NCBI GenBank assembly: GCA_017744365.1
Contig: JAGIBL010000005.1
Coordinates: 1-64,000, forward strand
Origin: Nocardioidaceae bacterium
GTDB lineage: Bacteria > Actinomycetota > Actinomycetes > Propionibacteriales > Nocardioidaceae
Direction of reading: 5' to 3'
Length of the DNA: 64,000 bases
A program made the translations under genes and the position numbers. Numbering within the stretch: position 1 is the stretch's first letter; each line of letters begins with the position of its first letter. Shown piece after piece: positions 1-64,000 of the stretch. The notes below the pieces were generated by a model. The model ran no database searches, was not told the DNA's origin, and worked only from the letters and a program-made list of their open reading frames with translations.

Positions 1-126
1 GCGGCGCTCCTCACGAGCTTTCTCGCGCATCTGCTCGGCCTTGTAGCGGTCGATGGCTGCATCGATGCCACCTCGGCCGTAGCGCTTCTGGAGCGGGATG
101 TTCAGCTCGCCGTGATCGAGGCTCAT
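1..126 (-). CDS. Hypothetical protein, C-terminus cut by window edge
   Basis: A leftward reading frame begins with ATG at 124-126 (MSLDHGELNI...) and stays open to base 1, giving 42 residues before the window ends. The visible part turns highly charged (Glu/Lys/Arg-rich, probable helix) towards the edge. Its ATG overlaps the TGA of the upstream membrane peptide gene (ATGA), so the two are probably translationally coupled. No family is recognised. It belongs to the leftward element operon. Confidence 0.5.
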   Translation of the reverse strand, partial: MSLDHGELNIPLQKRYGRGGIDAAIDRYKAEQMREKAREERR

Positions 127-215
127 CGCGCACCCACCCAGATGACCGCCAGCAGCGCGACGGCAAGGACGAGGGAGGTGATGTAGAGGAGGCCGGACCA
201 GTCGCGCTCGTTCAT
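123..215 (-). CDS. Small single-pass membrane protein (30 aa)
   Basis: This very short frame encodes 30 residues: a charged N-terminus (MNERDW) followed by about 20 hydrophobic residues ending in VWVGAR-like residues, i.e. a single transmembrane segment. Its ATG at 213-215 overlaps the TGA of the upstream gene and its own TGA overlaps the ATG of the next. Such ATGA junctions on both sides make a real gene likely despite its size. Function unknown; comparable tiny membrane proteins are common in actinophage genomes. Confidence 0.55.
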   Translation of the reverse strand: MNERDWSGLLYITSLVLAVALLAVIWVGAR

Positions 216-610
216 TCCGCCAACCTCCGCTCCCTCTCCCGCAACGCCTCCAGTCGATAGCCGGCGAGGTAGCGCGCGAGGTTCAGCGACGGGTTCGGCT
301 GGAAGTACGGCGATCTGGAGACGCTGATCACGAAGGCGTCAGCGATCGCGTCGGCCAGGTTGGTGATGTAGACGTCGAGTTCCACGTTCGACTCGGGCAG
401 GTCGTTGACGTCGAGCAGCAGAGGGCCCGACCCGGAGGTTGCTACACGCGGTTCTGGGGCCGCGGAGTCAGTGCCCAAACCAGCCTGACTCGCTCCCGGG
501 TCGGGGGCTTGGGGAGAGTTGGAGCAGACGAGCCACGGGCAAGCGGCATCGGCGCTGTAGCCGAGTGCGTCGCAGCGACAGACGGCCGAGTTCGGGAGGT
601 TGGTGGTCAT
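212..610 (-). CDS. Hypothetical element protein (132 aa)
   Basis: The N-terminal 35 residues carry four cysteines (C11, C13, C24, C29), possibly a small metal site. A low-complexity Pro/Ala/Ser/Gly linker follows, then a C-terminal part (about residues 75-132) that looks helical and ends in an Arg/Glu-rich stretch. I recognise no family. It is coupled by ATGA overlaps to the genes on both sides and is part of the leftward element operon. Confidence 0.55.
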   Translation of the reverse strand: MTTNLPNSAVCRCDALGYSADAACPWLVCSNSPQAPDPGASQAGLGTDSAAPEPRVATSGSGPLLLDVNDLPESNVELDVYITNLADAIADAFVISVSRSPYFQPNPSLNLARYLAGYRLEALRERERRLAE

Positions 611-1200
611 GAGGCGGCCTCAGTGATCAGGTCGGCCCAGTGGGCACGGTGGGACGCAGCCACGCGCGCCTCACCATCATCACCTCCAGCATCCCCGAGA
701 GACTGGCCGCAGATGCAGAACTGATTCCATCCACCATGCGCGGTGTATCGGCGCGGGGTTGTCAGGTCGAAATACCGATCCTGGTGCGCCGCCAGCAGAT
801 CGACGCAGCTCGCGATCACTGGATTAGCGCCGGCTAGCCAACGCCATCCCATGTCCCACAGTGCGTCCTCGACCGCCTGGACGATCTTCTCCTTCGGTGG
901 CGCCAGTGCTGGGTCGGCCGCGTCAGAGTCCCAGTCGTCGCCTGCGTGGTACTCGGCTAGTCGCCGGTTGAGCACGACATGCAGGACCTCATGAAGGAAC
1001 ACCCGCTCGTTCCACTCCCGCAACCTGATCCGCTGGATCGGCTGATGGTCATAGCCGAAGTCGCCAGCGACACCCAGCACGGTCAACTCCGGCTCGTAGC
1101 GGACCTCCCACGTCTCTTCGCCGATCTGGACCTCGGCACCATCTTCGGGAGCGGCGGCGACGCCGATGCTCTCCAATGCTGCGTCCTCTCGCGCGCTCAC
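607..1200 (-). CDS. HExxH-motif putative metalloprotease-like element protein
   Basis: The GTG at 1198-1200 is chosen because it overlaps the TGA of the upstream gene (GTGA); an upstream ATG at 1233 would overlap that gene by 37 bases. About residues 65-75 carry FLHEVLHVVL, a zinc-peptidase HExxH motif, in a helix as in IrrE/ImmA-type (M78) or small phage peptidases. The C-terminus has a CxC...H...H pattern (FCICGQSL, then AASHRAHW) that could bind a second metal. The third zinc ligand cannot be assigned. ImmA-like enzymes cleave phage repressors, but that role here is only a possibility. Confidence 0.55.
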   Translation of the reverse strand: MSAREDAALESIGVAAAPEDGAEVQIGEETWEVRYEPELTVLGVAGDFGYDHQPIQRIRLREWNERVFLHEVLHVVLNRRLAEYHAGDDWDSDAADPALAPPKEKIVQAVEDALWDMGWRWLAGANPVIASCVDLLAAHQDRYFDLTTPRRYTAHGGWNQFCICGQSLGDAGGDDGEARVAASHRAHWADLITEAAS

Positions 1201-1538
1201 GACGCCTCCCGCTTCACCTTGCGGATCGCGCACAGGTCGGCCTCGGCCTCGGGATGCGCCAGGTACCGACCGCTGTCGCCTGGCTTGCCCTCGTCGTACA
1301 CCAGCTGCGCTTCACCCTCGGCGTCCCGGATGAGCACGCTGAGTGGCTGGCCGATCTCGCGGGCCACGAACGCCTCACGGGCGTCCGGGAAGTGCAGGCG
1401 ACGGAAGGACTCGCACACCACCTTGAGTTCACGGTCGAGCGTCAGCATGTCCATGTACCGCTGCTCGCGGACCGCCTTCCAGCCGGCCGTCTTGAGGTCA
1501 GCCATGGCGGTCAGGAGGTTGGGGTCGAGGGTGGTCAT
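1197..1538 (-). CDS. Hypothetical element protein (113 aa)
   Basis: The ATG at 1536-1538 (MTTLDPNLLTAMADL) overlaps the stop of the ParB-like gene as ATGA. A longer frame starting at 1622 would run through the upstream gene and is rejected. The protein looks soluble and mixed alpha/beta, with a helical N-terminal half and a beta-rich C-terminal half (QPLSVLIRDAEGEAQLVYDE). No family is recognised. Confidence 0.5.
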   Translation of the reverse strand: MTTLDPNLLTAMADLKTAGWKAVREQRYMDMLTLDRELKVVCESFRRLHFPDAREAFVAREIGQPLSVLIRDAEGEAQLVYDEGKPGDSGRYLAHPEAEADLCAIRKVKREAS

Positions 1539-2353
1539 GCGGCGTCGGTCTTCCACCAGCCCTGGAGCTTCTTCCCGCCCTTGCCGCTGTTCAGCACCTC
1601 GACCGTGGCGGCGGCGACGCACTCGGCGAAAGGCTTCTTGGTGTGTTCCTTGAGGACAGCCGCCTTGCCCAACAGCCCCTTGACGCCACCGCGCATGTTG
1701 CGCAACTTCAGCACGGCCAGCTCGTCGGGCAGCTCACCGTTGTAGCGCGCGCAGAGAAGGCCGATCCCGTCGATGACCTTCGACTCCATGCCCGCCGACC
1801 CGTAGGCACTGTCGATAATGCGGAGGGTCCGACCGAGAACCTTCGCGCCGGCGCGGTCGTAGACGCGTCGAAGAGTTCCGACAGCGCCGATGCAGCCCTC
1901 CTCCTTGGAGTGGGAGACGACGTATCCGCTGGCGCGGACGATGCGATCAATGTCAGCTTCGATCGGACGACCGGCCTCGACGCCGACCAGATACTTGTCC
2001 ATCGCGCCGACCGTCAGGGTGTCGTTCAGCTTGAGGAACTTCTCGGCTTCCTCTTCCTCGGTGAGGCCGACGTAGGTCCAGCACTGAACCTGGTGGGTGT
2101 CATCGAACTTCTCGCGGAGGGCGACGGCGCGGTGCTGGCCGTCGATGATGTAGAACTTGCCCGCGCGCTCGTTGACGACGAGTGTGCCGATCTGCTCGTG
2201 GTCGAAGTGCGCGACGAGGTGGTCCACGCGGTACTGCTTCAGCTCGCGCTGAGCTTGGTCGCTCACGACCATGCGATTGAGCGTCACCCAGCGCAGACGC
2301 GCCTGTCGTTCGATCTTCGGGCCAGGCTTCGGGATAGAGTTGGTCTCAGACAT
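1535..2353 (-). CDS. ParB/Srx-domain-like DNA-associated protein (272 aa)
   Basis: Residues about 20-110 fit the ParB N-terminal/sulfiredoxin fold. The block FYIIDGQHRAVALRE carries the DGQHR signature that replaces the usual GxxR/GERR box in phage and plasmid ParB-like proteins. The following segment (CWTYVGLTEEEEAEKFLKLN) is typical of this group, which I associate with DUF6551. The C-terminal half is helical and basic. No ParA partner is visible nearby, so a role in regulation, replication control or DNA protection is as likely as partition. It overlaps the upstream gene by 8 bases. Confidence 0.6.
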   Translation of the reverse strand: MSETNSIPKPGPKIERQARLRWVTLNRMVVSDQAQRELKQYRVDHLVAHFDHEQIGTLVVNERAGKFYIIDGQHRAVALREKFDDTHQVQCWTYVGLTEEEEAEKFLKLNDTLTVGAMDKYLVGVEAGRPIEADIDRIVRASGYVVSHSKEEGCIGAVGTLRRVYDRAGAKVLGRTLRIIDSAYGSAGMESKVIDGIGLLCARYNGELPDELAVLKLRNMRGGVKGLLGKAAVLKEHTKKPFAECVAAATVEVLNSGKGGKKLQGWWKTDAA

Positions 2354-3245
2354 GGGTTGCCTCCTTGGCGATCTGCTTCTTGAACCGGTTGAGAGCGGCG
2401 ATGGACGCGGACAGGGAGGCGACCCATTCGTCTACCTGCCCGAAGTCGACCTCGTCGAGGTCGATGTACTGGAGGGCCGAGACCGCGTTCTCGAAGCCGG
2501 TCACCGAGTTCTCGACCATCTGGGTGTGGTCGAGTCGACGAGTGCCGCGGATGACCCGGTCTGCGGGGATCTCGATGTCGAAGTCCCGGGCGATCTGCCG
2601 GATGGTCTCTTCTGAGACGCCGACCTTCTTAGGCATCTGCCGCGAGGAGTAGCCCTCATCTGCCAGGTTGCGGATCATCTCCGCACGCATGTCGCGGGTG
2701 ACGGTGGCTCCGCCAGGCTCGCCCTTGATCTTGCGGACCACGTTGGCGCGCGACAGATTCTCTTCCGCCTTCGCCTCCTCGATGGCGGCGTCGAACTCCT
2801 CGGGCGTCGCCTGGTCGGCCATCACTGCCATCTCGGAGCCGTTGTTGTAGAACTCGGGGGCAATGTCCTTGACCGAAGGGATCCTGGTGATATCACCACC
2901 GGGGTCCTCGCGGATCGCAGCGTTGTCGCCCAGGCTGCGCACCGTTCCCTCGGCCTGCGCAATGCGAATCGAGCGGCCCAGCGCGTACTCCGCGCGTCGG
3001 ACCATCTCGGTCGCGTCGAGCTGGATCTCCTTGGAGAGGCGAAGCTCCTTGGTCCATGTCTCCGCTGTCGCGATCTGCGCCTTGGCGAGTGCGATCTCGG
3101 CGGGGCCCGTCGTCTCGACAGCCGTGGCGAGCCAGCGCCTGGCCTCTTCGAGCATTGAGACCACCGAGACCGCAGTCTTGTCGACGAGCGCCAGCGCGGA
3201 GCCGGTCTCGATGATCTCGCCCGTGGTGGTGTTGACGACGGTCAT
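2346..3245 (-). CDS. Phage-type DNA-binding protein with C-terminal HTH (299 aa)
   Basis: The N-terminal third is a long helix containing AEYALGRSIRIAQAEG, a segment I know from actinophage regulatory proteins. Around residues 190-215 a helix-turn-helix is readable (EGYSSRQMPKKVGVSEETIR), followed by a basic stretch. The C-terminal 60 residues are again helical. The gene is coupled at both ends (ATGA with 3242-3487; 8-base overlap with the ParB-like gene). A DNA-binding role beside the ParB-like protein is inferred; the exact function is unknown. Confidence 0.5.
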   Translation of the reverse strand: MTVVNTTTGEIIETGSALALVDKTAVSVVSMLEEARRWLATAVETTGPAEIALAKAQIATAETWTKELRLSKEIQLDATEMVRRAEYALGRSIRIAQAEGTVRSLGDNAAIREDPGGDITRIPSVKDIAPEFYNNGSEMAVMADQATPEEFDAAIEEAKAEENLSRANVVRKIKGEPGGATVTRDMRAEMIRNLADEGYSSRQMPKKVGVSEETIRQIARDFDIEIPADRVIRGTRRLDHTQMVENSVTGFENAVSALQYIDLDEVDFGQVDEWVASLSASIAALNRFKKQIAKEATHV

Positions 3246-3487
3246 GCCGACCGCCTCTTGCTGCGGCCGGTCTGACCCGGGAGGCCGGTGACCTTCGCAT
3301 CGGTGGTCGCCTCCGGCAAGCGGGTGTGCATCTCGACGATGGTTCGGACCTGCTCATCGGTGTAGCGAACATCGAAGCGACCGAGTCGGACGTGCGGCCA
3401 GCCCTTCTGTCGGCGCAGGTCGGCTGCGCGGGCAGGGTCGATGTGGAGGACGTTCTCAGCCAGTTCGGCCTCGGTCGTTAGGTTCAT
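3242..3487 (-). CDS. Small excisionase-like/HTH protein (81 aa)
   Basis: The central part (ARAADLRRQKGWPHVRLGRF, then DVRYTDEQV) resembles the winged-helix fold of small excisionase or phage activator proteins, which read a Trp-Pro-x-hydrophobic helix followed by a beta wing. The tail is basic (GRSKRRSA). It is coupled by ATGA overlaps to genes on both sides and lies directly downstream of the XRE regulator, the usual position for an early control protein. The excisionase assignment is tentative because no integrase is in view. Confidence 0.5.
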   Translation of the reverse strand: MNLTTEAELAENVLHIDPARAADLRRQKGWPHVRLGRFDVRYTDEQVRTIVEMHTRLPEATTDAKVTGLPGQTGRSKRRSA

Positions 3488-3741
3488 GCCGACGCCGCCA
3501 GATCGCGCTTGCGCTCCAGCACTACGCGGGGGCAGTTCAAAACGCGGGCCATGTCGCTGATCAGCGCCGGGGTCGCGTTCCGGGTGCCCTTGATGATCTC
3601 CGAGACGAGGCTCTGGGATTTGCCGAGTCGCTCGGCGAACTCCTTCTGCGTCAAACCTGACTGACGAAGGGCGTACGCGACTGCTTCCGGCTCATGATCA
3701 AGCGGGGTGTTCCGCTTGTTGCGGAGGGTCTTCGCGGTCAT
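3484..3741 (-). CDS. XRE-family helix-turn-helix regulator (85 aa)
   Basis: The HTH_3 domain spans about residues 20-75, with LTQKEFAERLGKSQSLVSEI as helices 2-3. ATG at 3739-3741 is preferred; a TTG at 3777 in the same frame would place coding sequence over the operator palindrome TTCGCGAA (3765-3772). The protein has no sensor domain, so it is a simple repressor or Cro/antitoxin-like protein. It is the first gene of the leftward operon and diverges from the rightward HTH gene at 3899, as in a phage lysogeny switch. Confidence 0.75.
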   Translation of the reverse strand: MTAKTLRNKRNTPLDHEPEAVAYALRQSGLTQKEFAERLGKSQSLVSEIIKGTRNATPALISDMARVLNCPRVVLERKRDLAASA

Positions 3742-3898
3742 GGCCCGAAACTTACGTGCGAACTTTCGCGAAGTCAATGCAGTTCGCGGAAGTGCGCGCG
3801 AACTATGCGCCTGACCTGCGTGTTCGAATAATTACACGCATGTAATTGCGAAGAAGTGCGCACTAGTCCGCAGGTTGCGTTCGCATAAGTTCGCAGCC
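3742..3898. promoter_or_regulatory. Divergent operator/promoter region of the element
   Basis: This 157-base, visibly AT-richer gap lies between divergent regulator genes and is full of symmetrical sites. TTCGCGAA lies at 3765-3772. AGTTCGCG (3781-3788) faces CGCGAACT (3797-3804) with an 8-base spacer. ATTACA/TGTAAT around CGCA lies at 3831-3846, and two direct GTTCGCA copies lie at about 3879-3895, next to the rightward start. Repeated half-sites of one type (GTTCGCG/GTTCGCA) suggest cooperative binding by one of the two flanking HTH proteins. No clear -35/-10 pair is assigned. Confidence 0.6.
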
Positions 3899-4522
3899 AT
3901 GCTTGAAGGCATGTCAGACCTCAAGGCGCAGCACCAACGGCCGGATGGCGCACTTATCGAGCGCGCCATGGCAGGGCCGCCGAAAGTAAGTGCGCGCGAG
4001 CTAGGTCGGCGTATCGGGATGTCGGATGCTCGCGTGCGCCAGATCATCAATGGCTACAGCTCGCAGGGCGGGCAGGTCTTGACCGTGCATGGTCCTGCGA
4101 CCACCGTTGCACGGATCGCGCTCACGCTTGGCATCACGGCTCAAGAGTTGCGCGATGTAGGCCGTGCTGACGCTGCGGAAGCCCTTGTTCGAATTGGGCC
4201 CAACAGCTTCGCCTGGAAGGCGAGCGAAACCGACGACGCGAAGGCGCTGGAGCGACTGGTTGCCGAAGCTGCCGTTAAGGTCGCCGCGCTCAAGATCGAA
4301 TTGGCTAGCGCTGAGTCGCAGTTGGATGACCTCACGCGACGTCTGGCGCAGGCCGGACTTGAGGCACGTCGAGCCAAATCCACATCACCCGCCATGCCTC
4401 CCGATGATCCGGCCTATCGTCGGGCCGCGGAACTGCTCGTAGAGACGGCCGCAGAGCAAGTCGCCATGGAGCGCGAGTCCGACCCCGCTGCACGCCCCGA
4501 TGACATGCGGGATGCCCAATAG
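3899..4522 (+). CDS. HTH regulator with coiled-coil (immunity-repressor-like)
   Basis: Residues about 25-50 hold a helix-turn-helix (VSARELGRRIGMSDARVRQI), and about 105-150 form an Ala/Glu/Arg-rich predicted coiled coil. The C-terminal tail is acidic and disordered. The ATG at 3899 is chosen over a TTG at 3875 in the same frame; ATG at 3911 is also possible. It reads away from the XRE gene across the operator cluster, which suggests that one of the two is the maintenance repressor of the element. The coiled coil would allow oligomerisation on repeated operators. Confidence 0.6.
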   Translation: MLEGMSDLKAQHQRPDGALIERAMAGPPKVSARELGRRIGMSDARVRQIINGYSSQGGQVLTVHGPATTVARIALTLGITAQELRDVGRADAAEALVRIGPNSFAWKASETDDAKALERLVAEAAVKVAALKIELASAESQLDDLTRRLAQAGLEARRAKSTSPAMPPDDPAYRRAAELLVETAAEQVAMERESDPAARPDDMRDAQ

Positions 4523-4670
4523 TCGAATTCGGACGAATGGGACCAATGGACCCACCCGACCGCCATACGTTCTGACTACCCCAAATCAGGTAAATCGGGA
4601 CTAGAAGGGCGGGTCCGAAGTGGAAGACAGGGACACCACGCGCTGCATGCTGACCAGGCGAGGGAGGCGA

Positions 4671-4901
4671 ATGTTCGAGCAGGCGGCGGCATGGGTCGGT
4701 TGGATCCTCGGGATGGTGGTTGTCATGGGTGCCGCGTTCTTAGAAGCGTTACCGGCGGTGGTCGCCGGCATCGTGCTGTTGATGGCAGCGGCTACCTGGA
4801 CTTGTGTCCTGGCGATCAATCGACAGACCGACGTGGTGCGAGCTGCATATGAGATGGGCCGGGCGACGGAGCGGGGCGGATCAGTGAGACCGATGCGTTA
4901 G
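4671..4901 (+). CDS. Small two-pass membrane protein (76 aa)
   Basis: The ATG at 4671 is chosen because GAGGGAGG ends five bases before it; a GTG at 4620 would add 17 residues but has no such site. Two hydrophobic segments (about residues 5-25, WVGWILGMVVVMGAAFL, and 30-50, VVAGIVLLMAAATWTCVLA) predict a hairpin in the membrane with a charged tail. Small membrane proteins near phage attachment ends are often superinfection-exclusion or conversion factors, but nothing here proves that. Confidence 0.5.
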   Translation: MFEQAAAWVGWILGMVVVMGAAFLEALPAVVAGIVLLMAAATWTCVLAINRQTDVVRAAYEMGRATERGGSVRPMR

Positions 4902-4916
4902 TCGCTGACTAGGTGT

Positions 4917-5087
4917 ATGTGCACCTCGGTACAGCGTGACCGCGTGCCGAACCAGCCAGCCACACCGCATCGCACCGTGCGCATCCCTGACGAGATCTGG
5001 GAGCCGGCGATCGCCAAAGCTGCGGCCGAGGGGACGACCGTCACCGCCGTCATCATCGACGCTCTCGTGAGGTTCCTGCGCGACTGA
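4917..5087 (+). CDS. Ribbon-helix-helix (Arc/CopG-like) small protein
   Basis: The frame encodes 56 residues from ATG 4917, or 47 from GTG 4944. The conserved part reads HRTVRIPDEIWEPAIAKAA, then TTVTAVIIDALVRFL: a beta strand (TVRIP) followed by two helices, as in Arc/MetJ/CopG dimers and typical of actinobacterial element proteins. The TGA overlaps an interleaved pair of inverted repeats at 5085-5109. Autoregulation or directionality control is plausible. It is the last gene before the attachment site. Confidence 0.6.
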   Translation: MCTSVQRDRVPNQPATPHRTVRIPDEIWEPAIAKAAAEGTTVTAVIIDALVRFLRD

Positions 5088-5109
5088 CGCAGTGTTGATG
5101 CGTCAACAC
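5085..5109. repeat. Two interleaved inverted repeats
   Basis: TGACGCA (5085-5091) pairs with TGCGTCA (5099-5105), and GTGTTGA (5092-5098) pairs with TCAACAC (5103-5109). Both are perfect 7-bp palindromes sharing the middle, so they cannot form as hairpins together. This fits a protein-binding site (ribbon-helix-helix operator or integrase/excisionase arm site) better than a terminator. It lies 84 bases before the attachment core. Confidence 0.5.
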
Positions 5110-5192
5110 ATCGGGGGGACCGAACCCGGCTGAGCCATGCCTGAAAGACCCCAGCCACGCTCAGGAGACCTTGCCGTGCGGGGGAGTCGCCT

Positions 5193-5215
5193 CGTTCGAT
5201 TCCCGCCAGCTCCAC
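5193..5215 (+). other. Attachment site: ssrA (tmRNA) 3'-end fragment
   Basis: The core GTTCGATTCCCGCCAGCTCC followed by AC matches the 3' end of bacterial tmRNA: T-loop TTCGATT, the 3' T-stem strand, then the acceptor strand ending CAGCTCCA. The upstream bases cannot form the matching T-stem or the rest of a tmRNA, so only the last 22 or so bases are present. This is what a displaced att copy looks like after integration into ssrA; the reconstituted ssrA should lie beyond the left edge. A tRNA with the same 3' end is the alternative. Confidence 0.7.
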
Positions 5216-5221
5216 TTTCCG

Positions 5222-5256
5222 GCGATGCCCGGGACCCACGTGGTCCCGGGCATCGC
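5222..5256 (+). terminator. Strong hairpin, likely the original ssrA terminator
   Basis: A perfect 15-bp stem (5222-5236 with 5242-5256; core GATGCCCGGGACC) closes a 5-base loop CACGT, seven bases after the ssrA-like end. It would terminate ssrA in the element-free chromosome. No clear U-tract follows, as is usual in actinobacteria. Confidence 0.65.
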
Positions 5257-5311
5257 TGCGCTTCAGGAGTCCGTACGGCGCCCTCCGCGCCCGGCTTGCA
5301 GCCCCGCAGCC

Positions 5312-6391
5312 TCACCGGCGCGCCGGTGAGGCGTCCTTGGCTGCATCGGCGTGACCGAGCTCGTCCAGGAGTCCGCCGAGCTCGAGCCAGAGCTGGGCGG
5401 CCGAGCGAGGCGTGCCGAGGTCCATCGCCTGCGCCGTGGCCTCCTGGTACGAGACCTCCGCAGCCTGGGCATCACCGCGGGTCGCCTCGAGCCGGCCCTT
5501 GAAGGCCTTCACCCAGACCTGGATGGGTCCCGCTTCCCGCGGTGTCAGCGCCGCGCAGCGACTGATCGCGTCGGCGGCCTTGTCGATGCGATCGACCAGG
5601 AGGTAAGCCCGCGCGCGCCCGAGTTCGTACCGGGCGAGGTCGACGGGATTCGTCGGCAGCCATGCCAGTTCGCGCTCAGTCTGCTCGAACTCGCGAAGCG
5701 CCCGATCGACGTCCGGTGGATCGAGGTCGAGCAGCGTGAGCGCGAGGGTCCCACGGACCCGCGGCAGGTTGCGTGAGTCCTCACCCTCCTCGAAGGCCAC
5801 GACAGCCTGGTTGAGGTAGGTCACGGCTTCGGGATGCCTACCCTCGAGCGACTCGATGATCGCCAGGTTCCAGAGAGCCGAGGCGCGACCGAGGACGGTG
5901 TCGTGACGATCTGCGTCGGCGAGCGCCTTCTTGGCGATGATCCGTGCCCGGACGAGGTCGCCGCGTGAGGTGTGCGCGCTGCCGACCGTGACGGTCAGCT
6001 GGACCGCCTCGGTGAGGTGATCGACGCCGAGTCGCTCGATCGTGTCGCGCGCGTCGTCGAGGACCCGCGAGGCGCCGTCGAAGTCTCCGATCTCGCGCCG
6101 GCATCGGCTCAGCGCGATGAGGCCCCTGAGCCAGGCAGCGTCGGGCATGGGCTCGTCCGCGAGCTGCTCGAGCACGGTGATCGCCTGGCGAAACTCTCCG
6201 CCGGTCTCCAGGGCCGCCGCTCGCAGCCGCCTCGCGTCCCGGCGCAGCCCGACGCCAGCGTCCGCGCTTGCCTCGGGATGGGAGTCCAGTGCTGCCAGCA
6301 CCTCGTTGGCCCCCTGCATGCCGGCCTCGACATCGCCGGTCGTGTACGCCAGCTCGGCGCGATCCAGAGTCACACGCAAGTCGGTCATCAT
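5312..6391 (-). CDS. TPR-repeat protein, paralogue 1 (359 aa)
   Basis: The whole chain is built of helix pairs of tetratricopeptide type; readable units include VQLTVTVGSAHTSRGDLVRA, ALWNLAIIESLEGRHPEAVT and AQLWLELGGLLDELGHADAA. There is no HTH, kinase or signal peptide, so it is a cytosolic TPR-only protein. The ATG at 6391 (MMTDLRVTLDRAEL) is chosen; an upstream frame extension to 6529 is poorly coding. Length and order match the two paralogues at 6802 and 7908. Tip residues such as ExLxxLGxDHLTEAVQLTVTV are shared, suggesting a common ligand type. It diverges from the small peptide gene at 6644. Confidence 0.75.
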   Translation of the reverse strand: MMTDLRVTLDRAELAYTTGDVEAGMQGANEVLAALDSHPEASADAGVGLRRDARRLRAAALETGGEFRQAITVLEQLADEPMPDAAWLRGLIALSRCRREIGDFDGASRVLDDARDTIERLGVDHLTEAVQLTVTVGSAHTSRGDLVRARIIAKKALADADRHDTVLGRASALWNLAIIESLEGRHPEAVTYLNQAVVAFEEGEDSRNLPRVRGTLALTLLDLDPPDVDRALREFEQTERELAWLPTNPVDLARYELGRARAYLLVDRIDKAADAISRCAALTPREAGPIQVWVKAFKGRLEATRGDAQAAEVSYQEATAQAMDLGTPRSAAQLWLELGGLLDELGHADAAKDASPARR

Positions 6392-6643
6392 GTCAACGAT
6401 TGTGCCTGAGTGTGTCCGAATGCGCGGGAAGCTGTGCGGAAGGGCTGTGCCCTGAAGTCGCGGTGCGGCACCGAAATGCCCGCTCAAAAACGGCACAAAA
6501 TGCGCAACTGGACTAGACCACTTGTTCACTCTGACAACTCTAGGTAACTAAAGGCAGCACGCCTCTGAAACATGAGTTGTCTTCGTGTTACTCCTTCTGT
6601 CAATCACGTCACGAGGACGTGCTGACACGAAGGGCTGTTGGTC
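6392..6643. promoter_or_regulatory. Divergent intergenic region between TPR protein 1 and the peptide gene
   Basis: This 252-base gap is distinctly AT-richer than its surroundings around 6480-6620. It contains an 8-bp inverted repeat GACAACTC (6533-6540) / GAGTTGTC (6574-6581) with 33 bases between the arms, each arm close to a GTAAC or GTTAC pentamer. Both flanking genes read outwards, so it must hold at least two promoters. I cannot fix -35/-10 boxes. Confidence 0.45.
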
Positions 6644-6769
6644 ATGAGCGGAATCAAGAAGGTTGTCGTCGCGGGTGTCGTAGCGCTGGTGAGCGTGATC
6701 GGGATCGCGGGCACGACGGTTGCAGTCGACGGGGGCGCCGCTGTTGCCGACCCGAAGCTCTGCTGCTGA
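6644..6769 (+). CDS. Small exported peptide, candidate pheromone precursor (41 aa)
   Basis: The ATG at 6644 opens 41 residues: a basic start (MSGIKK), a hydrophobic core (VVVAGVVALVSVIGIAG), then a short polar tail ending AVADPKLCC. That is a Sec signal-like N-terminus with an A-x-A site (AVA before DPKLCC), leaving perhaps a 6-residue Cys-Cys-ended product or a slightly longer one. It is flanked by TPR-only proteins on both sides, an arrangement like Rap/Phr. The Shine-Dalgarno is weak (GAAGG about 10 bases ahead). Alternatives are a small lipoprotein-like or membrane peptide, or a Cys-containing precursor of a modified peptide. Confidence 0.6.
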   Translation: MSGIKKVVVAGVVALVSVIGIAGTTVAVDGGAAVADPKLCC

Positions 6770-6776
6770 GGTGCTA

Positions 6777-6811
6777 GGGCGGGTGACAGCTGAGCGGCCA
6801 GTCACCCGCCC
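6777..6811. terminator. Bidirectional hairpin after the peptide gene
   Basis: GGGCGGGTGAC (6777-6787) pairs perfectly with GTCACCCGCCC (6801-6811), giving an 11-bp GC stem with a 13-base loop. It starts 8 bases after the peptide stop and overlaps the last codons of TPR protein 2, so it can end transcription from both convergent genes. Confidence 0.65.
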
Positions 6812-7911
6812 AGGCGCATCGAGCGCAGACCGCGTGCCGCGGCAGCGCTCCGGAACGCGTCGTGGGCTCCGTCGCGGTCGCCCAGCTCGTCGAGGACGCT
6901 GCCGAGGTCGAACCAGGTTTGCGCGACGGCATGGTCGGCGCCGGCGCCCGTCAGGAGGAGCGTCGCGCGCCGGTAGTGGTCCTTGGCTTTGTCGATGTCG
7001 AACTGAGCCGCTGCGATCTGCCCGCGCCGGATGAAGACGGCGGCGTTCAGTGCCTGAGCGTCCGCCGGTGCGAGCCGGGCGCATTCGTTGATCTGGGCCT
7101 CGGCGTCGACGAGATCGCCGAGAATCAGGCTTGCATCGCACCGGCTCAGGCGCTGGCGTGCGAGATCGGTCGTCGAGACCGGCGCCCATGCGAGCTCGAG
7201 GTCGGCCTTGTCGAGGTTCTCCACGGCCGCGGTCACGTCGGGGTCGTCGAGTCCCAGCTGGAGATCGGCCACCATGCCACGGATGCGTCCGAGGTTCCGG
7301 GAGTCATCGCCGGCCTCGAAGAGCGAGAGCGCGAGCTTCGCGAGGTGCAACGCCTTCTCGCGCGAGCCCTCGGCGGCCTCGATCACGCTCGCGTTCCAAT
7401 AGGCGGAGGCGAGCGCCACCGGCGAGTTCACCCGCTCCGCGACCTCGATCGCGCGCTTGAGCGTGCGCATCGCGTAGCGGTTGTCGCCGCGCAGGTAGAC
7501 AGCTCCCGCAACCGTGACGGTCAGCTGGATCGCCTCGGTCAGGTGAGCGAGACCGAGCTCGTCGATCGTCGCTCTCGCGTCCTCACCAACGGAGATGGCC
7601 TTGCTGTACTCGCCCCGGTCGCGGTGGCAGCGGACCAGGCTCATCACAACGGACACCCATGCTTCGTCGGCGTGCGGATCCGCGACAAGCTTTGTCAGGG
7701 TCTCGATGGCCCCGTCCAGGTCACCGTCGAGCTCCTGGGCCGCGGCGCGGAGCCGGTTGGCAGCGCGGACGAGCTCGACGGGTGCTGATCCGTCGACGCT
7801 GCCGAGAACACCGACTGCTCGGTCGTGCGCCGTCCTGCTGTCGCGGGTTGCCAAGGCGAACTCGCCCTCGTCGACGAGCGCCTGGAGCTCGCGCACCTGC
7901 TCCGGGGTCAC
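6802..7911 (-). CDS. TPR-repeat protein, paralogue 2 (369 aa)
   Basis: This TPR-only protein has the same size and layout as its neighbours: an N-terminal helical bundle (VRELQALVDEGEFALATRD), then repeated units such as TIDELGLAHLTEAIQLTVTV, ASAYWNASVIEAAEGSREKA and AQTWFDLGSVLDELGDRDGA. No HTH, membrane segment or enzyme motif is seen. The GTG start overlaps the stop of TPR protein 3 (GTGA), so the two are one transcript. The 3' end meets the peptide gene convergently over a shared hairpin. Peptide or partner-protein binding is inferred from the fold only. Confidence 0.75.
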   Translation of the reverse strand: MTPEQVRELQALVDEGEFALATRDSRTAHDRAVGVLGSVDGSAPVELVRAANRLRAAAQELDGDLDGAIETLTKLVADPHADEAWVSVVMSLVRCHRDRGEYSKAISVGEDARATIDELGLAHLTEAIQLTVTVAGAVYLRGDNRYAMRTLKRAIEVAERVNSPVALASAYWNASVIEAAEGSREKALHLAKLALSLFEAGDDSRNLGRIRGMVADLQLGLDDPDVTAAVENLDKADLELAWAPVSTTDLARQRLSRCDASLILGDLVDAEAQINECARLAPADAQALNAAVFIRRGQIAAAQFDIDKAKDHYRRATLLLTGAGADHAVAQTWFDLGSVLDELGDRDGAHDAFRSAAAARGLRSMRLGG

Positions 7912-9044
7912 CCGGCTGCTCCTGCTGACGTGAAGCGTCCCCTGGGGCGCAGCTGCCCCGTCGCGGCCGCAGCTTGCTTGAAGGCCTCGCGTGCGCCGTC
8001 CGGCTCACCGACCTCGGAGAGCAGCGTTCCCAGCTCGAACCAGAGCTTGGCGGCCTTCCGGTCCGCCCCGATCGCGGTGAGCTTGTACACCGCGCTGCGG
8101 TAGGACTCCCGTGCGTTCTCCGTGCGGCCGCGTGCCGCCTCGAGCTGGCCGCGAAGAGCGAGTGCGGAGACCTCGACGAACGTGGCCGCGATCGTCGAGG
8201 AGAACACCTGGTCGAGCAGTGTCTCCGCCCCGTCGAGGTCCCCGGCGAGGAACCTGGCACGCGCGAGCGTTTCCAGGTTGTCGATGACGTTGATCGGGCT
8301 GCAGCGCGTCCAGGCGAAGTCGTCGGCCGCTTGCTCGAGGAGTGGCACCGCAGCATCGAGATCGGGAGGCTCGAGGCGAAGGTGAAACGTGCCGAGCACG
8401 CCGCGGAGCTGAGCTGCGTAGGTGTGGTTTCCGACGGACTCGAACGTCTCGAGTGCCTGTGCGGCCAGCGCGAGCGCGTCCTCGACATCGCCGTCGTGGG
8501 ACTCGATGATGCTCAGGTTCCAGAAGGCAGCAGCTCGTGCCTCGGGTAGGCCGACGCGCTCGGCGGTCGCCGCCGCGTTGCGCAGAATGCGCCTGGCATG
8601 GCGCACGTCGCCGCTCGACCAGTAGGACGAGGCCAGGGTCACCTGCAGCTTGATCGCGTTGTCGGTGGCGTCCAGCCCTGCTTCGCGGATGTTCTGCAGC
8701 AGGCCCTCGCCGCGCGCCAGGGACCGCTCGAGGTCGCCGATCTCGCGGTAGCACCAGATCAGCGTCATCGAGGCGCGCACCCAGCGTCGTCCCGGGTCGC
8801 GGACTGCGACGATGCCCTCCAGGGCTTCGATGGCGTCAGCTGTCCGGCCGACCGACTCGAGCGCGAGCGCCCGGGTGAGCAGGGCCGCCGGGAGGAGGTC
8901 GTCGTCAGATCGCCCGCGCACCAGGGAGAGGATGCGCTCCGCCTGCTCGAGAGCCTGGCGCCCGTCGCCGGTCTCCAGGGACAGCTCGGCGTAGTCGAGT
9001 GCCGCCCGGAGGTCGGCGTACTCGTCGGCGTCCACGTGCCCCAT
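7908..9044 (-). CDS. TPR-repeat protein, paralogue 3 (378 aa)
   Basis: First gene of the leftward TPR pair. Repeats are readable throughout (DALDYAELSLETGDGRQALE-type start, AAFWNLSIIESHDGDVEDAL, AKLWFELGTLLSEVGEPDGA). The motif x-AxxWNLSIIE is common to all three paralogues at the same place, showing duplication rather than chance TPRs. ATG 9044 (MGHVDADEYADL) is chosen; a GTG at 9095 in the same frame abuts AGGAGG with no spacer and is less likely. It diverges from the HIT gene over about 70 bases. Confidence 0.7.
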   Translation of the reverse strand: MGHVDADEYADLRAALDYAELSLETGDGRQALEQAERILSLVRGRSDDDLLPAALLTRALALESVGRTADAIEALEGIVAVRDPGRRWVRASMTLIWCYREIGDLERSLARGEGLLQNIREAGLDATDNAIKLQVTLASSYWSSGDVRHARRILRNAAATAERVGLPEARAAAFWNLSIIESHDGDVEDALALAAQALETFESVGNHTYAAQLRGVLGTFHLRLEPPDLDAAVPLLEQAADDFAWTRCSPINVIDNLETLARARFLAGDLDGAETLLDQVFSSTIAATFVEVSALALRGQLEAARGRTENARESYRSAVYKLTAIGADRKAAKLWFELGTLLSEVGEPDGAREAFKQAAAATGQLRPRGRFTSAGAAG

Positions 9045-9115
9045 TCTGCCGGGCTTTGCGCGCCCAGTGTCCGGGTTCGGCCGGACCGCGGACACCTCCT
9101 ACTACCCTCCTCCCC

Positions 9116-9526
9116 ATGAGCGACTGCCTCTTCTGCTCCATCGCGGCGGGGGAGATCGCGGCCGAGGTGGTGCTCGCCGACGAGGACTTCGTGGCCTTCC
9201 TCGACATCCGCCCGGTGTTCAAGGGGCACACTCTCCTGGTCCCGCGGGAGCACGTCGTCACGCTGCCCGATCTTGCCGCCGGCCTGCGCGACGGCTTCCT
9301 CGCCCAGGCGCAGCGGCTGGCGACGGCGATGGTCGAGGGGCTCGGCGCGCAGGGCTCGTTCGTGGCGATCAACAACACGGTGTCGCAGTCGGTGCCGCAC
9401 CTGCACTGCCACGTGGTGCCGCGCACCAAGGGCGACGGGCTGCGCGGGTTCTTCTGGCCGCGCACCAAGTACGCCGACGGCGAGGCGGCCACCTATGCCG
9501 CCAAGCTGCGGGCCGTCCTCGACTGA
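9116..9526 (+). CDS. HIT-family nucleotide hydrolase (136 aa)
   Basis: The histidine triad HLHCH lies near residue 95 in VPHLHCHVVPR, and the family's N-terminal CLFC (residues 4-7) and central HTLLVPREH are present. HIT proteins hydrolyse adenosine 5'-phosphoramidate-type or dinucleoside polyphosphate substrates in the cytosol. The length is typical of bacterial Hint/HIT proteins. The ATG at 9116 begins at the conserved MSDCLFC. It is a single gene, with the next gene converging on it 2 bases away. Confidence 0.9.
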   Translation: MSDCLFCSIAAGEIAAEVVLADEDFVAFLDIRPVFKGHTLLVPREHVVTLPDLAAGLRDGFLAQAQRLATAMVEGLGAQGSFVAINNTVSQSVPHLHCHVVPRTKGDGLRGFFWPRTKYADGEAATYAAKLRAVLD

Positions 9527-9528
9527 GA

Positions 9529-10599
9529 TCAGTAAGGCGTCGTGGCCGCGACCTGCAGCGTCCGCGCCAGCGAGAACGGCGAGGACTGCCGGACCAGCCA
9601 CGGCCGTCCGAACCAGAGGTAGCCGTCCACGTGCCGCTTGGCCCGCGCGGTCTGCTGCGTCCCCAGCCCCCACGCCGGGTCGCCGACCCGCCAGGTCGGC
9701 GGGATGCCGAGGGTGTCGCAGCGCACCTCGGTCAGGGTCCGGCACGGCTCCGCGTTGTCGAAGTCGCCTGCCGGGTGCTTGGCCCAGTACTGCGACCAGG
9801 TGAACGGGCGGCCGTTGTCGGCGGTGTCGATGACGAAATGCTTGCCGGGCAGCCCGGCCTGCGCGAGCGCCGCCACGATCCGGGTGCCGTAGTCGATGTT
9901 CGGCGCCACCCCCGAGTAGTGCGTCGCCCCGAGCGCGAAGCCGCGCACGTAGCGCACGCCGGCCGAGCGCAGCGTCGTGGCCGCCTTCTCGACCGAGAGC
10001 CAGTCGGAGTCCGAGGCGTCGAGGTAGACCGCCGCGTGCGGCAGCCCGCCCAGCACCTTGGCGGCGTACGACGTCAGCGCCATCCGCACCGCGGGCCGCC
10101 ACCCGCCGAGCGCCACGGCCAGGTCCGGCTCGAGCACGATCGCGACCCGGGAGCCGCCGATGCCGCGCGCCAGCTGGTCGATCCAGGCGCGGTAGCCGGC
10201 CAGGTCGGCGCTCGTCAGCGGCCGGTTCTTGCCGCTCTCGCTGTAGGGCCAGAGCCGGAACACCGCGAGCGGCACGACCACCTCGGGGTTGCCCCGCTGG
10301 GTCTTGGCCACGTAGTCGGCGATCTTCGCCGCGATCTGGCCCGACGGCGTCCACGGGCCGAACCAGATCGCGCGCGGGCGCAGCGCCACCTTGGCCAGCA
10401 GCGCCCGGTTGGCACCGGTCGCGTTCTGGTACGCCGGGTAGACCCCGTCCGACTTGCCCGTGTAGACGCCCCACGGGCGTCCCGCGAGCGGGTTCGTCGG
10501 GTTCGCGGCGTAGCCGGTCGCGGTCGCCGGCGGCACCACCAGCCCGGTGCCGGCGAACAGTGCCACCAGGACGACCATGAGCAGACGTGAGCGCGTCAT
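9529..10599 (-). CDS. Secreted glycoside hydrolase family 6-like protein (356 aa)
   Basis: An N-terminal signal peptide (TRSRLLMVVLVALFAGTGLV, cleavage near ATA) precedes a GH6-type barrel. VAIVLEPDL at about 152-160 contains the EPD whose Asp is the family's proton donor, and YRAWIDQLARGI matches the preceding helix. C-terminal blocks (KHFVIDTADNGRPF, then WGLGTQQTA) are as in bacterial endoglucanases. The usual second Asp motif (RDC) is not seen; the aligned region reads VFRLWPYSESG. It acts outside the cell, probably on beta-1,4-glucan or a related polymer, with activity uncertain. Confidence 0.75.
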   Translation of the reverse strand: MTRSRLLMVVLVALFAGTGLVVPPATATGYAANPTNPLAGRPWGVYTGKSDGVYPAYQNATGANRALLAKVALRPRAIWFGPWTPSGQIAAKIADYVAKTQRGNPEVVVPLAVFRLWPYSESGKNRPLTSADLAGYRAWIDQLARGIGGSRVAIVLEPDLAVALGGWRPAVRMALTSYAAKVLGGLPHAAVYLDASDSDWLSVEKAATTLRSAGVRYVRGFALGATHYSGVAPNIDYGTRIVAALAQAGLPGKHFVIDTADNGRPFTWSQYWAKHPAGDFDNAEPCRTLTEVRCDTLGIPPTWRVGDPAWGLGTQQTARAKRHVDGYLWFGRPWLVRQSSPFSLARTLQVAATTPY

Positions 10600-10683
10600 C
10601 GCTTCCCCTCCGAGGTTCCGAGGGGGCTGATCGGCAGGGGCGGACCGGACCTGAGCCCGGCCGAGGCACGGTCAGGGCCGGCG

Positions 10684-11784
10684 CTACGCCGTACGGCTCA
10701 GGTCGGCGCTGGGCTGGGCCTCGTCGACGTCGTCGTACGTGCCCCGGTCCACGAGCCGTGGCACCCAGCCGACGTGGTTGCCGGTGCCCAGCGCGGCGAC
10801 GTAGACGGCCAGCCCGCCGAGGACCATGCCGCCGAGCGCGTCCACGGAGAAGTGCCAGCCGAAGTAGATGGTCGCCAGGATGGTGAGAACCAGGTAGGCC
10901 CACGCCGCGATCCGCATCCAGCGCGCGGCCGCGATCAGCGTGAGGAACAGGCAGATCGTCATCATGATGCCGACGTGCAGCGAGGGGAACGCCGCGATGG
11001 TCTGCACCAGGTGCGTCGCGTGCGGGTCGCCGCCCATGTCGACGCCGTTCCCGTACGGCATCGGCACCACCAGCTTGCGGTCGTCCATCAGGTCGGTGAT
11101 GAGCGTGGAGGTGTAGGTGTGCGTGAGGTCGGTGAAGTCGCCGGGCTCGGAGTAGGCCGGACCGAGCGTCGGCAGCAGGAAGTAGCCGAGCGCGCCGAGC
11201 CCCCAGCACAGCGAGATCGCCGTGACGTACCAGGAGCCGGCCGCGGGGTGCCGGGTGAAGATCAGCGCGATCGCGATCGAAGCCGGCACCATCACGATCC
11301 AGGTCACGTAGACGGCCGAGAAGACCTCCGCCATCCAGGTGGTCCCGAAGACCGTGTGCAGCACGTTCGCCGGGTCGTTCCCGAGCCAGAGCGCGTGATC
11401 GATCCGCTCCAGGGTGTCGTCCCAGATCCTGCCGTTGACGAAGGGCACGTAGCTCTTGAGATTCCGGAAGGCGGCATAGGAGACGTACCAGGTGGCCAGT
11501 CCGGAGAGCGCGAAGATCGTGTGCCGCCGGTTCCACCGCTCGCGGACGACCTCGCCGAAGTGCGCGCGCAGGCTCGGCCAGTCGTGCCGGCTGCGCAGCA
11601 GCGCCCGGGGGAGCACGTCGAGGAGCCAGGCGAACCCGACGATCGCCGGGATCTGCAGGTACGCCGGCACCACGACTCCGTCGGGGTCGCGGATCGGCAG
11701 GTCCTCGACCGCGGAGACGAACCACGTCGCGAGCGCGAGCGCCAATGCGCAGGCGCCCCCGAACATGAAGTTGGCTCGTCGCAC
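10684..11784 (-). CDS. PAP2-superfamily membrane phosphatase/phosphotransferase (366 aa)
   Basis: A polytopic membrane protein with about six hydrophobic segments. The PAP2 catalytic motifs are FPSLH at 266-270 and WHFSVDALGG at 310-319, whose His residues form the catalytic pair. The arrangement (YVSYAAFRNLKSYVPFVN near 100-117) is that of the inositolphosphotransferase/Aur1-like PAP2_3 group rather than a small undecaprenyl pyrophosphatase. It probably transfers or removes a phospho-head group on a lipid. The C-terminal tail is acidic and cytosolic. It reads divergently from the SDR gene. Confidence 0.8.
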   Translation of the reverse strand: MRRANFMFGGACALALALATWFVSAVEDLPIRDPDGVVVPAYLQIPAIVGFAWLLDVLPRALLRSRHDWPSLRAHFGEVVRERWNRRHTIFALSGLATWYVSYAAFRNLKSYVPFVNGRIWDDTLERIDHALWLGNDPANVLHTVFGTTWMAEVFSAVYVTWIVMVPASIAIALIFTRHPAAGSWYVTAISLCWGLGALGYFLLPTLGPAYSEPGDFTDLTHTYTSTLITDLMDDRKLVVPMPYGNGVDMGGDPHATHLVQTIAAFPSLHVGIMMTICLFLTLIAAARWMRIAAWAYLVLTILATIYFGWHFSVDALGGMVLGGLAVYVAALGTGNHVGWVPRLVDRGTYDDVDEAQPSADLSRTA

Positions 11785-11896
11785 GGTGTGCAGCCTAGAT
11801 GAGTCCGCCGCGGGACCTGCCGCCGCCGGGTCCTAGAGTGACTGTGCTGCTGCCCCTGGGGCGGCCACCTGGACCAGCACACGAACAGGAGCAGTC

Positions 11897-12655
11897 ATGG
11901 GTCGTTACGACGGACGCGTCGCGATCGTCACCGGTGCCGCGCGCGGCATCGGCGCCGGCACCGCCAAGCGGTTCGCCGAGGAGGGCGCCGCGGTCGCCAT
12001 CTTCGATCTGGACGAGGCCCAGGCCGCCGAGACGGCAGCGGGGCTCGGGGGCGCGGCGAAGGCGATCGGCGTCGGCGTGAACGTGGCCGACGCGGCCTCG
12101 GTCGAGGCCGGGGTGGCGCGGGTCCTCGACGAGCTCGGCGGGCTGCACGTGCTGGTGAACAACGCCGGCATCACCCGCGACAACCTGCTGTTCAAGCTCA
12201 CCGAGGAGGACTGGGACTCGGTGTTGAACGTGCACCTCAAGGGCGCGTTCCTGATGAGCAAGGCGGCGCAGAAGACCTTCGTCGAGCAGAAGTACGGCAA
12301 GATCCTCAACCTGTCGAGCATCTCGGCCAACGGCAACCGCGGCCAGGCCAACTACTCCGCGGCCAAGGCGGGCGTGCAGGGCTTCACCCGCACCCTGGCC
12401 CTCGAGCTCGGCCCGTTCGGCGTCAACGTGAACGCGATCGCGCCGGGCTTCATCGCCACCGAGATGACCGACGACACCGCGCGCCGGCTCAAGATGGACG
12501 TCGACGAGTTCCGCAAGCTCAACGCCGAGGCGAACCCGGTCAAGCGGGTCGGCTTCCCCGAGGACATCGCCGCCGCGGCGGCCTTCCTGTGCAGCGACGA
12601 GGCGTCGTACATCACCGGACAGACGTTGTACGTCGACGGCGGCGCCAAGATCTGA
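11897..12655 (+). CDS. 3-oxoacyl-ACP reductase-like SDR (252 aa)
   Basis: Classical short-chain dehydrogenase: NAD(P)-binding TGAARGIG at 12-19, LVNNAG at 86-91, and catalytic Ser/Tyr/Lys in the segment SISANGNRGQANYSAAK (Tyr153, Lys157). The C-terminus ITGQTLYVDGGAKI is typical of FabG. Substrate is not certain: acyl-ACP or acyl-CoA reduction is most likely. It stands alone with its own terminator directly after it, and there is no fatty-acid synthase cluster. Confidence 0.85.
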   Translation: MGRYDGRVAIVTGAARGIGAGTAKRFAEEGAAVAIFDLDEAQAAETAAGLGGAAKAIGVGVNVADAASVEAGVARVLDELGGLHVLVNNAGITRDNLLFKLTEEDWDSVLNVHLKGAFLMSKAAQKTFVEQKYGKILNLSSISANGNRGQANYSAAKAGVQGFTRTLALELGPFGVNVNAIAPGFIATEMTDDTARRLKMDVDEFRKLNAEANPVKRVGFPEDIAAAAAFLCSDEASYITGQTLYVDGGAKI

Positions 12656-12690
12656 GCGGCTGAAGCACGCCGTACGACGGCAACACACGG

Positions 12691-12718
12691 GGGGTCCTGC
12701 CGGGAACGGTAGGACCCC
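12691..12718 (+). terminator. Hairpin after the SDR gene
   Basis: GGGGTCCTGCC (12691-12701) pairs with GGTAGGACCCC (12708-12718), an 11-bp stem with one G-U pair and a 6-base loop, located 36 bases after the stop. Confidence 0.65.
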
Positions 12719-12724
12719 TCCGTC

Positions 12725-13789
12725 ATGCTGGAGCCCATGAGCTTTGCGCCTCCCACCGTCCGTTCCCGCCTTGCCCGACCCGCCGCCGCGGTCGCTCTCG
12801 CCCTGGTCGCCAGCCTGGCCGTCGCCGGCTGTGGCGGCAGCGAGAAGAAGGAGTCGAACGACCGGCCGACCTCGCAGCCGACCCAGGGCGGCACCAAGCT
12901 CGCCGCGGTCTGGCCGCTGACCGGACTGCCGGCGCCGGAGACCACCCCGAACCACCCGGTGATGATCGTCAAGATCGACAACACCGCCGCCAGCGACCCG
13001 CAGGTCGGCCTCGGCAAGGCCGACATGGTCGTCGAGGAGCTGGTCGAGGGCGGCATCACCCGGCTGGCCGCGCTCTTCTACTCCCAGCTGCCCGCCAAGG
13101 CCGGCCCGGTCCGCTCGGCGCGGGCCTCGGACATCGGCGTGGTCCGTCCGACGCACGCCGTCCTGGTCGCCAGCGGCATGGCCCCGGACACGGTTCGCCG
13201 GCTCAACGACGCCAAGGTCAAGTACTTCACCATGGGCGCCCCGGGCGTGCAGCGCGACGCCGGTGACCCGCAGCACGACTTCCTGCACAGCGTCTTCGTG
13301 AACCTGCCCAAGCTGGCCCGGAGCATCAAGGCGGAGCCGGTCGTGCCGGCCAGCTACCTGCCGTGGGGCAAGGACACCGACTTCGCCGGGGTGGCGCCGG
13401 CCACCAAGATCAGCGTCGCGTTCAGCCGGGCGACGACCACCCGGTTCACCTTCGACGCGGCCACCAAGAAGTACACGAACGTCAACAGCTACGCGGGCCG
13501 TGGCGACGAGTTCAAGCCGGACTCGGTGCTGGTGCTGCGGGTCCGCGAGGGCGACGCCGGCTACCGCGACCCGGCCGGCAACCCGGTGCCCGAGACGCTG
13601 TTCTTCGGCCGCGGCAACCTGGTGCTGTTCCACAACGGCCAGCTGGTGCGCGGCACCTGGACCAAGGCGAAGCGGGAGAGCCCGCTGCAGCTGAGCACGG
13701 CCGCCGGGCCGCTCAAGGTGCCCGCCGGGCACGTCTGGATCGAGCTGCTGCCGACCGAGCCGGCCGGGGGACACCTCACCTTCCAGTGA
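12725..13789 (+). CDS. DUF3048 (YerB-like) lipoprotein (354 aa)
   Basis: The signal peptide ends in a lipobox (SLAVAGCGG, Cys near residue 36), so the mature protein is anchored to the outer face of the membrane. Two-part DUF3048 features follow: VMIVKIDNTAASDPQVGLGK, then ADMVVEELVEGGITRLAALF, GPVRSARASD and, at the C-terminus, GTWTKAKRESPLQL. The family's biochemical role is unknown; it is widespread in Gram-positive bacteria. Start may be ATG 12725 or ATG 12737. It converges with the TetR gene, 3 bases apart. Confidence 0.8.
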   Translation: MLEPMSFAPPTVRSRLARPAAAVALALVASLAVAGCGGSEKKESNDRPTSQPTQGGTKLAAVWPLTGLPAPETTPNHPVMIVKIDNTAASDPQVGLGKADMVVEELVEGGITRLAALFYSQLPAKAGPVRSARASDIGVVRPTHAVLVASGMAPDTVRRLNDAKVKYFTMGAPGVQRDAGDPQHDFLHSVFVNLPKLARSIKAEPVVPASYLPWGKDTDFAGVAPATKISVAFSRATTTRFTFDAATKKYTNVNSYAGRGDEFKPDSVLVLRVREGDAGYRDPAGNPVPETLFFGRGNLVLFHNGQLVRGTWTKAKRESPLQLSTAAGPLKVPAGHVWIELLPTEPAGGHLTFQ

Positions 13790-13792
13790 GGC

Positions 13793-14503
13793 TCACTCGG
13801 GCAGCAGGTCCTCGGGGTCCGGCAGCTCGACGCCGCTCTCGGCCAGCGAGCGCAGACCGGCCAGGATGAAGGACATCGCCGTCTCCACCTGGGCCACGGC
13901 GTACTTCGGGTCGCTGGCGGTGCTCACCGACTCGCCGGCCGCCGACAGCGCGCCGAAGAAGATCCGGCTGAACGTCTCGAGCATCTCTTCGGACAGGTCG
14001 TAGCTGGACCCCTCCAGGACCAGCTTGACCATCTCCTGGATGAGCCCGAAGCTGGACCGTTCCTCCTGCTCGCGGAACCGCTCGTACCCCAGCACCGCCG
14101 GGCCCTCCTGGATCACGATCCGCTGGTACGACGGGTCCTGGACGATGTCGAGGAAGGCGCGCAGACCGATCAGCGCCTTGTCCCACGGGTCGCTCGACTT
14201 CTTCAGAGCCTTGCGGATCCGCTTGGAGGCGTCGGCCTCGATGCCCTCGAAGACGGCCTCGAAGACGGCCTGCTTGCCGCTGAAGTGGTGGTAGAGCGCC
14301 CCCTTGGTGACCCGGGCCCCGGCGACGATCGCGTCCAGGCTGGTGGCCGCGTAGCCCTGCTCGGTGAACAGCTCGGTGGCCACGTCCACGAGCGCCCGCT
14401 TGGTGGTCGCCGAGTACTGCTGCCGCCGGGACACGCTCGGCATCTTCTTGGGGACCTTGGGCAGGCTCGAGCGGAGCTTGTCCGCGGGTGAGCGCATCGA
14501 CAT
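13793..14503 (-). CDS. TetR-family transcriptional regulator (236 aa)
   Basis: The N-terminal HTH is clear (TKRALVDVATELFTEQGYAA, then SLDAIVAGARVTKGALYHHF). The all-helical C-terminal ligand and dimer domain has no identifiable inducer pocket. It is divergent from the conserved unknown gene at 14643, with a perfect palindrome in the gap at 14593-14611, so it most likely represses that gene and itself. Confidence 0.85.
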   Translation of the reverse strand: MSMRSPADKLRSSLPKVPKKMPSVSRRQQYSATTKRALVDVATELFTEQGYAATSLDAIVAGARVTKGALYHHFSGKQAVFEAVFEGIEADASKRIRKALKKSSDPWDKALIGLRAFLDIVQDPSYQRIVIQEGPAVLGYERFREQEERSSFGLIQEMVKLVLEGSSYDLSEEMLETFSRIFFGALSAAGESVSTASDPKYAVAQVETAMSFILAGLRSLAESGVELPDPEDLLPE

Positions 14504-14592
14504 TCCGGCAGTCTAAGACCGACTCGCGGTATGTGTCCGGTTCCGCTGTGCTCACCGTCACGTCGTTGAAAGTTGCCGTACGCGAAGTCGGC

Positions 14593-14611
14593 TACGTACT
14601 CTCAGTACGTA
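14593..14611. promoter_or_regulatory. TetR-type operator palindrome
   Basis: TACGTACT and AGTACGTA form a perfect 8-bp inverted repeat around CTC, 32 bases upstream of the ATG at 14643. A second feature is a repeated CGGTATGTG near 14527 and 14616. The position between the divergent TetR gene and its likely target makes this the best operator candidate. Confidence 0.65.
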
Positions 14612-14642
14612 CCAACGGTATGTGAGCGAAAGGATGGGGACC

Positions 14643-15188
14643 ATGACCTGGAACGCCTTCCATCACCGTGGGGAGATCCTCCACACCGTTATCGAGACTG
14701 CGAACGCCCGCCGCGACGGTGTGCTGCCGATGGACCTGCCCGGCGTGAGGGAGATCTTCCGCGACGAGCTGGACCTGCTGGCGGCCCTGTCCCTGAAGTG
14801 GCACGCGCGGCTCTCCGGCAACGTCGAGCGCGAGCTCATGCACCAGCCGCTGGACCTGGAGGGCGCGGTCGCCGCGGCCTGGTCCCGGACCAGCGCCGAG
14901 GTGCCCGGGGTTCGCCTGATCCTGGACCGCTACACCGAGTCTCCGTCCGACCCCGAGATGGCGGAGGCCCTGACCAAGGCGCAGACCAAGGAGTGGCTCA
15001 AGCTGGCCGCCGCCGCGGGTCTGTCCAACGACGAGTCCGTCTCGGCCGCCCGCGCTGGTGCGCGGGTCGTGCAGCGCGCCCGCGCGACCGAGCCGGTCTC
15101 TGCCGCTGCCCCGCGGCGGACCACGACCGTCGGCGATGTGGCGACTCCCTCCCTCGTCGACCGGATCAAGGCGGTTCTCGCCGCCTGA
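14643..15188 (+). CDS. Conserved hypothetical protein next to TetR (181 aa)
   Basis: ATG 14643 (MTWNAFHHRGEILHTVIETA) is preferred because AAAGGA lies upstream at a workable distance; GTG 14622 and ATG 14634 are in frame. The N-terminal 125 residues look all-helical (FRDELDLLAALSLKWHARLS). The tail is a Pro/Ala/Arg-rich linker ending in a short helix (SLVDRIKAVLAA). No membrane segment or catalytic motif is visible. I do not recognise the family. Its promoter carries a TetR operator, so it is probably induced by a small molecule. Confidence 0.6.
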   Translation: MTWNAFHHRGEILHTVIETANARRDGVLPMDLPGVREIFRDELDLLAALSLKWHARLSGNVERELMHQPLDLEGAVAAAWSRTSAEVPGVRLILDRYTESPSDPEMAEALTKAQTKEWLKLAAAAGLSNDESVSAARAGARVVQRARATEPVSAAAPRRTTTVGDVATPSLVDRIKAVLAA

Positions 15189-15202
15189 TTCCTCCCACGG
15201 AC

Positions 15203-15241
15203 GATCCCCGGGCTCTCCTCCCTCCCTTGGGCCCGGGGATC
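15203..15241 (+). terminator. Hairpin terminator after the hypothetical gene
   Basis: GATCCCCGGG (15203-15212) pairs perfectly with CCCGGGGATC (15232-15241) around a 19-base pyrimidine-rich loop, 15 bases after the stop. Confidence 0.6.
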
Positions 15242-15282
15242 TGTCGTTCTCCCGGGGTGCCAGAACGTGCCACGATGAACCC

Positions 15283-15840
15283 ATGGACCCCGCGCCCGGA
15301 CGGTTGCTCGTCGCCTCGCCGACGCTCGCCGACCCGAACTTCGCGCGCAGCGTGGTCCTGCTGCTCGACGCCGGCGGCGACGGCGCCCTCGGGGTGGTGC
15401 TGAACCGGCCGACGACGCTGCAGGTCGCCGAGGTGCTGACCGGCTGGGACGACGTCGTCGACGGACCCGGAGTGCTCTTCCAGGGTGGCCCGGTGGAGAC
15501 CGACAGCGCCCTGGCGGTGGCCTCCGTCGGCGGGGACGGCGAGGAGGACCCGATCGGCTGGCGCCGGGTCTTCGGCAGCACCGGGCTGGTCGACCTGGAC
15601 GCGCCGATCGAGATCATGGCCGGCGTCGTCACGGCGCTGCGGATCTACGCCGGGTACGCCGGCTGGTCGGCCGGTCAGCTCGAGGACGAGATCGCCGAGG
15701 GCGCCTGGTACGTCGTCGAGGCCGAGGCAGGCGACCCGTTCCGGGCCGACCCGACCGAGCTGTGGAGCGAGGTGCTGCGCCGTCAGGGTGGCGGGCTGGC
15801 GATGCTCGCGACGATGCCGGCCGAGCCGGGGATGAACTAG
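15283..15840 (+). CDS. YqgE/AlgH family (UPF0301) protein (185 aa)
   Basis: Family signatures are complete: GRLLVASPTLADPNFARSVV at the N-terminus, GALGVVLNRPT, then VLFQGGPV and the Tyr/Gly/Trp segment IYAGYAGWSAGQLEDEI. ATG 15283 begins at the conserved MDPAPGRLL. The function of UPF0301 is not firmly known; AlgH is linked to exopolysaccharide regulation in Pseudomonas. Together with DUF3039 and the helicase downstream it forms what I recall as a common actinobacterial gene order. Confidence 0.85.
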   Translation: MDPAPGRLLVASPTLADPNFARSVVLLLDAGGDGALGVVLNRPTTLQVAEVLTGWDDVVDGPGVLFQGGPVETDSALAVASVGGDGEEDPIGWRRVFGSTGLVDLDAPIEIMAGVVTALRIYAGYAGWSAGQLEDEIAEGAWYVVEAEAGDPFRADPTELWSEVLRRQGGGLAMLATMPAEPGMN

Positions 15841-15899
15841 GGGCCCGTCCGGTCCGGCGCATTCGCGCGGGCGTCGTACGGCGGGGATAGGATGCACCG

Positions 15900-16169
15900 A
15901 TGACTTCGCAGCAGACTCCGGGCTTCGGCGTCGGCACGCTCACCGACGAGCGGGTCGAGACCGATCGCGTTCCTCTCGAGGACGGCGACCACGAGCGCTT
16001 CTCGCACTACGTGCCGAAGGACAAGCTCATGGAGGCGATGGTCAACGGGACCCCGGTGATCGCGCTGTGCGGGAAGGTGTGGGTGCCCAGCCGGGACCCG
16101 CAGAAGTTCCCGGTCTGCCCGGACTGCAAGGAGATCTGGGAGAGCCTCCAGGAGGGCGACGAGGAATGA
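15900..16169 (+). CDS. DUF3039 protein (89 aa)
   Basis: A small acidic protein with the DUF3039 core RFSHYVPKDKLMEAMVNG, followed by TPVIALCGKVWVPSRDP and CPDCKEIWESL. Three conserved cysteines (C57, C73, C76) and one His could bind zinc. Its function is unknown; the family is essentially actinobacterial. Its stop overlaps the ATG of the protease gene (ATGA), so the two are co-translated. Confidence 0.85.
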   Translation: MTSQQTPGFGVGTLTDERVETDRVPLEDGDHERFSHYVPKDKLMEAMVNGTPVIALCGKVWVPSRDPQKFPVCPDCKEIWESLQEGDEE

Positions 16170-17179
16170 CGTTCGGACACAAGGCGACGCGGACCCACCG
16201 GTTGGCGATCGTCACTCTCGGGGCTGCTCTGGCAGTGTCCGGCGCACTGGTCTCCTCGCCGGCGTCGGCCCAGTTCCGACCCGGTACGACGGCGAGCGCG
16301 GACTGCATCCGCGACGGCGGCGTGGCTGCCCGCGGCACCGGCCGCCGGCCCGACACCGAGCAGGTCCCGGCCGCCGTGGCCCGCCAGGTGCAGCGCGAGA
16401 TCGCCGAGACCGCCAGCGCCTACCGGATCTCCTCCTCGCGCACCGGCGCCCGCACCACCGCGGCGGGCCCGGCCATCAACGTCCCGGTCTGGATCCACGT
16501 GATCCGCGGCAAGCACCGCGGCGACCGGGTGATCGGCCGTCCGGCGGCGGCGAAGATGTTCGCCCAGCTGAAGTACGGCTTCAACGGCGGCCAGAACCCG
16601 GCGATGGCCGCCAGCGGGATCACCTTCCTGCTCCGCGGGATCGACTTCCGCAGCAACGACCGCTGGTTCCACTCCGCGCCGATGAGCGCGGCGGACCGGG
16701 AGATGAAGCGCGACCTGCACCGCGGCAACGGCTGGGCCCTCAACATCTACGTCAAGGGCATCAGCTCCTCGTTCGGCACGCTGCTCGGCTACTCGCGGTT
16801 CCCCTGGCAGTACCGGGCCAACCGGCTGCTCGACGGCGTCACCGTCAACGTGGACAGCCTGTCCGGCGGTCGCCTGCGCGGCTACAACTACGGCGACACC
16901 GTGATCCACGAGACCGGCCACTGGTTCGGCCTGCTGCACACCTTCGAGGGCTTCCCGGACGGCTGCTCCGGCATCGGCGACGGCGTCGGGGACACGCCTG
17001 CCGAGGCGATCCCGGCGGCGGGCTGCCCGCTGGGCCGGGACACCTGCGACGCCGCCGGCACCGACCCGGTCACGAACTTCATGGACTACGGCTTCGACAG
17101 CTGCATGAACACCTTCACCCCCGGCCAGCAGGCCCGGATGAAGGCGGCGTTCCTCCGCTACCGGTACAACGTGCGGTGA
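16166..17179 (+). CDS. Secreted zinc metalloprotease, M43 (pappalysin)-like (337 aa)
   Basis: The signal peptide (about residues 12-34, LAIVTLGAALAVSGALVSSP, cleavage near ASA) is followed by a metzincin domain: HETGHWFGLLH near residue 248 gives the three zinc ligands, and NFMDYGFDSC provides the Met-turn. Cysteines near the end can form disulphides. ATG 16166 overlaps the DUF3039 stop. An exported protease between two cytosolic genes is unusual for this gene order. Confidence 0.85.
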   Translation: MTFGHKATRTHRLAIVTLGAALAVSGALVSSPASAQFRPGTTASADCIRDGGVAARGTGRRPDTEQVPAAVARQVQREIAETASAYRISSSRTGARTTAAGPAINVPVWIHVIRGKHRGDRVIGRPAAAKMFAQLKYGFNGGQNPAMAASGITFLLRGIDFRSNDRWFHSAPMSAADREMKRDLHRGNGWALNIYVKGISSSFGTLLGYSRFPWQYRANRLLDGVTVNVDSLSGGRLRGYNYGDTVIHETGHWFGLLHTFEGFPDGCSGIGDGVGDTPAEAIPAAGCPLGRDTCDAAGTDPVTNFMDYGFDSCMNTFTPGQQARMKAAFLRYRYNVR

Positions 17180-18963
17180 GCCCGGGCGGACAGGAGCCGC
17201 CCGCCCCGCTCGAGCTTCCTCCCGCTTACCCGGCACGCGCAGCCTGGGGGACCGCGACGAGCCTGCGGGCCTGGCAGGCGGCCGCGATCGGCCAGTACTT
17301 CGACGACGACCCGCGCGACTTCCTGGCGGTCGCGACCCCGGGCGCCGGCAAGACGACGTTCGCGCTGACCATCGCCTCCGAGCTGCTCGCCCGGCGGGTG
17401 GTCGACCGGATCACCGTGGTGGCGCCGACCGAGCACCTCAAGACGCAGTGGGCCCAGGCGGCTGCCCGGGTGGGCATCCCGATCGACCCGGCGTACTCCG
17501 GCGGCAAGGGCAGGACCAGCGGAGACTTCGTCGGCATCGCGGTGACGTACGCCGGTGTGGCCACCAACCCGCTGGCCTTCCGGATCCGCACCGAGCGGTT
17601 CAAGACGCTGGTGATCCTCGACGAGATCCACCACGCCGGTGACGCGCTGTCCTGGGGCGAGGCGGTCCGCGAGGCGTTCGAGCCGGCCCGGCGGCGGCTG
17701 GCGCTGACCGGCACCCCGTTCCGCTCCGACGTCAACCCGATCCCGTTCGTCACCTACGAGCCCGGCCACGACGGCATCCCGCGCTCGGCGGCCGACTACA
17801 CCTACGGCTACGGGCACGCGCTGCGCGACCACGTGGTCCGGCCGGTCCTCTTCTGGGCGTACGGCGGCGACCTGCAGTGGCGAACCCGGGCCGGCGACGA
17901 GGTCTCCGCGCGCCTGGGCGAGCCGCTGACCAAGGACCTGGCCGCGCAGGCACTACGGACCGCGCTCGACCCCGGCGGCTCGTGGATCGCCTCGGTGCTC
18001 GAGGCCGCGGACAAGCGGCTCTCCGAGGTGCGCAAGAACGTCCCGGACGCCGGTGGCCTGGTGATCGCCAGCGACCAGGACTCCGCCCGCGCCTACGCCG
18101 CGCTGCTGACCGCCATCGCAGGGGAGAAGCCGACGGTGGTGCTCTCCGACGAGAAGGCCGCCTCGAAGCGGATCGAGAAGTTCGCCGCCGGGGACAGCCG
18201 CTGGATGGTCGCGGTCCGGATGGTCTCCGAGGGCGTCGACGTGCCGCGGCTCTGCGTCGGGGTCTACGCCACCAACACCGGCACGCCGCTGTTCTTCGCC
18301 CAGGCGATCGGCCGCTTCGTACGCTCGCGCGGCCGGGGCGAGACCGCGTCGATCTTCCTGCCCTCGGCACCCTCGCTGCTCGGCTTCGCCGCCGAGATGG
18401 AGGTCGAGCGCGACCACGTGCTCGGCCGGAAGATCAGCGACGAGGGCGACATCTTCGCCGCCGAGGACGCGCTGATGGCGCAGGCCCAGGCGGGGGAGGC
18501 GGCGTCGGACGAGCTCGAGGCGGTCCCGTTCGAGGCGCTCGGGTCGAGCGCGACCTTCGCCCACGTCCTGTACGACGGCGCGGAGTTCGGGCACGCCGGC
18601 GAGGTGCACGTCGGGTCGGAGGAGGAGATGGACTTCCTCGGCATCCCGGGCCTGCTCGAGCCGGACCAGGTGCGCAGCCTGCTGCAGAACCGGCAGAAGG
18701 AACGGCGCGCCAAGCAGGACGCGGCCCCCGCCGCAGTGGACGAAGAGGTCGACGTCGCGGCCCACGAGCGACTGGGCATCCTGCGCCGCGAGCTCAACGG
18801 CTTGGTGGCGGCCTGGCACCACCGGACCGGGCAGGCGCACGGGATCACCCACGCGGCGCTGCGCAAGGAGTGCGGCGGGCCCGCGGCCGCGGTGGCGACG
18901 GCGGGACAGCTGCAGGCGCGCATCGACCGGCTCCGGGAGTGGGCGGCGAAGAAGTCGTCCTAG
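17176..18963 (+). CDS. Superfamily 2 DEAD/DEAH-type helicase (595 aa)
   Basis: Motif I is ATPGAGKTTFA (about 53-63), motif II DEIHHAGD, motif III LALTGTPFRSD, and motif VI the segment QAIGRFVRSRGRGE; a Rad25/XPB-like or UvrB-like two-domain ATPase fits. The C-terminal 150 residues are a charged helical tail of unknown role. The GTG start overlaps the protease stop by 4 bases. It probably acts in DNA repair or RNA remodelling; the precise role is unknown. Confidence 0.85.
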   Translation: MSPGGQEPPAPLELPPAYPARAAWGTATSLRAWQAAAIGQYFDDDPRDFLAVATPGAGKTTFALTIASELLARRVVDRITVVAPTEHLKTQWAQAAARVGIPIDPAYSGGKGRTSGDFVGIAVTYAGVATNPLAFRIRTERFKTLVILDEIHHAGDALSWGEAVREAFEPARRRLALTGTPFRSDVNPIPFVTYEPGHDGIPRSAADYTYGYGHALRDHVVRPVLFWAYGGDLQWRTRAGDEVSARLGEPLTKDLAAQALRTALDPGGSWIASVLEAADKRLSEVRKNVPDAGGLVIASDQDSARAYAALLTAIAGEKPTVVLSDEKAASKRIEKFAAGDSRWMVAVRMVSEGVDVPRLCVGVYATNTGTPLFFAQAIGRFVRSRGRGETASIFLPSAPSLLGFAAEMEVERDHVLGRKISDEGDIFAAEDALMAQAQAGEAASDELEAVPFEALGSSATFAHVLYDGAEFGHAGEVHVGSEEEMDFLGIPGLLEPDQVRSLLQNRQKERRAKQDAAPAAVDEEVDVAAHERLGILRRELNGLVAAWHHRTGQAHGITHAALRKECGGPAAAVATAGQLQARIDRLREWAAKKSS

Positions 18964-20727
<1,764 letters not shown>

Positions 20728-20728
20728 G

Positions 20729-20854
20729 TCAGATCTCGCAGACCCGCTCGGCCAGCGGGGCGCCGTCGCAGCAGTTCGCCTTCATGTGGCAGTGCGGGCA
20801 GAGCCACCGGGTGGCGATGGGGTCGAACGGCTTCCCGCAGTAGTCGCACGGCAT
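20729..20854 (-). CDS. Small Cys-rich zinc-ribbon-like protein (41 aa)
   Basis: This short leftward frame begins MPCDYCGKPF and contains CxxC (C3, C6) and WLCPHCHMKANCC (C19, C22, C28, C29), a classic double-knuckle zinc ribbon, in only 41 residues. The regular Cys spacing is hard to explain as a chance frame. It converges with hppD, the two stops being 1 base apart. Function unknown; perhaps an RNA- or protein-binding zinc module. Confidence 0.6.
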   Translation of the reverse strand: MPCDYCGKPFDPIATRWLCPHCHMKANCCDGAPLAERVCEI

Positions 20855-20931
20855 GGTGCCGAACCTACGACGCGCTGGGCCACCTGCCAGGACGGCACGC
20901 CGCAGGTCTGTGCCCGGTCGGCGGGTGGGCG

Positions 20932-22137
20932 TCAGTCGAGGTCGCCGACCGCGACGAGCTCGGCCTCGGACTCGGTGCCGTGCGCGGGAGGTGCGCCGGT
21001 CTCGATGAAGCGGCGGCCGGCGGCGACGATGACCAGGCCGACCAGGACGGCGCCGGCACCCATCCAGAACGGCGCGTGCACGCTGACGTGCTCGCCGAGC
21101 TTGCCGGCGGCCCAGGGGCCGACCGCGCCGCCGGAGAAGCGCACGAAGGAGTACGCCGCCGAGGCGACCGGGCGCTCGACCGGCGCGGCGCCCATGACCG
21201 CGGTGGTGATGACGGTGTTGTTGATGCCCAGGAACGCACCCGCGGCGATGATGCCGAGGACCAGCACCGGCTTCGAGTCGGTCCAGATCGCCATCACGGC
21301 CAGGTCGGCCGCGAACAGCGCGAGCGCCGCGACGATGGTGGTCACCGTGCCGATCCGGCGTTCCAGCGCGGGCGCCACGACCACCGAGGTGAAGGCCAGC
21401 ATCACGCCCCACCCGAAGAAGACCCAGCCGACCTTGGAGGCCGACATGTCCAGCGGGAACGGCGCGAACGCGAGCAGCGTGAAGAAGCCCAGGTTGTAGA
21501 ACAGAGCGGTCAGTGCGATGGCGAGCAGGCCGGGGAAGCGCAGCGCCTTGAACGGGTCCGCGAGCGACGTACGACGGGCCGCGGGCGGCGTCGCGGGGAG
21601 GAAGAGCGCGGTGGCCACGAGCGCGATCGTCATCAGCACCGCGACGCCGAAGAACGGTGCCCGCCAGGAGAGCTCGCCCAGCTGGCCTCCGACGATGGGA
21701 CCGACCGCGATGCCGAGGCCCAGCGCCGACTCGAACAGGATGATCGCCTGCGCGGTGGAGCCGCGGGCGGCGAGCACGATGGTGGACAGCGCGGTCGCGA
21801 TGAACAGCGCGTTGCCCAGTCCCCAGCCGGCGCGGAAGCCGACGATCGCACCGATGGTGTCCGAGGCGCCGGCCAGGGCGCTGAACACGATGATCAGCAC
21901 GAGGCCGGCCAGCAGGGTGCGCTTGGCGCCGATCCGGCTGGAGATCACGCCGGTGACCAGCATGGCCACCCCCATGATCGCCATGTAGCTGGTGAAGAGC
22001 AGCGAGACCTGGCTGGGGGAGGCGCCGAGCTCGTCGGCGATGGGCTTGAGGATCGGGTCGACCAGGCCGATGCCCATGAACGCGATGACGCAGGCGAAGG
22101 CGACGGCCCAGACGGCACGGGGCTGCTGGAGGTTCAA
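20932..22137 (-). CDS. MFS drug/metabolite efflux transporter (401 aa)
   Basis: Twelve hydrophobic segments with MFS landmarks: DPILKPIADELGASPSQVSL near the start, the loop 2-3 motif SRIGAKRTLL, and GPIVGGQLGELSWRAPFF in segment 5 (antiporter motif C type). TTG 22137 is chosen: AAAGGA sits 6 bases upstream and the TTG overlaps the MarR stop. It is co-transcribed with its MarR regulator, the usual set-up for an inducible efflux pump. The substrate is unknown. Confidence 0.85.
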   Translation of the reverse strand: MNLQQPRAVWAVAFACVIAFMGIGLVDPILKPIADELGASPSQVSLLFTSYMAIMGVAMLVTGVISSRIGAKRTLLAGLVLIIVFSALAGASDTIGAIVGFRAGWGLGNALFIATALSTIVLAARGSTAQAIILFESALGLGIAVGPIVGGQLGELSWRAPFFGVAVLMTIALVATALFLPATPPAARRTSLADPFKALRFPGLLAIALTALFYNLGFFTLLAFAPFPLDMSASKVGWVFFGWGVMLAFTSVVVAPALERRIGTVTTIVAALALFAADLAVMAIWTDSKPVLVLGIIAAGAFLGINNTVITTAVMGAAPVERPVASAAYSFVRFSGGAVGPWAAGKLGEHVSVHAPFWMGAGAVLVGLVIVAAGRRFIETGAPPAHGTESEAELVAVGDLD

Positions 22138-22571
22138 CGGTGTCCTTTCTCGGGAGACGGGCTCTCGACCAGGAGGCGCAGCACCCGCGCGGCGGTGGCC
22201 GCGTCGGCGTGCTCGACGTCGCCGAGGAGCGAGGCGATCAGCTCGCCGATCGCGCGCCGGCTGGTACGCAGCGCGACGGCGCCCTCGCGGGTCATGGTGA
22301 CCCGGGTGGCGCGGGCGTCTGCGGGGTCGGCGTCCTTGGTGACCCAGCCGCGCTCGACGAGGGCGTTGACGGTCCCCGTCATCGTCGGCTGGCTGCACTG
22401 GTCGAGCTTGGCGAGCTGGCCGATCCCGAGGGGACCGTGCTCGTCGAGGATGGAGAGGACCCGGGCGCCGGCGGGCAGGTCGGCCTCGCGACGGATGCGG
22501 CGGAGCAGCCGGGAGGCGTAGAGGCCGATCTCGGTGCTGGTCGCGACGAGGTCCTCGGACATGACGTCCAC
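22134..22571 (-). CDS. MarR-family regulator (145 aa)
   Basis: Winged HTH with LGIGQLAKLDQCSQPTMTGT (recognition helix) and a wing DADPADARATRVTMTREG, as in MarR/OhrR proteins. The first gene of the efflux operon; a perfect palindrome sits just upstream, so autorepression is very likely. ATG 22571 or 22562 may be used. Confidence 0.9.
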   Translation of the reverse strand: MDVMSEDLVATSTEIGLYASRLLRRIRREADLPAGARVLSILDEHGPLGIGQLAKLDQCSQPTMTGTVNALVERGWVTKDADPADARATRVTMTREGAVALRTSRRAIGELIASLLGDVEHADAATAARVLRLLVESPSPEKGHR

Positions 22572-22572
22572 T

Positions 22573-22593
22573 TTACATAGGAAACCTATGTAA
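22573..22593. promoter_or_regulatory. MarR operator palindrome
   Basis: TTACATAGG and CCTATGTAA form a perfect 9-bp inverted repeat around AAA, immediately upstream of the MarR start. The size and AT-rich ends are typical of MarR boxes. Confidence 0.75.
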
Positions 22594-22597
22594 CGGA

Positions 22598-22627
22598 AGT
22601 GCCGCCCCTGTCGCCAGGGGCGGCACT
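22598..22627. terminator. Hairpin after the SPFH gene
   Basis: AGTGCCGCCCCTG (22598-22610) pairs perfectly with CAGGGGCGGCACT (22615-22627) around TCGC. It lies 3 bases after the leftward SPFH stop and ahead of the MarR promoter, and insulates the two units. Confidence 0.75.
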
Positions 22628-22629
22628 CC

Positions 22630-23280
22630 TCACTCGACCGTCAGCTTCACCGACGCGCCGTACGGCAGCGCCTGGACCAGCCGCAGCTGAGCGAGCGCCG
22701 GGTGGTCGTCGAGCAGCTTGGCCGCGTTGGCCAGCGAGCGCAGCGCGGCCGTCTCGGCGCGTGCCTTCTCCAGCTCGGCCTGGCCACGGGCCCGCGCGGT
22801 CACCAGCTCGGCCTGCGCGGAGCGCAGCTCGACCGGCAGCAGCACGTCCTTGACCACGACCTCGGCGACGTCGACACCGACCTCGGCGCCGGTCGCGCGA
22901 GCCGCGTCCCGCAGCGCATCCGGGACCACGACCCGCAGCCGAGTGATCGCCTCGGTGGCCGCGACCGAGGCGACCGCGTCGCGCAGCGCCACCTGGACGG
23001 CCAGGTAGACCACGTCGAGCGGAGCCTCGGCGACCTCGACGAACCGGCGCGCGTCCGCGAGGGTCCATCGGATCGCGGCGGAGACCCGGACGGTCAGGCC
23101 GTCGGCGGTCGGGACCTCCTGCACGGCCACATGGGCGACCTGGGTCCGCGTCGGGACGGTCAGGTAGGTCGCCTTGCGGGGGCGCCGGTGCTGACCGGGC
23201 TCCAGCACGCGGCTGAACGTGCCGCGGACGTGCTCGACGAGCTGGGTGCCGGGGTGGACGGTGATCTTGCGCAGGGACAT
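22630..23280 (-). CDS. SPFH/Band 7 (slipin-like) protein without membrane anchor (216 aa)
   Basis: The SPFH core is readable: LTVRVSAAIRWTLADARRFV, VAVQVALRDAVASV and DVAEVVVKDVLLPVELRSAQ, followed by an Ala/Glu coiled coil (ARARGQAELEKARAETAALR). Unlike most slipins and stomatins, there is no N-terminal hydrophobic segment: the chain starts MSLRKITVHPGTQLVEHVRG directly with strand residues. GGAAGGAGG before ATG 23280 fixes the start. It probably forms cytosolic or peripheral oligomers. The transcript has an unusually structured leader (23281-23580). Confidence 0.8.
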   Translation of the reverse strand: MSLRKITVHPGTQLVEHVRGTFSRVLEPGQHRRPRKATYLTVPTRTQVAHVAVQEVPTADGLTVRVSAAIRWTLADARRFVEVAEAPLDVVYLAVQVALRDAVASVAATEAITRLRVVVPDALRDAARATGAEVGVDVAEVVVKDVLLPVELRSAQAELVTARARGQAELEKARAETAALRSLANAAKLLDDHPALAQLRLVQALPYGASVKLTVE

Positions 23281-23355
23281 GGCTGACCTCCTTCCGTTGC
23301 GTGACAGGCCGTGTCCTTCTTGTTCTTCGGTTGTGCTTCCTGGGTGGTGCAGCAC

Positions 23356-23450
23356 GAACGGACCTGGGACACGATCGGGGACGGGGCAACGGCCGTCGTC
23401 GTGACCGGCCGGGCCGCTGGTCCCGGAGCGCGATGCTCCCAGGTCCGTTC
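23356..23450 (-). ncRNA. Long-range 14-bp helix in the SPFH leader
   Basis: GAACGGACCTGGGA (23356-23369) is the perfect reverse complement of TCCCAGGTCCGTTC (23437-23450), with 67 GC-rich bases between that can fold further. It lies between the three tRNA-like arms and the SPFH ribosome-binding site. Part of one arm (GGACC, minus strand) can alternatively pair with GGTCC upstream of the tRNA-like arms, so two exclusive folds are possible. Confidence 0.5.
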
Positions 23451-23461
23451 GCTTGAGGTGA

Positions 23462-23513
23462 GGGGAGTTGAACCCCGCGCTTCACAGGCGCGTACCAAGG
23501 TGTCGAGGGGTAC
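23462..23513 (-). ncRNA. tRNA-like three-arm element (GTG anticodon-like loop)
   Basis: Read on the minus strand, three perfect hairpins abut without a spare base. A D-like arm GTACC/GGTAC has a 12-base loop (23492-23513). An anticodon-like arm GCGC/GCGC has the 7-base loop CTGTGAA, centre GTG as in tRNA-His (23477-23491). A T-like arm GGGG/CCCC has the 7-base loop TTCAACT (23462-23476). No 7-bp acceptor stem, no linker bases and no CCA are found, so it is not a normal tRNA. It precedes the SPFH gene on the same strand. Confidence 0.5.
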
Positions 23514-23580
23514 GACGCGCAGGACCGTCCTCGGTACTCCTGGCCGGCTGCTGATCCCTCGGTGGAGGACCGTAAGGCGC

Positions 23581-23608
23581 CGAAAACCCTTTGCACGAAG
23601 GGTTTTCG
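23581..23608. terminator. Bidirectional intrinsic terminator
   Basis: CGAAAACCCTT (23581-23591) pairs with AAGGGTTTTCG (23598-23608) around TGCACG. The A/T-rich outer stem gives a U-run on either strand. It ends the leftward DUF4873/TetR transcript 11 bases after its stop and marks the upstream limit of the SPFH leader. Confidence 0.75.
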
Positions 23609-23619
23609 CTGTGCCTGGC

Positions 23620-23907
23620 TCAGAAGGGCGGGGTGCCCGTCCCGGTGATCCGGAAACGCCCCCACGGGTCCTGGTCGGAGAGCCGGCCGGCGGCGGCGCC
23701 GTACGGCGTGGTCAGGGTGACCGTGGCGCCGGGGCGGTGCTGCTCCTCGACGCGGCTGTCCGCGCTGATCCGGCCGTACCAGTGGAACTTCCCGTCGATC
23801 GGCTCGAAGTGGCCGCGCAGGGTGACCGCGACGTTCAGCTCGCCCACGTCGCCGGTGATCGCGGCCGGGCCGGCGTACTCCTCGCGCTCCTCGTGGATCT
23901 CGTGCAT
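23620..23907 (-). CDS. DUF4873-like protein (95 aa)
   Basis: A small beta-rich protein with ITGDVGELNVAVTLRGHFEP, DGKFHWYGRIS and the end motif DPWGRFRITGTGTPPF, which I associate with DUF4873, often found fused to or beside flavin monooxygenases in mycobacteria and relatives. ATG 23907 overlaps the TetR stop by one base (TGATG), so it is co-translated with the regulator. Function unknown. Confidence 0.7.
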   Translation of the reverse strand: MHEIHEEREEYAGPAAITGDVGELNVAVTLRGHFEPIDGKFHWYGRISADSRVEEQHRPGATVTLTTPYGAAAGRLSDQDPWGRFRITGTGTPPF

Positions 23908-24593
23908 CACGCCTCCTTGCGGCCGACCAGGCGCAGCTCGGCGACACCGTCGACCAACACGCCGTTGTCCGCGGCGAACCCGCTGAACGCGTGCCAGATG
24001 AACGAGCCGAGGTACTGCGCGGTGGCCTCGCGGCTCATGATGTCGCGGCGCAGGTACCACTCGCCGACCGCGAGGCCCATCCCGATGACGCCGTGCGCCC
24101 ACGGCTCCGCGCCGCCGGCGTCGACGCCGAGACGGCGCAGGGTGTCGCCCATCAGCTTGGCGAAGGTGGTCGCGATCTGGTTCTTGCCGTCGGCCAGCGG
24201 GTCGTCGCTGCTGCGGTGCTCGATGAGCAGCAGGAAGACCTGCGGGTGCTCGTCGAGCAGTGCCAGGTAGTCCTCGCAGCCGCGGTAGACCTTGTCGCGG
24301 ATGGTTCCCTCGGCGAGCAGTAGCGGCACCAGCCGGTCGGTGACCTGGGTGGCGCCCCAGTGGCCGACCGCCTTGTAGAGGTCGTCCTTGTCGCTGAAGT
24401 AGCGGTACAGCACCGGCTTGCTCACCCCGGCGGACGCGGCGATCTGGGCGATCGAGGCACCCGGACCGTGCAGGTCGATCGCCTCGACGGCGGCGGCGAC
24501 CAGCTCCGCGCGGCGCGCCTCGCGGTGCTCGTCCCAGCGGGTGCTGCGCCCGTCCCCGTCCTTCGGCGATGTGTCCTTGACGCTCGGAGTCAT
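23907..24593 (-). CDS. TetR-family regulator of the diiron oxygenase (228 aa)
   Basis: N-terminal HTH: ASIAQIAASAGVSKPVLYRY, then FSDKDDLYKAVGHWGATQVT; the C-terminal ligand domain is all-helical. It diverges from the AurF-like gene at 24653 over 59 bases that contain two small palindromes. It therefore probably represses that gene and its own operon. Confidence 0.85.
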   Translation of the reverse strand: MTPSVKDTSPKDGDGRSTRWDEHREARRAELVAAAVEAIDLHGPGASIAQIAASAGVSKPVLYRYFSDKDDLYKAVGHWGATQVTDRLVPLLLAEGTIRDKVYRGCEDYLALLDEHPQVFLLLIEHRSSDDPLADGKNQIATTFAKLMGDTLRRLGVDAGGAEPWAHGVIGMGLAVGEWYLRRDIMSREATAQYLGSFIWHAFSGFAADNGVLVDGVAELRLVGRKEA

Positions 24594-24601
24594 GGGGGTA
24601 C

Positions 24602-24631
24602 TCTACCCAAGTAGACGTTACTTTCGGTAAC
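24602..24631. promoter_or_regulatory. Tandem palindromes between TetR and AurF-like genes
   Basis: TCTAC/GTAGA around CCAA (24602-24615) is followed directly by GTTAC/GTAAC around TTTCG (24617-24631). Two adjacent short inverted repeats in a 59-base divergent promoter are good TetR operator candidates. GAGGAG ahead of ATG 24653 is the ribosome-binding site of the rightward gene. Confidence 0.6.
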
Positions 24632-24652
24632 ACCAACTGTGAGGAGCCTCGG

Positions 24653-25558
24653 ATGACCGCGACCGTGCCCGGCGACACCGCCCTCGTCGAGCGCCTGCTG
24701 AAGTCCTCGGCCCGGCACTCCTACGACCCGGACGTCGACCTCGACTGGGACGCCGAGCCGGTGCCCGGGCTGTGGTGGATGCAGCCGGAGCGGATGTCGC
24801 TCTACGGCACGCCGCTGTGGGACCGGCTGACCGAGGAGCAGCGGATCACCCTGTCCCAGCACGAGGTCGCCTCCATCGCCAGCGTCGGTCTCTGGTTCGA
24901 GATCGTGCTGATGCAGGTGCTGCTCAAGGATGTCTACCGCAGCGACCCGACCTCACCGCGCACGCACTACGCCCTCACCGAGATCGCCGACGAGTGCCGG
25001 CACTCGACCATGTTCGGCCGCGCCATCGGGCGGTTCGGGGTGCCGGCGTACGGGCCGCGCAAGCCGCTCTACAACATCGCGAAGATCGTGCCCACGGTGC
25101 TGCGCGGACCGAGCGCGTACGCCGCCATCCTGCTCGGCGAGGAGCCGGTGGACCGCTGGCAGCGCGACTCGATGAACGACGAGCGGCTGCAGCCGCTGAT
25201 CCGGATGGTCTCGCGCATCCACGTGCTCGAGGAGGCCCGGCACGTCACCTTCGCCCGCGACGAGCTGGAGAAGTCGATGGGCGGGCTGTCCAGGGCCGAG
25301 CTGCTCTGGCACCAGAGCATCGCGGCGCAGGCGGCGTACGCGACCATGCGCGGCCTGGTGCACCCGGAGGTGTACGCCAGCGTGGGCATCGACCCGATGG
25401 AGGGCCGCCGGGCCGCCCTGTCGAACCCGCACTACCGGGAGACGATCGCCTGGATGGGCGAGAAGGTGGTGCCCTACCTCGACGAGCAGGGGCTCATCCC
25501 GGCGAGCGGGCGCAACCGGAGGATCTGGCAGGCGTCCTTCCTTCTGCGCAAGGACTGA
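24653..25558 (+). CDS. AurF-like diiron oxygenase (301 aa)
   Basis: Ferritin-like four-helix protein with carboxylate/His ligands: EVASIASVGLWFE, ALTEIADECRHSTMFGRAIG and VLEEARHVTFARDE (EExxH). This pattern is that of the AurF/CmlI group, which oxidises aryl amines to nitro groups or hydroxylates other substrates. Length is normal. No biosynthetic cluster surrounds it, so a catabolic or detoxifying role controlled by TetR is more likely than antibiotic synthesis. The actual substrate is unknown. Confidence 0.8.
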   Translation: MTATVPGDTALVERLLKSSARHSYDPDVDLDWDAEPVPGLWWMQPERMSLYGTPLWDRLTEEQRITLSQHEVASIASVGLWFEIVLMQVLLKDVYRSDPTSPRTHYALTEIADECRHSTMFGRAIGRFGVPAYGPRKPLYNIAKIVPTVLRGPSAYAAILLGEEPVDRWQRDSMNDERLQPLIRMVSRIHVLEEARHVTFARDELEKSMGGLSRAELLWHQSIAAQAAYATMRGLVHPEVYASVGIDPMEGRRAALSNPHYRETIAWMGEKVVPYLDEQGLIPASGRNRRIWQASFLLRKD

Positions 25559-25577
25559 TCGCCCGCCGTACGGCGCC

Positions 25578-26342
25578 TCAGAGCACCTTCGAGAGGAACC
25601 GCTGTGTCCGCTCGTGCTGCGGGTTGGCCAGCACCTCGTGCGGGTCGCCCTCCTCGACGATCACGCCGCCGTCCATGAAGACGAGCTTGTCGCCGACCTC
25701 ACGGGCGAAGCCCATCTCGTGGGTGACGACCATCATCGTCATGCCCTCCTCGGCGAGCTGGCGCATCACGTCGAGCACGTCGCCGACGAGCTCGGGGTCG
25801 AGCGCGCTGGTGGGCTCGTCGAAGAGCATCATGTCCGGGTTCATCGAGAGTGCCCGGGCGATCGCGACGCGCTGCTGCTGGCCGCCGGAGAGGTGCGCCG
25901 GGTAGGCGTTCTCCTTCTCGGCCAAGCCGACCTTGGCGAGGTTCTTGCGGGCGACCTCGACGGCCTCGGACTTGGAGCGCCGGCGGACCTTGCGCTGCGC
26001 GACGGTGAGGTTGTCGAGCACCGTCATGTGCGGGAACAGGTTGAACTGCTGGAACACCATCCCGATCCGGCTGCGGACCTTGTCCAGGTCCGTCTCGTCG
26101 TCGCAGATGTCCACGCCCTCGACGAAGATCTGCCCGGAGGTCGGCTCCTCGAGCCGGTTCACGCAGCGCAGCAGCGTCGACTTGCCCGAGCCGGACGGCC
26201 CGATGACGCAGACGACCTGGCCGGCGTCGACGTGGAAGTCGATGCCCTTGAGCACCTCGTTGTCGCCGAAGTACTTGTGCAGCTGCCGCACCTCGATGGC
26301 GCGCTGGGTGCCGTTCATCGTCTCTCCGCTCATGTCCGTCAC
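25578..26342 (-). CDS. Polar amino-acid ABC transporter, ATP-binding protein (254 aa)
   Basis: Complete ABC ATPase: Walker [11 protein letters not shown]-loop [15 protein letters not shown], signature [15 protein letters not shown], Walker [15 protein letters not shown], switch His [12 protein letters not shown]. The sequence is that of the GlnQ/HisP class. It is the last gene of the leftward operon binding protein - permease - ATPase. Substrate likely glutamine, glutamate or another polar amino acid. Confidence 0.9.
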
Positions 26343-26349
26343 CGCGTCC

Positions 26350-27135
26350 TCACCGGGCCCTCTGCTGACGCTTCTCCATCCACGCCACCAGGCGGGTGAG
26401 CGGGAGGGCGATCGCCAGGTACATCAGCGCGATCGCGAGCAGCGGCGACGGGTTGGCGTACGTGTTGAGGCCGTTCTGGCCGAGCGCGGTCAGGTCGAGC
26501 TGGTTGTCCTGCATGCCGACGGCGCTGAGCAGCGCGGTGTCCTTGACCAGCAGCACGAACTCGTTGGTCAGCGGCGGGATCACGATCCGCACCGCCTGGG
26601 GAAGCACGACCGTGACCATGGTCCGGGCCGAGCTCATGCCCAGCGACCGGGCCGCTTCGGTCTGGCCCTTGGGCACCGCCTGGATGCCGGCCCGCAGGGT
26701 CTCGGCCATGTACGCCGAGGAGACCATGATGAGGCCGATCAGGCCGCCGCCGACCGGGCCGCCCGGCGGGCTCCAGCCGAACGCGAGCGGCACGCCGAGT
26801 CCCATGAAGATGATGACCACCAGGGCGGGCAGGCCTCGGAAGAACTCGATGTAGCCGGTCGCGATCCAGCGGTAGCCGAGGATCGGGGAGAGCTTCATCA
26901 GCGCGAGGACCAGCGCAAGCGTCAGACCACCGGCGAACGCGATCGCCGTGTACCAGATCGTGTTCTTTGCGCCCTTGGTGACGATGTCCGGCCAGAGGGC
27001 CTTCCAGGTGTCTCCGTCGAAGAAGTTCACCTTGACCGTGTGCCAGTCCGCCGTGAAGGCGACGGCAAGGACGATCACGATGAGCACGCCGTACAGACTG
27101 AGGTGGGTCAGACGCCTGCGCTGGCTCCGCTTCAC
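26350..27135 (-). CDS. Polar amino-acid ABC transporter permease (261 aa)
   Basis: About five membrane segments with the HisM/GlnP-type signature [20 protein letters not shown], followed by the EAA-loop [21 protein letters not shown] single permease gene implies a homodimer. It lies between the binding protein and the ATPase with short gaps, as one operon. Confidence 0.9.
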
Positions 27136-27164
27136 GCTGCTCTCCTAGGGGTAGTGCCGACGGG

Positions 27165-27980
27165 TCAGCTGAAGTACTTGTCGTAGATCGTCTGGTACTT
27201 GCCGCTGTCCCGCAGACCCTGGAGCGCCTTGTCCACGGCGTCGACGAGGTTCTTGTCGTCCTGGTTCATCGCGAAGCCGTAGCTCTCGTCGGTGTCGTAC
27301 TGCTCGACGATGGTGAACTTGCCCGGCTGCTTCGGGTCCTTCTGGTGGTCGAGGTTGACCGGGAGGTCCTGCAGCAGTGCGTCGACGGTGCCGCCCTTGA
27401 TCGCGGTGTACATCTCGCCGTCGCTCGGGAAGACGACCAGCTTGGCGCCCTTGGCGTTCTCGCGGGCGTAGCTCTCGCCGGTGGTGCCCTTCTGCACGCC
27501 GACCTTCTTGCCGTCCAGGTCGCCGATGGCCTTGATCGAGGAACCGGCCGGGACCAGCAGCGACTGCTTGGAGTCGTAGTACGGCTCGCTGAGGGCCATC
27601 ACCTTCTTGCGCTCGTCGGTGATGGTCATCGCGCTCGCGACCAGGTCGCACTGCTTGGCCTTGATGGCCAGGCCGCTCTTGAGGGCGTCGAAGGAGGAGT
27701 CCTTGATCGCCACCTTGACCTTGAGGTCGTCGGCGACCGCGGAGATCACGTCGACGTCGAAGCCCTTGAAGCCGGACGGCGCGGACTTGTCGAAGTCCTC
27801 GAACGGCGGGTACGGCACGTCCGAGCACACGGTGAGCGTGCCGGACTTGATCAGGCCGAGGTCGCTGCCGGATCCGGCCGACCCCTTCTTGTCCCCGTCG
27901 TCGGAGCTGCCGCACGCGGTCAGCGCGAGGCCGAGCGCCGACGCCAGCGCGAGTGCCTTGAACACGTTGGTCTTGGTCAT
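27165..27980 (-). CDS. Amino-acid-binding lipoprotein (271 aa)
   Basis: A lipobox (LALTACGSS, Cys23) anchors it; the mature part is a bacterial family-3 solute-binding protein: GTLTVCSDVPYPPFEDFD, FKGFDVDVISAVADDLKVKV, then VASAMTITDERKKVMALSEP. It catches the amino acid outside the membrane and hands it to the permease. First gene of the leftward operon; the 74-base gap upstream should hold the promoter. Confidence 0.9.
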   Translation of the reverse strand: MTKTNVFKALALASALGLALTACGSSDDGDKKGSAGSGSDLGLIKSGTLTVCSDVPYPPFEDFDKSAPSGFKGFDVDVISAVADDLKVKVAIKDSSFDALKSGLAIKAKQCDLVASAMTITDERKKVMALSEPYYDSKQSLLVPAGSSIKAIGDLDGKKVGVQKGTTGESYARENAKGAKLVVFPSDGEMYTAIKGGTVDALLQDLPVNLDHQKDPKQPGKFTIVEQYDTDESYGFAMNQDDKNLVDAVDKALQGLRDSGKYQTIYDKYFS

Positions 27981-28054
27981 GCGCAGCACCCTAGACCGGG
28001 GTTCGTCCGCGCGGACATCGACCTGTGACGCGTTTTGGTCCCGTATCCGAGACG

Positions 28055-29230
28055 TTATAGAGCGACCACATTCCGGACTTGTCGGACTCGCAATGCCCAG
28101 AGGGCGCCCAGGAGGGCCACGATGGCCGCGGTGGCGAAGGCGGTGCGCAGGCTCGCGGCCCCCGCGACCAGGCCCAGCAGGATCGGGCCGCCGCCGAGCC
28201 CGAGGTCCAGGAAGATGCTCGCGGTCCCGGACGCGGCGCCGCGGTCGCGGGTTGTGGCGGTCGCGAAGATCGCCGTGAAGAAGGCGGGGGTGCTCACCGT
28301 GACGCCGAGCGCCAGGAGGGCGGTGCCGAGGTACATCCCCGCGGGCTCCGCCCACAGCGCCACCACCGTCAGCCCGGCGGCGATGGTGGTCAGCGCGCCG
28401 GCGCCGAGCACCAGTGGCGGATGCCGGTCCATGTACCGGGCCAGGGTCAGCCGCAGCAGCACCACGAGCAGGCCGTAGCAGAGCAGCGGCAGGCTGCTGT
28501 TCTCGATGCCGAGATCCTCGGCCTGCAAAGCCGCGAACGCCAGGAACCCGCCGACGGCGACCAGCGAGGTGAAGAAGGCGACGGCGGCCGGTACGGCGGG
28601 CCGGTGGATCATCGCCGCCGGGGGACCGGCCGGTCTGGTCCGGGTGCCGGTCTCGCCGAGAAGAAGGACGACGAGGGCGCCTGCGGCGGCGAGCAGCCCG
28701 GCTCCCCACCAGGCCTCGTCGTAGCCGAGGTTCTCCACCAGCACCTCGCCCAGCGGTGGTCCGAGTGCGAGCCCGAGGTAGAGGCCGAGGGAGTTGTAGC
28801 TGGTGGCCTCGCCCATCCGCCCGGCCGGCACGATGTCGATGAGCGCGGCCAGCGAGGCCACGAAGAAGGCCGCCTCGCCGACGCCGAGCAGCAGCCGCAG
28901 GCCGATCACACTGGCCAGACTGTCGGCGGTCGCGGTCAGGCTGAGCCCCATGAACGCGAGCAGGGATCCGCCGACCAGCAAGGGTCGCCGTCCGACGGTG
29001 TCGCACAGGCGGCCGGCCAGCGGGCGCAGCAGCAGCGCCGCGATCGCGAACGCGCCGAACGCGATCCCGGCCTGACGGTCGCTGCCGCCCAGTGGCCCGG
29101 TCACGTAGAGAGGCAGCGTGTAGACCGCGACGCCCACCGCGGTGAAGTAGGCCAGGTCCGCGACGCTCAGCAGCACGAACCCGCGGCTGAGCAGCGGCTC
29201 CGGTGACGCGACCCCGGTGTACTCCGGCAC
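28055..29230 (-). CDS. MFS transporter (391 aa)
   Basis: Twelve predicted membrane segments, N-terminal half with RPLAGRLCDTVGRRPLLVGG (MFS motif A). The GEAAFFVASLAALIDIVPAG and YLGLALGPPLGEVL segments resemble sugar/drug efflux members. It follows fahA by only 19 bases on the same strand, so it may belong to the homogentisate operon, e.g. as an aromatic-acid transporter. That role is inferred from position alone. Confidence 0.8.
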   Translation of the reverse strand: MPEYTGVASPEPLLSRGFVLLSVADLAYFTAVGVAVYTLPLYVTGPLGGSDRQAGIAFGAFAIAALLLRPLAGRLCDTVGRRPLLVGGSLLAFMGLSLTATADSLASVIGLRLLLGVGEAAFFVASLAALIDIVPAGRMGEATSYNSLGLYLGLALGPPLGEVLVENLGYDEAWWGAGLLAAAGALVVLLLGETGTRTRPAGPPAAMIHRPAVPAAVAFFTSLVAVGGFLAFAALQAEDLGIENSSLPLLCYGLLVVLLRLTLARYMDRHPPLVLGAGALTTIAAGLTVVALWAEPAGMYLGTALLALGVTVSTPAFFTAIFATATTRDRGAASGTASIFLDLGLGGGPILLGLVAGAASLRTAFATAAIVALLGALWALRVRQVRNVVAL

Positions 29231-29249
29231 GCGCCGATCATCTCGCCTG

Positions 29250-30464
29250 TCAGGGGCGCGCGGGAAGAATCGTGCCCCGCACCTCGCCGAGCGCGATCCG
29301 GCCGCCGAGCGTCCCCGGGGCTGTGGACCGCAGGATCACCTCGTCGCCGTCCTCGAGGAAGGTGCGCCCGTTCCCGAACGGCTCCTGCCCGCCCCAGGAG
29401 AGCTCCAGGAACGAGCCGCGCTGCTCGCGCTCGTCGCCGCTGATGGTGCCGCTGGCGAACAGGTCGCCGGTGCGCAGCGAGGCGCCGTTGGAGCTCAGGT
29501 GCGCGAGCATCTGGGCCGGCGACCAGTACATCGCGGCGTACGGCGGACGGCTGACCACCTCGCCGTTGAGCAGCACCTCGACGGCGACGTCGTAGCCGGC
29601 CGGTTCGTCGACCCGCAGGTACGGCAGTGGCGGGGGCTCCTGCCCGGGCAGTGGCACCCGCGCGCCCTCGAGCGCGGCCAGCGGGGTGACCCAGGCCGAG
29701 ACCGAGGTGGCGAAGGACTTGCCGAGGAACGGGCCGAGCGGCACGTACTCCCACGCCTGCAGGTCGCGCGCGGACCAGTCGTTGACGACCGTGACGCCGA
29801 AGACGTGGTCGGCGAACGCGCTCGTCGCGACCGTCGACCCCAGGTCCGACGGGGTGCCGACGACGAAGCCGAGCTCGGCCTCGATGTCGAGGCGCGTACT
29901 GGGCCCGTACGCCGGTCCGGCCTCGCCCTTCCGCTGGCCGGTGGGCCGGACCACGTCGGTGCCCGAGACGACGATCGTGCCCGCGCGCCCGTGGTAGCCG
30001 ATGGGCAGGTGCCGCCAGTTCGGCAGCAGCGCGTCGCCGTCGGGGCGGAACATCCTGCCCACGTTGGTGGCGTGCTGGATCGAGCAGTAGAAGTCGACGT
30101 AGTCGGCCACCTCGAACGGCAGCAGCATGCGGACCTCGTCGACCGGGCGCAGGTGCGGCTCGACGACGTCGCGCTCGGGAGCCTCGGTGAGCAGCCGGGT
30201 CAGCCAGGTGCGCACCGACGCCCACGCGCTCGGCCCCAGCGCCATCAGCGCGTTGAGCGAGGGCTGGTTGAACACGTCGTGGACGTCGAGCATCTCGGCC
30301 GCGGCCACCGGGGCCACGTCGAGGACCTGGTCGCCGATCCGGACACCCACGCGGGGCTCCTCCTCGTCGACCGCGAAGACGCCGTAGGGCAGGTTGTCGA
30401 CGTCGTACGGCGAGCCGTCGGCGCCCTCGACCCACGTCGGGCGCGTCTCCGTTCCCGTGCTCAT
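29250..30464 (-). CDS. fahA: Fumarylacetoacetase (404 aa)
   Basis: Typical long FAH: N-terminal SH3-like part (residues 1-110), then the catalytic barrel with YVDFYCSIQHATNVGRMFRP, PIGYHGRAGTIVVSGTDV, DIEAELGFVVG and GVTVVNDWSARDLQAWEYVP. It hydrolyses fumarylacetoacetate to fumarate and acetoacetate, the last step of tyrosine degradation. ATG 30464 overlaps the stop of the upstream unknown gene (ATGA). Confidence 0.95.
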   Translation of the reverse strand: MSTGTETRPTWVEGADGSPYDVDNLPYGVFAVDEEEPRVGVRIGDQVLDVAPVAAAEMLDVHDVFNQPSLNALMALGPSAWASVRTWLTRLLTEAPERDVVEPHLRPVDEVRMLLPFEVADYVDFYCSIQHATNVGRMFRPDGDALLPNWRHLPIGYHGRAGTIVVSGTDVVRPTGQRKGEAGPAYGPSTRLDIEAELGFVVGTPSDLGSTVATSAFADHVFGVTVVNDWSARDLQAWEYVPLGPFLGKSFATSVSAWVTPLAALEGARVPLPGQEPPPLPYLRVDEPAGYDVAVEVLLNGEVVSRPPYAAMYWSPAQMLAHLSSNGASLRTGDLFASGTISGDEREQRGSFLELSWGGQEPFGNGRTFLEDGDEVILRSTAPGTLGGRIALGEVRGTILPARP

Positions 30465-31333
30465 GCGTGCACCTCCAGCAGCCCGAGCTCGACCAGGTCG
30501 TCGTGCGGCTCCAGGATCGAGCACGAACCCAGCCCGGTGAACCAGCGCCGGGTGCGGGCCAGCTCCTCGACGTCGAGGCCCTCGAGCAGGGCCACGGCGG
30601 ACTCCTCGGCGAGCACGTCGGAGGCGTCCCGGCCGTCCAGGCTCGCGCGGGTGGCGAGCAGCACGTTGAGGAAGCCGTGGTGGGTCAGGCCGGTCTCCGG
30701 GTCGACGTGCCGGACCGCGTGGTGCAGGCCGGCGGTGCACTTGAAGGCCAGCTCGCGGTCCAGCGCGGCGCCGATGGCGTCGGCCAGCTCGCCGCAGGTC
30801 GGGAACGCGTCCTGCTCGACGCCGCCGGTGCGGAACTTGGCGCGCATGCCGTCGCGCATCGCGAGCTCGTCGAGGGCCGCCAGCCAGCCCGAGGTCGGCT
30901 CCCCGCGCAGCCGCGGTGGTTCGACGTACACCTCGACGCCGTCCAGCTCGGCGGCCAGCTGGTCGACCGCGGTGAGCACCCGCCGGGCGTTGTGCGCCAG
31001 GTCGTCCTCGTCGCGCAGCGCGATCTCGACCGCCGCGAGCCGGGTGGTCGGGGCCCGCGTCGCCCAGCGGACGCCGCCCTCGATGGCGCCGGCGCCACCG
31101 GTGACGACGAGGTTGAGGTCGAGCACGGCGTCGTCGTCGCGGTCGTCGAGCACGTCGATCAGCTCGGGCAGCCGCACGTCGCTGACCACGAAGCCGCCGA
31201 CCAGGTCCGCGTACTCGCTGGCCCGGTGATCGCGGTACTCGGCCACCGCCCGGTCCAGCGGGGCGTTGCCCGGGGGGAAGATCGCGGCGTCGTCGACGAA
31301 TCCATGCAGCCAGTCGGGGATCACGGTTGCCAC
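30461..31333 (-). CDS. Conserved protein of the homogentisate operon (290 aa)
   Basis: No assigned function. The C-terminal half contains the strongly patterned block MRAKFRTGGVEQDAFP, then LAFKCTAGLHHAVRH and GFLNVLLA; the Lys-x-Arg-x-Gly-Gly and Lys-x-TAGLHH motifs look like strand-end active-site residues of a TIM barrel. The N-terminus (VDDAAIFPPGNAPLDRAVAE) is also conserved in relatives that I recall as hypotheticals. Coupled to fahA and divergent from hmgA over 29 bases, it is probably an enzyme of the same pathway; a maleylacetoacetate isomerase gene is otherwise missing here. Confidence 0.7.
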   Translation of the reverse strand: MATVIPDWLHGFVDDAAIFPPGNAPLDRAVAEYRDHRASEYADLVGGFVVSDVRLPELIDVLDDRDDDAVLDLNLVVTGGAGAIEGGVRWATRAPTTRLAAVEIALRDEDDLAHNARRVLTAVDQLAAELDGVEVYVEPPRLRGEPTSGWLAALDELAMRDGMRAKFRTGGVEQDAFPTCGELADAIGAALDRELAFKCTAGLHHAVRHVDPETGLTHHGFLNVLLATRASLDGRDASDVLAEESAVALLEGLDVEELARTRRWFTGLGSCSILEPHDDLVELGLLEVHA

Positions 31334-31362
31334 GCTAGAGCACGGCTTGAGAGTGTGATGCC

Positions 31363-32562
31363 GTGGCCTATTACAAACACGTCGGAGATGTGCCCCGCAC
31401 CCGTCACACCGCTTTCCGCGACGAGACCGGCCGGCTCCGGTACGAGGAGCTGATGGGCGAGGAGGGCTTCTCGTCCGACTCCTCGCTGCTCTACCACCGG
31501 AGCGTGCCCTCGGCGATCGTGGACAGCCAGGTCTGGGAGCTGCCCGACCAGAGCACCACGCCGAACCACCCGCTCAAGCCCCGGCACCTGCGGCTGCACC
31601 AGCTCCGCACCGGCGACCTGTCGGCGGACCCGGTCACCCACCGGCGGCTGATCCTGGGCAACGGCGACGTGCGGATCTCCTACGTGGTCGCCGACGGCGT
31701 CTCGCCGCTGTACCGCAACGCCATCGGCGACGAGTGCGTGTACGTCGAGAGCGGGTCCGGCGTGGTCGAGACCGTCTTCGGCGCGCTGCGCTACCGCGAG
31801 GGCGACTACGTGGTGCTGCCGCGGGCGACCACGCACCGGTGGCTGCCCGCCGAGGTGAGCAGGCTGTACGCGATCGAGGCCAACAGCCACATCGCGCCGC
31901 CGAAGCGGTACCTGTCCCGCTACGGCCAGCTGCTCGAGCACGCGCCGTACTGCGAGCGCGACCTGCACGGGCCGGTCGAGCCGCTGCTGGCCGAGGGAAG
32001 CGACGTCGAGGTTCTCGTCAAGCACCGCGGCCAGGGCCCGGGCGGCATCGTCGGCTCCCGGCTCACCTACGCCGAGCACCCCTTCGACGTGGTCGGCTGG
32101 GACGGCTGCCTGTACCCGTACACGTTCAACATCGAGGACTACATGCCGATCACCGGCAAGGTGCACCAGCCGCCGCCGGTGCACCAGGTCTTCGAGGGCT
32201 ACAACTTCGTCGTCTGCAACTTCCTGCCCCGCAAGGTCGACTACCACGAGGGCTCGATCCCGGTGCCGTACTACCACTCGAACGTCGACTCCGACGAGGT
32301 GATGTTCTACGTCGGCGGCGACTACGAGGCGCGCAAGGGCAGCGGCATCGGCATCGGCTCGATCTCGCTGCACCCGGGCGGGCACGCGCACGGCCCGCAG
32401 CCCTCGGCGATCGAGGCGTCCATCGGGGTGGAGTTCTTCGACGAGGTCGCGGTCATGGTCGACACCTTCCGGCCGCTCGAGCTCGGCGAGGGCGGGCTGG
32501 CCGTCGAGGACCCCGCGTACGCCTGGAGCTGGGCCGGCCGAACCACCGCCGACCCGTCGTAA
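31363..32562 (+). CDS. hmgA: Homogentisate 1,2-dioxygenase (399 aa)
   Basis: Cupin-type ring-cleaving dioxygenase. The family blocks are present: YVESGSGVVETVFGALRYRE, VVLPRATTHRW, then the iron-site region VPYYHSNVDSDEVMFYVGG and HPGGHAHGPQPS near residues 300-350. It opens the homogentisate ring to maleylacetoacetate. The GTG at 31363 is the start used; RBS is weak. It shares a very short divergent promoter with the leftward fahA operon. Confidence 0.95.
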   Translation: MAYYKHVGDVPRTRHTAFRDETGRLRYEELMGEEGFSSDSSLLYHRSVPSAIVDSQVWELPDQSTTPNHPLKPRHLRLHQLRTGDLSADPVTHRRLILGNGDVRISYVVADGVSPLYRNAIGDECVYVESGSGVVETVFGALRYREGDYVVLPRATTHRWLPAEVSRLYAIEANSHIAPPKRYLSRYGQLLEHAPYCERDLHGPVEPLLAEGSDVEVLVKHRGQGPGGIVGSRLTYAEHPFDVVGWDGCLYPYTFNIEDYMPITGKVHQPPPVHQVFEGYNFVVCNFLPRKVDYHEGSIPVPYYHSNVDSDEVMFYVGGDYEARKGSGIGIGSISLHPGGHAHGPQPSAIEASIGVEFFDEVAVMVDTFRPLELGEGGLAVEDPAYAWSWAGRTTADPS

Positions 32563-32577
32563 AAGCGCACGTGTTTG

Positions 32578-32664
32578 GCGCTGACCTGGCGCAAAGGTGC
32601 ACGTACACGCGCACCTTTGCGCCAGGTCAGCGCAATTACAGGGACCTTTGCGCCGGGTCGGCGA
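32578..32664. repeat. 23-bp perfect inverted repeat plus a third direct copy
   Basis: The arms at 32578-32600 and 32611-32633 are perfectly complementary over 23 bases (core CTGGCGCAAAGGTGC), separated by 10 bases. A third copy of the right arm lies at 32642-32664 with four mismatches, inside the last codons of the ECF gene. The hairpin can terminate both convergent genes (hmgA and EcfS). The additional copy points to a repeated element of REP/MITE type rather than a simple terminator. Confidence 0.7.
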
Positions 32665-33439
32665 AGACAACGGGGGCATCGAAACGGGCCTGGCGCAGGC
32701 TTCGTCGTAGGGCGCGCAGCAGTGACCCGCTGGCGAGCAGGGTGAGCGCGGCGGTGAGCAGACCGCGGGGCAGGTCCCAGGCCAGCGACGTGGTCACGTA
32801 GAACACCGCGTAGTGACCCAGGTTCACCGCCGCGCCGCCGCCGGGGACGAAGCCGGCGCCCGCCGGGGCCGAGTCGCCGAGGAACGGCCAGAACCAGAGG
32901 TTCATCACCACGCCGTACGCGAGCCCGCAGACCAGCCCGTACGCCGTGAGCATCCAGCGCTCGCGGCGGCCGGTGGCGGCCGGCAGCAGGCCCGCGCCCA
33001 GGCACACCCAGCCGGCCGCGATCATCTGGAACGGCGTCCACGGCCCGACCCCGGCGGTGAGGAACGCCGAGGCGAGCAGGGCCAGCGCCCCGAGCAGGAA
33101 GCCGAGACTGGCTCCGAGCACCCGGCCGGCCACCACGAGCAGGAAGAACATCGGCTCCAGCCCGGCGGTCCCGGCCGAGAGCACCCGCAGCGAGCCGCCG
33201 GCCGCGGCCAGCACGCCGAGCACCGCGACCGTCTTCGCGTCGACCCCGCCCGAAGTCATCTCCGCGAGCAGGGCGAGCGCCATCAGGCCCATCAGCGCGA
33301 CGAAGAGGAAGGACGCGTCGGTGCTGTGCCCCATCTGGCTCAGCTCGGAGTCCGGCGAGGCCAGGAACGGCCAGCCGAAGGCGGCGACCCCGACCAGGAG
33401 GACCAGCACCATCACCACCCGCGTCCGCCACGAGCTCAT
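32636..33439 (-). CDS. ECF transporter substrate-binding (S) component (267 aa)
   Basis: A membrane protein with about six to seven segments; MSSWRTRVVMVLVLLVGVAA begins the first. It ends ...FADPAQRSL within the 32642 repeat. ATG 33439 overlaps the stop of the ATPase gene. Position in a four-gene ECF operon behind a cobalamin riboswitch suggests that the substrate is cobalamin, a precursor or cobalt-related. The S component alone does not show which. Confidence 0.75.
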   Translation of the reverse strand: MSSWRTRVVMVLVLLVGVAAFGWPFLASPDSELSQMGHSTDASFLFVALMGLMALALLAEMTSGGVDAKTVAVLGVLAAAGGSLRVLSAGTAGLEPMFFLLVVAGRVLGASLGFLLGALALLASAFLTAGVGPWTPFQMIAAGWVCLGAGLLPAATGRRERWMLTAYGLVCGLAYGVVMNLWFWPFLGDSAPAGAGFVPGGGAAVNLGHYAVFYVTTSLAWDLPRGLLTAALTLLASGSLLRALRRSLRQARFDAPVVFADPAQRSL

Positions 33440-35049
33440 GACGCGGCCCCCTCGGCGGCGACCACCTCGTCGACGGTGAGCAGGCGCAGCGGGTGCAGGA
33501 TCTTCGCGACCTGCGGCGCGTACGCGGGGGAGCCGGCCAGCACGTCGGCTGCCGGACCGTCGGCGACGACCTCGCCCTCGGCGAGCACCATGACCCGGGT
33601 CGCCACCTCGGCGGCGAGCTCGACGTCGTGGGTGGCGAGCAGGATCGCATGGCCGCGGCCGGCCAGGTCGCGGAGGAGGCCGACCAGCCGCCGCTTCGCC
33701 TGGTAGTCCAGGCCGCGGGTGGGCTCGTCGAGCAGGACCACCTCGGGCTCGGAGGCCAGGATCAGTGAGAGCGCCAGGGAGAGCCGCTGGCCCTCGGAGA
33801 GCTCGCGAGGGTGCTGGTCGTCGTCGAGGCCGGGGGCGATCCGGTCGAGCACGGCGCGGGTCGTGCCCGCGGGCAGCCGGAAGTCCCGGTCCGCGGCTCG
33901 GCACTCCTCGTCGACCGAGTCGGTGTAGAGGATCGAGATCGGGTCCTGCGGCACCATCCCGGCCCGCCGGACGATCTCGGCCGGGCGGGCTCGCGCCGGG
34001 TCGATCTCGTGATCCGCGTGCCCGATCCGGACCGAGCCCGCGACCGGCGCGTGCTGGCCCACCAGGCTGCCCAGCAGGGTGGACTTGCCGGCGCCGTTGC
34101 GGCCCATCACGGCAACGACCTCGCCCGGGCGCACCGCGAGGTCGATGCCGCGCAGCACGGGTTCGCCGCCGCGCCGGACGACGAGTCCCGCGGCCGTGGC
34201 GACCGGCGCGGCCGCGAGTGTCGGCGCGACGGCGGTAGCGACACCCTCCAGCGAGGCCCGCAGGTCGCCCGCCCGCCGCCGCGCGTCGCGCACCGAGAGC
34301 GGCAGCGGGCTCCAGCCCAGGTGCCGGCCCAGCCCGATCACCGGCGGGTAGATCGTCGAGGCCACCATCGCCTCGGCCGGGTCGAGCAGGGCGGAGACCC
34401 GGCCGTCCTGGATCAGCAGCACCCGGTCGGCGTGGTGGATCACGCGTTCGAGCCGGTGCTCGGCGACCACGACCGTCAGGCCGAGGTCGTGCACCAGCCG
34501 GTGCAGGCTGGCCAGCACGTCCTCGGCGGCGACGGGGTCGAGCGCGGAGGTGGGCTCGTCGAGGACCAGGATCCGCGGGCCGGAGGCGAGCACGGCCCCG
34601 ATGGCGACACGCTGCTGCTGGCCGCCCGAGAGCGAGCGCAGCGGCCGGCTGCGGACGTCGGCCAGCCCGAGGAGGTCCAAGGTCTCCTCGACCCGGCGGC
34701 GCATCGCGGTCGCGTCGACGCCGAGCGCCTCCATGCCGTAGGCGAGCTCCTCCTCGACGGTGTCGGTGACGAACGAGGCGACCGGGTCCTGGAGCACGAA
34801 CCCGACCACGTCGGCCAGGTCGCGCGGCCGGTGCGTACGGGTGTCGCGGCCGTCCACGGTGACCTTGCCGTGCAGCGTTCCGCCGGAGAAGTGCGGGACC
34901 AGCCCGTTGATCGCGCGCAGCAGCGTGGACTTGCCCGAGCCGGTCGGGCCGACCACGAGGGTCAGCTCGCCCTCCTCGAGCACGACGTCCGCGCCGGTGA
35001 GGACGGGCTGCTCGTCGTAGGCGATCGACACGTCGTCGAAGACGATCAC
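33436..35049 (-). CDS. ECF transporter double ATPase (A-A' fusion, 537 aa)
   Basis: Two ABC domains in one chain. Domain 1 has [31 protein letters not shown] and [13 protein letters not shown]. Domain 2 (from about residue 285) has GRNGAGKSTLLGSLVG, the altered signature LSEGQRLSLALSLIL and VVLLDEPTRGLDY. Fusion of EcfA and EcfA' is common in actinobacteria. It powers the T and S components encoded on both sides, with 4-base overlaps at both ends. Confidence 0.9.
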   Translation of the reverse strand: MIVFDDVSIAYDEQPVLTGADVVLEEGELTLVVGPTGSGKSTLLRAINGLVPHFSGGTLHGKVTVDGRDTRTHRPRDLADVVGFVLQDPVASFVTDTVEEELAYGMEALGVDATAMRRRVEETLDLLGLADVRSRPLRSLSGGQQQRVAIGAVLASGPRILVLDEPTSALDPVAAEDVLASLHRLVHDLGLTVVVAEHRLERVIHHADRVLLIQDGRVSALLDPAEAMVASTIYPPVIGLGRHLGWSPLPLSVRDARRRAGDLRASLEGVATAVAPTLAAAPVATAAGLVVRRGGEPVLRGIDLAVRPGEVVAVMGRNGAGKSTLLGSLVGQHAPVAGSVRIGHADHEIDPARARPAEIVRRAGMVPQDPISILYTDSVDEECRAADRDFRLPAGTTRAVLDRIAPGLDDDQHPRELSEGQRLSLALSLILASEPEVVLLDEPTRGLDYQAKRRLVGLLRDLAGRGHAILLATHDVELAAEVATRVMVLAEGEVVADGPAADVLAGSPAYAPQVAKILHPLRLLTVDEVVAAEGAAS

Positions 35050-36185
35050 GACGCCACCAGCTCACGTTGGGCCGACGTCGTACGGGCGACGCGGGAGCGG
35101 GCCAGCAGCGGCGGCACCGGCGCGGTCCAGGCGGCGGTCGCCCCGACGAGGATCGCGGCGACCAGCACCAGCGGGACGGCCGGCAGCTCGACGGGCACCT
35201 GCTGCGGCACGATCCCGTCCCAGTGCCGGGTGCCGGCCACGATCATCACCACCGCCGGCACCACGCCGGCGGCCGCGACCAGCCACTCGGACAGCCCCCA
35301 CGGGTCGCGCCGGTAGTGGGTGCGCGGGTCACGGCGGGCGCCGACGAGCAGCGCGGCGGCGGCGCAGGCGACGCCGAGCGCCAGCGTCGGCATGCCGAGC
35401 AGCAGCGGGCTGGTGCCGTCGAGCAGGCCGTAGAGCCCGACCACGACACCGCCGACGCCGACCAGGGTGAGCACGCCCGCGAGCCGGGTCGATCGCGCCG
35501 TACGGCGGACGGCCCGGCCGTACCCGCGCGACTCCATCGACGCGGCGAGGTCGAGCGAGCGCTCCAGCGCGCCGACCAGTACCGGCACCGCGATCCGGCC
35601 CAGCTCGGCGAGGCTGCGCGAGGAGTGCCCGCGCAGCCGGCGCGCGGTCCGGACCCGCTGGGCGTCCTCGACCAGCTGGGGCGCGAAGGTCAGCGCGACC
35701 ACGACCGCGGTGCCGATCTCGTAGAGCGTGGCGGGCACGTAGCGCAGCAGTCGCCGGGGGCTGGCGAGCGCGTTGACCGCGCCGAGGCAGGCCAGGATGG
35801 TGGCCAGCTGCAGGCCCTGGTAGACGGCGAAGAGGGTGCCCTCGAGCGTCACCGGTCCGCCGATGCGGACCCCGCTCGTCCAGTCCGGCAGCGGCACCTC
35901 GGGCAGCCGGACCAGCACCACCCGGCCGGTGACGCCGCCGCCGAGCAGGGTGACCATGACGATGCGCAGCCCGATCGCGACCAGCCCGATCACGAGGAAC
36001 GCGACCAGCGCGTTGCTGCTGCCCAGCTCGCGCCGCTCCAGCACCACCCAGGTTGCGACCGCGACGATGAGCAGCAGCAGGAACGGGTTCAGCGTGCGCG
36101 AGGCCGCGACCGCCAGCCCGACGCCCCACAGCCACCAGGCCGCTGGGTGCAGCAGCCGGGGGAGCGGGTGGAGCGCCGGGGACAT
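35046..36185 (-). CDS. ECF transporter transmembrane (T) component (379 aa)
   Basis: CbiQ-type protein with several hydrophobic segments. The coupling-helix motifs are seen as ARRLRGHSSRSLAELGR and SMESRGYGRAVRRTAR (two Ala/Ser-Arg-Gly boxes that contact the ATPases). It is longer than the usual 260 residues because of extra C-terminal segments. It starts 8 bases after the SCO2322-like gene and overlaps the ATPase gene. Confidence 0.85.
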   Translation of the reverse strand: MSPALHPLPRLLHPAAWWLWGVGLAVAASRTLNPFLLLLIVAVATWVVLERRELGSSNALVAFLVIGLVAIGLRIVMVTLLGGGVTGRVVLVRLPEVPLPDWTSGVRIGGPVTLEGTLFAVYQGLQLATILACLGAVNALASPRRLLRYVPATLYEIGTAVVVALTFAPQLVEDAQRVRTARRLRGHSSRSLAELGRIAVPVLVGALERSLDLAASMESRGYGRAVRRTARSTRLAGVLTLVGVGGVVVGLYGLLDGTSPLLLGMPTLALGVACAAAALLVGARRDPRTHYRRDPWGLSEWLVAAAGVVPAVVMIVAGTRHWDGIVPQQVPVELPAVPLVLVAAILVGATAAWTAPVPPLLARSRVARTTSAQRELVAS

Positions 36186-36192
36186 CGGGTCC

Positions 36193-36879
36193 TCAGGCGC
36201 TGCGGCGGCGGCTGAGCGCGACCCCGCCGACGGCGATCACCGCGAGGGCGGCCACGCCGATGCCGATGTAGGTGCCGGTGTTGGAGTCGTCGTCGTCGGC
36301 CTTCGCGCTCGCGTCCTTGGCCTTGTCGGCCGGCAGCTTCAGCGTCACCGCGGTGTCGGCGGCACTGGCCTCGGCGGAGACGTTCTTGACCTCGTCGCCG
36401 CAGCCCGAGGCCGGGATGTCGTCGACGCCACAGATCAGCGCCTTGTCGGTCCGGACCGAGGCGACCTTGGAGAGCACCTCCAGGCCGGTCGCCGCGGTGG
36501 CCACCACGGCGCAGCGGCCCACCGGCGCCGGCGGCTCGATGCCGTCGGCGGAGTCGGCCTTGCGGCCGTAGTCGATGACGACCGCGACCCGCTTCTCTCC
36601 GGTCTTGGCCTTGGTCGTGCCACAGATGTCGTCGAACGACGGCGTCGCGCGGGGGAACCGGGTGACGTTCTCGGTGCCGACGGCGAACCGCCAGCCCTCG
36701 ACGGCGCCGTCGGCCGGGGTGACCTGGTCCGCACCCTTGGTGGCGAACTTCCAGGTGGTCCCGTCGAGCTGGTAGTAGCCCCAGTACCGATAGGCGGCCG
36801 CGTTCGCGGCCGCGGGCAGCATCAGGGTGACGCCGAGGCCGAGCAGCAGCGCGACGGCCAGACGGATGGTGCGAGACAT
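36193..36879 (-). CDS. SCO2322-family exported protein (228 aa)
   Basis: Signal peptide (RLAVALLLGLGVTLMLPAAA, cleavage near ANA), an extracytoplasmic domain starting AYRYWGYYQLDGTTWKFAT with two Cys pairs, a Lys/Asp-rich linker and a C-terminal membrane anchor (YIGIGVAALAVIAVGGVA) with RRRSA tail. GAGGAGG before ATG 36879 fixes the start. As first gene under the cobalamin riboswitch it may bind or deliver the corrinoid to the ECF transporter. This is inferred from linkage. Confidence 0.8.
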   Translation of the reverse strand: MSRTIRLAVALLLGLGVTLMLPAAANAAAYRYWGYYQLDGTTWKFATKGADQVTPADGAVEGWRFAVGTENVTRFPRATPSFDDICGTTKAKTGEKRVAVVIDYGRKADSADGIEPPAPVGRCAVVATAATGLEVLSKVASVRTDKALICGVDDIPASGCGDEVKNVSAEASAADTAVTLKLPADKAKDASAKADDDDSNTGTYIGIGVAALAVIAVGGVALSRRRSA

Positions 36880-36954
36880 GAGTTCCTCCTCGCGACCGGC
36901 GAGGAGCTGGGAACCCGGCCCTCGGACTCCGGTCCGCATTCCACGACGGACATT

Positions 36955-37075
36955 GATGGAGTCGAGCCCGCGCCAGGTGCTCCGGCTCGCCTTCCTCGAT
37001 CGAGGACGACCCACGGTTGCGGGACAGCGCCGGACTCTGACCGGCTTCCCCCGACACGGGTGTTCGACCTGGAGA
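36955..37075 (-). promoter_or_regulatory. Cobalamin riboswitch
   Basis: On the minus strand the conserved core is readable: GGGGAAGCCGGTCAGAGTCC, then GGCGCTGTCCCGCAACCGTG, and further on GAGCCGGAGCACCTGGCGC in place of the B12-box 3' half. The order and spacing match the adenosyl/aquo-cobalamin aptamer. It ends about 75 bases before the SCO2322-like start, leaving room for a Shine-Dalgarno-sequestering switch, and would repress the ECF operon when B12 is plentiful. Confidence 0.85.
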
Positions 37076-37132
37076 GCCTAGTCCACGGGGTCTTCGGGCA
37101 GAAACCTGGCGAACTCGCGTGATGTGACGCCT

Positions 37133-37178
37133 GCTTTCTCCGTCAGGGGGGTGGTTCCCCCTACCTGACGGAGAAAGC
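37133..37178 (+). promoter_or_regulatory. 15-bp hairpin covering the ribosome-binding site of rmlCD
   Basis: GCTTTCTCCGTCAGG (37133-37147) pairs perfectly with CCTGACGGAGAAAGC (37164-37178), extended inside by a GGGG/CCCC helix. The GGAG at 37170-37173, seven bases from the TTG start at 37181, lies in the right arm. The stem may be a terminator or may block translation initiation. Confidence 0.5.
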
Positions 37179-37180
37179 CC

Positions 37181-38638
37181 TTGACGCAGGATCAGCGCCC
37201 AGTCGGGCACCCGGTGGCAACGACGAGCACCCGCGGCACGATCGAGAGCACTCCGGTCCCGGGTCTCCTGGTCGTCCGGCTGGACGTGCACGAGGACGCC
37301 CGCGGCTGGTTCAAGGAGGGCTGGCAGCGGCAGCGGATGACCGGGCTGGGGCTGCCCGACTTCGGGCCGGTCCAGCACAACGTCTCGTTCAACACCCGCC
37401 GTGGCGTCACCCGGGGCATCCACGCCGAGCCGTGGGACAAGCTGGTCTCGGTCGCCGCGGGCCGGGTGTTCGCAGCCTGGGTCGATCTTCGTGACGGTGC
37501 CTCGTTCGGCGCGACCCACTGGCTCGAGCTCGGACCGGAGACCGCGGTGTTCGTGCCGCGCGGCGTGGGCAACGCCTACCAGGCGCTCGAGGACGGCACT
37601 GCCTACTCCTACCTGGTCAACGAGCACTACGTGCCCGGCCGCAGCTACCCCGCGGTGGACCTCGGCGACGCCACCGCGGCGATCCCGTGGCCGGTCCCGC
37701 TGGCCGAGGCCGACCTGTCCGAGAAGGACCGCACCAACCCCGCACTCGCCGGCGTCCTGCCGGTGCCGCCGCCGCGGACGCTGGTGCTCGGTGGCGACGG
37801 CCAGCTGGGACGCGCGCTGGCTCGCTCGTTCCCCGACGCCGACGTGGCCGGCCGCGACCGGCTCGACATCTCCTCGGCACCCGCGGTGGCCGCCTGGCCG
37901 TGGCAGGACTACGACATCGTCCTCAACGCCGCGGCCTACACCCAGGTCGACCAGGCGGAGACCCGTGCCGGCCTCGCCGAGGCCTGGGCGACGAACGCGG
38001 CCGGGGTCGCCGCGCTGGCTCGCGCCGCCCGTGAGCACCGGCTGACCTTCGTGCACTACTCCACCGACTACGTCTTCGACGGCCGTGCCGCCGCGCACGC
38101 CGAGGACGAGCCGGTGGTCCCGCTCAACGTCTACGGGCAGTCCAAGGCCGCGGGCGAGCTCGCCGCGACCAGCGTTCCGCACCACTACCTGCTCCGTACG
38201 TCGTGGTGCGTCGGTGCCGGCGACAACTTCGTCCGGACGATGGCCGCACTCGCGGCGAGGGGCGCCCGGCCCGCGGTCGTCACCGACCAGGTCGGCCGGC
38301 TCACCTTCTCCTCGACGCTCGCCGACGCGACCCGGCACCTGCTCACCGCCGCGGCGCCCTGGGGCACCTACCACGTCAGCAACGCGGGCACCCCGATGAG
38401 CTGGTTCGACCTCGCCCGCGAGGTGTTCGCGCTGTGCGGACGCTCGCCCGAGGACGTGCGGCCGACCACCACCGCGGCGTACGCCGCCGGCCGGCTCGGC
38501 GCCAGGCAGCCCTTTGCGGTGCGACCGGCGAGCTCGGTGCTCGCCCTGGACAAGCTCGTCCGCACCGGCTTCCAGCCGGTCGACCAGCTGCACGAGCTCA
38601 AGACTTACCTCGGAGAGGACCCGCACCCGTGGAGCTGA
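37181..38638 (+). CDS. Fused dTDP-4-dehydrorhamnose 3,5-epimerase/reductase (485 aa)
   Basis: Residues about 20-195 are an RmlC cupin (HEDARGWFKEGWQRQRM, HNVSFNTRRGVTRGIHAEPW, VFVPRGVGNAYQALED). Residues about 205-485 are an RmlD-type SDR (TLVLGGDGQLGRALARSFPD, FVHYSTDYVFDG, NVYGQSKAAGELA). Together they convert dTDP-4-keto-6-deoxyglucose to dTDP-L-rhamnose; rmlA and rmlB are not in the window. TTG 37181 has a ribosome-binding site; GTG 37214 is the alternative. First gene of the exopolysaccharide locus. Confidence 0.85.
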   Translation: MTQDQRPVGHPVATTSTRGTIESTPVPGLLVVRLDVHEDARGWFKEGWQRQRMTGLGLPDFGPVQHNVSFNTRRGVTRGIHAEPWDKLVSVAAGRVFAAWVDLRDGASFGATHWLELGPETAVFVPRGVGNAYQALEDGTAYSYLVNEHYVPGRSYPAVDLGDATAAIPWPVPLAEADLSEKDRTNPALAGVLPVPPPRTLVLGGDGQLGRALARSFPDADVAGRDRLDISSAPAVAAWPWQDYDIVLNAAAYTQVDQAETRAGLAEAWATNAAGVAALARAAREHRLTFVHYSTDYVFDGRAAAHAEDEPVVPLNVYGQSKAAGELAATSVPHHYLLRTSWCVGAGDNFVRTMAALAARGARPAVVTDQVGRLTFSSTLADATRHLLTAAAPWGTYHVSNAGTPMSWFDLAREVFALCGRSPEDVRPTTTAAYAAGRLGARQPFAVRPASSVLALDKLVRTGFQPVDQLHELKTYLGEDPHPWS

Positions 38639-40026
38639 CCGACCAGCTGAGGATCCTGCGCCGGCGCTGGCTCTCCATCGTGATCGTGGCGCTGCTCGCC
38701 GCCGGCTCCGCCCTGACGCTCAGCCTGGCCTCGCCGAAGCAGTACTCCTCGACCGCCCTGCTGTTCGTCTCGAAGCCGGACAGCGACGCGGCCACCGCGT
38801 TCGCGGGCAACCAGCTCTCCGAGGCACGGGTCCAGTCCTACGCGGACCTGGTGCACACCCGGAAGATCGCCGAGGGCGTCATCGACCACCTCGGCCTCGG
38901 GCTGACGCCGACGGCGCTGGCCCGTCACGTCCAGGCCAAGGTCCGCGACAACACCGTGAACCTGGCGATCACGGTGACGATGAGCGACCCGGGGCTGGCG
39001 CAGCGGGTCGCTGAGGAGTACGTCGAGGACCTGGTCGACCTGGTCCGCGACCTGGAGACGCCGCCGGGGAAGAAGGTCGCCTCGATCAAGGCCACCGTCG
39101 TCGACCGGGCGTCGTACTCGGCCACGCCGGTGGCACCGCGGCCGCTGTTCAACACGATGCTCGGCGGCCTGCTCGGGCTCCTGGCCGGCATCGGCATCGC
39201 GCTGCTGCGCGACCGCCTGGACACCCGGGTCGGCTCGGCCGCGGACCTGTCCACGCTGACCGGCAGCTCCGTCCTCGGCGCCATCGGCTGGGACCCGGAG
39301 ATGAGGTCGCGGCCGCTGGTCACCTCGCTGTCCTCGCACGCGCCGCGGGCCGAGGCGTTCCGGGTGCTGCGCACCAACCTGCAGTTCGTCGAGGTCGACA
39401 GCGCGCACAAGGTGTTCGTCTTCTCCTCGGCCGTTCCCGGCGAGGGCAAGACCTCGACCTCGGTGAACCTGGCGCTCAGCTCGGCGCAGGCCGGTGCCCG
39501 CACCCTGCTGATCGAGGCGGACCTGCGCCGGCCGCGCGCGGCCCGCTGGCTGGGCCTGCTCGAGGACGTCGGCGTGACCAGCGTCCTGGTCGGGCGGATC
39601 GGAGTGGCCGACGCGATCCAGACCGACCCGCAGACGGGGCTGGACTTCCTCGCCTCGGGGCCGGTCCCGCCGAATCCCGCCGAGCTGCTCCAGTCGCAAG
39701 CGATGTCCGAGATGCTCGCCCACCTGCGCCGTGCCTACGACGTCGTCGTCATCGACGCGCCACCCCTGCTTCCGGTCGCCGACGCCGCGCTGCTTGCCGC
39801 GCACGCGGACGGGGTGATCTTGGTGACCCGGCACGGCCGCACGCGGCGCGACCAGGTCGGCCACTGCCTGGACCGGCTGGCGCAGGTCGACGGCCGGTTG
39901 GTCGGTGTGGTGCTGAACATGATCCGTCGTGGCACGAGTGACGCCTACGGCTACGGCTACGGGTACGGCTACGCGCCACTGGCCCGGCACCGCGATCGGA
40001 GCAAGGCCGATGTCGGTGCTGCCTGA
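38629..40026 (+). CDS. Wzc-like polysaccharide co-polymerase / BY-kinase (465 aa)
   Basis: An N-terminal Wzz domain between two membrane helices (about 15-35, VIVALLAAGSALTLSLA, and 180-200) is followed by a cytosolic P-loop kinase: Walker A SSAVPGEGKTSTSVNLALS, A' LLIEADLRRP and Walker B VVVIDAPPLLPVAD. The tail YGYGYGYGYAP is a tyrosine cluster for autophosphorylation. In this family, phosphorylation controls chain length and export. GTG 38629 overlaps the rmlCD gene by 10 bases. Glu replaces the usual Asp in A' (IEAD for IDAD). Confidence 0.85.
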   Translation: MELTDQLRILRRRWLSIVIVALLAAGSALTLSLASPKQYSSTALLFVSKPDSDAATAFAGNQLSEARVQSYADLVHTRKIAEGVIDHLGLGLTPTALARHVQAKVRDNTVNLAITVTMSDPGLAQRVAEEYVEDLVDLVRDLETPPGKKVASIKATVVDRASYSATPVAPRPLFNTMLGGLLGLLAGIGIALLRDRLDTRVGSAADLSTLTGSSVLGAIGWDPEMRSRPLVTSLSSHAPRAEAFRVLRTNLQFVEVDSAHKVFVFSSAVPGEGKTSTSVNLALSSAQAGARTLLIEADLRRPRAARWLGLLEDVGVTSVLVGRIGVADAIQTDPQTGLDFLASGPVPPNPAELLQSQAMSEMLAHLRRAYDVVVIDAPPLLPVADAALLAAHADGVILVTRHGRTRRDQVGHCLDRLAQVDGRLVGVVLNMIRRGTSDAYGYGYGYGYAPLARHRDRSKADVGAA

Positions 40027-41137
40027 GGCCGAGGGGCCGCTGCGGGTCGCGATGATCGGCACCCGCGGGGTGCCGGCCCGGTACGGCGGTTTCGAGACCG
40101 CGGTCGAGCAGGTCGGCCGCCGGCTCGCCGGCCGCGGCCACCGGGTCACCGTCTACTGCCGCGGCGCCGAGGAGCCGGCCCGCGAGCACCTCGGCATGGA
40201 GCTGGTGCACCTGCCCGCGGTGCGCCGCCGCTCGCTGGAGACCCTGTCGCACGCGGGGCTCTCGGTCCTGCACGCGCTGCGGCACCGGCCCGACGTGGCG
40301 GTCCTCTTCAACGCCGCGAACGCTCCGCTGGTGCCGGTGCTGCGGGCGGCGCGGCTCCCGGTGGCAGTGCACGTCGACGGCCTGGAGTGGAAGCGGGCCA
40401 AGTGGGCCGGCGCGGGCGCGCGCTACTACCGGTACGCCGAGCGCTCGGTGGCGCGCTCGGGCGCGGCCCTGGTCGCCGACGCCCGCGGGATCGCCGACCA
40501 CCTTCAGGACAGCTACGGGCGCGGCAGCTTCCTGATCCCGTACGGCGCCGAGATCCTGGCTCCGGGCACAGACCGGCTCGCCGAGGCCGGTGTGGAACTG
40601 GGCCGCTACCACCTGGTGGTCGCGCGGATGGAACCGGAGAACCACGTCCGCGAGATCGTCGCGGGCTATGCGCGGGCGCTGTCGCCGGTGCCGCTGGTGG
40701 TGGTCGGCTCGGCGCCGTACAGCGATGCCTACATCACCGCGGTGCGCGCCACCGGCGTCACCTCGGACGTGCGGTTCCTCGGTGCCGTCTGGGACCAGGA
40801 GCTGCTCAACCAGCTCTACGCGCACTGCCGCAGCTACCTGCACGGGCACTCGGTCGGCGGCACGAACCCGTCGCTGCTGCGCGCGATGGGCTGCGGTGCC
40901 CCGGTGACGGCGTACGACGTCGTCTTCAACCACGAGGTGACCGCCGGGCACGCGCGGTTCTTCGCGGACCCGACGGCGGTGACCCGGGCGATCCGTGCCG
41001 ACGACAGCGATCCGGACGCGGCCGCAGCGCGGGGGATCCGGGGCCGCGAGCACGTCGCCGAGGCGTACCGCTGGGACGACGTCGCGGACCGCTACGAGCG
41101 GATGCTGCGCGAGCTCGCCGCCACGAGGACGCGATGA
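40010..41137 (+). CDS. Glycosyltransferase, DUF1972/GT4 type (375 aa)
   Basis: The N-terminus VAMIGTRGVPARYGGFETAV is the DUF1972 signature. The C-terminal Rossmann domain has VVARMEPENHVREIVAGYAR and GHSVGGTNPSLLRAMGCGAP (nucleotide-sugar site). Such proteins are often rhamnosyltransferases, which fits the neighbouring rmlCD. ATG 40010 overlaps the kinase gene by 17 bases. Confidence 0.8.
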   Translation: MSVLPEAEGPLRVAMIGTRGVPARYGGFETAVEQVGRRLAGRGHRVTVYCRGAEEPAREHLGMELVHLPAVRRRSLETLSHAGLSVLHALRHRPDVAVLFNAANAPLVPVLRAARLPVAVHVDGLEWKRAKWAGAGARYYRYAERSVARSGAALVADARGIADHLQDSYGRGSFLIPYGAEILAPGTDRLAEAGVELGRYHLVVARMEPENHVREIVAGYARALSPVPLVVVGSAPYSDAYITAVRATGVTSDVRFLGAVWDQELLNQLYAHCRSYLHGHSVGGTNPSLLRAMGCGAPVTAYDVVFNHEVTAGHARFFADPTAVTRAIRADDSDPDAAAARGIRGREHVAEAYRWDDVADRYERMLRELAATRTR

Positions 41138-42153
41138 CATCGGCGGGGTCACGACCGCTGCTGTTCAACCCGCTGCCCGTCGCGCTGGCGCACTACGAGG
41201 ACGCCCTCGCCGCCGGGCTCGAGGCCGGCGGGGTCGGCACCGACCGGGTCCGAGCGCCGTTCGAGAGCGGCGGGCTGTCGCGGGTCGCCCGGCTCCGGGT
41301 GCTCCGGACCGCGGTGGCCGGGCTCTGGTCGGCCTTGCGGCATCCCGGGACGGTCGTGGTGCTGTGGCCGGTGCTCGGCCTGCTCGACGTGCCGGTGTGG
41401 CGGCTGCTCTCGCCGCGCGGCGCGCGGCGGCTCGTGGTGGTGCACGACCCGGTACCGCTGCGGCCGCAGCGCGGCTGCGGCCGGCTCGCGACGTGGCTGG
41501 CCGGACGGGTGGCCCGGGACGGCCGGATCGAGGTCGTCACCCACACCGCGCTGGCGCGTGACGCGCTCGCGCGGCGCGGGCTGCCGGTCTCCTGGGTGCT
41601 GCCGCACCCGGTGCTGCCGCGGCGGGCACCCCGGCGGTTCGACTCCGGCCGCCCGGTGGTACTCGTCGCCGGCCAGTACAAGCCCTCCCGGGACACCGCG
41701 CTGCTGCGCGACCTCGGCGCGGCCAGCACCGCGCTCGACCTGCGCATCGTGGGACGCGGCTGGCCGGAGATCCCGGGCTGGACGGTCGAGGAACGCTTCG
41801 TGAGCGAAGCCGAGCTCGATGCCGCGATGGCGGCGGCCGGCGCCGTCCTGGTGCCGTACCGCTACTACTTCCAGAGCGGGATCGCCGCGCGTGCCTGCGA
41901 GCTGGGGGTGCCGGTGGTGGCCCGACGGCACGAGTTCATCGCCTCCCTGTACGGCGCCGGCTGGCCCGGCTTCGTGGAGGAGCCGGCGGGCGACGTACGC
42001 GGGTGGGTCCGTGCCCTCGAACGCACCCTCGGCGCCACCCCGCCCGGCCCCGGCGACGTCGCCGCCCGCGCGGGCCGTGCCTGGGCGGCCGCGCTCACCG
42101 GGCCACCACCGGTGAGGTCGGCGGCGGGAGGTGGCCGTGGTCGCGCAGCTTGA
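41134..42153 (+). CDS. Glycosyltransferase-like protein (339 aa)
   Basis: GT-B-like, with a weak N-terminal domain (LLFNPLPVALAHYEDALAAG) and a C-terminal half with VVLVAGQYKPSRDTALLRDL, then LVPYRYYFQSGIAARACELG and VPVVARRHEF, a pattern of sugar-nucleotide-binding GT4-like enzymes. Its ATG overlaps the stop of the previous glycosyltransferase. Donor and acceptor are unknown. Confidence 0.65.
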   Translation: MTSAGSRPLLFNPLPVALAHYEDALAAGLEAGGVGTDRVRAPFESGGLSRVARLRVLRTAVAGLWSALRHPGTVVVLWPVLGLLDVPVWRLLSPRGARRLVVVHDPVPLRPQRGCGRLATWLAGRVARDGRIEVVTHTALARDALARRGLPVSWVLPHPVLPRRAPRRFDSGRPVVLVAGQYKPSRDTALLRDLGAASTALDLRIVGRGWPEIPGWTVEERFVSEAELDAAMAAAGAVLVPYRYYFQSGIAARACELGVPVVARRHEFIASLYGAGWPGFVEEPAGDVRGWVRALERTLGATPPGPGDVAARAGRAWAAALTGPPPVRSAAGGGRGRAA

Positions 42154-43105
42154 TCGGCAGTACCTGCACCTCGCCGGGCCGGGGGCGGGCCTGCGCCGCG
42201 CGATCTCCTACGCCTTCTACGAGGGCCGGCCGGCCACGACGCGCGGGCAGTGGTTCAACCCGGTCGTCGCCCGGGTGCTGCGACGAGCCGAGCAGGCGCC
42301 CGCGGTGCCGCCGGACCGCCCCGTCTTCGTGCTCGGGACCGGCCGGTCCGGCACCACGCACCTGGGCCGGCTGCTCAGCGCGCACCCACAGGTCGGCTGG
42401 CTCAACGAGCCCAAGCTGATGTGGAGCCGGCTGGTCCCCGGCGAGGACGTGAGCGGCTTCTACCAGCCGGCGGGCCGGTTCGTGCTGGGGCCCGACGACG
42501 CGACCGCCGAGCTTCGCCAGGCGGCCTCGGCGGTGCTGACCTCCTACCTGCGCACCGTGCGGGCCACACGCGCGGTGGTGAAGTACCCCGAGCTCACCTA
42601 TCGCGCGCGGTTCCTCGAGGCGCTGTTCCCGGATGCCGTGCTGGTCGCGATCGTTCGCCGTCCTGAGGACGTGGTGCACTCGGTGGCGGGCTGGAACGCG
42701 CGCAACGCCGCCGGCGACGAGGACTGGTGGGGCGTCGGCGACCGCAAGTGGCGGCAGCTGTGCGAGCAGCTGGCCCCGGCCGATCCGCTGCTGGCGGCGG
42801 TGCTCGACCAGGCCGGCGACGAGCCGTTGACGCCCGGCGAACGGGCGGCGACCGAATGGGTGCTCGGCGCTCGCGCCCTGGCCGAGGCGCGAGCCTGTGT
42901 GGACCTGCGCGTCCGGTACGACGACCTCGTCGCGGACCCGGCCGGCACGATGCGCCGGGTCCTCGCGGCCTGCGGCCTCGACCCGGATCCGCGAGTGCTG
43001 GCGCTGGCCGAGGCGAGCACGGTCCGCGGTCCGCACGCCGCTCCGGCCGGGCTCGGTCGCCTCGCCGACGCCGTGGCCGCCGTCAGGGGCGAGGTCGGTC
43101 TCTGA
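42131..43105 (+). CDS. Sulfotransferase-family protein (324 aa)
   Basis: The PAPS-binding 5'-PSB loop is FVLGTGRSGTTHLGRLLSAH near residues 66-85; the 3'-phosphate region reads VAIVRRPEDVVHSVAGWN, and VRYDDLVADPAGTMRRVLAA is the usual C-terminal block. It probably sulfates the exopolysaccharide or a lipid. It overlaps the previous gene by 23 bases; GTG 42131, 42134 or 42137 may start it. It converges with the leftward GT2 gene. Confidence 0.8.
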   Translation: MAVVAQLDRQYLHLAGPGAGLRRAISYAFYEGRPATTRGQWFNPVVARVLRRAEQAPAVPPDRPVFVLGTGRSGTTHLGRLLSAHPQVGWLNEPKLMWSRLVPGEDVSGFYQPAGRFVLGPDDATAELRQAASAVLTSYLRTVRATRAVVKYPELTYRARFLEALFPDAVLVAIVRRPEDVVHSVAGWNARNAAGDEDWWGVGDRKWRQLCEQLAPADPLLAAVLDQAGDEPLTPGERAATEWVLGARALAEARACVDLRVRYDDLVADPAGTMRRVLAACGLDPDPRVLALAEASTVRGPHAAPAGLGRLADAVAAVRGEVGL

Positions 43106-43108
43106 GCC

Positions 43109-44035
43109 TCACCGCTCGTCGAGGACATCCGCCGCTTGGAGCGTGACCGTGCCCGGACGGAGCCCGTCGCGCACGCCCCGCGCCACCAGCCGGAGCCCGG
43201 TCAGGGCACGGGAGGGCGAGCGACCGGCGGCGCGACCGGCCACCCGCAGGGCTCGAAGGGCGAGCAGGACCCGGACCTGGGCGAGCCGGCCGCTGCGGAG
43301 CCGGGCGCGGGCCACCCACAGCGAGTTGCGGGTCCGGTAGTAGACCGCGTTCATCGCCCGGGCGGGCGAGCCGCCCTGCACCTGGTGCCACACCTCGGCG
43401 CCCGGCACGAGCACCATCCGCCAGCCGGCGTCGGTGATCCGCAGCGAGAGCTCGACGTCCTCCCAGTAGAGGAAGAGGTCCTCGACGAATCCGCCGACCT
43501 CGGCGAGCACCGAGGAGCGCACCAGCAGGGCGGCGCCGGGTGCGAAGGAGATCGCCGTGGGCATGGCCGGGACGTCGTGCCGGTGGGCCACCCGCAGCGT
43601 GCGCGGGTCGACGGTGCCGCCGGCAGCCCAGATCGCACCGGTGCCGGTGGTGACCACCGGCACCGCGACGGCGAGGCGGGGGTCGGCGTCGAGCGCCGCC
43701 TGCAGCCGCGCGACCGCGCCGGTGGCCACGACGGTGTCGTTGTTGAGGAGCAGCACCGAGGCGGGTCCCTCGCGCAGCGCCACCCGGAGACCGAGGTTCA
43801 TCCCGGCGCCGAACCCGCCGTTGACCGAGGCGGCGACGAAACGGACCCGTGGAGCCTGCGTCGCGCACCAGTCCGCGAGCGCCTCGGCGCCCGAGGGCGA
43901 GTCGTTGTCCACCACGACGACGCTGCTCACCCCGGGCTCGGGGAGCAGGGACTCGACGCAGCTGATCGTGGCGGCACGGTCGTCGTAGTTGAGCACCACG
44001 GCCACCACGCCGGCGGTGGTCGGAGGTCTCGGCAC
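43109..44035 (-). CDS. GT2-family glycosyltransferase (308 aa)
   Basis: N-terminal GT-A fold: VVAVVLNYDDRAATISCVES, SVVVVDNDSPSGAEALADWC, and the metal-binding region ASVLLLNNDTVVA. The later block FVEDLFLYWEDVELSLRITD provides the catalytic ED. The family includes rhamnosyltransferases, in line with the locus. It lies on the opposite strand to its neighbours, in a separate transcription unit that diverges from the acyltransferase gene. Confidence 0.85.
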   Translation of the reverse strand: MPRPPTTAGVVAVVLNYDDRAATISCVESLLPEPGVSSVVVVDNDSPSGAEALADWCATQAPRVRFVAASVNGGFGAGMNLGLRVALREGPASVLLLNNDTVVATGAVARLQAALDADPRLAVAVPVVTTGTGAIWAAGGTVDPRTLRVAHRHDVPAMPTAISFAPGAALLVRSSVLAEVGGFVEDLFLYWEDVELSLRITDAGWRMVLVPGAEVWHQVQGGSPARAMNAVYYRTRNSLWVARARLRSGRLAQVRVLLALRALRVAGRAAGRSPSRALTGLRLVARGVRDGLRPGTVTLQAADVLDER

Positions 44036-44106
44036 GTCCGCGACCCTACAAAAACCCGGGCACCGATCGGGCCGAGAAGGGCGGCGGGAGGCAGCTTCGA
44101 TCTAGA

Positions 44107-44679
44107 TTGACGCACGTGCTCGCCGAACGCCTGTCCCCGTGGGCCAGGCGCTCTGCTCGAAGCCTCGAGATCTGCGTCCTGGCCGTGGCCGGCAGGCTTC
44201 CGGTGCACCGGCTCCGGACCGGAGCGATGCGCCTGTGGGGTGCGCACGTGGATCCCTCGGCGATCGTCTACCACGGGATGCAGGTGCGCGCCGCGCGCCG
44301 GCTGCGGATCGGGGCGCGCACCGTGGTCGGGCAGCACTGCGTGCTCGACGCTCGCGGCGGCCTGGTCATCGGCGCGGACACGAACATCTCCAGCGACGTG
44401 CAGTTCTACACCGCGCAGCACCCGTGGAACGGACCCGGCTTCACCGGCGCCGAGCTCGGGCCGGTCGTCGTGGGCGAGCGGGTCTGGGTCGGCCCGCGGG
44501 TGACCGTGCTCCCGGGGGTGACCATCGGCGACGGTGCGGTGGTCGCGGCGGGTGCGGTCGTCACGCACGACGTCCCCGCGTGGACCCTGGTCGGCGGAGT
44601 GCCTGCCGCGCACATCGCGGACCGGGACGTGCAAGACTACGAGCTGGCCACCAGCCACCTGAAGCTGTGGTGGTGGTGA
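44107..44679 (+). CDS. Left-handed beta-helix acyltransferase (190 aa)
   Basis: Hexapeptide repeats run through residues 50-165: IGARTVVGQHCVLDARGGLV, IGADTNISSDVQFYT and VTVLPGVTIGDGAVVAAGAVV. The His in TAQHPWN is the probable catalytic base of this acetyltransferase group (WcaF-like). It probably O-acetylates the sugar chain. TTG 44107 or GTG 44116 starts it; the last codons WWW overlap the methyltransferase start. Confidence 0.8.
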   Translation: MTHVLAERLSPWARRSARSLEICVLAVAGRLPVHRLRTGAMRLWGAHVDPSAIVYHGMQVRAARRLRIGARTVVGQHCVLDARGGLVIGADTNISSDVQFYTAQHPWNGPGFTGAELGPVVVGERVWVGPRVTVLPGVTIGDGAVVAAGAVVTHDVPAWTLVGGVPAAHIADRDVQDYELATSHLKLWWW

Positions 44680-45575
44680 CCGCCCGGGTCCGGCGCCGGC
44701 TGCGCTGGGTCAAGCCGGCACTGCGCTGGAGCCGCGATCGGGTGCGGTTCCCCCGGGCTCCCCGGCTGCGGTTCCGCTGCAACCTGTGCGGGCACCGGAC
44801 GTCCTGGTCGCGCGCCGCGATCGGCCGCGAGACCAGCAGCTGCGGGTTCTGCGGTTCGACGGTGCGGTTCCGTGCCGTGGGGCACGTCCTCGACGAGCAG
44901 GTGTTCGGCGGGGCCGGCGGGCCGCACTCCTGGCCCGGCGGCAGCGCCCTGCGCGGCATCGGGTTCAGCGATGACGCCGGGTACGCGCGGCACCTGGCGC
45001 GGGCGGCGTCGTACACCAACGCGTGGTTCCACCAGCCGCCCGTGCGCGACGTGACCGACCCGGCGAGCTTCGCCGGGGAGACCTACGACTTCGTCGTGTG
45101 CAGCGAGGTGCTCGAGCACGTGACGCGTCCGGTCGGCCGCGCCTTCCGGACGCTGTTCTCGATCCTGCGACCTGGCGGTGTCCTGGTGCTCAGCGTGCCG
45201 CTCGTCGACGGCCCGACGATCGAGCACTTCCCGGAGCTGGCCGAGCACAGCGTGCTCCTCGAGGAGGGTGGCTGGGTCCTGGACGGAGTGACCCCTGCCG
45301 GCGAGCGGCTTCACGTCACCGGGCTGGTCTTCCACGGCGGCCCCGGATCGACGCTGGAGATGCGCATCCTCGGAAGGGAGGACGTCGCCCGGCACCTTGC
45401 CGACGCGGGCTTCACCGACGTGCGCGAGCACCGTGTCGACGTCCCCGGCGCCGGCATCGTCTGGGACGTCCCCGACACCATGCGGACGCCGGGCGGCACC
45501 GTGCGCGGCCTGCGCGCCGGGGTCTGGAGCGCACGACGCCCCGTCGCCCGGCCCGGCGGGAGGGCCGGTGCCTGA
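44676..45575 (+). CDS. Class I methyltransferase with zinc-ribbon N-terminus (299 aa)
   Basis: The N-terminal part has FRCNLCGHRTSWSRAAIG, then SCGFCGSTVRFRAV, two CxxC pairs forming a zinc knuckle. The methyltransferase core is FAGETYDFVVCSEVLEHVTR, then SILRPGGVLVLSVPLVD. The glycine-rich SAM loop is weak. GTG 44676 overlaps the previous stop (GTGA). Probably methylates a sugar of the polymer. Confidence 0.75.
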   Translation: MTARVRRRLRWVKPALRWSRDRVRFPRAPRLRFRCNLCGHRTSWSRAAIGRETSSCGFCGSTVRFRAVGHVLDEQVFGGAGGPHSWPGGSALRGIGFSDDAGYARHLARAASYTNAWFHQPPVRDVTDPASFAGETYDFVVCSEVLEHVTRPVGRAFRTLFSILRPGGVLVLSVPLVDGPTIEHFPELAEHSVLLEEGGWVLDGVTPAGERLHVTGLVFHGGPGSTLEMRILGREDVARHLADAGFTDVREHRVDVPGAGIVWDVPDTMRTPGGTVRGLRAGVWSARRPVARPGGRAGA

Positions 45576-46830
45576 CCTCACCCGGCTGCTGGTGCTCGCG
45601 ACGGTCACCGCCCTCGGCGCGTTGCTCGCCGCCGAGCTGCGTTCTCGGCCGCGCGCCGCCCTGGCGTTCTGGCTCGGCGTGCTCGCGTTCGTGCCGTTCT
45701 GGCTCGCGGTGCCGGTCGGCACGGTCACGGTGCCGCCGTCGACGATGGCCGCGCTGGTCGTGCTCCCGGCCTGCTGGGGAGCTGCCGGCCCCGGCTGGGG
45801 CCCGAGCGGGGGAGACCGGCTCCTGCTGGTGGCGGTCGCGGCGACCGTCGGCGCCGTGCTGCTGTCGTCGAGCCCGCGCTACCTGCTCCCCGCGATGCTC
45901 CTCCAGGGGGTGCTCTCCTACGTCGTCGGCCGCCGTCTGACGACGCTGGCCGGGCCGTCCTGGTCCGTCGACCTGGTCGCCGTGGTGACGGTGGCGTGTG
46001 CCGTCTGGGCGATCCTCGAGACCGCCACCGACGTGCACGTCTTCGCGGGGCTGCGCGGACTGCCCTCGCTGACCTCGTGGAACCAGGTGCAGTATCGCGG
46101 CGGCGTGTCGCGGGCCGAGGGCGCCTGGGGCCACGCGATCGCCCTGGGCAGCTGGCTCTCCCTGGGCCTGCCGTTCGTCCTCGGCTCGTCGCTGCGCCGG
46201 ACCTGGTGGTGGGTGGGCGTCGTGCTCGCCGGCGCGTTCGCCACGCTGTCGCGTGGGCCGATCCTCGGCTGCCTGCTCGTCTTCGCGCTGTGCGTCCTCT
46301 TCCTCGGCTCGGTCCCGACCGTACGACGGATCGCGTTCGGCCTGACCGCTCTCGCCGTGGGCGCCGTGGTGGTCCCGCCCGTGGTGGCGTTCATGGGCAC
46401 GGTCTCGGGGGAGCTGACCACGACCCAGGACTACCGCGCCCACCTCGTCGAGCACGCGCTGGCCGACGTCCACCTGGTCGGCCGTGCGGACAACGTGGTG
46501 ACCGCGCCGGACGGGACGCTGCGCTACCGGGAGTTCTCCTCGATCGACAACGCCTTCCTGCTCTCCGCGCTCGACTCCGGACTCGTGGTGACGGCGCTGC
46601 TGGCCGCTGGCCTGCTGGTGGCCGTGGTCCGCGTGCTGCGCGGGATCGGGACGGTGGCCGACATCGCCCTGGCCGGGCAGGTGCTGGTGCTCGCCACCGT
46701 CGCGACCATCACCCAGTACCAGGCGGCGGTGTACTTCGTCGCCGGCGTGGCGGTCTCGCTCGCGGCGAGCCGGCAGTCCCCGGGATCAGCGACGGCGCAG
46801 CCAGATCGACCCGGGCGCGTACGGGCGTAG
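45568..46830 (+). CDS. O-antigen ligase/polymerase-like membrane protein (420 aa)
   Basis: About 11 membrane segments; the Wzy_C-type periplasmic loop after GTVSGELTTTQDYRAHLVEH carries the Arg/His residues typical of the family, and FSSIDNAFLLSALDSGLVVT is the conserved block after it. It most likely polymerises the lipid-linked repeat unit on the outer face of the membrane. GTG 45568 overlaps the methyltransferase by 8 bases. Its 3' end overlaps the next, opposite gene by 45 bases. Confidence 0.8.
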   Translation: MPDLTRLLVLATVTALGALLAAELRSRPRAALAFWLGVLAFVPFWLAVPVGTVTVPPSTMAALVVLPACWGAAGPGWGPSGGDRLLLVAVAATVGAVLLSSSPRYLLPAMLLQGVLSYVVGRRLTTLAGPSWSVDLVAVVTVACAVWAILETATDVHVFAGLRGLPSLTSWNQVQYRGGVSRAEGAWGHAIALGSWLSLGLPFVLGSSLRRTWWWVGVVLAGAFATLSRGPILGCLLVFALCVLFLGSVPTVRRIAFGLTALAVGAVVVPPVVAFMGTVSGELTTTQDYRAHLVEHALADVHLVGRADNVVTAPDGTLRYREFSSIDNAFLLSALDSGLVVTALLAAGLLVAVVRVLRGIGTVADIALAGQVLVLATVATITQYQAAVYFVAGVAVSLAASRQSPGSATAQPDRPGRVRA

Positions 46831-47670
46831 GTCGGCCGGCACGACCTCGGGGTGCTCGGCCCACAGCCACGAGGCGAAGGCCAGGATCTCCCAGCTCGGG
46901 TTCTCGGTCAGCAGGGCGCGCAGCAGGTACAGCTCGTTCCAGGCGCGCCCTTCGCGCAGCCACCCGGCCGGGTACTCGAAGGGCCAGAAGATGTCGTGGA
47001 CATGGACGATCGCGCCGGCCGGCAGCCGCGGCAGCACGTCGAGCAGCAGGTAGCCCACGTCCGAGCCGGCCTTGACGACATGGGTCGAGTCGATGAAGAG
47101 CACGTCGCCGGGGTCGACGAGCAGCTCGGCGACCGGCAGGTCCTGGACCGGGACCTGCCGGAGGTCCACCTCCCCGGGGTCGCGCAGGATCCGGAGCAGA
47201 CGCTCGGGGTAGGGCTCGATGCAGGTCACCGACATCGCCAGCTCGTGCCGGTCACGCACGTCGAGCACCATCGCTGTCGAGTGGCCGGACCCGACCTCGA
47301 CGACCCGCCGCGGTTTCAGCAGCACCAGCATCGCCTCCAGCAGCGCCGCGTCCGCCGGGCCGAACTGGCCGTTGTCCGCGAGCCAGCGGCTCTGCAGCGG
47401 GAAGCGCAGGTCGAGGAAGGAGGCGAGCTCGAGCTGCCCGCGCTCGCACAGGTCCACGCCGGCGGGCTCGCGGCTCACCTCGGTCGCGTGCGCGACGTCG
47501 GCGGCCGACGGCACCGGGGAGTAGAAGTGCCCGTCGGGGAAGAGGGGCGGTCTGCGCAGGTCCGCCGCGATGGCCCGTGCCGATCGTCGTACGCGCTCGC
47601 TGATGCCGGCCATGCGACGCAGTATCGCGGCCGCGCGAGCCGCGTGGTGGATCCGGAGGCCGCGGGACAT
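46786..47670 (-). CDS. SAM-dependent methyltransferase, Methyltransf_24-like (294 aa)
   Basis: SAM motif RRVVEVGSGHSTAMVLDVRD with following MSVTCIEPYPERLLRILRD. The acidic LVDPGDVLFIDSTHVVKAGS and VHVHDIFWPFEYP are the metal-dependent O-methyltransferase-like blocks. ATG 47670 overlaps the flippase stop (TGATG); ATG 47613 is possible. It converges with, and overlaps, the polymerase gene. Confidence 0.8.
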   Translation of the reverse strand: MSRGLRIHHAARAAAILRRMAGISERVRRSARAIAADLRRPPLFPDGHFYSPVPSAADVAHATEVSREPAGVDLCERGQLELASFLDLRFPLQSRWLADNGQFGPADAALLEAMLVLLKPRRVVEVGSGHSTAMVLDVRDRHELAMSVTCIEPYPERLLRILRDPGEVDLRQVPVQDLPVAELLVDPGDVLFIDSTHVVKAGSDVGYLLLDVLPRLPAGAIVHVHDIFWPFEYPAGWLREGRAWNELYLLRALLTENPSWEILAFASWLWAEHPEVVPADLRPYAPGSIWLRRR

Positions 47671-48962
47671 CAGGAATCTGTGCGGGACGCCGCGACGAGC
47701 CCGCCGTCGCGGAGGCGAAGGCGGAGCAGGACTGCGAGCAGCCAGGCCTGGGCCGCCGTCACCGTTGCCGCCACGCCGGCGAGCCCGGCCGGTCCGAGGA
47801 GGCGCCCGGCCGGGTAGCCGAGCACCAGGATGCCGAGAGCCGACCCGGCCAGCACCGCGACGACGCTGCGTTCGCGGCGGGCCACGATCAGCAGGACGCC
47901 CGCGAACGTGACGTACGACGCGAGCGCCGCTCCGGCGGCGACGATCAGGGTGAGCCGGGTGACGTCGTCGAACCCGGGGCCGAACAGCATCCGCACCAGC
48001 GGTCCGCCGAGCAGGGCGAACCCGGCCACGGCCACCAGCGTGGCTGAGCAGGAGAGCCGCGAGGCGCGGCGGGTGAGCCGGAGGGCCTGGGCGGTCTCGC
48101 CCGCGCCGACGAGGCGAGCGAGCCGGGGCGTGATCGTGGTCCCGACGACCGCGCTCGGCAGTGCGAACAGCGACCCGAGCCGCGACGCCACCGCGTAGCT
48201 GCCCACCACGGCCGGGTCGAGCGCCCGGCCGGCCACGACGATGTCGCCCTGCACGAGGACCACCGCCGCGGCGTCGAGAGCCAGGAACGCCGGAGCGCTG
48301 CGCAGCAGGCGCTGCCAGGCCACCGACTCCCCGGACGATCGCAGCGAGCCCGGCCGGACGCGGGCGAGCAGCGCGACCTGGAGGACCGTCACGCTCGCGT
48401 TCACCACGAGCAGTGCGGCCAGCGCTCGCTCGAGGGACCACGGCACCGCCCACCGGGCGACCACGAGCGACACGAGGAGGAAGAGGACCCCGCGCAGGGG
48501 AGAGCCGAGCAGCTGCGAGCCCGCGGACCAGCCGAAGGCGAGCAGGATCGCCTCGCCGACGAGCCTGGTGGCTTCGAACGCCGTGACCAGCGCGATCAGC
48601 AGGACAGCGTTGGAGGACCACGAGGCTCCGGGGACGACGTACGCGGCGATCGTCATGACGAGGGGGAACAGGGCCAGCGCAGCGCTGCCGACCAGGCGCC
48701 ACCCGGCGCCGGCGACCTGGTCGGCGCCGGGCACGTCACCGGCCCCGAGGCGGCTGGGGACGTCCCGGAGCACGGCCCGGCTGGTGCCGACGCGGACCAG
48801 GGCCGAGCAGACCACCACCAGGCTCCACGCGGTGAGGAAGCGGCCGTAGTCCTCATGGTCCAGGACCCGGGCAAGGAGGATGACCGTGGCCATCCCGGTG
48901 CCGATGGTGACCAGCTGGCCGGCCGACTGGCTGCCGAGCGCCCAGCGGAGGCGGCCCGTCAC
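47670..48962 (-). CDS. Polysaccharide flippase (Wzx/MATE-like, 430 aa)
   Basis: About 12 to 14 hydrophobic segments with the polysaccharide-export signature GTGMATVILLARVLDHEDYG at the N-terminus, where LARVLxxxDYG is typical of Wzx/RfbX proteins. It probably moves the undecaprenyl-linked repeat unit across the membrane. The GTG start overlaps the LCP stop (GTGA). Confidence 0.85.
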   Translation of the reverse strand: MTGRLRWALGSQSAGQLVTIGTGMATVILLARVLDHEDYGRFLTAWSLVVVCSALVRVGTSRAVLRDVPSRLGAGDVPGADQVAGAGWRLVGSAALALFPLVMTIAAYVVPGASWSSNAVLLIALVTAFEATRLVGEAILLAFGWSAGSQLLGSPLRGVLFLLVSLVVARWAVPWSLERALAALLVVNASVTVLQVALLARVRPGSLRSSGESVAWQRLLRSAPAFLALDAAAVVLVQGDIVVAGRALDPAVVGSYAVASRLGSLFALPSAVVGTTITPRLARLVGAGETAQALRLTRRASRLSCSATLVAVAGFALLGGPLVRMLFGPGFDDVTRLTLIVAAGAALASYVTFAGVLLIVARRERSVVAVLAGSALGILVLGYPAGRLLGPAGLAGVAATVTAAQAWLLAVLLRLRLRDGGLVAASRTDS

Positions 48963-49978
48963 CGGACCGATTTCGGCTGGGGCAGCTCGGTCAGGTCGTG
49001 GGTGCGTCGCCAGTCGGTCAGCGTGCCGGACTCGACCGCGTCGAAGAGCGACCGGGTCAGTGCGACGTCGATGGTGACCACGCTCTGTCCCGCGATGGTG
49101 GGGGTCCCCGTGACCGGGACGGTGGCGTAGGTGACCCGCGACGGCCGCAGGTGGCGCAGCGACAGCACCAGCGACCTCAGCTCGCCGTCGCCGAGCGCGT
49201 CGTCCAGGCTGACCAGGGCCGCCAGCTCGCCGGCGACCCGGGTCAGCGTCACCGGGTTGTACGTGCGCAGCTTGGCGGCGACCGCGCGCAGGAGGTTCTG
49301 CTGGCGCTGGATGCGGTCGAAGTCGCTGCCGGGAAGACCGTGCCGCTCGCGCACGTAGAGCAGCGCCTGCTCACCCTCGACGTGGTGCCAGCCGCGGGTC
49401 CAGGTGTAGTCGCGCGCCGAGTCGTGGACCGTCCTCGGGACGTAGACGTCGACGCCGCCGAGCGCGCTGGTCAGGCCGCGGAACCCCCCGAAGTCCACGA
49501 CGGCCACGTGGTCGATGCGGGTCCGGGTCAGCTGCTCGACGGTCTGCACGGTCAGGGACGGGCCGCCGAGGGACATCGCGGCGTTGACCTTGGCCCGGCC
49601 GTGCCCGGGGATCGTGGTCCAGGTGTCGCGGGGGATCGAGATCACCTCGGCGTGGCTGCGGTCGGCGGCCAGGTGCACCACGCTGAGCGCATCGCTCCGG
49701 TAGCTGCCCGGCGTCCAACGACCCGAGGCGAGCATGGCGCGCAGGTCGCCGCCACCTTGGGACGCGTCGACCCCGGCGAGCAGGAAGGTCACGCCGTGGC
49801 CCGGCACACGGGCGGGCCGCGGGCCCGGATGGGTCACGGGGAACCGCGGGATGCCGGCGAGCTGGGACTGCAGGTAGAGCCCCCAGGCGAGGACGCCACC
49901 GAGCAGGCCGAGCAGGAGCAGCAGCAGGATCACGAGCACCCGGCGGGTCCGGCGCGGGCGGGCGGCGGTCGAGCTCAT
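48959..49978 (-). CDS. LytR-CpsA-Psr (LCP) family transferase (339 aa)
   Basis: A membrane anchor (about 14-34, VLVILLLLLLGLLGGVLAWG) is followed by the LCP domain: YRSDALSVVHL, EVISIPRDTWTTIPGHGRAK, EGEQALLYVRERHGLPGSDF and DRIQRQQNLLRA, which carry the pyrophosphate-binding Arg/Asp residues. LCP enzymes attach polymers such as polysaccharide to peptidoglycan outside the cell. It is coupled to both neighbours in the leftward arm. Confidence 0.9.
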   Translation of the reverse strand: MSSTAARPRRTRRVLVILLLLLLGLLGGVLAWGLYLQSQLAGIPRFPVTHPGPRPARVPGHGVTFLLAGVDASQGGGDLRAMLASGRWTPGSYRSDALSVVHLAADRSHAEVISIPRDTWTTIPGHGRAKVNAAMSLGGPSLTVQTVEQLTRTRIDHVAVVDFGGFRGLTSALGGVDVYVPRTVHDSARDYTWTRGWHHVEGEQALLYVRERHGLPGSDFDRIQRQQNLLRAVAAKLRTYNPVTLTRVAGELAALVSLDDALGDGELRSLVLSLRHLRPSRVTYATVPVTGTPTIAGQSVVTIDVALTRSLFDAVESGTLTDWRRTHDLTELPQPKSVR

Positions 49979-51444
49979 CAGTAGGCACCGCGACTGGACA
50001 GGACGGCGCCGACGGTGCGCAGCAGGATGCTCAGGTCCTGCACCATCGACCAGTTGTCGACGTAGTAGAGGTCCAGGCGCACGGTCTCGGCCCAGGTCAG
50101 GTCGGAGCGTCCGGAGACCTGCCACAGGCCGGTCATCCCCGGCCGGACGTGCAGCCGCCGCCGGGTGTCCGCGTCGTAGCCGAGCACCTCGGTCGGCAGC
50201 GGCGGCCGCGGCCCGACCAGGCTCATGTCGCCGCGCAGGACGTTGAGCAGCTGGGGCAGCTCGTCGACGGAGAACCGGCGCAGCAGCCGCCCGGGCCGGG
50301 TCACCCGCGGGTCCTCGCGGAGCTTGAACAGACCGACGACGACGTCCCCGCGCAGCGCCGGCAGCCGGCTCTCCGCGTCGACGACCATCGTGCGCAGCTT
50401 GAGGCAGGCGAACTCGCGCCCGTCCCGTCCGGTGCGGGTCTGCCGGAACAGCACCGGTCCGCCGTCGTCGAGCCGGATCCACAGGGCGGCGACGGCGAGG
50501 CCGGGGAGGACCGCCATCAGCAGCAGCGCGGAGAACACCACGTCGAAGGTGCGCTTGGCGCCGCGCAGCGCGGAGGCCCAGCGAGGTCCTTCGAGGTGCA
50601 TCAGGGGCAGACCGCCGACGGGCCGCATCCGAACCCGGTCGCCGGCGATGTCGGTCACCGACGGCGCGACGATCAGCTGCACCTGGTGGGTCTCCAGGTC
50701 CCACTGGACGCGGCGCAGGTCGGCGGCGCCGAGGCCGGAGCCCTCGGTCACGAAGAGGACGTCGACGCGGTGGGCGAGCACCAGCACCGCGCTGACACCG
50801 GTGACGTCGCCGATCACCGGGACGCCGCCGGGGGTCGTGCGGCCGCCTGCCGCCGGGCAGAGCGCACCGACCACCTGGTAGCCGAGCCAGCGCTCCCGGA
50901 GCATCACCGCGGCGATGTCGTCGACGTGCCGGGAGCCGCCGACGATCACCGTGCGCTGCTGCAGGTGGCCTCGCGCGCGAGCGTTCACCAGTGCCCGGCG
51001 CAGCAGGATCCGGCCGAGGGCGACCGCGGGCAGGCCGAGGGCGAAGGAGAGCACGACGAACCCGCGTGCCAGCGGGTAGTGGCTGAGGTAGACGGTCACG
51101 CACAGCAACCCGGCGGCGTACGACGTCGCGCTCAGGATCGCCTTGAGCTCCTGGGTCCCTGCCCCGAACACCTTGGCGTCGTAGCCGCCGAAGGCGCGGA
51201 TCAGCAGCAGCCACAGCGCGGTGAGGGCCGGGCCGACCACGGTCAGGTTGCTGGCCACGTCGAAGTCGCCCGGGAAGAGCGGCAGCCGGTGCCGCCCGAG
51301 CGCTGCGAGCACGACCGACCCGAGCACCAGCAGCAGGTCGAGGACGAACGCGGCCACCGGGACCAGCCGCAGTGCCCGTCGGGCCGCGAACGTCCGGATC
51401 GCAGCCGCCGAGCCCTGGTCGTACGTCGCGATGCGTTCGGTCAT
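49978..51444 (-). CDS. Initiating undecaprenyl-phosphate sugar transferase (488 aa)
   Basis: N-terminal four to five membrane helices and a Rossmann-like region (TVIVGGSRHVDDIAAVMLRE) precede the C-terminal bacterial sugar transferase domain: KRTFDVVFSALLLMAVLPGL, LKLRTMVVDAE, RRFSVDELPQLLNVLRGDMS and LVGPRPPLPTEV. It loads the first sugar phosphate onto undecaprenyl phosphate (WbaP/WcaJ class). First gene of the leftward arm. Confidence 0.9.
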   Translation of the reverse strand: MTERIATYDQGSAAAIRTFAARRALRLVPVAAFVLDLLLVLGSVVLAALGRHRLPLFPGDFDVASNLTVVGPALTALWLLLIRAFGGYDAKVFGAGTQELKAILSATSYAAGLLCVTVYLSHYPLARGFVVLSFALGLPAVALGRILLRRALVNARARGHLQQRTVIVGGSRHVDDIAAVMLRERWLGYQVVGALCPAAGGRTTPGGVPVIGDVTGVSAVLVLAHRVDVLFVTEGSGLGAADLRRVQWDLETHQVQLIVAPSVTDIAGDRVRMRPVGGLPLMHLEGPRWASALRGAKRTFDVVFSALLLMAVLPGLAVAALWIRLDDGGPVLFRQTRTGRDGREFACLKLRTMVVDAESRLPALRGDVVVGLFKLREDPRVTRPGRLLRRFSVDELPQLLNVLRGDMSLVGPRPPLPTEVLGYDADTRRRLHVRPGMTGLWQVSGRSDLTWAETVRLDLYYVDNWSMVQDLSILLRTVGAVLSSRGAY

Positions 51445-51491
51445 GCCCGGTGGACGTGTCAGAGCCGGGCAGTATTACGCGAGGAGTCCGG

Positions 51492-52025
51492 TCATCCCCA
51501 CTTCTCGGCGAGCGCGCGGACGACCTTGGCGTTCCGGTTGGTGGCCGGGCCGAGCACCTTCTCCACCTGGGCGTTGGAGTTCTTCGCCTCGTGGTACGGG
51601 ATGTCGTAGAGCAGGTGCACCGCCCGGTCCCGTACGACGAGGCGCTCGCCCTGACCGGAGAGATCCTCGATCCTCTGGGCCGCGGCCGCGGAGGGCGACT
51701 TCTTGAGCAGGCTCACGTAGTGCGCGAACTTCGGGGGGTGCGCGGCGGAGAGCGCGTCCGCGTCCCCCGCCACCTGCGCCAGCTCCTTCGGGCTGAGCAC
51801 CACCGTGACGACCTCGAACCCCCGGTCGGCCAGGAACAGCGCCTCCAGCTCGGCCTCGACCTTGGCCCGCGAGCGCAGCGGCGAGTCGATCCGGATGTTG
51901 CCCGTCTGGATGTAGGTCTCGACGTTGCCGTACCCGGCGCCCTCCAGGGCGGCGCGCAGGTCGGCCGTCTTGTACTGCCGCTTGCCGATGTTGACCGCCC
52001 GCAGGAACCCGATGTGCGTGGGCAT
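51492..52025 (-). CDS. DUF1697 protein (177 aa)
   Basis: DUF1697 features: MPTHIGFLRAVNIGKRQYKT, ADLRAALEGAGYGNVETYIQ, TGNIRIDS, and HEAKNSNAQVEKVLGPATNR near the end. Widespread small cytosolic family of unknown function. It is separated from the sugar transferase by 47 bases and from the TrkA-type gene by 22 bases, all on the same strand. Confidence 0.85.
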   Translation of the reverse strand: MPTHIGFLRAVNIGKRQYKTADLRAALEGAGYGNVETYIQTGNIRIDSPLRSRAKVEAELEALFLADRGFEVVTVVLSPKELAQVAGDADALSAAHPPKFAHYVSLLKKSPSAAAAQRIEDLSGQGERLVVRDRAVHLLYDIPYHEAKNSNAQVEKVLGPATNRNAKVVRALAEKWG

Positions 52026-52047
52026 CAGGACACGCCTCCTCGTCCGC

Positions 52048-53220
52048 TCATGACCCGGACTCTAGGAGGACGCACCGACACCGCTCGGTCCCCGTCAGCC
52101 TCTCGGGAGCGGCCTCACCCTGCATCTGCGCCACCACGTGCTCCGCGGCGATCGCGGTGACGTCGCGCGTCGTGCCGAGGGGCAGCAGCGACCTGGTCTC
52201 CCGGATCGCCTCGTGCTCGCCGGCCCGCAGCACCACCGGCACCTGGGCCGCCACCGCGGAGGCGGCCACCGCGACGGCGATGTTGTCCAGGTCGTCGGAG
52301 CCGACCGCGGCGACCGCCCGGCAGCGCCGCAGGCCCAGGTCCTCGAGCACGCGGCGGTCGGTGCCCTGGCCGATCACGACCGGGATGCCGAGGGTGCGCG
52401 CGAGCCGGATCATCGGCGCGTCCCGGTCGCGCTCGACCCCGACCACGGGCACGCCGCGCTCGCGCAGCAGCGCGCAGAGCCGCAGGCCGACCTGGCCGAG
52501 CCCGACGACGATGACGTGGTCGCGGTGCGGAACCGAGCGGCGGCCGAGGATGCCGGCCAGCGGCGGCGAGACCAGCCGCTCGACGACGCCGGCGGTGAAC
52601 AGCGCCGCGAACAGGATGGTGAGCAGCATCGCGCTGCCGGCGAAGATCGAGTACGCGGTGCCGGCGTGGTCGGCGGCCGGGCCGACCGTCGCGACCACGC
52701 GCGCCGCCTCGACGTACGCCTCGGCGAGACCGCGCCCGTCGAGCAGCAGCCAGGTCAGGTCGAGCAGCAGCACCGTCACCAGCCCGGCCAGCCCGAGCGC
52801 CAGCAGCCGGCTGCCCGGTTGCTGGTGGCGCAGGTCGGGCCAGGCGCGGACCAGCCAGCCCGGGATCACCCGGCGGGGCGGCGGCGTCGCGGCCAGGCAG
52901 GCGGCGGCGAGGCTCGGTGCCGCCAGGGCCGCCGGCGAGACCACCCGGGCCTGCGGCAGCAGCGCGCGGAGCTGCTCGGCGATGGTCCGGTCGAAGATGC
53001 TCACCACCATCGGCAGCCGCTCGTCGAGGTGTGCGACCGCGAGGGCGTAGCGCAGCGCGGAGACGTCGTCGCGGATGAGCACCGCGGCCCGCGTGAGGCC
53101 GCCGGCCATCGCGTCCGCGAGCTGGTCGTCGGTGGGCGCGACCAGGTGCACCACGTCCTCGCCGAGGGTGGCGCAGACGCGGGTGGCGACAGCGGTCTCG
53201 CCGACCACCAGGTAGGTCAT
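52048..53220 (-). CDS. TrkA-N (RCK) protein with two membrane segments (390 aa)
   Basis: Two nucleotide-binding parts flank a membrane core. The N-terminus begins MTYLVVGETAVATRVCATLG. Membrane segments lie at about 135-158 (LLALGLAGLVTVLLLDLTWL) and 190-215. The C-terminal RCK domain starts HVIVVGLGQVGLRLCALL near residue 230. It resembles ion-channel-linked TrkA proteins (castor/pollux or KefB-like), but no selectivity filter is seen. ATG 53220 overlaps the XRE-cupin stop. Confidence 0.7.
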   Translation of the reverse strand: MTYLVVGETAVATRVCATLGEDVVHLVAPTDDQLADAMAGGLTRAAVLIRDDVSALRYALAVAHLDERLPMVVSIFDRTIAEQLRALLPQARVVSPAALAAPSLAAACLAATPPPRRVIPGWLVRAWPDLRHQQPGSRLLALGLAGLVTVLLLDLTWLLLDGRGLAEAYVEAARVVATVGPAADHAGTAYSIFAGSAMLLTILFAALFTAGVVERLVSPPLAGILGRRSVPHRDHVIVVGLGQVGLRLCALLRERGVPVVGVERDRDAPMIRLARTLGIPVVIGQGTDRRVLEDLGLRRCRAVAAVGSDDLDNIAVAVAASAVAAQVPVVLRAGEHEAIRETRSLLPLGTTRDVTAIAAEHVVAQMQGEAAPERLTGTERCRCVLLESGS

Positions 53221-53762
53221 GCGACGTCGGCGGGCGCGACCGCCCACACCACGGTGGTCCGCCGCTCCTGGGTGCGCCACTCGACCAGCGCCGGCGCCTG
53301 GGCGTGCAGGGAGTCGCCCTCCTCGAGGTGCCACTCCTCGCCGTCCACCAGCACGTCGAGGTCGCCGGCACGCACGTGCAGCACCACCGAGGAGCCGCTC
53401 ACGTCGAACGGGCACACGCCGCTCTCGCCCGGCTGGGAGGTCTGGAAGGCGACCTGCAGCTGCAGGGCCGGGCTGCTCGCGACCACGGTGCCGGGCTCGT
53501 CGCCCAGATGACCGAGCTCGATGCTGCTCGCGGTCTCGCCGGCGAGGAACTCCCCGATGGTCAGGTCCAGCGCGTGCGCGATCCGGGAGAGCACCGGCAG
53601 CGACGCGGTGCTGGTGCCGTTCTCGACGGCGGTCAGGTAGGAGGGGGAGACCGAGGCGAGCCGGGCCGCGCCGGACAGCGTCAGCCCGAGCTCGACGCGT
53701 CGCTCGCGCAGCCGGGCGCCCATGCCGGCGGCCAGGTCCTTGGCCTCGTCGGAGCGCGCCAT
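53217..53762 (-). CDS. XRE-cupin transcriptional regulator (181 aa)
   Basis: HTH at about 15-70 (LGLTLSGAARLASVSPSYLT, then AVENGTSTASLPVLSRIA) and a C-terminal cupin (VVLHVRAGDLDVLVDGEEWH, then LEEGDSLHAQAP) that binds the effector. Second gene of a leftward pair of similar regulators opposite the Hyu operon. Its start is fused to the stop of the other regulator. Confidence 0.85.
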   Translation of the reverse strand: MARSDEAKDLAAGMGARLRERRVELGLTLSGAARLASVSPSYLTAVENGTSTASLPVLSRIAHALDLTIGEFLAGETASSIELGHLGDEPGTVVASSPALQLQVAFQTSQPGESGVCPFDVSGSSVVLHVRAGDLDVLVDGEEWHLEEGDSLHAQAPALVEWRTQERRTTVVWAVAPADVA

Positions 53763-54322
53763 CAGACGATCGCCGGACTGACGAACCAGAGGATCTCGGC
53801 CGGGCCGTTGGAGGTGATCTCCATCGAGTACGGCGTCTGCGAGGCGAAGTGCGCCGAGTCGCCGACGCCGAGGTCCTGCACCTCGCCGCTGAAGGTGAAT
53901 CGGACCGCCCCGGAGAGCACCAGCGCGAAGCGCTCGCCGACGTTGCGGAACTTCACCGGCGGCTGGTCGCTGGGGTAGGCGCGGTGGATCAGCGCGGTCA
54001 GCGAGGTACCCGGGCCGTGGCTGCTGAGGATCGTGTACTCCTCGGCGGCGTTGGGGGACATCCGCAGCTTGTTGACGTCGCCGGCGCGGGTGACGCGCAC
54101 CTTCGGCCCCGCGGTGACCGGGAAGAACTGGGTGATGTCCGCGCCCACGGCGACCGCGATCGTGGACAGCGCGCTCAGCGAGGGGAGGGTGGCGCCGCTC
54201 TCGACCTGAGAGATGTACGCGCCGCTGTACCCGGTCTCCTGGGCCAGCTCCTTGACGTTCATCCCGGCGGCCTGCCGGTGTCGCCTGATGGTCGGCCCGA
54301 GGTTTGCGATGGAGTGATCCAT
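53762..54322 (-). CDS. XRE-cupin transcriptional regulator (186 aa)
   Basis: HTH at about 8-65 (AAGMNVKELAQETGYSGAYI, then SQVESGATLPSLSALSTIA) and a cupin (FALVLSGAVRFTFSGEVQDL, then GVGDSAHFASQTPYSMEI). It is only about 32% like its neighbour by eye, so the two are not a recent duplication. It diverges from the ABM-HyuA-HyuB operon over 95 bases and is the likely main regulator. Confidence 0.85.
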   Translation of the reverse strand: MDHSIANLGPTIRRHRQAAGMNVKELAQETGYSGAYISQVESGATLPSLSALSTIAVAVGADITQFFPVTAGPKVRVTRAGDVNKLRMSPNAAEEYTILSSHGPGTSLTALIHRAYPSDQPPVKFRNVGERFALVLSGAVRFTFSGEVQDLGVGDSAHFASQTPYSMEITSNGPAEILWFVSPAIV

Positions 54323-54417
54323 ATGAAAACCCTAGCGTACGGCGAATCCCTTGACGTGGCCTGCATCACGCTGTTCTACTTACGAAAATAAGTAATGACG
54401 AAAGAAAGCAGGGAACG
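54323..54417. promoter_or_regulatory. Divergent promoter of the Hyu operon
   Basis: The 95-base, AT-richer gap contains the palindrome TACTTA/TAAGTA around CGAAAA (54377-54394) and a TTGACG (54351-54356) that could be a -35 box for the rightward genes, although no good -10 follows at 17 bases. The palindrome overlaps the expected -10/+1 area, so repression by an XRE-cupin protein is plausible. Confidence 0.5.
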
Positions 54418-54744
54418 GTGATTCGGAGCGTGCTGCGGCTGCGGCCCCGGGTGGACGGTGACGACGCGGTCCTCGACTTCTACGAGCGCCGCGAGATCCT
54501 CACCCGGGCGCTGCGCGAGGGCGGCTGTGCCGCGGCCGAGCTGCACGTGCGGCTGCCCGAGCGCGACGAGGTCGTGGTCAGCGCGCTGTGGCACTCGGTG
54601 GCCGACTACGAGGCCTGGGCCGGTTCGGCCGACCGCGCCCGTGACGTCGGCGAGCTCGAGGAGCTGCTCGACCCCGCGTCGCTGCCGCTCGGCACCGGTG
54701 CGCTCTACGAGGTGGTCCGCTGCCTGCCGGAGGGGGAGGCATGA
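54418..54744 (+). CDS. ABM-like small protein (108 aa)
   Basis: A ferredoxin-like alpha+beta chain (DDAVLDFYERREILTRALRE, then CAAAELHVRLPERDEVVVSA, LWHSVADYEAWAGS) as in antibiotic-biosynthesis-monooxygenase domain proteins. Such proteins are small dimeric oxygenases or substrate-binding partners. GTG start; its stop overlaps HyuA (ATGA), so it is made in step with the hydantoinase subunits. The chemical role is unknown. Confidence 0.65.
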   Translation: MIRSVLRLRPRVDGDDAVLDFYERREILTRALREGGCAAAELHVRLPERDEVVVSALWHSVADYEAWAGSADRARDVGELEELLDPASLPLGTGALYEVVRCLPEGEA

Positions 54745-56774
54745 GCGCGCGGCTGCGGGTCGGGGTCGACATCGGCGGCACCTTCACCGACATCGTGGTG
54801 ATGGACCCGGATAGCGGCACGGGGAGGGCCACCACGTCGACGTACAAGGTGCTGAGCACTCCGCACGACCCGAGCCAGGGCATGCTCCGCGGGCTCGACG
54901 AGCTCGGCATCGCCGCCGGCGTCGAGTACCTGGTGCACGGCACCACCGCCGGGCTCAACGCGCTGCTGTCCCGCTCCGGCGACCGGATCGCGCTGGTCAC
55001 CACCCACGGGTTCGCCGACGTGCTGCGGCTGCGCCGGGCCGGCAACGACGACATCTGGAGCCTGCGGGCACGCAACCACGACTCCGTGGTCGCGGCCGGC
55101 GACGTCCGTACGGTGCGCGAGCGGATCCGGTACGACGGCGGCGTCGAGACGCCGCTGGACCTCGGCGACGTCGACGCCGTCGCGACCTGGCTGCGGGCCG
55201 AGGAGATCGGCACGGTCGCGGTCTGCCTGCTGCACGCCCACCAGAACCCGGTCCACGAGCTGGCCGTGCGCGACCGGCTCGCCGAGCTGGTCCCCGGTCT
55301 CTCGGTGGTGCTCTCCCACCAGGTCTCCCCGGAGCAGGGCGAGTACGAGCGGACCTCGACGACGGTCGCGACGGCGTACGTCGCCCGCACGGTCGACCGC
55401 TACCTGACCAACCTGGTCTCCGAGCTCGCCGCCCGCGACTGCACCGCCCCGCTGCAGGTGATGCGCTCCTCCGGCGGGGTCTGCTCGGCCGAGCTGGTCT
55501 CGCGCCAGCCCATCCAGACGATCCTCAGCGGCCCGGCCGGCGGCGTGGTCGCCGCGCAGACGCTGGCCCGCGGGCTGGACCGGCCCAACCTGATCGCCAT
55601 CGACATGGGCGGCACCTCCTCCGACGTCAGCCTGGTCGTCGACGGGACGATGGCGCTGAGCACCGAGGGCGAGATCGCCGACCACGTCATGCGGATGCCC
55701 GTGGTGGAGCTGCACACCATCGGCGCCGGCGGCGGCTCGATCGCGCGGGCGGAGTCCGGTGGCCTCCGGGTCGGCCCGAAGAGCGCGGGTGCCGAGCCCG
55801 GTCCCGCCTGCTACGGCCTCGGCGGCAAGAACCCGACCGTCACCGACGCCCAGGTGCTGCTCGGCCGGCTGGACCCGCAGTGGTTCCTCGGTGGCCGGAT
55901 GAACCTCGACCTGGACGCGGCTGAGACGGCGATGCGCCGCGTCGGGGACGAGCTGGGCCTGGACGCGGTCGCGACCGCCGAGGGCGTGCTCGCGGTGGCC
56001 AACTCGATGATGGCCAACGCGATCCGCACCCTCACCCTGCGACGCGGCGTCGACCCGCGCGAGTTCACCCTGGTCGCCTTCGGCGGCGCCGGGCCGCTGC
56101 ACAGCGTCGCGCTGGCCGAGGAGCTCGGCATCGAGGAGATCGTGATCCCCTACGCCATGGGGGTTCTCTCGGCCTGGGGCATGCTGCACGCCGACGTACG
56201 CCACGACGTGTCGCTGCCCGTCGCCGGCCGGTACGGCGACCCGGCGGTGACCGAGGCCCTGCTGGCCGCCATCGACCGGCTGCGCGCCGAGGGCGACGAC
56301 CTGCTCGAGCGCGAGGGCGTGCCCGCGCACGCCCGCGAGTTCGTGGCCAGCGCGGACATGCGCTACGCCGGCCAGGAGCACACCATCGCCGTCGTGGTCG
56401 ACGACCCGGCCGACCTGGGCGAGACCTTCCACACCACCTACCGCCAGCACTACGGGCACGCGATGCCCGAGGCGCCGGTCGAGCTGGTCAATGCGCGCCT
56501 CTCCGCGATCGGCCGCGTCGGCGCCGCGCTCGCCGAGGGCAGCCCGGTGCCGCCGGACCGTCCCGAGGGCACCCGCCGGGTGCGCTTCGACGGCGAGGAC
56601 ACCGAGACCCGGATCGTCTACCGGGATGCGCTCGCCGACGGCGTGGGCTACGCCGGTCCGCTGGTCGTCCAGGAGGACGGCTCGACGACCTTGGTCCCGC
56701 CCGGCTGGTCGCTGCGCCGTGGCCGGTACGGCGCCCTGGTCATCACCCGCGACAACGAGGAGGCGCGGTCATGA
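54741..56774 (+). CDS. Hydantoinase/5-oxoprolinase subunit A (677 aa)
   Basis: Actin-like ATPase start VGVDIGGTFTDIVVMDPDSG, the HyuA middle block LIAIDMGGTSSDVSLVVDGT, and the C-terminal LVAFGGAGPLHSVALAEELG. With HyuB it forms an ATP-dependent amidohydrolase or carboxylase (5-oxoproline, N-methylhydantoin, acetone or acetophenone class). Substrate not deducible. Coupled to both neighbours by 4-base overlaps. Confidence 0.9.
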   Translation: MSARLRVGVDIGGTFTDIVVMDPDSGTGRATTSTYKVLSTPHDPSQGMLRGLDELGIAAGVEYLVHGTTAGLNALLSRSGDRIALVTTHGFADVLRLRRAGNDDIWSLRARNHDSVVAAGDVRTVRERIRYDGGVETPLDLGDVDAVATWLRAEEIGTVAVCLLHAHQNPVHELAVRDRLAELVPGLSVVLSHQVSPEQGEYERTSTTVATAYVARTVDRYLTNLVSELAARDCTAPLQVMRSSGGVCSAELVSRQPIQTILSGPAGGVVAAQTLARGLDRPNLIAIDMGGTSSDVSLVVDGTMALSTEGEIADHVMRMPVVELHTIGAGGGSIARAESGGLRVGPKSAGAEPGPACYGLGGKNPTVTDAQVLLGRLDPQWFLGGRMNLDLDAAETAMRRVGDELGLDAVATAEGVLAVANSMMANAIRTLTLRRGVDPREFTLVAFGGAGPLHSVALAEELGIEEIVIPYAMGVLSAWGMLHADVRHDVSLPVAGRYGDPAVTEALLAAIDRLRAEGDDLLEREGVPAHAREFVASADMRYAGQEHTIAVVVDDPADLGETFHTTYRQHYGHAMPEAPVELVNARLSAIGRVGAALAEGSPVPPDRPEGTRRVRFDGEDTETRIVYRDALADGVGYAGPLVVQEDGSTTLVPPGWSLRRGRYGALVITRDNEEARS

Positions 56775-58351
56775 GCCGCGACGTGGTCACCACCGAGATC
56801 GTCCGCAACCTGTTCCAGTCGGCGGCCGAGGACATGCACGCGGCCCTGGTCCGCTCCGCCTACCAGCCGCTGCTCTACGAGAACCAGGACGCCGCCGTGG
56901 CGCTCCTCGACGCGAACGCCGACGTGCTCGGCCAGTCCAGCGGGCTGCCGCTGTTCCTCGGCAACCTGGACGAGGCGGTCAAGGAGGCGCTGCGCCAGCG
57001 CGGTGGCACCGGGTGGCTCGACGAGGGCGACGTGGTGATCCTCAACGACCCCTACATCCAGGGCACCCACGTCAACGACGTCACCATCTTCGCGCCGGTC
57101 CACCGCGCCGGTGAGATCGCCGGCTTCGTGGCCGCGCGCGGCGACGTCACCGACCTCGGCGGCCGCGACCCGGGCGGCGGCACCGAGACCACCGAGGTGT
57201 ACCAGGAGGGCCTGCGGCTCGGTCCCGTCAAGGTGTGCACCGCGGCCGGCCCGGTGGCCGACGTGCTCGACATCATCCGGCGCAACAGCCGCAGCCGCGA
57301 CCTCGTGGTCGGCGACGTGAACGCGATGATCGCCGCCTGCCGGATCGGGCAGCGCCGGATGGCCGAGATCATCGAGCGCTTCGGCCCCGCGACCGTCGAG
57401 GCCTGCCGCGACGAGATCTTCCGGCAGAGCGAGCTCGCCGACCTCGCCACGGTCGCCGCCATCCCCGACGGCGTGTACTACGGCGAGGGCCTGATGGACA
57501 ACGACGGGATCGTGCTCGACGAGCCGGTCGCGGTGCGGGTCCGGATCGAGGTGCTCGGCGACCGGATGACCGTCGACCTGACCGGCAGCCCGGACTCGAC
57601 CCTCGGCCCGGTCAACTGCGGCCGCGCCCAGACGGTGGCAGCGGTCCGGGTGGCCTACAAGATGCTGTTCGCCGCGGAGCGCTCCTTCGACGGCGGCTGC
57701 TTCCGCAACCTCGTCGTGCTGACCCGGCCGGGCAGCGTGCACCACGCCGTCGAGCCGGCTGCCTGCGGCTGGTACTACAGCTCGCTGGGCATGCTCATCG
57801 ACCTGTTCGTCAGCGCCTTCGCCGAGGTGCTCCCGGACCAGGTGACCGCGGCCCAGTTCGGCGACTCGATGATCTCCTACTTCGCCGGCCCGAGCCGCGA
57901 GGAGGGCGAGCCCCCGTACCTGTGCGTCGAGGCGCACGCCGGTGGCTGGGGCGCCTCCGCGGCGGCCGACGGCGCCGACGGCGTCATCAACGTCATCAAC
58001 GGCAGCTTCCGCAACACCCCGGTGGAGGCGATCGAGGCCCGCTACCCGCTGACCGTCACCGAGTACGCGGTGCGCGTCGGTTCCGGCGGCACTGGCCGGC
58101 ACCGCGGCGGCGACGGCATCGTCCGGCGCTACCGGGTCGACGAGCCCACCCGGCTCTACCTCTGGATGGACCGGTCGCGCACGCCGGCCTGGGGGCTGAA
58201 CGGCGGTGCCGACGGGTGGGCGCCGCGCGTCGAGATCACCGGCAGCGTCGACCGTGACGACCTGCTCAAGACCAACGGGCTGCCGCTGCAGCCGGGCGAC
58301 ACCGTGAGCATCCTGACCGGAGGCGGCGGGGGATTCGGGGTGCCGTCGTGA
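56771..58351 (+). CDS. Hydantoinase/5-oxoprolinase subunit B (526 aa)
   Basis: HyuB blocks: EIVRNLFQSAAEDMHAALVR at the start, GDVVILNDPYIQGTHVNDVT with the conserved Asn-Asp-Pro-Tyr, ARGDVTDLGG and GNLDEAVK-type segments, and the glycine-rich end VRVGSGGTGRHRGGDGIVRR. It supplies the second subunit of the HyuA enzyme. Length normal. Confidence 0.9.
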   Translation: MSRDVVTTEIVRNLFQSAAEDMHAALVRSAYQPLLYENQDAAVALLDANADVLGQSSGLPLFLGNLDEAVKEALRQRGGTGWLDEGDVVILNDPYIQGTHVNDVTIFAPVHRAGEIAGFVAARGDVTDLGGRDPGGGTETTEVYQEGLRLGPVKVCTAAGPVADVLDIIRRNSRSRDLVVGDVNAMIAACRIGQRRMAEIIERFGPATVEACRDEIFRQSELADLATVAAIPDGVYYGEGLMDNDGIVLDEPVAVRVRIEVLGDRMTVDLTGSPDSTLGPVNCGRAQTVAAVRVAYKMLFAAERSFDGGCFRNLVVLTRPGSVHHAVEPAACGWYYSSLGMLIDLFVSAFAEVLPDQVTAAQFGDSMISYFAGPSREEGEPPYLCVEAHAGGWGASAAADGADGVINVINGSFRNTPVEAIEARYPLTVTEYAVRVGSGGTGRHRGGDGIVRRYRVDEPTRLYLWMDRSRTPAWGLNGGADGWAPRVEITGSVDRDDLLKTNGLPLQPGDTVSILTGGGGGFGVPS

Positions 58352-59859
58352 GCCGGCCGCTCGTCGAGCTCGCCGGGGTCTCCAAGCGCTTCGGCGGGGC
58401 TACCGCGCTGGCCGAGGTGGACCTGACCATCCTCACCGGCGAGGTGCACTGCCTGGTCGGCGAGAACGGCGCCGGCAAGTCCACCCTCGGCAAGGTCGTC
58501 GCCGGGGTGCACCGCGCCGACGAGGGCATCCTGCGCCTGCGCGGCGAGCAGGTCACCTTCCGCTCGCCGCGGGACTCGATCGCCGCGGGCATCGCGTTCA
58601 TCGCCCAGGAGCTGGCGATCGTGCCGGACCGGTCCGTGCTCGACAACGTGTTCCTCGGCCGCGAGGGCAGCGCGCTCAGCGTCGTACGACGCCGGGCGCA
58701 GCTCGCCGAGTACGCCGCGCTCGCCGCCCGGACCGGCTTCGACGTGGACCCGCTCGCGCGGGCCGGGTCGCTGCGACTGGCCGAGCAGCAGAAGGTCGAG
58801 ATCATGCGCGCGCTGGCCCGCGACGCCGAGCTCATCATCATGGACGAGCCGACCGCCTCGCTCGGCGGCGCCGAGGCCGACCAGCTGCTGCGGATCATCG
58901 AGGACCTGCGCGCCGAGGGCCGCACGGTCGTCTTCGTCACCCACTTCCTCGCCGACGCCCTCGCGGTCGCGGACCGGGTCACCGTGCTCAAGGACGGCCG
59001 CCTGGTGCGCACCTCGCCGGCGGCCGGGGAGACCCCGGACAGCCTGGTCACCTCGATGCTCGGGCGCAGCCTCGGCTCGATGTTCCCCGACGCCCGCGTG
59101 GACGGCCCGTCCGACGGCGACGCGGTCCTCCAGGTGCGCGCGCTGAGCCGGCCCGGGGAGTTCGCCGGCGTCGACCTCGAGGTCCGCCCCGGCGAGATCG
59201 TCGGCATCGCCGGCCTGGTCGGCTCCGGGCGCACCGAGCTCGTCGAGACGCTCGTCGGCCTGCGCCGCCCCAGCGGCGGCTCGGTCCGGGTGGCCCGCAC
59301 GAACGGCCCCTTCCGCTCGCCCCGGCACGCCCAGCGTGCCGGCCTGGTGATGGTCCCGGAGAGCCGCAAGGACCACGGGCTCGTTCTCGGCCGGACCGTC
59401 CGCGAGAACGTCACGCTGCCGCACCTGGACCAGGTCAGCCGGCTCTCCTTCGTCTCCCGGGCCCGGCAGACCGCCGTCCTGGAGACGCTGCTGCCCGAGG
59501 TCGGCCTGGACCCGCGGCGGATCGACTCGCCGGTCGGCGAGCTGTCCGGCGGCAACCAGCAGAAGGTGATGTTCGCGCGCTGGCTGTTCGAGCGGCCGGC
59601 CCTGCTGATCGCCGACGAGCCCACCCGCGGCGTCGACGTCGGCGCCCGCGCCGGCCTGTACGCGCTGCTGCGCAAGGTCGCCGACGAGGGCTCCGGCGTG
59701 CTGTTCGTCTCCTCCGACAACGAGGAGGTCATCGGGCTCGCCGACCGGGTGCTGGTGATGCGCGCCGGCCGGGTCGCGGGCGAGCTCACCGGCGAAGTCA
59801 CCGAGGACGACGTCCTGCGGCTGATGTTCGCCGACGAGACGAGGGAGGAGATCGCATGA
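58348..59859 (+). CDS. Ribose-type ABC transporter double ATPase (503 aa)
   Basis: Two ABC domains: GENGAGKSTLGKVVAGVHRA near 38-57 with LRLAEQQKVEIMRALARDAE and LIIMDEPTASL. The second domain has GLVGSGRTELVETLVG and LSGGNQQKVMFARWL, then LLIADEPTRGVDVGAR. The altered second Walker A (GSGRTE) is normal for RbsA/MglA-type proteins. Coupled to HyuB, so the transporter likely imports the hydantoinase substrate. Confidence 0.9.
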   Translation: MSRPLVELAGVSKRFGGATALAEVDLTILTGEVHCLVGENGAGKSTLGKVVAGVHRADEGILRLRGEQVTFRSPRDSIAAGIAFIAQELAIVPDRSVLDNVFLGREGSALSVVRRRAQLAEYAALAARTGFDVDPLARAGSLRLAEQQKVEIMRALARDAELIIMDEPTASLGGAEADQLLRIIEDLRAEGRTVVFVTHFLADALAVADRVTVLKDGRLVRTSPAAGETPDSLVTSMLGRSLGSMFPDARVDGPSDGDAVLQVRALSRPGEFAGVDLEVRPGEIVGIAGLVGSGRTELVETLVGLRRPSGGSVRVARTNGPFRSPRHAQRAGLVMVPESRKDHGLVLGRTVRENVTLPHLDQVSRLSFVSRARQTAVLETLLPEVGLDPRRIDSPVGELSGGNQQKVMFARWLFERPALLIADEPTRGVDVGARAGLYALLRKVADEGSGVLFVSSDNEEVIGLADRVLVMRAGRVAGELTGEVTEDDVLRLMFADETREEIA

Positions 59860-60812
59860 GCACGCTCGGTGCCCAGCGCTCGCACATCAAGCTGGCTCGT
59901 GACTACGGTGTGCTGCTCAGCGCCGTGGGCCTGTTCGTCGTCCTGGCGGTGGCCTCGGCCCCGTTCCGTACGGCGACCAACCAGCTCAACCTGCTCGACC
60001 AGTGGTCGACCATCGGGATCATCGCCTGCGGCTCGACGCTCTGCATCGTCGCCGGGGGCTTCGACCTGTCGGTGGACGCGATCTTCGCTCTCTCCGGGGT
60101 GATCGCGGCCTGGACGACGGTGCACCTCGGCAGCCCGGTGCTGGGGCTGCTGCTCGGCATGGCCAGCGGCCTGGTCCTCGGCCTCTTCAACGGGGTGCTC
60201 GTGACGATCGGGAGGATCAACCCCTTCGTCGCGACGATCGCCTCCTCGGTGGTCTTCCTCGGCATCGCCCAGCTCATCACCCAGGGGTCGGTGATCGCGG
60301 TCGACGACACCGCCTTCTCCGAGCTGGGTCTCAAGCGCTTCGGCGACCTGACCCTGCCGGCGCTGGCCTTCGTGGTCTTCGCGGTGCTCTCCGCGGTGGT
60401 GCTGGCCCGGACCGTGGTCGGCCGCAAGCTCTACGCGGTCGGCGGGAACTACGAGGCGGCCCGGTACTCCGGCATCGCGGTGGACCGGGTGCAGATCTTC
60501 GCGTACGCGGTCTCCGGGCTCTCCGCGAGCATCGCCGGCGTCCTGGCCGCCAGCCGGAACTCCTCGGGCCAGGCCGACCTGCGCACCGAGCTGGCCTTCC
60601 AGGCCATCACCGCCGTGGTCATCGGCGGGGTCAGCATCTACGGCGGCGAGGGCACCATCCCGCGCGCTCTCGTCGGGGTGCTGATCCTCGCCCTCATCGG
60701 CAACGGCTTCAACCTGCTCGCGGTCGATCCGGCCTACCAGCAGGTCCTTCTCGGAACCATCATCGTGCTCGCCGTCGCGGTCGACGCCTGGGCACGACGA
60801 ACCCAGCGCTAG
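59856..60812 (+). CDS. Ribose-type ABC transporter permease (318 aa)
   Basis: Eight to ten membrane segments with the RbsC/BPD_transp_2 signature VGRKLYAVGGNYEAARYSGI (residues about 185-205). N-terminal DYGVLLSAVGLFVVLAVASA begins the first helix. It works with the double ATPase and the binding protein on either side in the same operon. Confidence 0.9.
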   Translation: MSTLGAQRSHIKLARDYGVLLSAVGLFVVLAVASAPFRTATNQLNLLDQWSTIGIIACGSTLCIVAGGFDLSVDAIFALSGVIAAWTTVHLGSPVLGLLLGMASGLVLGLFNGVLVTIGRINPFVATIASSVVFLGIAQLITQGSVIAVDDTAFSELGLKRFGDLTLPALAFVVFAVLSAVVLARTVVGRKLYAVGGNYEAARYSGIAVDRVQIFAYAVSGLSASIAGVLAASRNSSGQADLRTELAFQAITAVVIGGVSIYGGEGTIPRALVGVLILALIGNGFNLLAVDPAYQQVLLGTIIVLAVAVDAWARRTQR

Positions 60813-60843
60813 CCCTGTTCCGCCCTGACAGAGAGGTATCTCC

Positions 60844-61863
60844 ATGAATCGCACGACGGCAGCAGTCGCGGCCGCACTCACCGCCCTGGTCGCGCTGGTC
60901 TCCGGGTGCGGGTCCAGCACCGGGACCGGCGGGTCCGGGTCCACGAGCAAGCCGGGGGTGGCGGTCTTCCTGTCCACCTCGGCCAACTCCTACGAGCAGG
61001 CCCAGGCCGCCGGGGTCAAGGCAGCCGCGAAGAAGCTCGGCGCCGGCCGCGTCCAGGTCTTCGACGGCGGCTTCGACTCCACCAAGCAGATCGGCCAGAT
61101 CCAGGACGCGACCACCTCGGGGCGGTTCAAGGCCTTCGTCATCGAGCCGGTCGACGGCAACGCCGCCGCGGCCCCGCTGCGGCGCGCGGCCGAGCAGGGC
61201 ATCCAGGTCGTCTGCATGACCAGCGCCTGCGGTCCGGACGCCACCAAGATCGACACCCAGTTCCCGAAGCAGGCCGGCGTGGTCGCCAGCGACTACGGCA
61301 AGACGGCGGCGCTGATGGCCCAGCGGGCCATCGAGGCCTGCGCGGGCGTCGACCCGTGCAAGGTCTTCTACCTCAACGGCGACAGCACCTTCCCGAGCGA
61401 CCGAGCGGCCAAGGACGCCTTCGCCGCGACGCTGAAGGCGGGTCCCGGCAACGTCCGGCTGGCCGGGTCGCAGGACGGCAAGTACGACACCGCCACCGGC
61501 CGCGGGGTGATGCAGAGCGAGCTGCAGCGCAACCCGGACGTGAACGTGCTGGTCTCCTTCGCCGACCAGCAGACCCTCGGTGCTGTCCAGGCGATCGAGG
61601 CCGCCGGGAAGACCAGCGCGGTCAAGGTGATCTCGTTCGGCGGCAGCGAGCAGGGTGTCGCGGCGGTGCAGGCCGGGTCCTGGTACGGCGCACAGCTGAC
61701 CATGCCCTTCTCCATCGGCGAGACGAGCGCGACCATCGCCATCGAGTCCGCCCAGGGGAAGAAGCCCGCGAAGACCGTGGTGGACGCCAACACGCTCGCC
61801 CCGCACAGCGGCTTCCTGACCAAGGCCGACGCGGCGGGGTTCAAGGCGCAATGGGTGTCCTGA
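60844..61863 (+). CDS. Ribose-type periplasmic binding lipoprotein (339 aa)
   Basis: A lipobox (LVALVSGCGSS, Cys22) and a type-1 binding fold: VAVFLSTSANSYEQAQAAGV, FKAFVIEPVDGNAAAAPL, VVASDYGKTAALMAQRAI, VLVSFADQQTLGAVQAIEAA. The family binds sugars and related polar molecules. GAGAGG lies before the ATG. It follows the permease by 31 bases and overlaps the peptidase gene. Confidence 0.9.
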   Translation: MNRTTAAVAAALTALVALVSGCGSSTGTGGSGSTSKPGVAVFLSTSANSYEQAQAAGVKAAAKKLGAGRVQVFDGGFDSTKQIGQIQDATTSGRFKAFVIEPVDGNAAAAPLRRAAEQGIQVVCMTSACGPDATKIDTQFPKQAGVVASDYGKTAALMAQRAIEACAGVDPCKVFYLNGDSTFPSDRAAKDAFAATLKAGPGNVRLAGSQDGKYDTATGRGVMQSELQRNPDVNVLVSFADQQTLGAVQAIEAAGKTSAVKVISFGGSEQGVAAVQAGSWYGAQLTMPFSIGETSATIAIESAQGKKPAKTVVDANTLAPHSGFLTKADAAGFKAQWVS

Positions 61864-62939
61864 CCGCGCCGGCCACCCGTGTCGAGCGCCTCGCCGTACG
61901 GCTGGAGGAGACCGGGGCCGAAGCGGCCCTGGTCTCCCCGGGGGCCGACCTGCGCTACCTGCTGGGGGAGTCGCACGCCTCCTTCGAGCGGCTGACCGTG
62001 CTGGTGGTCGTGCCCGGGCGCCCCGACACCCTGGTGGTGCCCGCCGTCGAGGCGGCCTCCTGGGAGGGCCTCGAGGGGCGGGTGCAGACCGTCGTGTGGC
62101 GCGACGGGCAGGATCCGTACGACGTCGTCCGGGTGCTGCTGGGGGAGCGCCGTCGGGTCGCGGTCTCGGACGCGATGCCGGCCGCGCACCTGCTGCGGTT
62201 CCAGCAGCGCGGGCTCGACCTGCGGCTGGACCAGGCGGTCCGGCGGCTGCGCAGCGTCAAGGAGCCCGCCGAGATCGAGCAGCTGCGTCTGGCCGCGGTC
62301 GCCATCGACGAGGTGCACGCCGCGATCCCCGAGCTGATCCGGCCCGGCCGGCGCGAGGTCAACGTGGCGCGCGACATCGGGCGGGTGATGGCCGAGCGCG
62401 GCTTCACCAGCGCCGACTTCGTCGCGGTCGCGTCGGGCCCGAACGGCGGCAGCGCCCACCACGCCTCCTCGGACCGGGTGCTGGAGAAGCACGACGTCGT
62501 GTTCGTCGACATCAGCGGCCCGTGGCAGGGCGGCTACCACGCCGACTCCACCCGCACCTACGCGCTGGGGCGTCCCGCGCCCGAGGCGGTCGAGCGGTAC
62601 GCCGCGGTCCGGGAGGCGTTCGAGCGGGCAGCCGCGACGGTCGCCCCGGGAGCCCGCGCGGGCACCGTGGACCTGGCCGCCCGGGCGGCTCTCGAGGAGG
62701 CCGGCCTGCGTGAGTTCTTCGTGCACCGGACCGGTCACGGCATCGGCCTGGAGGTCCACGAGTCACCGAGCATCGTCGACGGCAACGACGAGCCGCTCGA
62801 GGTCGGGATGGCGTTCAGCGTCGAGCCGGGCGTCTACCTGCCCGGTGAGTTCGGGGCGCGGCTGGAGGACATCGTGGTGGTCACCGAGACCGGCCGCGAG
62901 CACCTGAACAACCGCCCGCGCGAGCTGCTGGTGCTCTGA
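61851..62939 (+). CDS. M24-family metallopeptidase (Xaa-Pro peptidase-like, 362 aa)
   Basis: Creatinase-like N-terminal domain and pita-bread fold with all metal ligands: VFVDISGPWQGGYHADSTRT (two Asp), FFVHRTGHGIGLEVHE (His), and VEPGVYLPGEFGARLEDIVV (two Glu). Because the ligands are complete, it is a peptidase and not a creatinase. It begins inside the binding-protein gene (13-base overlap). Probably hydrolyses a product of the Hyu reaction or an imported peptide. Confidence 0.85.
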   Translation: MGVLTAPATRVERLAVRLEETGAEAALVSPGADLRYLLGESHASFERLTVLVVVPGRPDTLVVPAVEAASWEGLEGRVQTVVWRDGQDPYDVVRVLLGERRRVAVSDAMPAAHLLRFQQRGLDLRLDQAVRRLRSVKEPAEIEQLRLAAVAIDEVHAAIPELIRPGRREVNVARDIGRVMAERGFTSADFVAVASGPNGGSAHHASSDRVLEKHDVVFVDISGPWQGGYHADSTRTYALGRPAPEAVERYAAVREAFERAAATVAPGARAGTVDLAARAALEEAGLREFFVHRTGHGIGLEVHESPSIVDGNDEPLEVGMAFSVEPGVYLPGEFGARLEDIVVVTETGREHLNNRPRELLVL

Positions 62940-62942
62940 GCC

Positions 62943-63518
62943 TCACTCCACCGCGACGCCGGCCGCGCGCATCTCGGTGACCGCGCTCTCGGTGGTCCGC
63001 GGGGCGACGCCGGCGCAGAGGTCGAGCAGCACCCGGGTGGCGAAGCCGTTCGCGCTCGCGTCCAGCGCGGTGGCCCGGACGCAGTGGTCGGTGGCGATCC
63101 CGCAGACGTCGACCTGGTCGACCTCGCGCCCGCGCAGCCAGTCGGCCAGCGTGACGCCGTCGCGGGTCCGGCCCTCGAAGCCGGAGTAGGCGGCCGCGTG
63201 CTCGCCCTTGGTGAAGACGGCGTCGAAGGGCTGCGGGTCCAGGTTGGGGTGGAAGGCCTCGCCGTCGGTCCCGGCCTGGCAGTGCACCGGCCAGCTCTGC
63301 TCGAAGTCGGGATTCGAGGACCAGTGCGCACCGGGGTCGATGTGGTGGTCCTTGGTGGCCACGACGACGTCGTACGGCGGAGCCTTGGGGTCCTTGCGGG
63401 TCCAGTGGTGCAGCAGCGCGCTGATCTCACTGGCCACGCGTGCACCTCCGGCCACCGGGAGGGACCCGCCCTCGCAGAAGTCGTTCTGGACGTCGACCAC
63501 GATCAGAGCTCGCGCCAT
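62943..63518 (-). CDS. pncA: Nicotinamidase / isochorismatase-family amidase (191 aa)
   Basis: Catalytic triad residues are placed in VVDVQNDF (Asp), FTKGEHAAAYSGF (Lys) and GIATDHCVRATALDA (Cys). The metal-site block TKDHHIDPGAHWS carries the DxH...H ligands of PncA. It deamidates nicotinamide to nicotinate in NAD recycling. ATG 63518 (MARALIVVDVQNDF) is the start; an upstream in-frame extension to 63572 is unlikely. Confidence 0.9.
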   Translation of the reverse strand: MARALIVVDVQNDFCEGGSLPVAGGARVASEISALLHHWTRKDPKAPPYDVVVATKDHHIDPGAHWSSNPDFEQSWPVHCQAGTDGEAFHPNLDPQPFDAVFTKGEHAAAYSGFEGRTRDGVTLADWLRGREVDQVDVCGIATDHCVRATALDASANGFATRVLLDLCAGVAPRTTESAVTEMRAAGVAVE

Positions 63519-63640
63519 GCCCCCGAGGCTAGCGAGAGCGCCGTCCGATGTCAGCGCGGAAACTTCCGGCAACCCGCGTTATCTCGTCGTGCCGATCTCC
63601 GTCTAGGTGACGTTCGCAGTCACCTCGAGATCGGAGAACC

Positions 63641-64000
63641 ATGTCCAGACACCCACGCCGGGTCGCGGCCCTCGTCGCCGCGACCGCCGGCCTGGCCCTC
63701 GCCGCGGGGCTCGCCTCCCCGGCCCTCAGCGCGGCGGGACCGACCGCCGACCACGGGCACGCCGGGTCGCCGGGTCCGGATGCCCGCGGCGTCACCCCCG
63801 CCGCTGACCACCTGCGTGGCCGGTCGGCGGCGTCGGTGGCGGCCATCGCGCGCGAGCACGGGGTGGCGCCGAAGGTGATCGCCGGCCTGGCTCACGACGG
63901 GTCGGCGTGGTTCGACCGCGGCGGCCGGGCCTTCTTCGTCGAGCAGACCGCGCCCGGTGGCGACCCGGCCGCCGCCGGGGGCGCGAGCGCGGCGACCCCC
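63641..64000 (+). CDS. Secreted protein, C-terminus cut by window end
   Basis: ATG 63641 opens a typical Sec signal peptide (MSRHPRRVAALVAATAGLAL, cleavage near ALSA), then an Asp/His/Pro/Gly-rich stretch and the beginning of a domain (SVAAIAREHGVAPKVIAGLA...). 120 residues are visible. The short His/Asp repeats may be a propeptide; a secreted peptidase is a guess from experience. AGGAGAACC precedes the ATG. It diverges from pncA over 122 bases. Confidence 0.6.
   Translation, partial: MSRHPRRVAALVAATAGLALAAGLASPALSAAGPTADHGHAGSPGPDARGVTPAADHLRGRSAASVAAIAREHGVAPKVIAGLAHDGSAWFDRGGRAFFVEQTAPGGDPAAAGGASAATP

Follow-up and report, generated by a model that had tools for sequence, protein, structure and literature searches.

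The question raised by this locus is whether three genes for TPR-only proteins, and the small gene lying among them, form a peptide-signalling system. The window (the whole stretch of 64,000 nucleotides that we analysed) comes from a Nocardioidaceae bacterium of the genus Marmoricola, and a first-pass annotation had proposed for it a system like Rap/Phr, in which an exported peptide is taken back up and bound by the TPR proteins. Based on the evidence below, we believe that the core of this proposal stands and that the name is too narrow.

Organization of the locus

The module spans positions 5312-9044, and the span of 6392-9044 given originally omits the first of the three receptor-like genes. 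TPR1 (5312-6391, 359 aa), TPR2 (6802-7911, 369 aa) and TPR3 (7908-9044, 378 aa) are all on the minus strand with open, intact reading frames, and the TPR3 stop and TPR2 start share a four-base overlap, GTGA. Pfam finds TPR repeats in all three proteins and a helix-turn-helix (HTH) in none of them, as the annotation had stated. It was also right to call them paralogous: TPR1 and TPR3 are 39% and 36% identical to TPR2, and all three are on long branches of the receptor tree. TPR1 retains the conserved WN and RN motif positions, and the RN pair is present in TPR2 and gone in TPR3.

The 41-aa ORF described in the annotation is confirmed at 6644-6769 on the plus strand (TPR1-3 are all on the other), with its ATG at 6644, the end of its stop codon at 6769 and the product MSGIKKVVVAGVVALVSVIGIAGTTVAVDGGAAVADPKLCC. 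The product has a basic start, a hydrophobic core, an A-x-A site and the tail DPKLCC, whose codons lie, from the ORF, at 6749-6766 (+) and which may be the end of a mature signal. Nine bases 5' of the ATG, GAAGGG (6629-6634, +) reads as a probable Shine-Dalgarno sequence. This is the only signal-peptide-like ORF ending in Cys-Cys (CC) in the window, and three receptors do literally surround one peptide; its gene is divergent from TPR1, 252 bp from the start of that gene, and convergent with TPR2, 32 bp from its stop.

TPR1 and the peptide gene diverge from a 252-bp intergenic stretch (6392-6643) that is probably a promoter and operator region. It contains two 8-base dyads, GACAACTC ... GAGTTGTC with a gap of 33 at 6533-6581, and CTTCGTGT ... 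ACACGAAG with a gap of 36 at 6581-6632, and TGACAACTCTAG is similar to boxes upstream of the peptides of three other loci (L052, L055 and L109). Across the family, TTG[AC]CA boxes are found in 22 of 46 dereplicated promoters (mean 3.9 and maximum 10 in shuffles); the window peptide promoter has no such box on the peptide strand.

Receptors and CC-ended peptides are paired across actinobacteria

We surveyed 164 loci in total. The 82 loci beyond the first survey consist of 22 returned by searches (including a duplicate of L121) and 60 that were fetched, which cover part of the places listed. In the Nocardioidaceae family (f1), an exact CC signal-peptide-like small ORF is found within 900 bp of the receptor in 60/80 loci, a count in which genome G183 appears twice (L121 and L136), and four further loci have an ORF ending in CC plus one or two residues. 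The orientation in f1 is mostly convergent. Family f17 has an exact CC ORF in 5/5 loci and f23 has a CC ORF in 20/21, there in divergent orientation, while f22 has none in nine loci. Because the pair is kept while gene order differs between families, a functional link between receptor and peptide is likely.

The remaining 16 of the 80 f1 loci have orphan receptors by our filter. Two of the 16 (L053 and L065) do have a CC ORF, which the filter failed to pick up or which lies 1.6 kb away, and two other filter-negative loci (L118 and L123) sit at contig ends. L015 (Nocardioides sp. 21Sc5-5) has an XRE-TPR receptor and, by the filter, no CC peptide. Mapped onto the receptor tree, the absence of a CC peptide takes 12 changes (shuffled mean 13.2) and shows no clustering, so peptide losses, or filter misses, are scattered.

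Among signal-peptide-like ORFs of 25-75 aa, called by a simple hydrophobicity rule, the CC end is found in 69/99 of those lying no more than 800 bp from a receptor, compared with 1/59 of those farther away (~643 kb scanned). The CC end is exact in 70/74 peptides, and in some lineages a Trp-Pro tail replaces it. The Cys-Cys end is a signature of the family and not a local oddity.

The first-pass annotation had made its proposal depend on conservation of the small ORF beside the TPR genes in relatives and on selection acting on it. At the level of the family both are seen. For the window peptide itself, a sequence search of 148 genomes (E<=0.1) yielded no close orthologue: six genomes besides its own were matched, all weakly (E 0.04-0.09), so selection was measured only in relatives. 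There, for 20 non-overlapping gene pairs, the pooled dN/dS of the peptides is 0.36 in frame versus 1.1-2.0 in three other frames, and the last eight codons are under purifying selection (pN/pS 0.33). Tail classes cluster with receptor clades: the WCC class requires 10 changes on the receptor tree, against a shuffled mean of 28.2, and 0/500 shuffles were as low, although common descent alone can produce such clustering.

Receptor domains, structure and conserved residues

Most members of the receptor family begin with an XRE helix-turn-helix at the N-terminus, and the three window proteins belong to branches that lack this domain. Pfam detects HTH_3 together with TPR hits in P0004, P0005, P0006 and P0007, and the first of these is encoded in the same genome (contig C12), with its own WCC peptide (tail RGLWCC). 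Further HTH-less members were found at L102 (two genes) and L119 (one), with no CC peptide beside them.

In profile comparisons, PlcR matches across both HTH and TPR regions (E 1.3e-13), with designed TPR proteins scoring higher, and Rap is absent among the best 60 of 159 matches. Two receptor models (pLDDT 95.4 and 95.6, the latter the mean for TPR2, model mc3bc00f882f8) predict a TPR superhelix. The TPR2 model aligns with Rap (4gyo) over its full length (Z 25.3, rmsd 6.0, 345 residues aligned), LGN exceeds both Rap and NprR with Z 26-27, and Foldseek ranks PlcR 32nd and Rap 49th; the TPR fold is unspecific, being common to unrelated TPR proteins.

At CC loci, 94% of 105 receptor rows have Asn250 (P0004 numbering), compared with 0/7 rows of the f20 group, whose peptide ends otherwise than in CC, but f20 is apparently one lineage, and 13 further columns set it apart just as completely. 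Cys228 is a cysteine in 76/85 f1 and 3/5 f17 rows; we rejected it as the partner of the peptide Cys pair because the position is Ala, Ser, Val or Leu in every other family.

Comparison with known peptide-signalling systems

The conserved pairing across families, the selection on the peptide frame, the grouping of tails by receptor clade and the predicted TPR fold all support the idea of an exported peptide paired with TPR receptors in the cytoplasm, the arrangement of the RRNPP (or RRNPPA) systems of Bacillota such as PlcR-PapR, NprR-NprX, ComR-XIP and Rgg-SHP. In both, a receptor with a C-terminal TPR superhelix (here from Pfam and the models) adjoins a gene for a short propeptide, exportable here by the hydrophobicity rule, whose C-terminal end varies between clades. 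All RRNPP receptors except Rap carry an N-terminal XRE HTH, and so does our family as a rule (P0004-P0007); TPR1-3 lack it, as Rap does. Tandem propeptides, which occur in the actinobacterial family, are also described for RRNPP systems (PMC11343458). The differences are the host phylum, Actinomycetota, the Cys-Cys (in some lineages Trp-Pro) end and, in most loci, a peptide gene that runs on the other strand, and we found no sequence similarity for the peptides.

Rap/Phr of Bacillus resembles the window in build, with a TPR-only receptor of 360-380 aa and an adjoining peptide gene of ~40 codons. However, Phr genes directly follow rap on the same strand, whereas the window peptide gene is on the opposite one; there are three receptors here for one peptide, most relatives do carry an HTH, a response-regulator partner is not known, and by sequence Rap is no closer to the family than other TPR proteins are. 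On gene order and the absence of a special sequence link, we rejected strict membership of Rap/Phr. Arbitrium (AimR/AimP) of Bacillus phages also combines an HTH-TPR receptor with a short peptide, but no link to phage is shown here: the sole match to a phage record was to MT836207, an unverified contig that shares 95.6% identity with a bacterial locus, and a phage origin was rejected.

Alternative explanations

The peptide is short and hydrophobic with a basic start, promoters share boxes, and XRE proteins often guard toxin genes, so it could act extracellularly or in the membrane, like a bacteriocin or small toxin, with the neighbouring XRE-TPR protein merely regulating its gene upon another cue. 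We regard this as unlikely: the invariant signature is in the tail and not in the hydrophobic part, the tail is under purifying selection, tails track receptor clades, no recurrent immunity or transport gene was found in the flanks with crude ORF calls, and HTH-less receptors such as those of the window are incapable of direct promoter regulation. Two terminal cysteines are unusual in a plain pheromone, which could point to a RiPP precursor or a membrane-anchored redox or metal sensor acting through the Cys pair, the TPR protein then being the regulator. That is quite improbable given that some lineages have a Trp-Pro tail in place of CC and that no neighbour gene family recurs outside close relatives (3-kb flanks, crude ORF calls; the largest cluster covers 10/78 f1 loci); on the latter ground a modified-peptide cluster was rejected. 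Cysteine-responsive leader ORFs also have Cys codons before the stop, and the window ORF lacks a close orthologue, but it is very improbable indeed that this ORF is a frame open by chance, a cis-acting RNA or a leader that senses cysteine. Selection in the family fits the peptide frame alone, the signal-peptide form is conserved, there is no Rfam match in 5100-9200, and the downstream gene is on the other strand, which leaves nothing for a leader to attenuate.

A different alternative accepts the pairing and makes TPR1-3 decoys, which would damp P0004, either as its dimerisation partners or by binding the peptides that it binds, or related ones. The HTH-bearing paralogue with its own WCC peptide, the loss of the RN positions in TPR3, the long branches and the HTH-less copies at L102 and L119 without a peptide of their own are all consistent with this. 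Against it, the three genes are intact, TPR3 and TPR2 are a coupled pair, and the DPKLCC gene adjoins TPR1-3 and not P0004. We consider decoys possible but doubtful.

Proposed mechanism and significance

We think it likely that the locus is a member of an actinobacterial peptide-signalling family working like the RRNPP systems, and the best reading of the window is an HTH-less, three-receptor form, Rap-like in build and differing in gene order, host phylum and Cys-Cys end. The 41-aa product would leave the cell through the general secretory pathway and be cut to free a C-terminal fragment of roughly the length of DPKLCC or a little more, which an oligopeptide permease would re-import; the genome encodes twelve SBP_bac_5 (Opp/Dpp-type) binding proteins. 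Inside the cell, the TPR proteins would bind the peptide in their concave groove and change shape. HTH-bearing receptors of the family probably control genes, including their own peptide gene, as PlcR or ComR act on DNA. As TPR1-3 lack this domain, they most likely would act on a partner protein, like Rap, or compete with P0004, the paralogue that does have an HTH and whose gene lies elsewhere in the genome.

Passages of one article (PMC10075063) describe the signals of Actinomycetota as typically small molecules and assign peptide systems to Bacillota. In the literature searched, with subscription papers and preprints outside its scope, we recognised no description of the actinobacterial receptor/CC-peptide system. 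On balance, we lean towards the view that Actinomycetota have their own widespread peptide quorum sensing, with XRE-TPR receptors, exported propeptides whose Cys-Cys or Trp-Pro end is the recognition anchor, clade-specific tails, tandem propeptides and multi-receptor arrays, of which the window, with three receptors without a DNA-binding domain, would be a rare version. The Cys-Cys end poses the question of redox- or disulfide-gated signalling. A conserved receptor-propeptide pair with a clear tail signature in many actinobacterial families would amount to a peptide language, open to experiment, in these soil bacteria and antibiotic producers, and synthetic peptides could be tested at once.

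The window locus and its HTH-bearing paralogues

Contig C11 of the 4.76-Mb genome (completeness 100) begins with the window, in which three intact TPR-only genes are found on the reverse strand: TPR1 at 5312-6391, TPR2 at 6802-7911 and TPR3 at 7908-9044, with TPR3 and TPR2 overlapping in GTGA. Between TPR1 and TPR2, on the forward strand, is a 41-codon ORF whose peptide ends DPKLCC (6644-6769), with GAAGGG nine bases 5' of its ATG. The first-pass annotation had described three TPR-only proteins without HTH, and the Pfam search agrees, giving TPR repeats and no HTH in all three; the peptide had no Pfam match. A lower-G+C gene cluster at 212-5087 (0.64-0.66 vs mostly 0.70-0.76), which ends beside TPR1, has the look of a mobile element's border. 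Its products include a DUF6551 protein weakly similar to DndB (1535-2353), a small XRE protein (3484-3777) and several others for which Pfam gave no match. Elsewhere in the window, ARAGORN calls a tRNA-SeC at 60151-60236. This call falls within an ORF (59856-60812) with the appearance of an ABC transporter permease gene, and is probably a false positive.

When TPR2 was used as a query against its own genome, the nearest paralogue was P0004, a 467-aa protein on contig C12 in which an XRE HTH precedes the same TPR region. Convergent with P0004, four bases beyond its stop codon, a similarly built 41-aa ORF ends in RGLWCC; a P0004 homologue from Marmoricola sp. URHB0036 is likewise faced by a convergent ORF, this one of 40 aa and ending ADRICC. 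A second HTH-bearing paralogue, on contig C10, has no CC ORF beside its gene.

Pairing of receptors with CC peptides

A seven-row alignment searched against 391 genomes of the order (E<=1e-40) matched at least 64 genomes in 4 of 40 genera, all Nocardioidaceae; the search scored four candidates per genome, so the genome count is a lower bound. We surveyed ORFs in 78 stretches covering the matched places other than contig C11, which together with the window's three gave 90 receptor ORFs. Small ORFs were taken if they encoded 25-75 aa with a basic residue followed by an 11-residue hydrophobic stretch free of charged and amide residues. CC-ended ORFs were concentrated near receptors: 69 of 99 such ORFs at <=800 bp from a receptor end in CC vs 1 of 59 farther off, the single exception (L065) being 1.6 kb away from one. 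Tolerating up to two residues past CC, we collected 74 peptides, 70 with an exact CC end and four with one extra residue. The 70 exact ends have Trp at -3 in 50 cases and Arg at -6 in 34 (tandem copies counted), and seven loci have two or three tandem peptide genes. Relaxed inspection added two further loci, L053 and L063.

Receptor arrangements vary. Locus L109 is another array of several receptors and one peptide, with four tandem HTH-bearing receptors (3033-8520) and one CC peptide (2869-2982). At L048, L052, L053 and L055, an HTH-keeping receptor shortened at ~280 aligned positions, possibly a regulatory partner, adjoins a full-length one. HTH-less receptors in other genomes (L102, 3014-5235, and L119, 3022-4155) have no CC peptide alongside.

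In the class, a 72-row alignment (E<=1e-25) matched 99 of 394 genomes and 37 of 137 genera, and we examined 82 of the matched loci (22 returned by the search and 60 fetched), a part of the matched places. Counting loci with an exact CC ORF <=900 bp from the receptor, by family of genomes, we found 60/80 in Nocardioidaceae (f1, with G183 counted twice, as L121 and L136; four more have CC plus one or two residues), 5/5 in f17, 20/21 in f23, 9/31 in f20, 2/3 in f12, 1/1 in each of f24 and f30, 3/5 in f41, 1/5 in f29 (two more with extra residues), 1/2 on Streptomyces plasmids, 0/9 in f22 and 0/1 in f40. The f20 count takes in Nonomuraea gerenzanensis (L216, peptide ending GDAGCC), placed by 76% identity to L176, and its one additional case is the downstream ORF of L178 rather than that locus's divergent peptide. 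On a plasmid of Streptomyces sp. ADI95-16, the peptide is WP_123083198.1, annotated 'hypothetical protein' and ending IPLCC. The human-faecal record MT836207.1 (L215), labelled 'Bacteriophage sp.', encodes a receptor 95.6% identical to that of L086 and is probably a bacterial contig.

In Nocardioidaceae, 68 CC ORFs are convergent downstream and three divergent upstream, while in f23 there are 20 divergent upstream and four more downstream. Because the pairing is kept despite the changed gene order, we take it as the strongest sign that both genes work together. At L155, L157, L158 and L164, one receptor is flanked by two different CC peptides: the divergent one has 40 residues, and the convergent one has 53-54 and ends DYCC, DFCC or LYCC.

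Other ends are also seen. In f22, a divergent signal-like small ORF is present at 8 of 9 loci, none with a CC end, and part of f20 has a divergent peptide with ends such as WGWPG or WQWPI. A second f20 receptor group (L188-L192, L194-L196, L201, L203) is without a CC peptide; at most of its loci, a conserved ORF of 46-52 aa (MQVKKVLKYG...-like) lies ~0.64-0.79 kb upstream in the same orientation. In the phylum sample, 24 of 246 genomes passed E<=1e-40, and five of these came from the window's own or the same class; among 21 loci examined, two had a CC end and one CCG, and 9 of the remaining 18 had a Trp-Pro tail on a short signal-like ORF.

Selection and promoters

Selection was measured on 20 non-overlapping peptide-gene pairs from f1 and f23, pooled. 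The in-frame pN/pS was 0.41 (0.36 after correction), vs 1.25 and 2.00 in the two alternative forward frames and 1.13 on the antisense strand; it was 0.33 in the last eight codons and 0.43 in the remainder, and the sole pair above 1 was L076/L098 (1.29). These values describe relatives of the window peptide, which is itself too isolated to be analysed in this way.

Of 46 dereplicated 150-bp upstream regions, 22 contain TTG[AC]CA, whereas 200 Markov shuffles gave a mean of 3.9 and a maximum of 10. One form of the box, TTGACA, doubles as a -35 consensus; the other, TTGCCA, does not, and is present in 15 of the 46 (1.9 in shuffles). The box is absent from the peptide strand of the window's own upstream region, which has two 8-base dyads and TGACAACTCTAG, close to stretches preceding the peptides of L052, L055 and L109.

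Receptor phylogeny and structure

In a rapid phylogeny of 84 receptor domains, peptide tails track receptor clades (ARTGWCC, RNVWCC, RNIWCC, RPxGCC), and the WCC label needs 10 changes vs a shuffled mean of 28.2, an agreement that could be explained by common descent alone. TPR1 and TPR2 group on long branches with three of the four L109 receptors (support 94, below the tool's star), whose one peptide ends DRGTCC, and TPR3 is placed elsewhere. Conserved polar residues Arg171, Thr210, Asn250 and Arg282 (P0004 numbering) are in helices 160-175, 202-218, 241-257 and 281-296, which we interpret as the inner helix of each repeat. Among 105 receptor rows from CC loci, not counting those of the window, 94% have Asn250, vs 0/7 f20 non-CC rows, and Asn283 is present in 8/9 f20 CC rows vs 0/7; L176 and L193 have CC peptides without receptor Asn250. 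Since the f20 non-CC rows behave like a single lineage, which 13 further columns also set apart completely, the possible tie of Asn250 and Asn283 to the CC end is a lead only.

The predicted models of P0004 (pLDDT 95.4) and TPR2 (pLDDT 95.6) are all-helical TPR superhelices. With VIA-align, NprR aligned to P0004 with Z 23.8 (rmsd 6.3, 346 aligned) and Rap (4gyo) to TPR2 with Z 25.3 (rmsd 6.0, 345 aligned), but LGN scored higher than both, at Z 26-27, so the TPR fold is not specific to RRNPP proteins. By profile, PlcR was matched across HTH and TPR together (E 1.3e-13), ranked below designed TPR proteins, and ComR was the best single-sequence match of family member P0006, over the HTH.

Relation to known systems and proposed mechanism

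A detection study covered Firmicutes and viruses and describes actinobacterial signals as typically small molecules (PMC10075063). The terms 'actinobacteri' and 'actinomycet' are absent from the main text of PMC9765709 and PMC12700828. In the open-access journal literature searched, we found no description of an actinobacterial family of receptors and CC peptides.

Every step that we propose beyond the gene product is inferred. In the mechanism that we consider most likely, the propeptide would be made, exported and cleaved near A-x-A, and the peptide ending DPKLCC would be imported via an oligopeptide permease, for which the genome has 12 candidate binding proteins. The imported peptide would be bound in the TPR groove, and HTH-bearing relatives would then switch promoters, while the window's HTH-less proteins would either target a partner protein or serve as competitors of the HTH paralogue.
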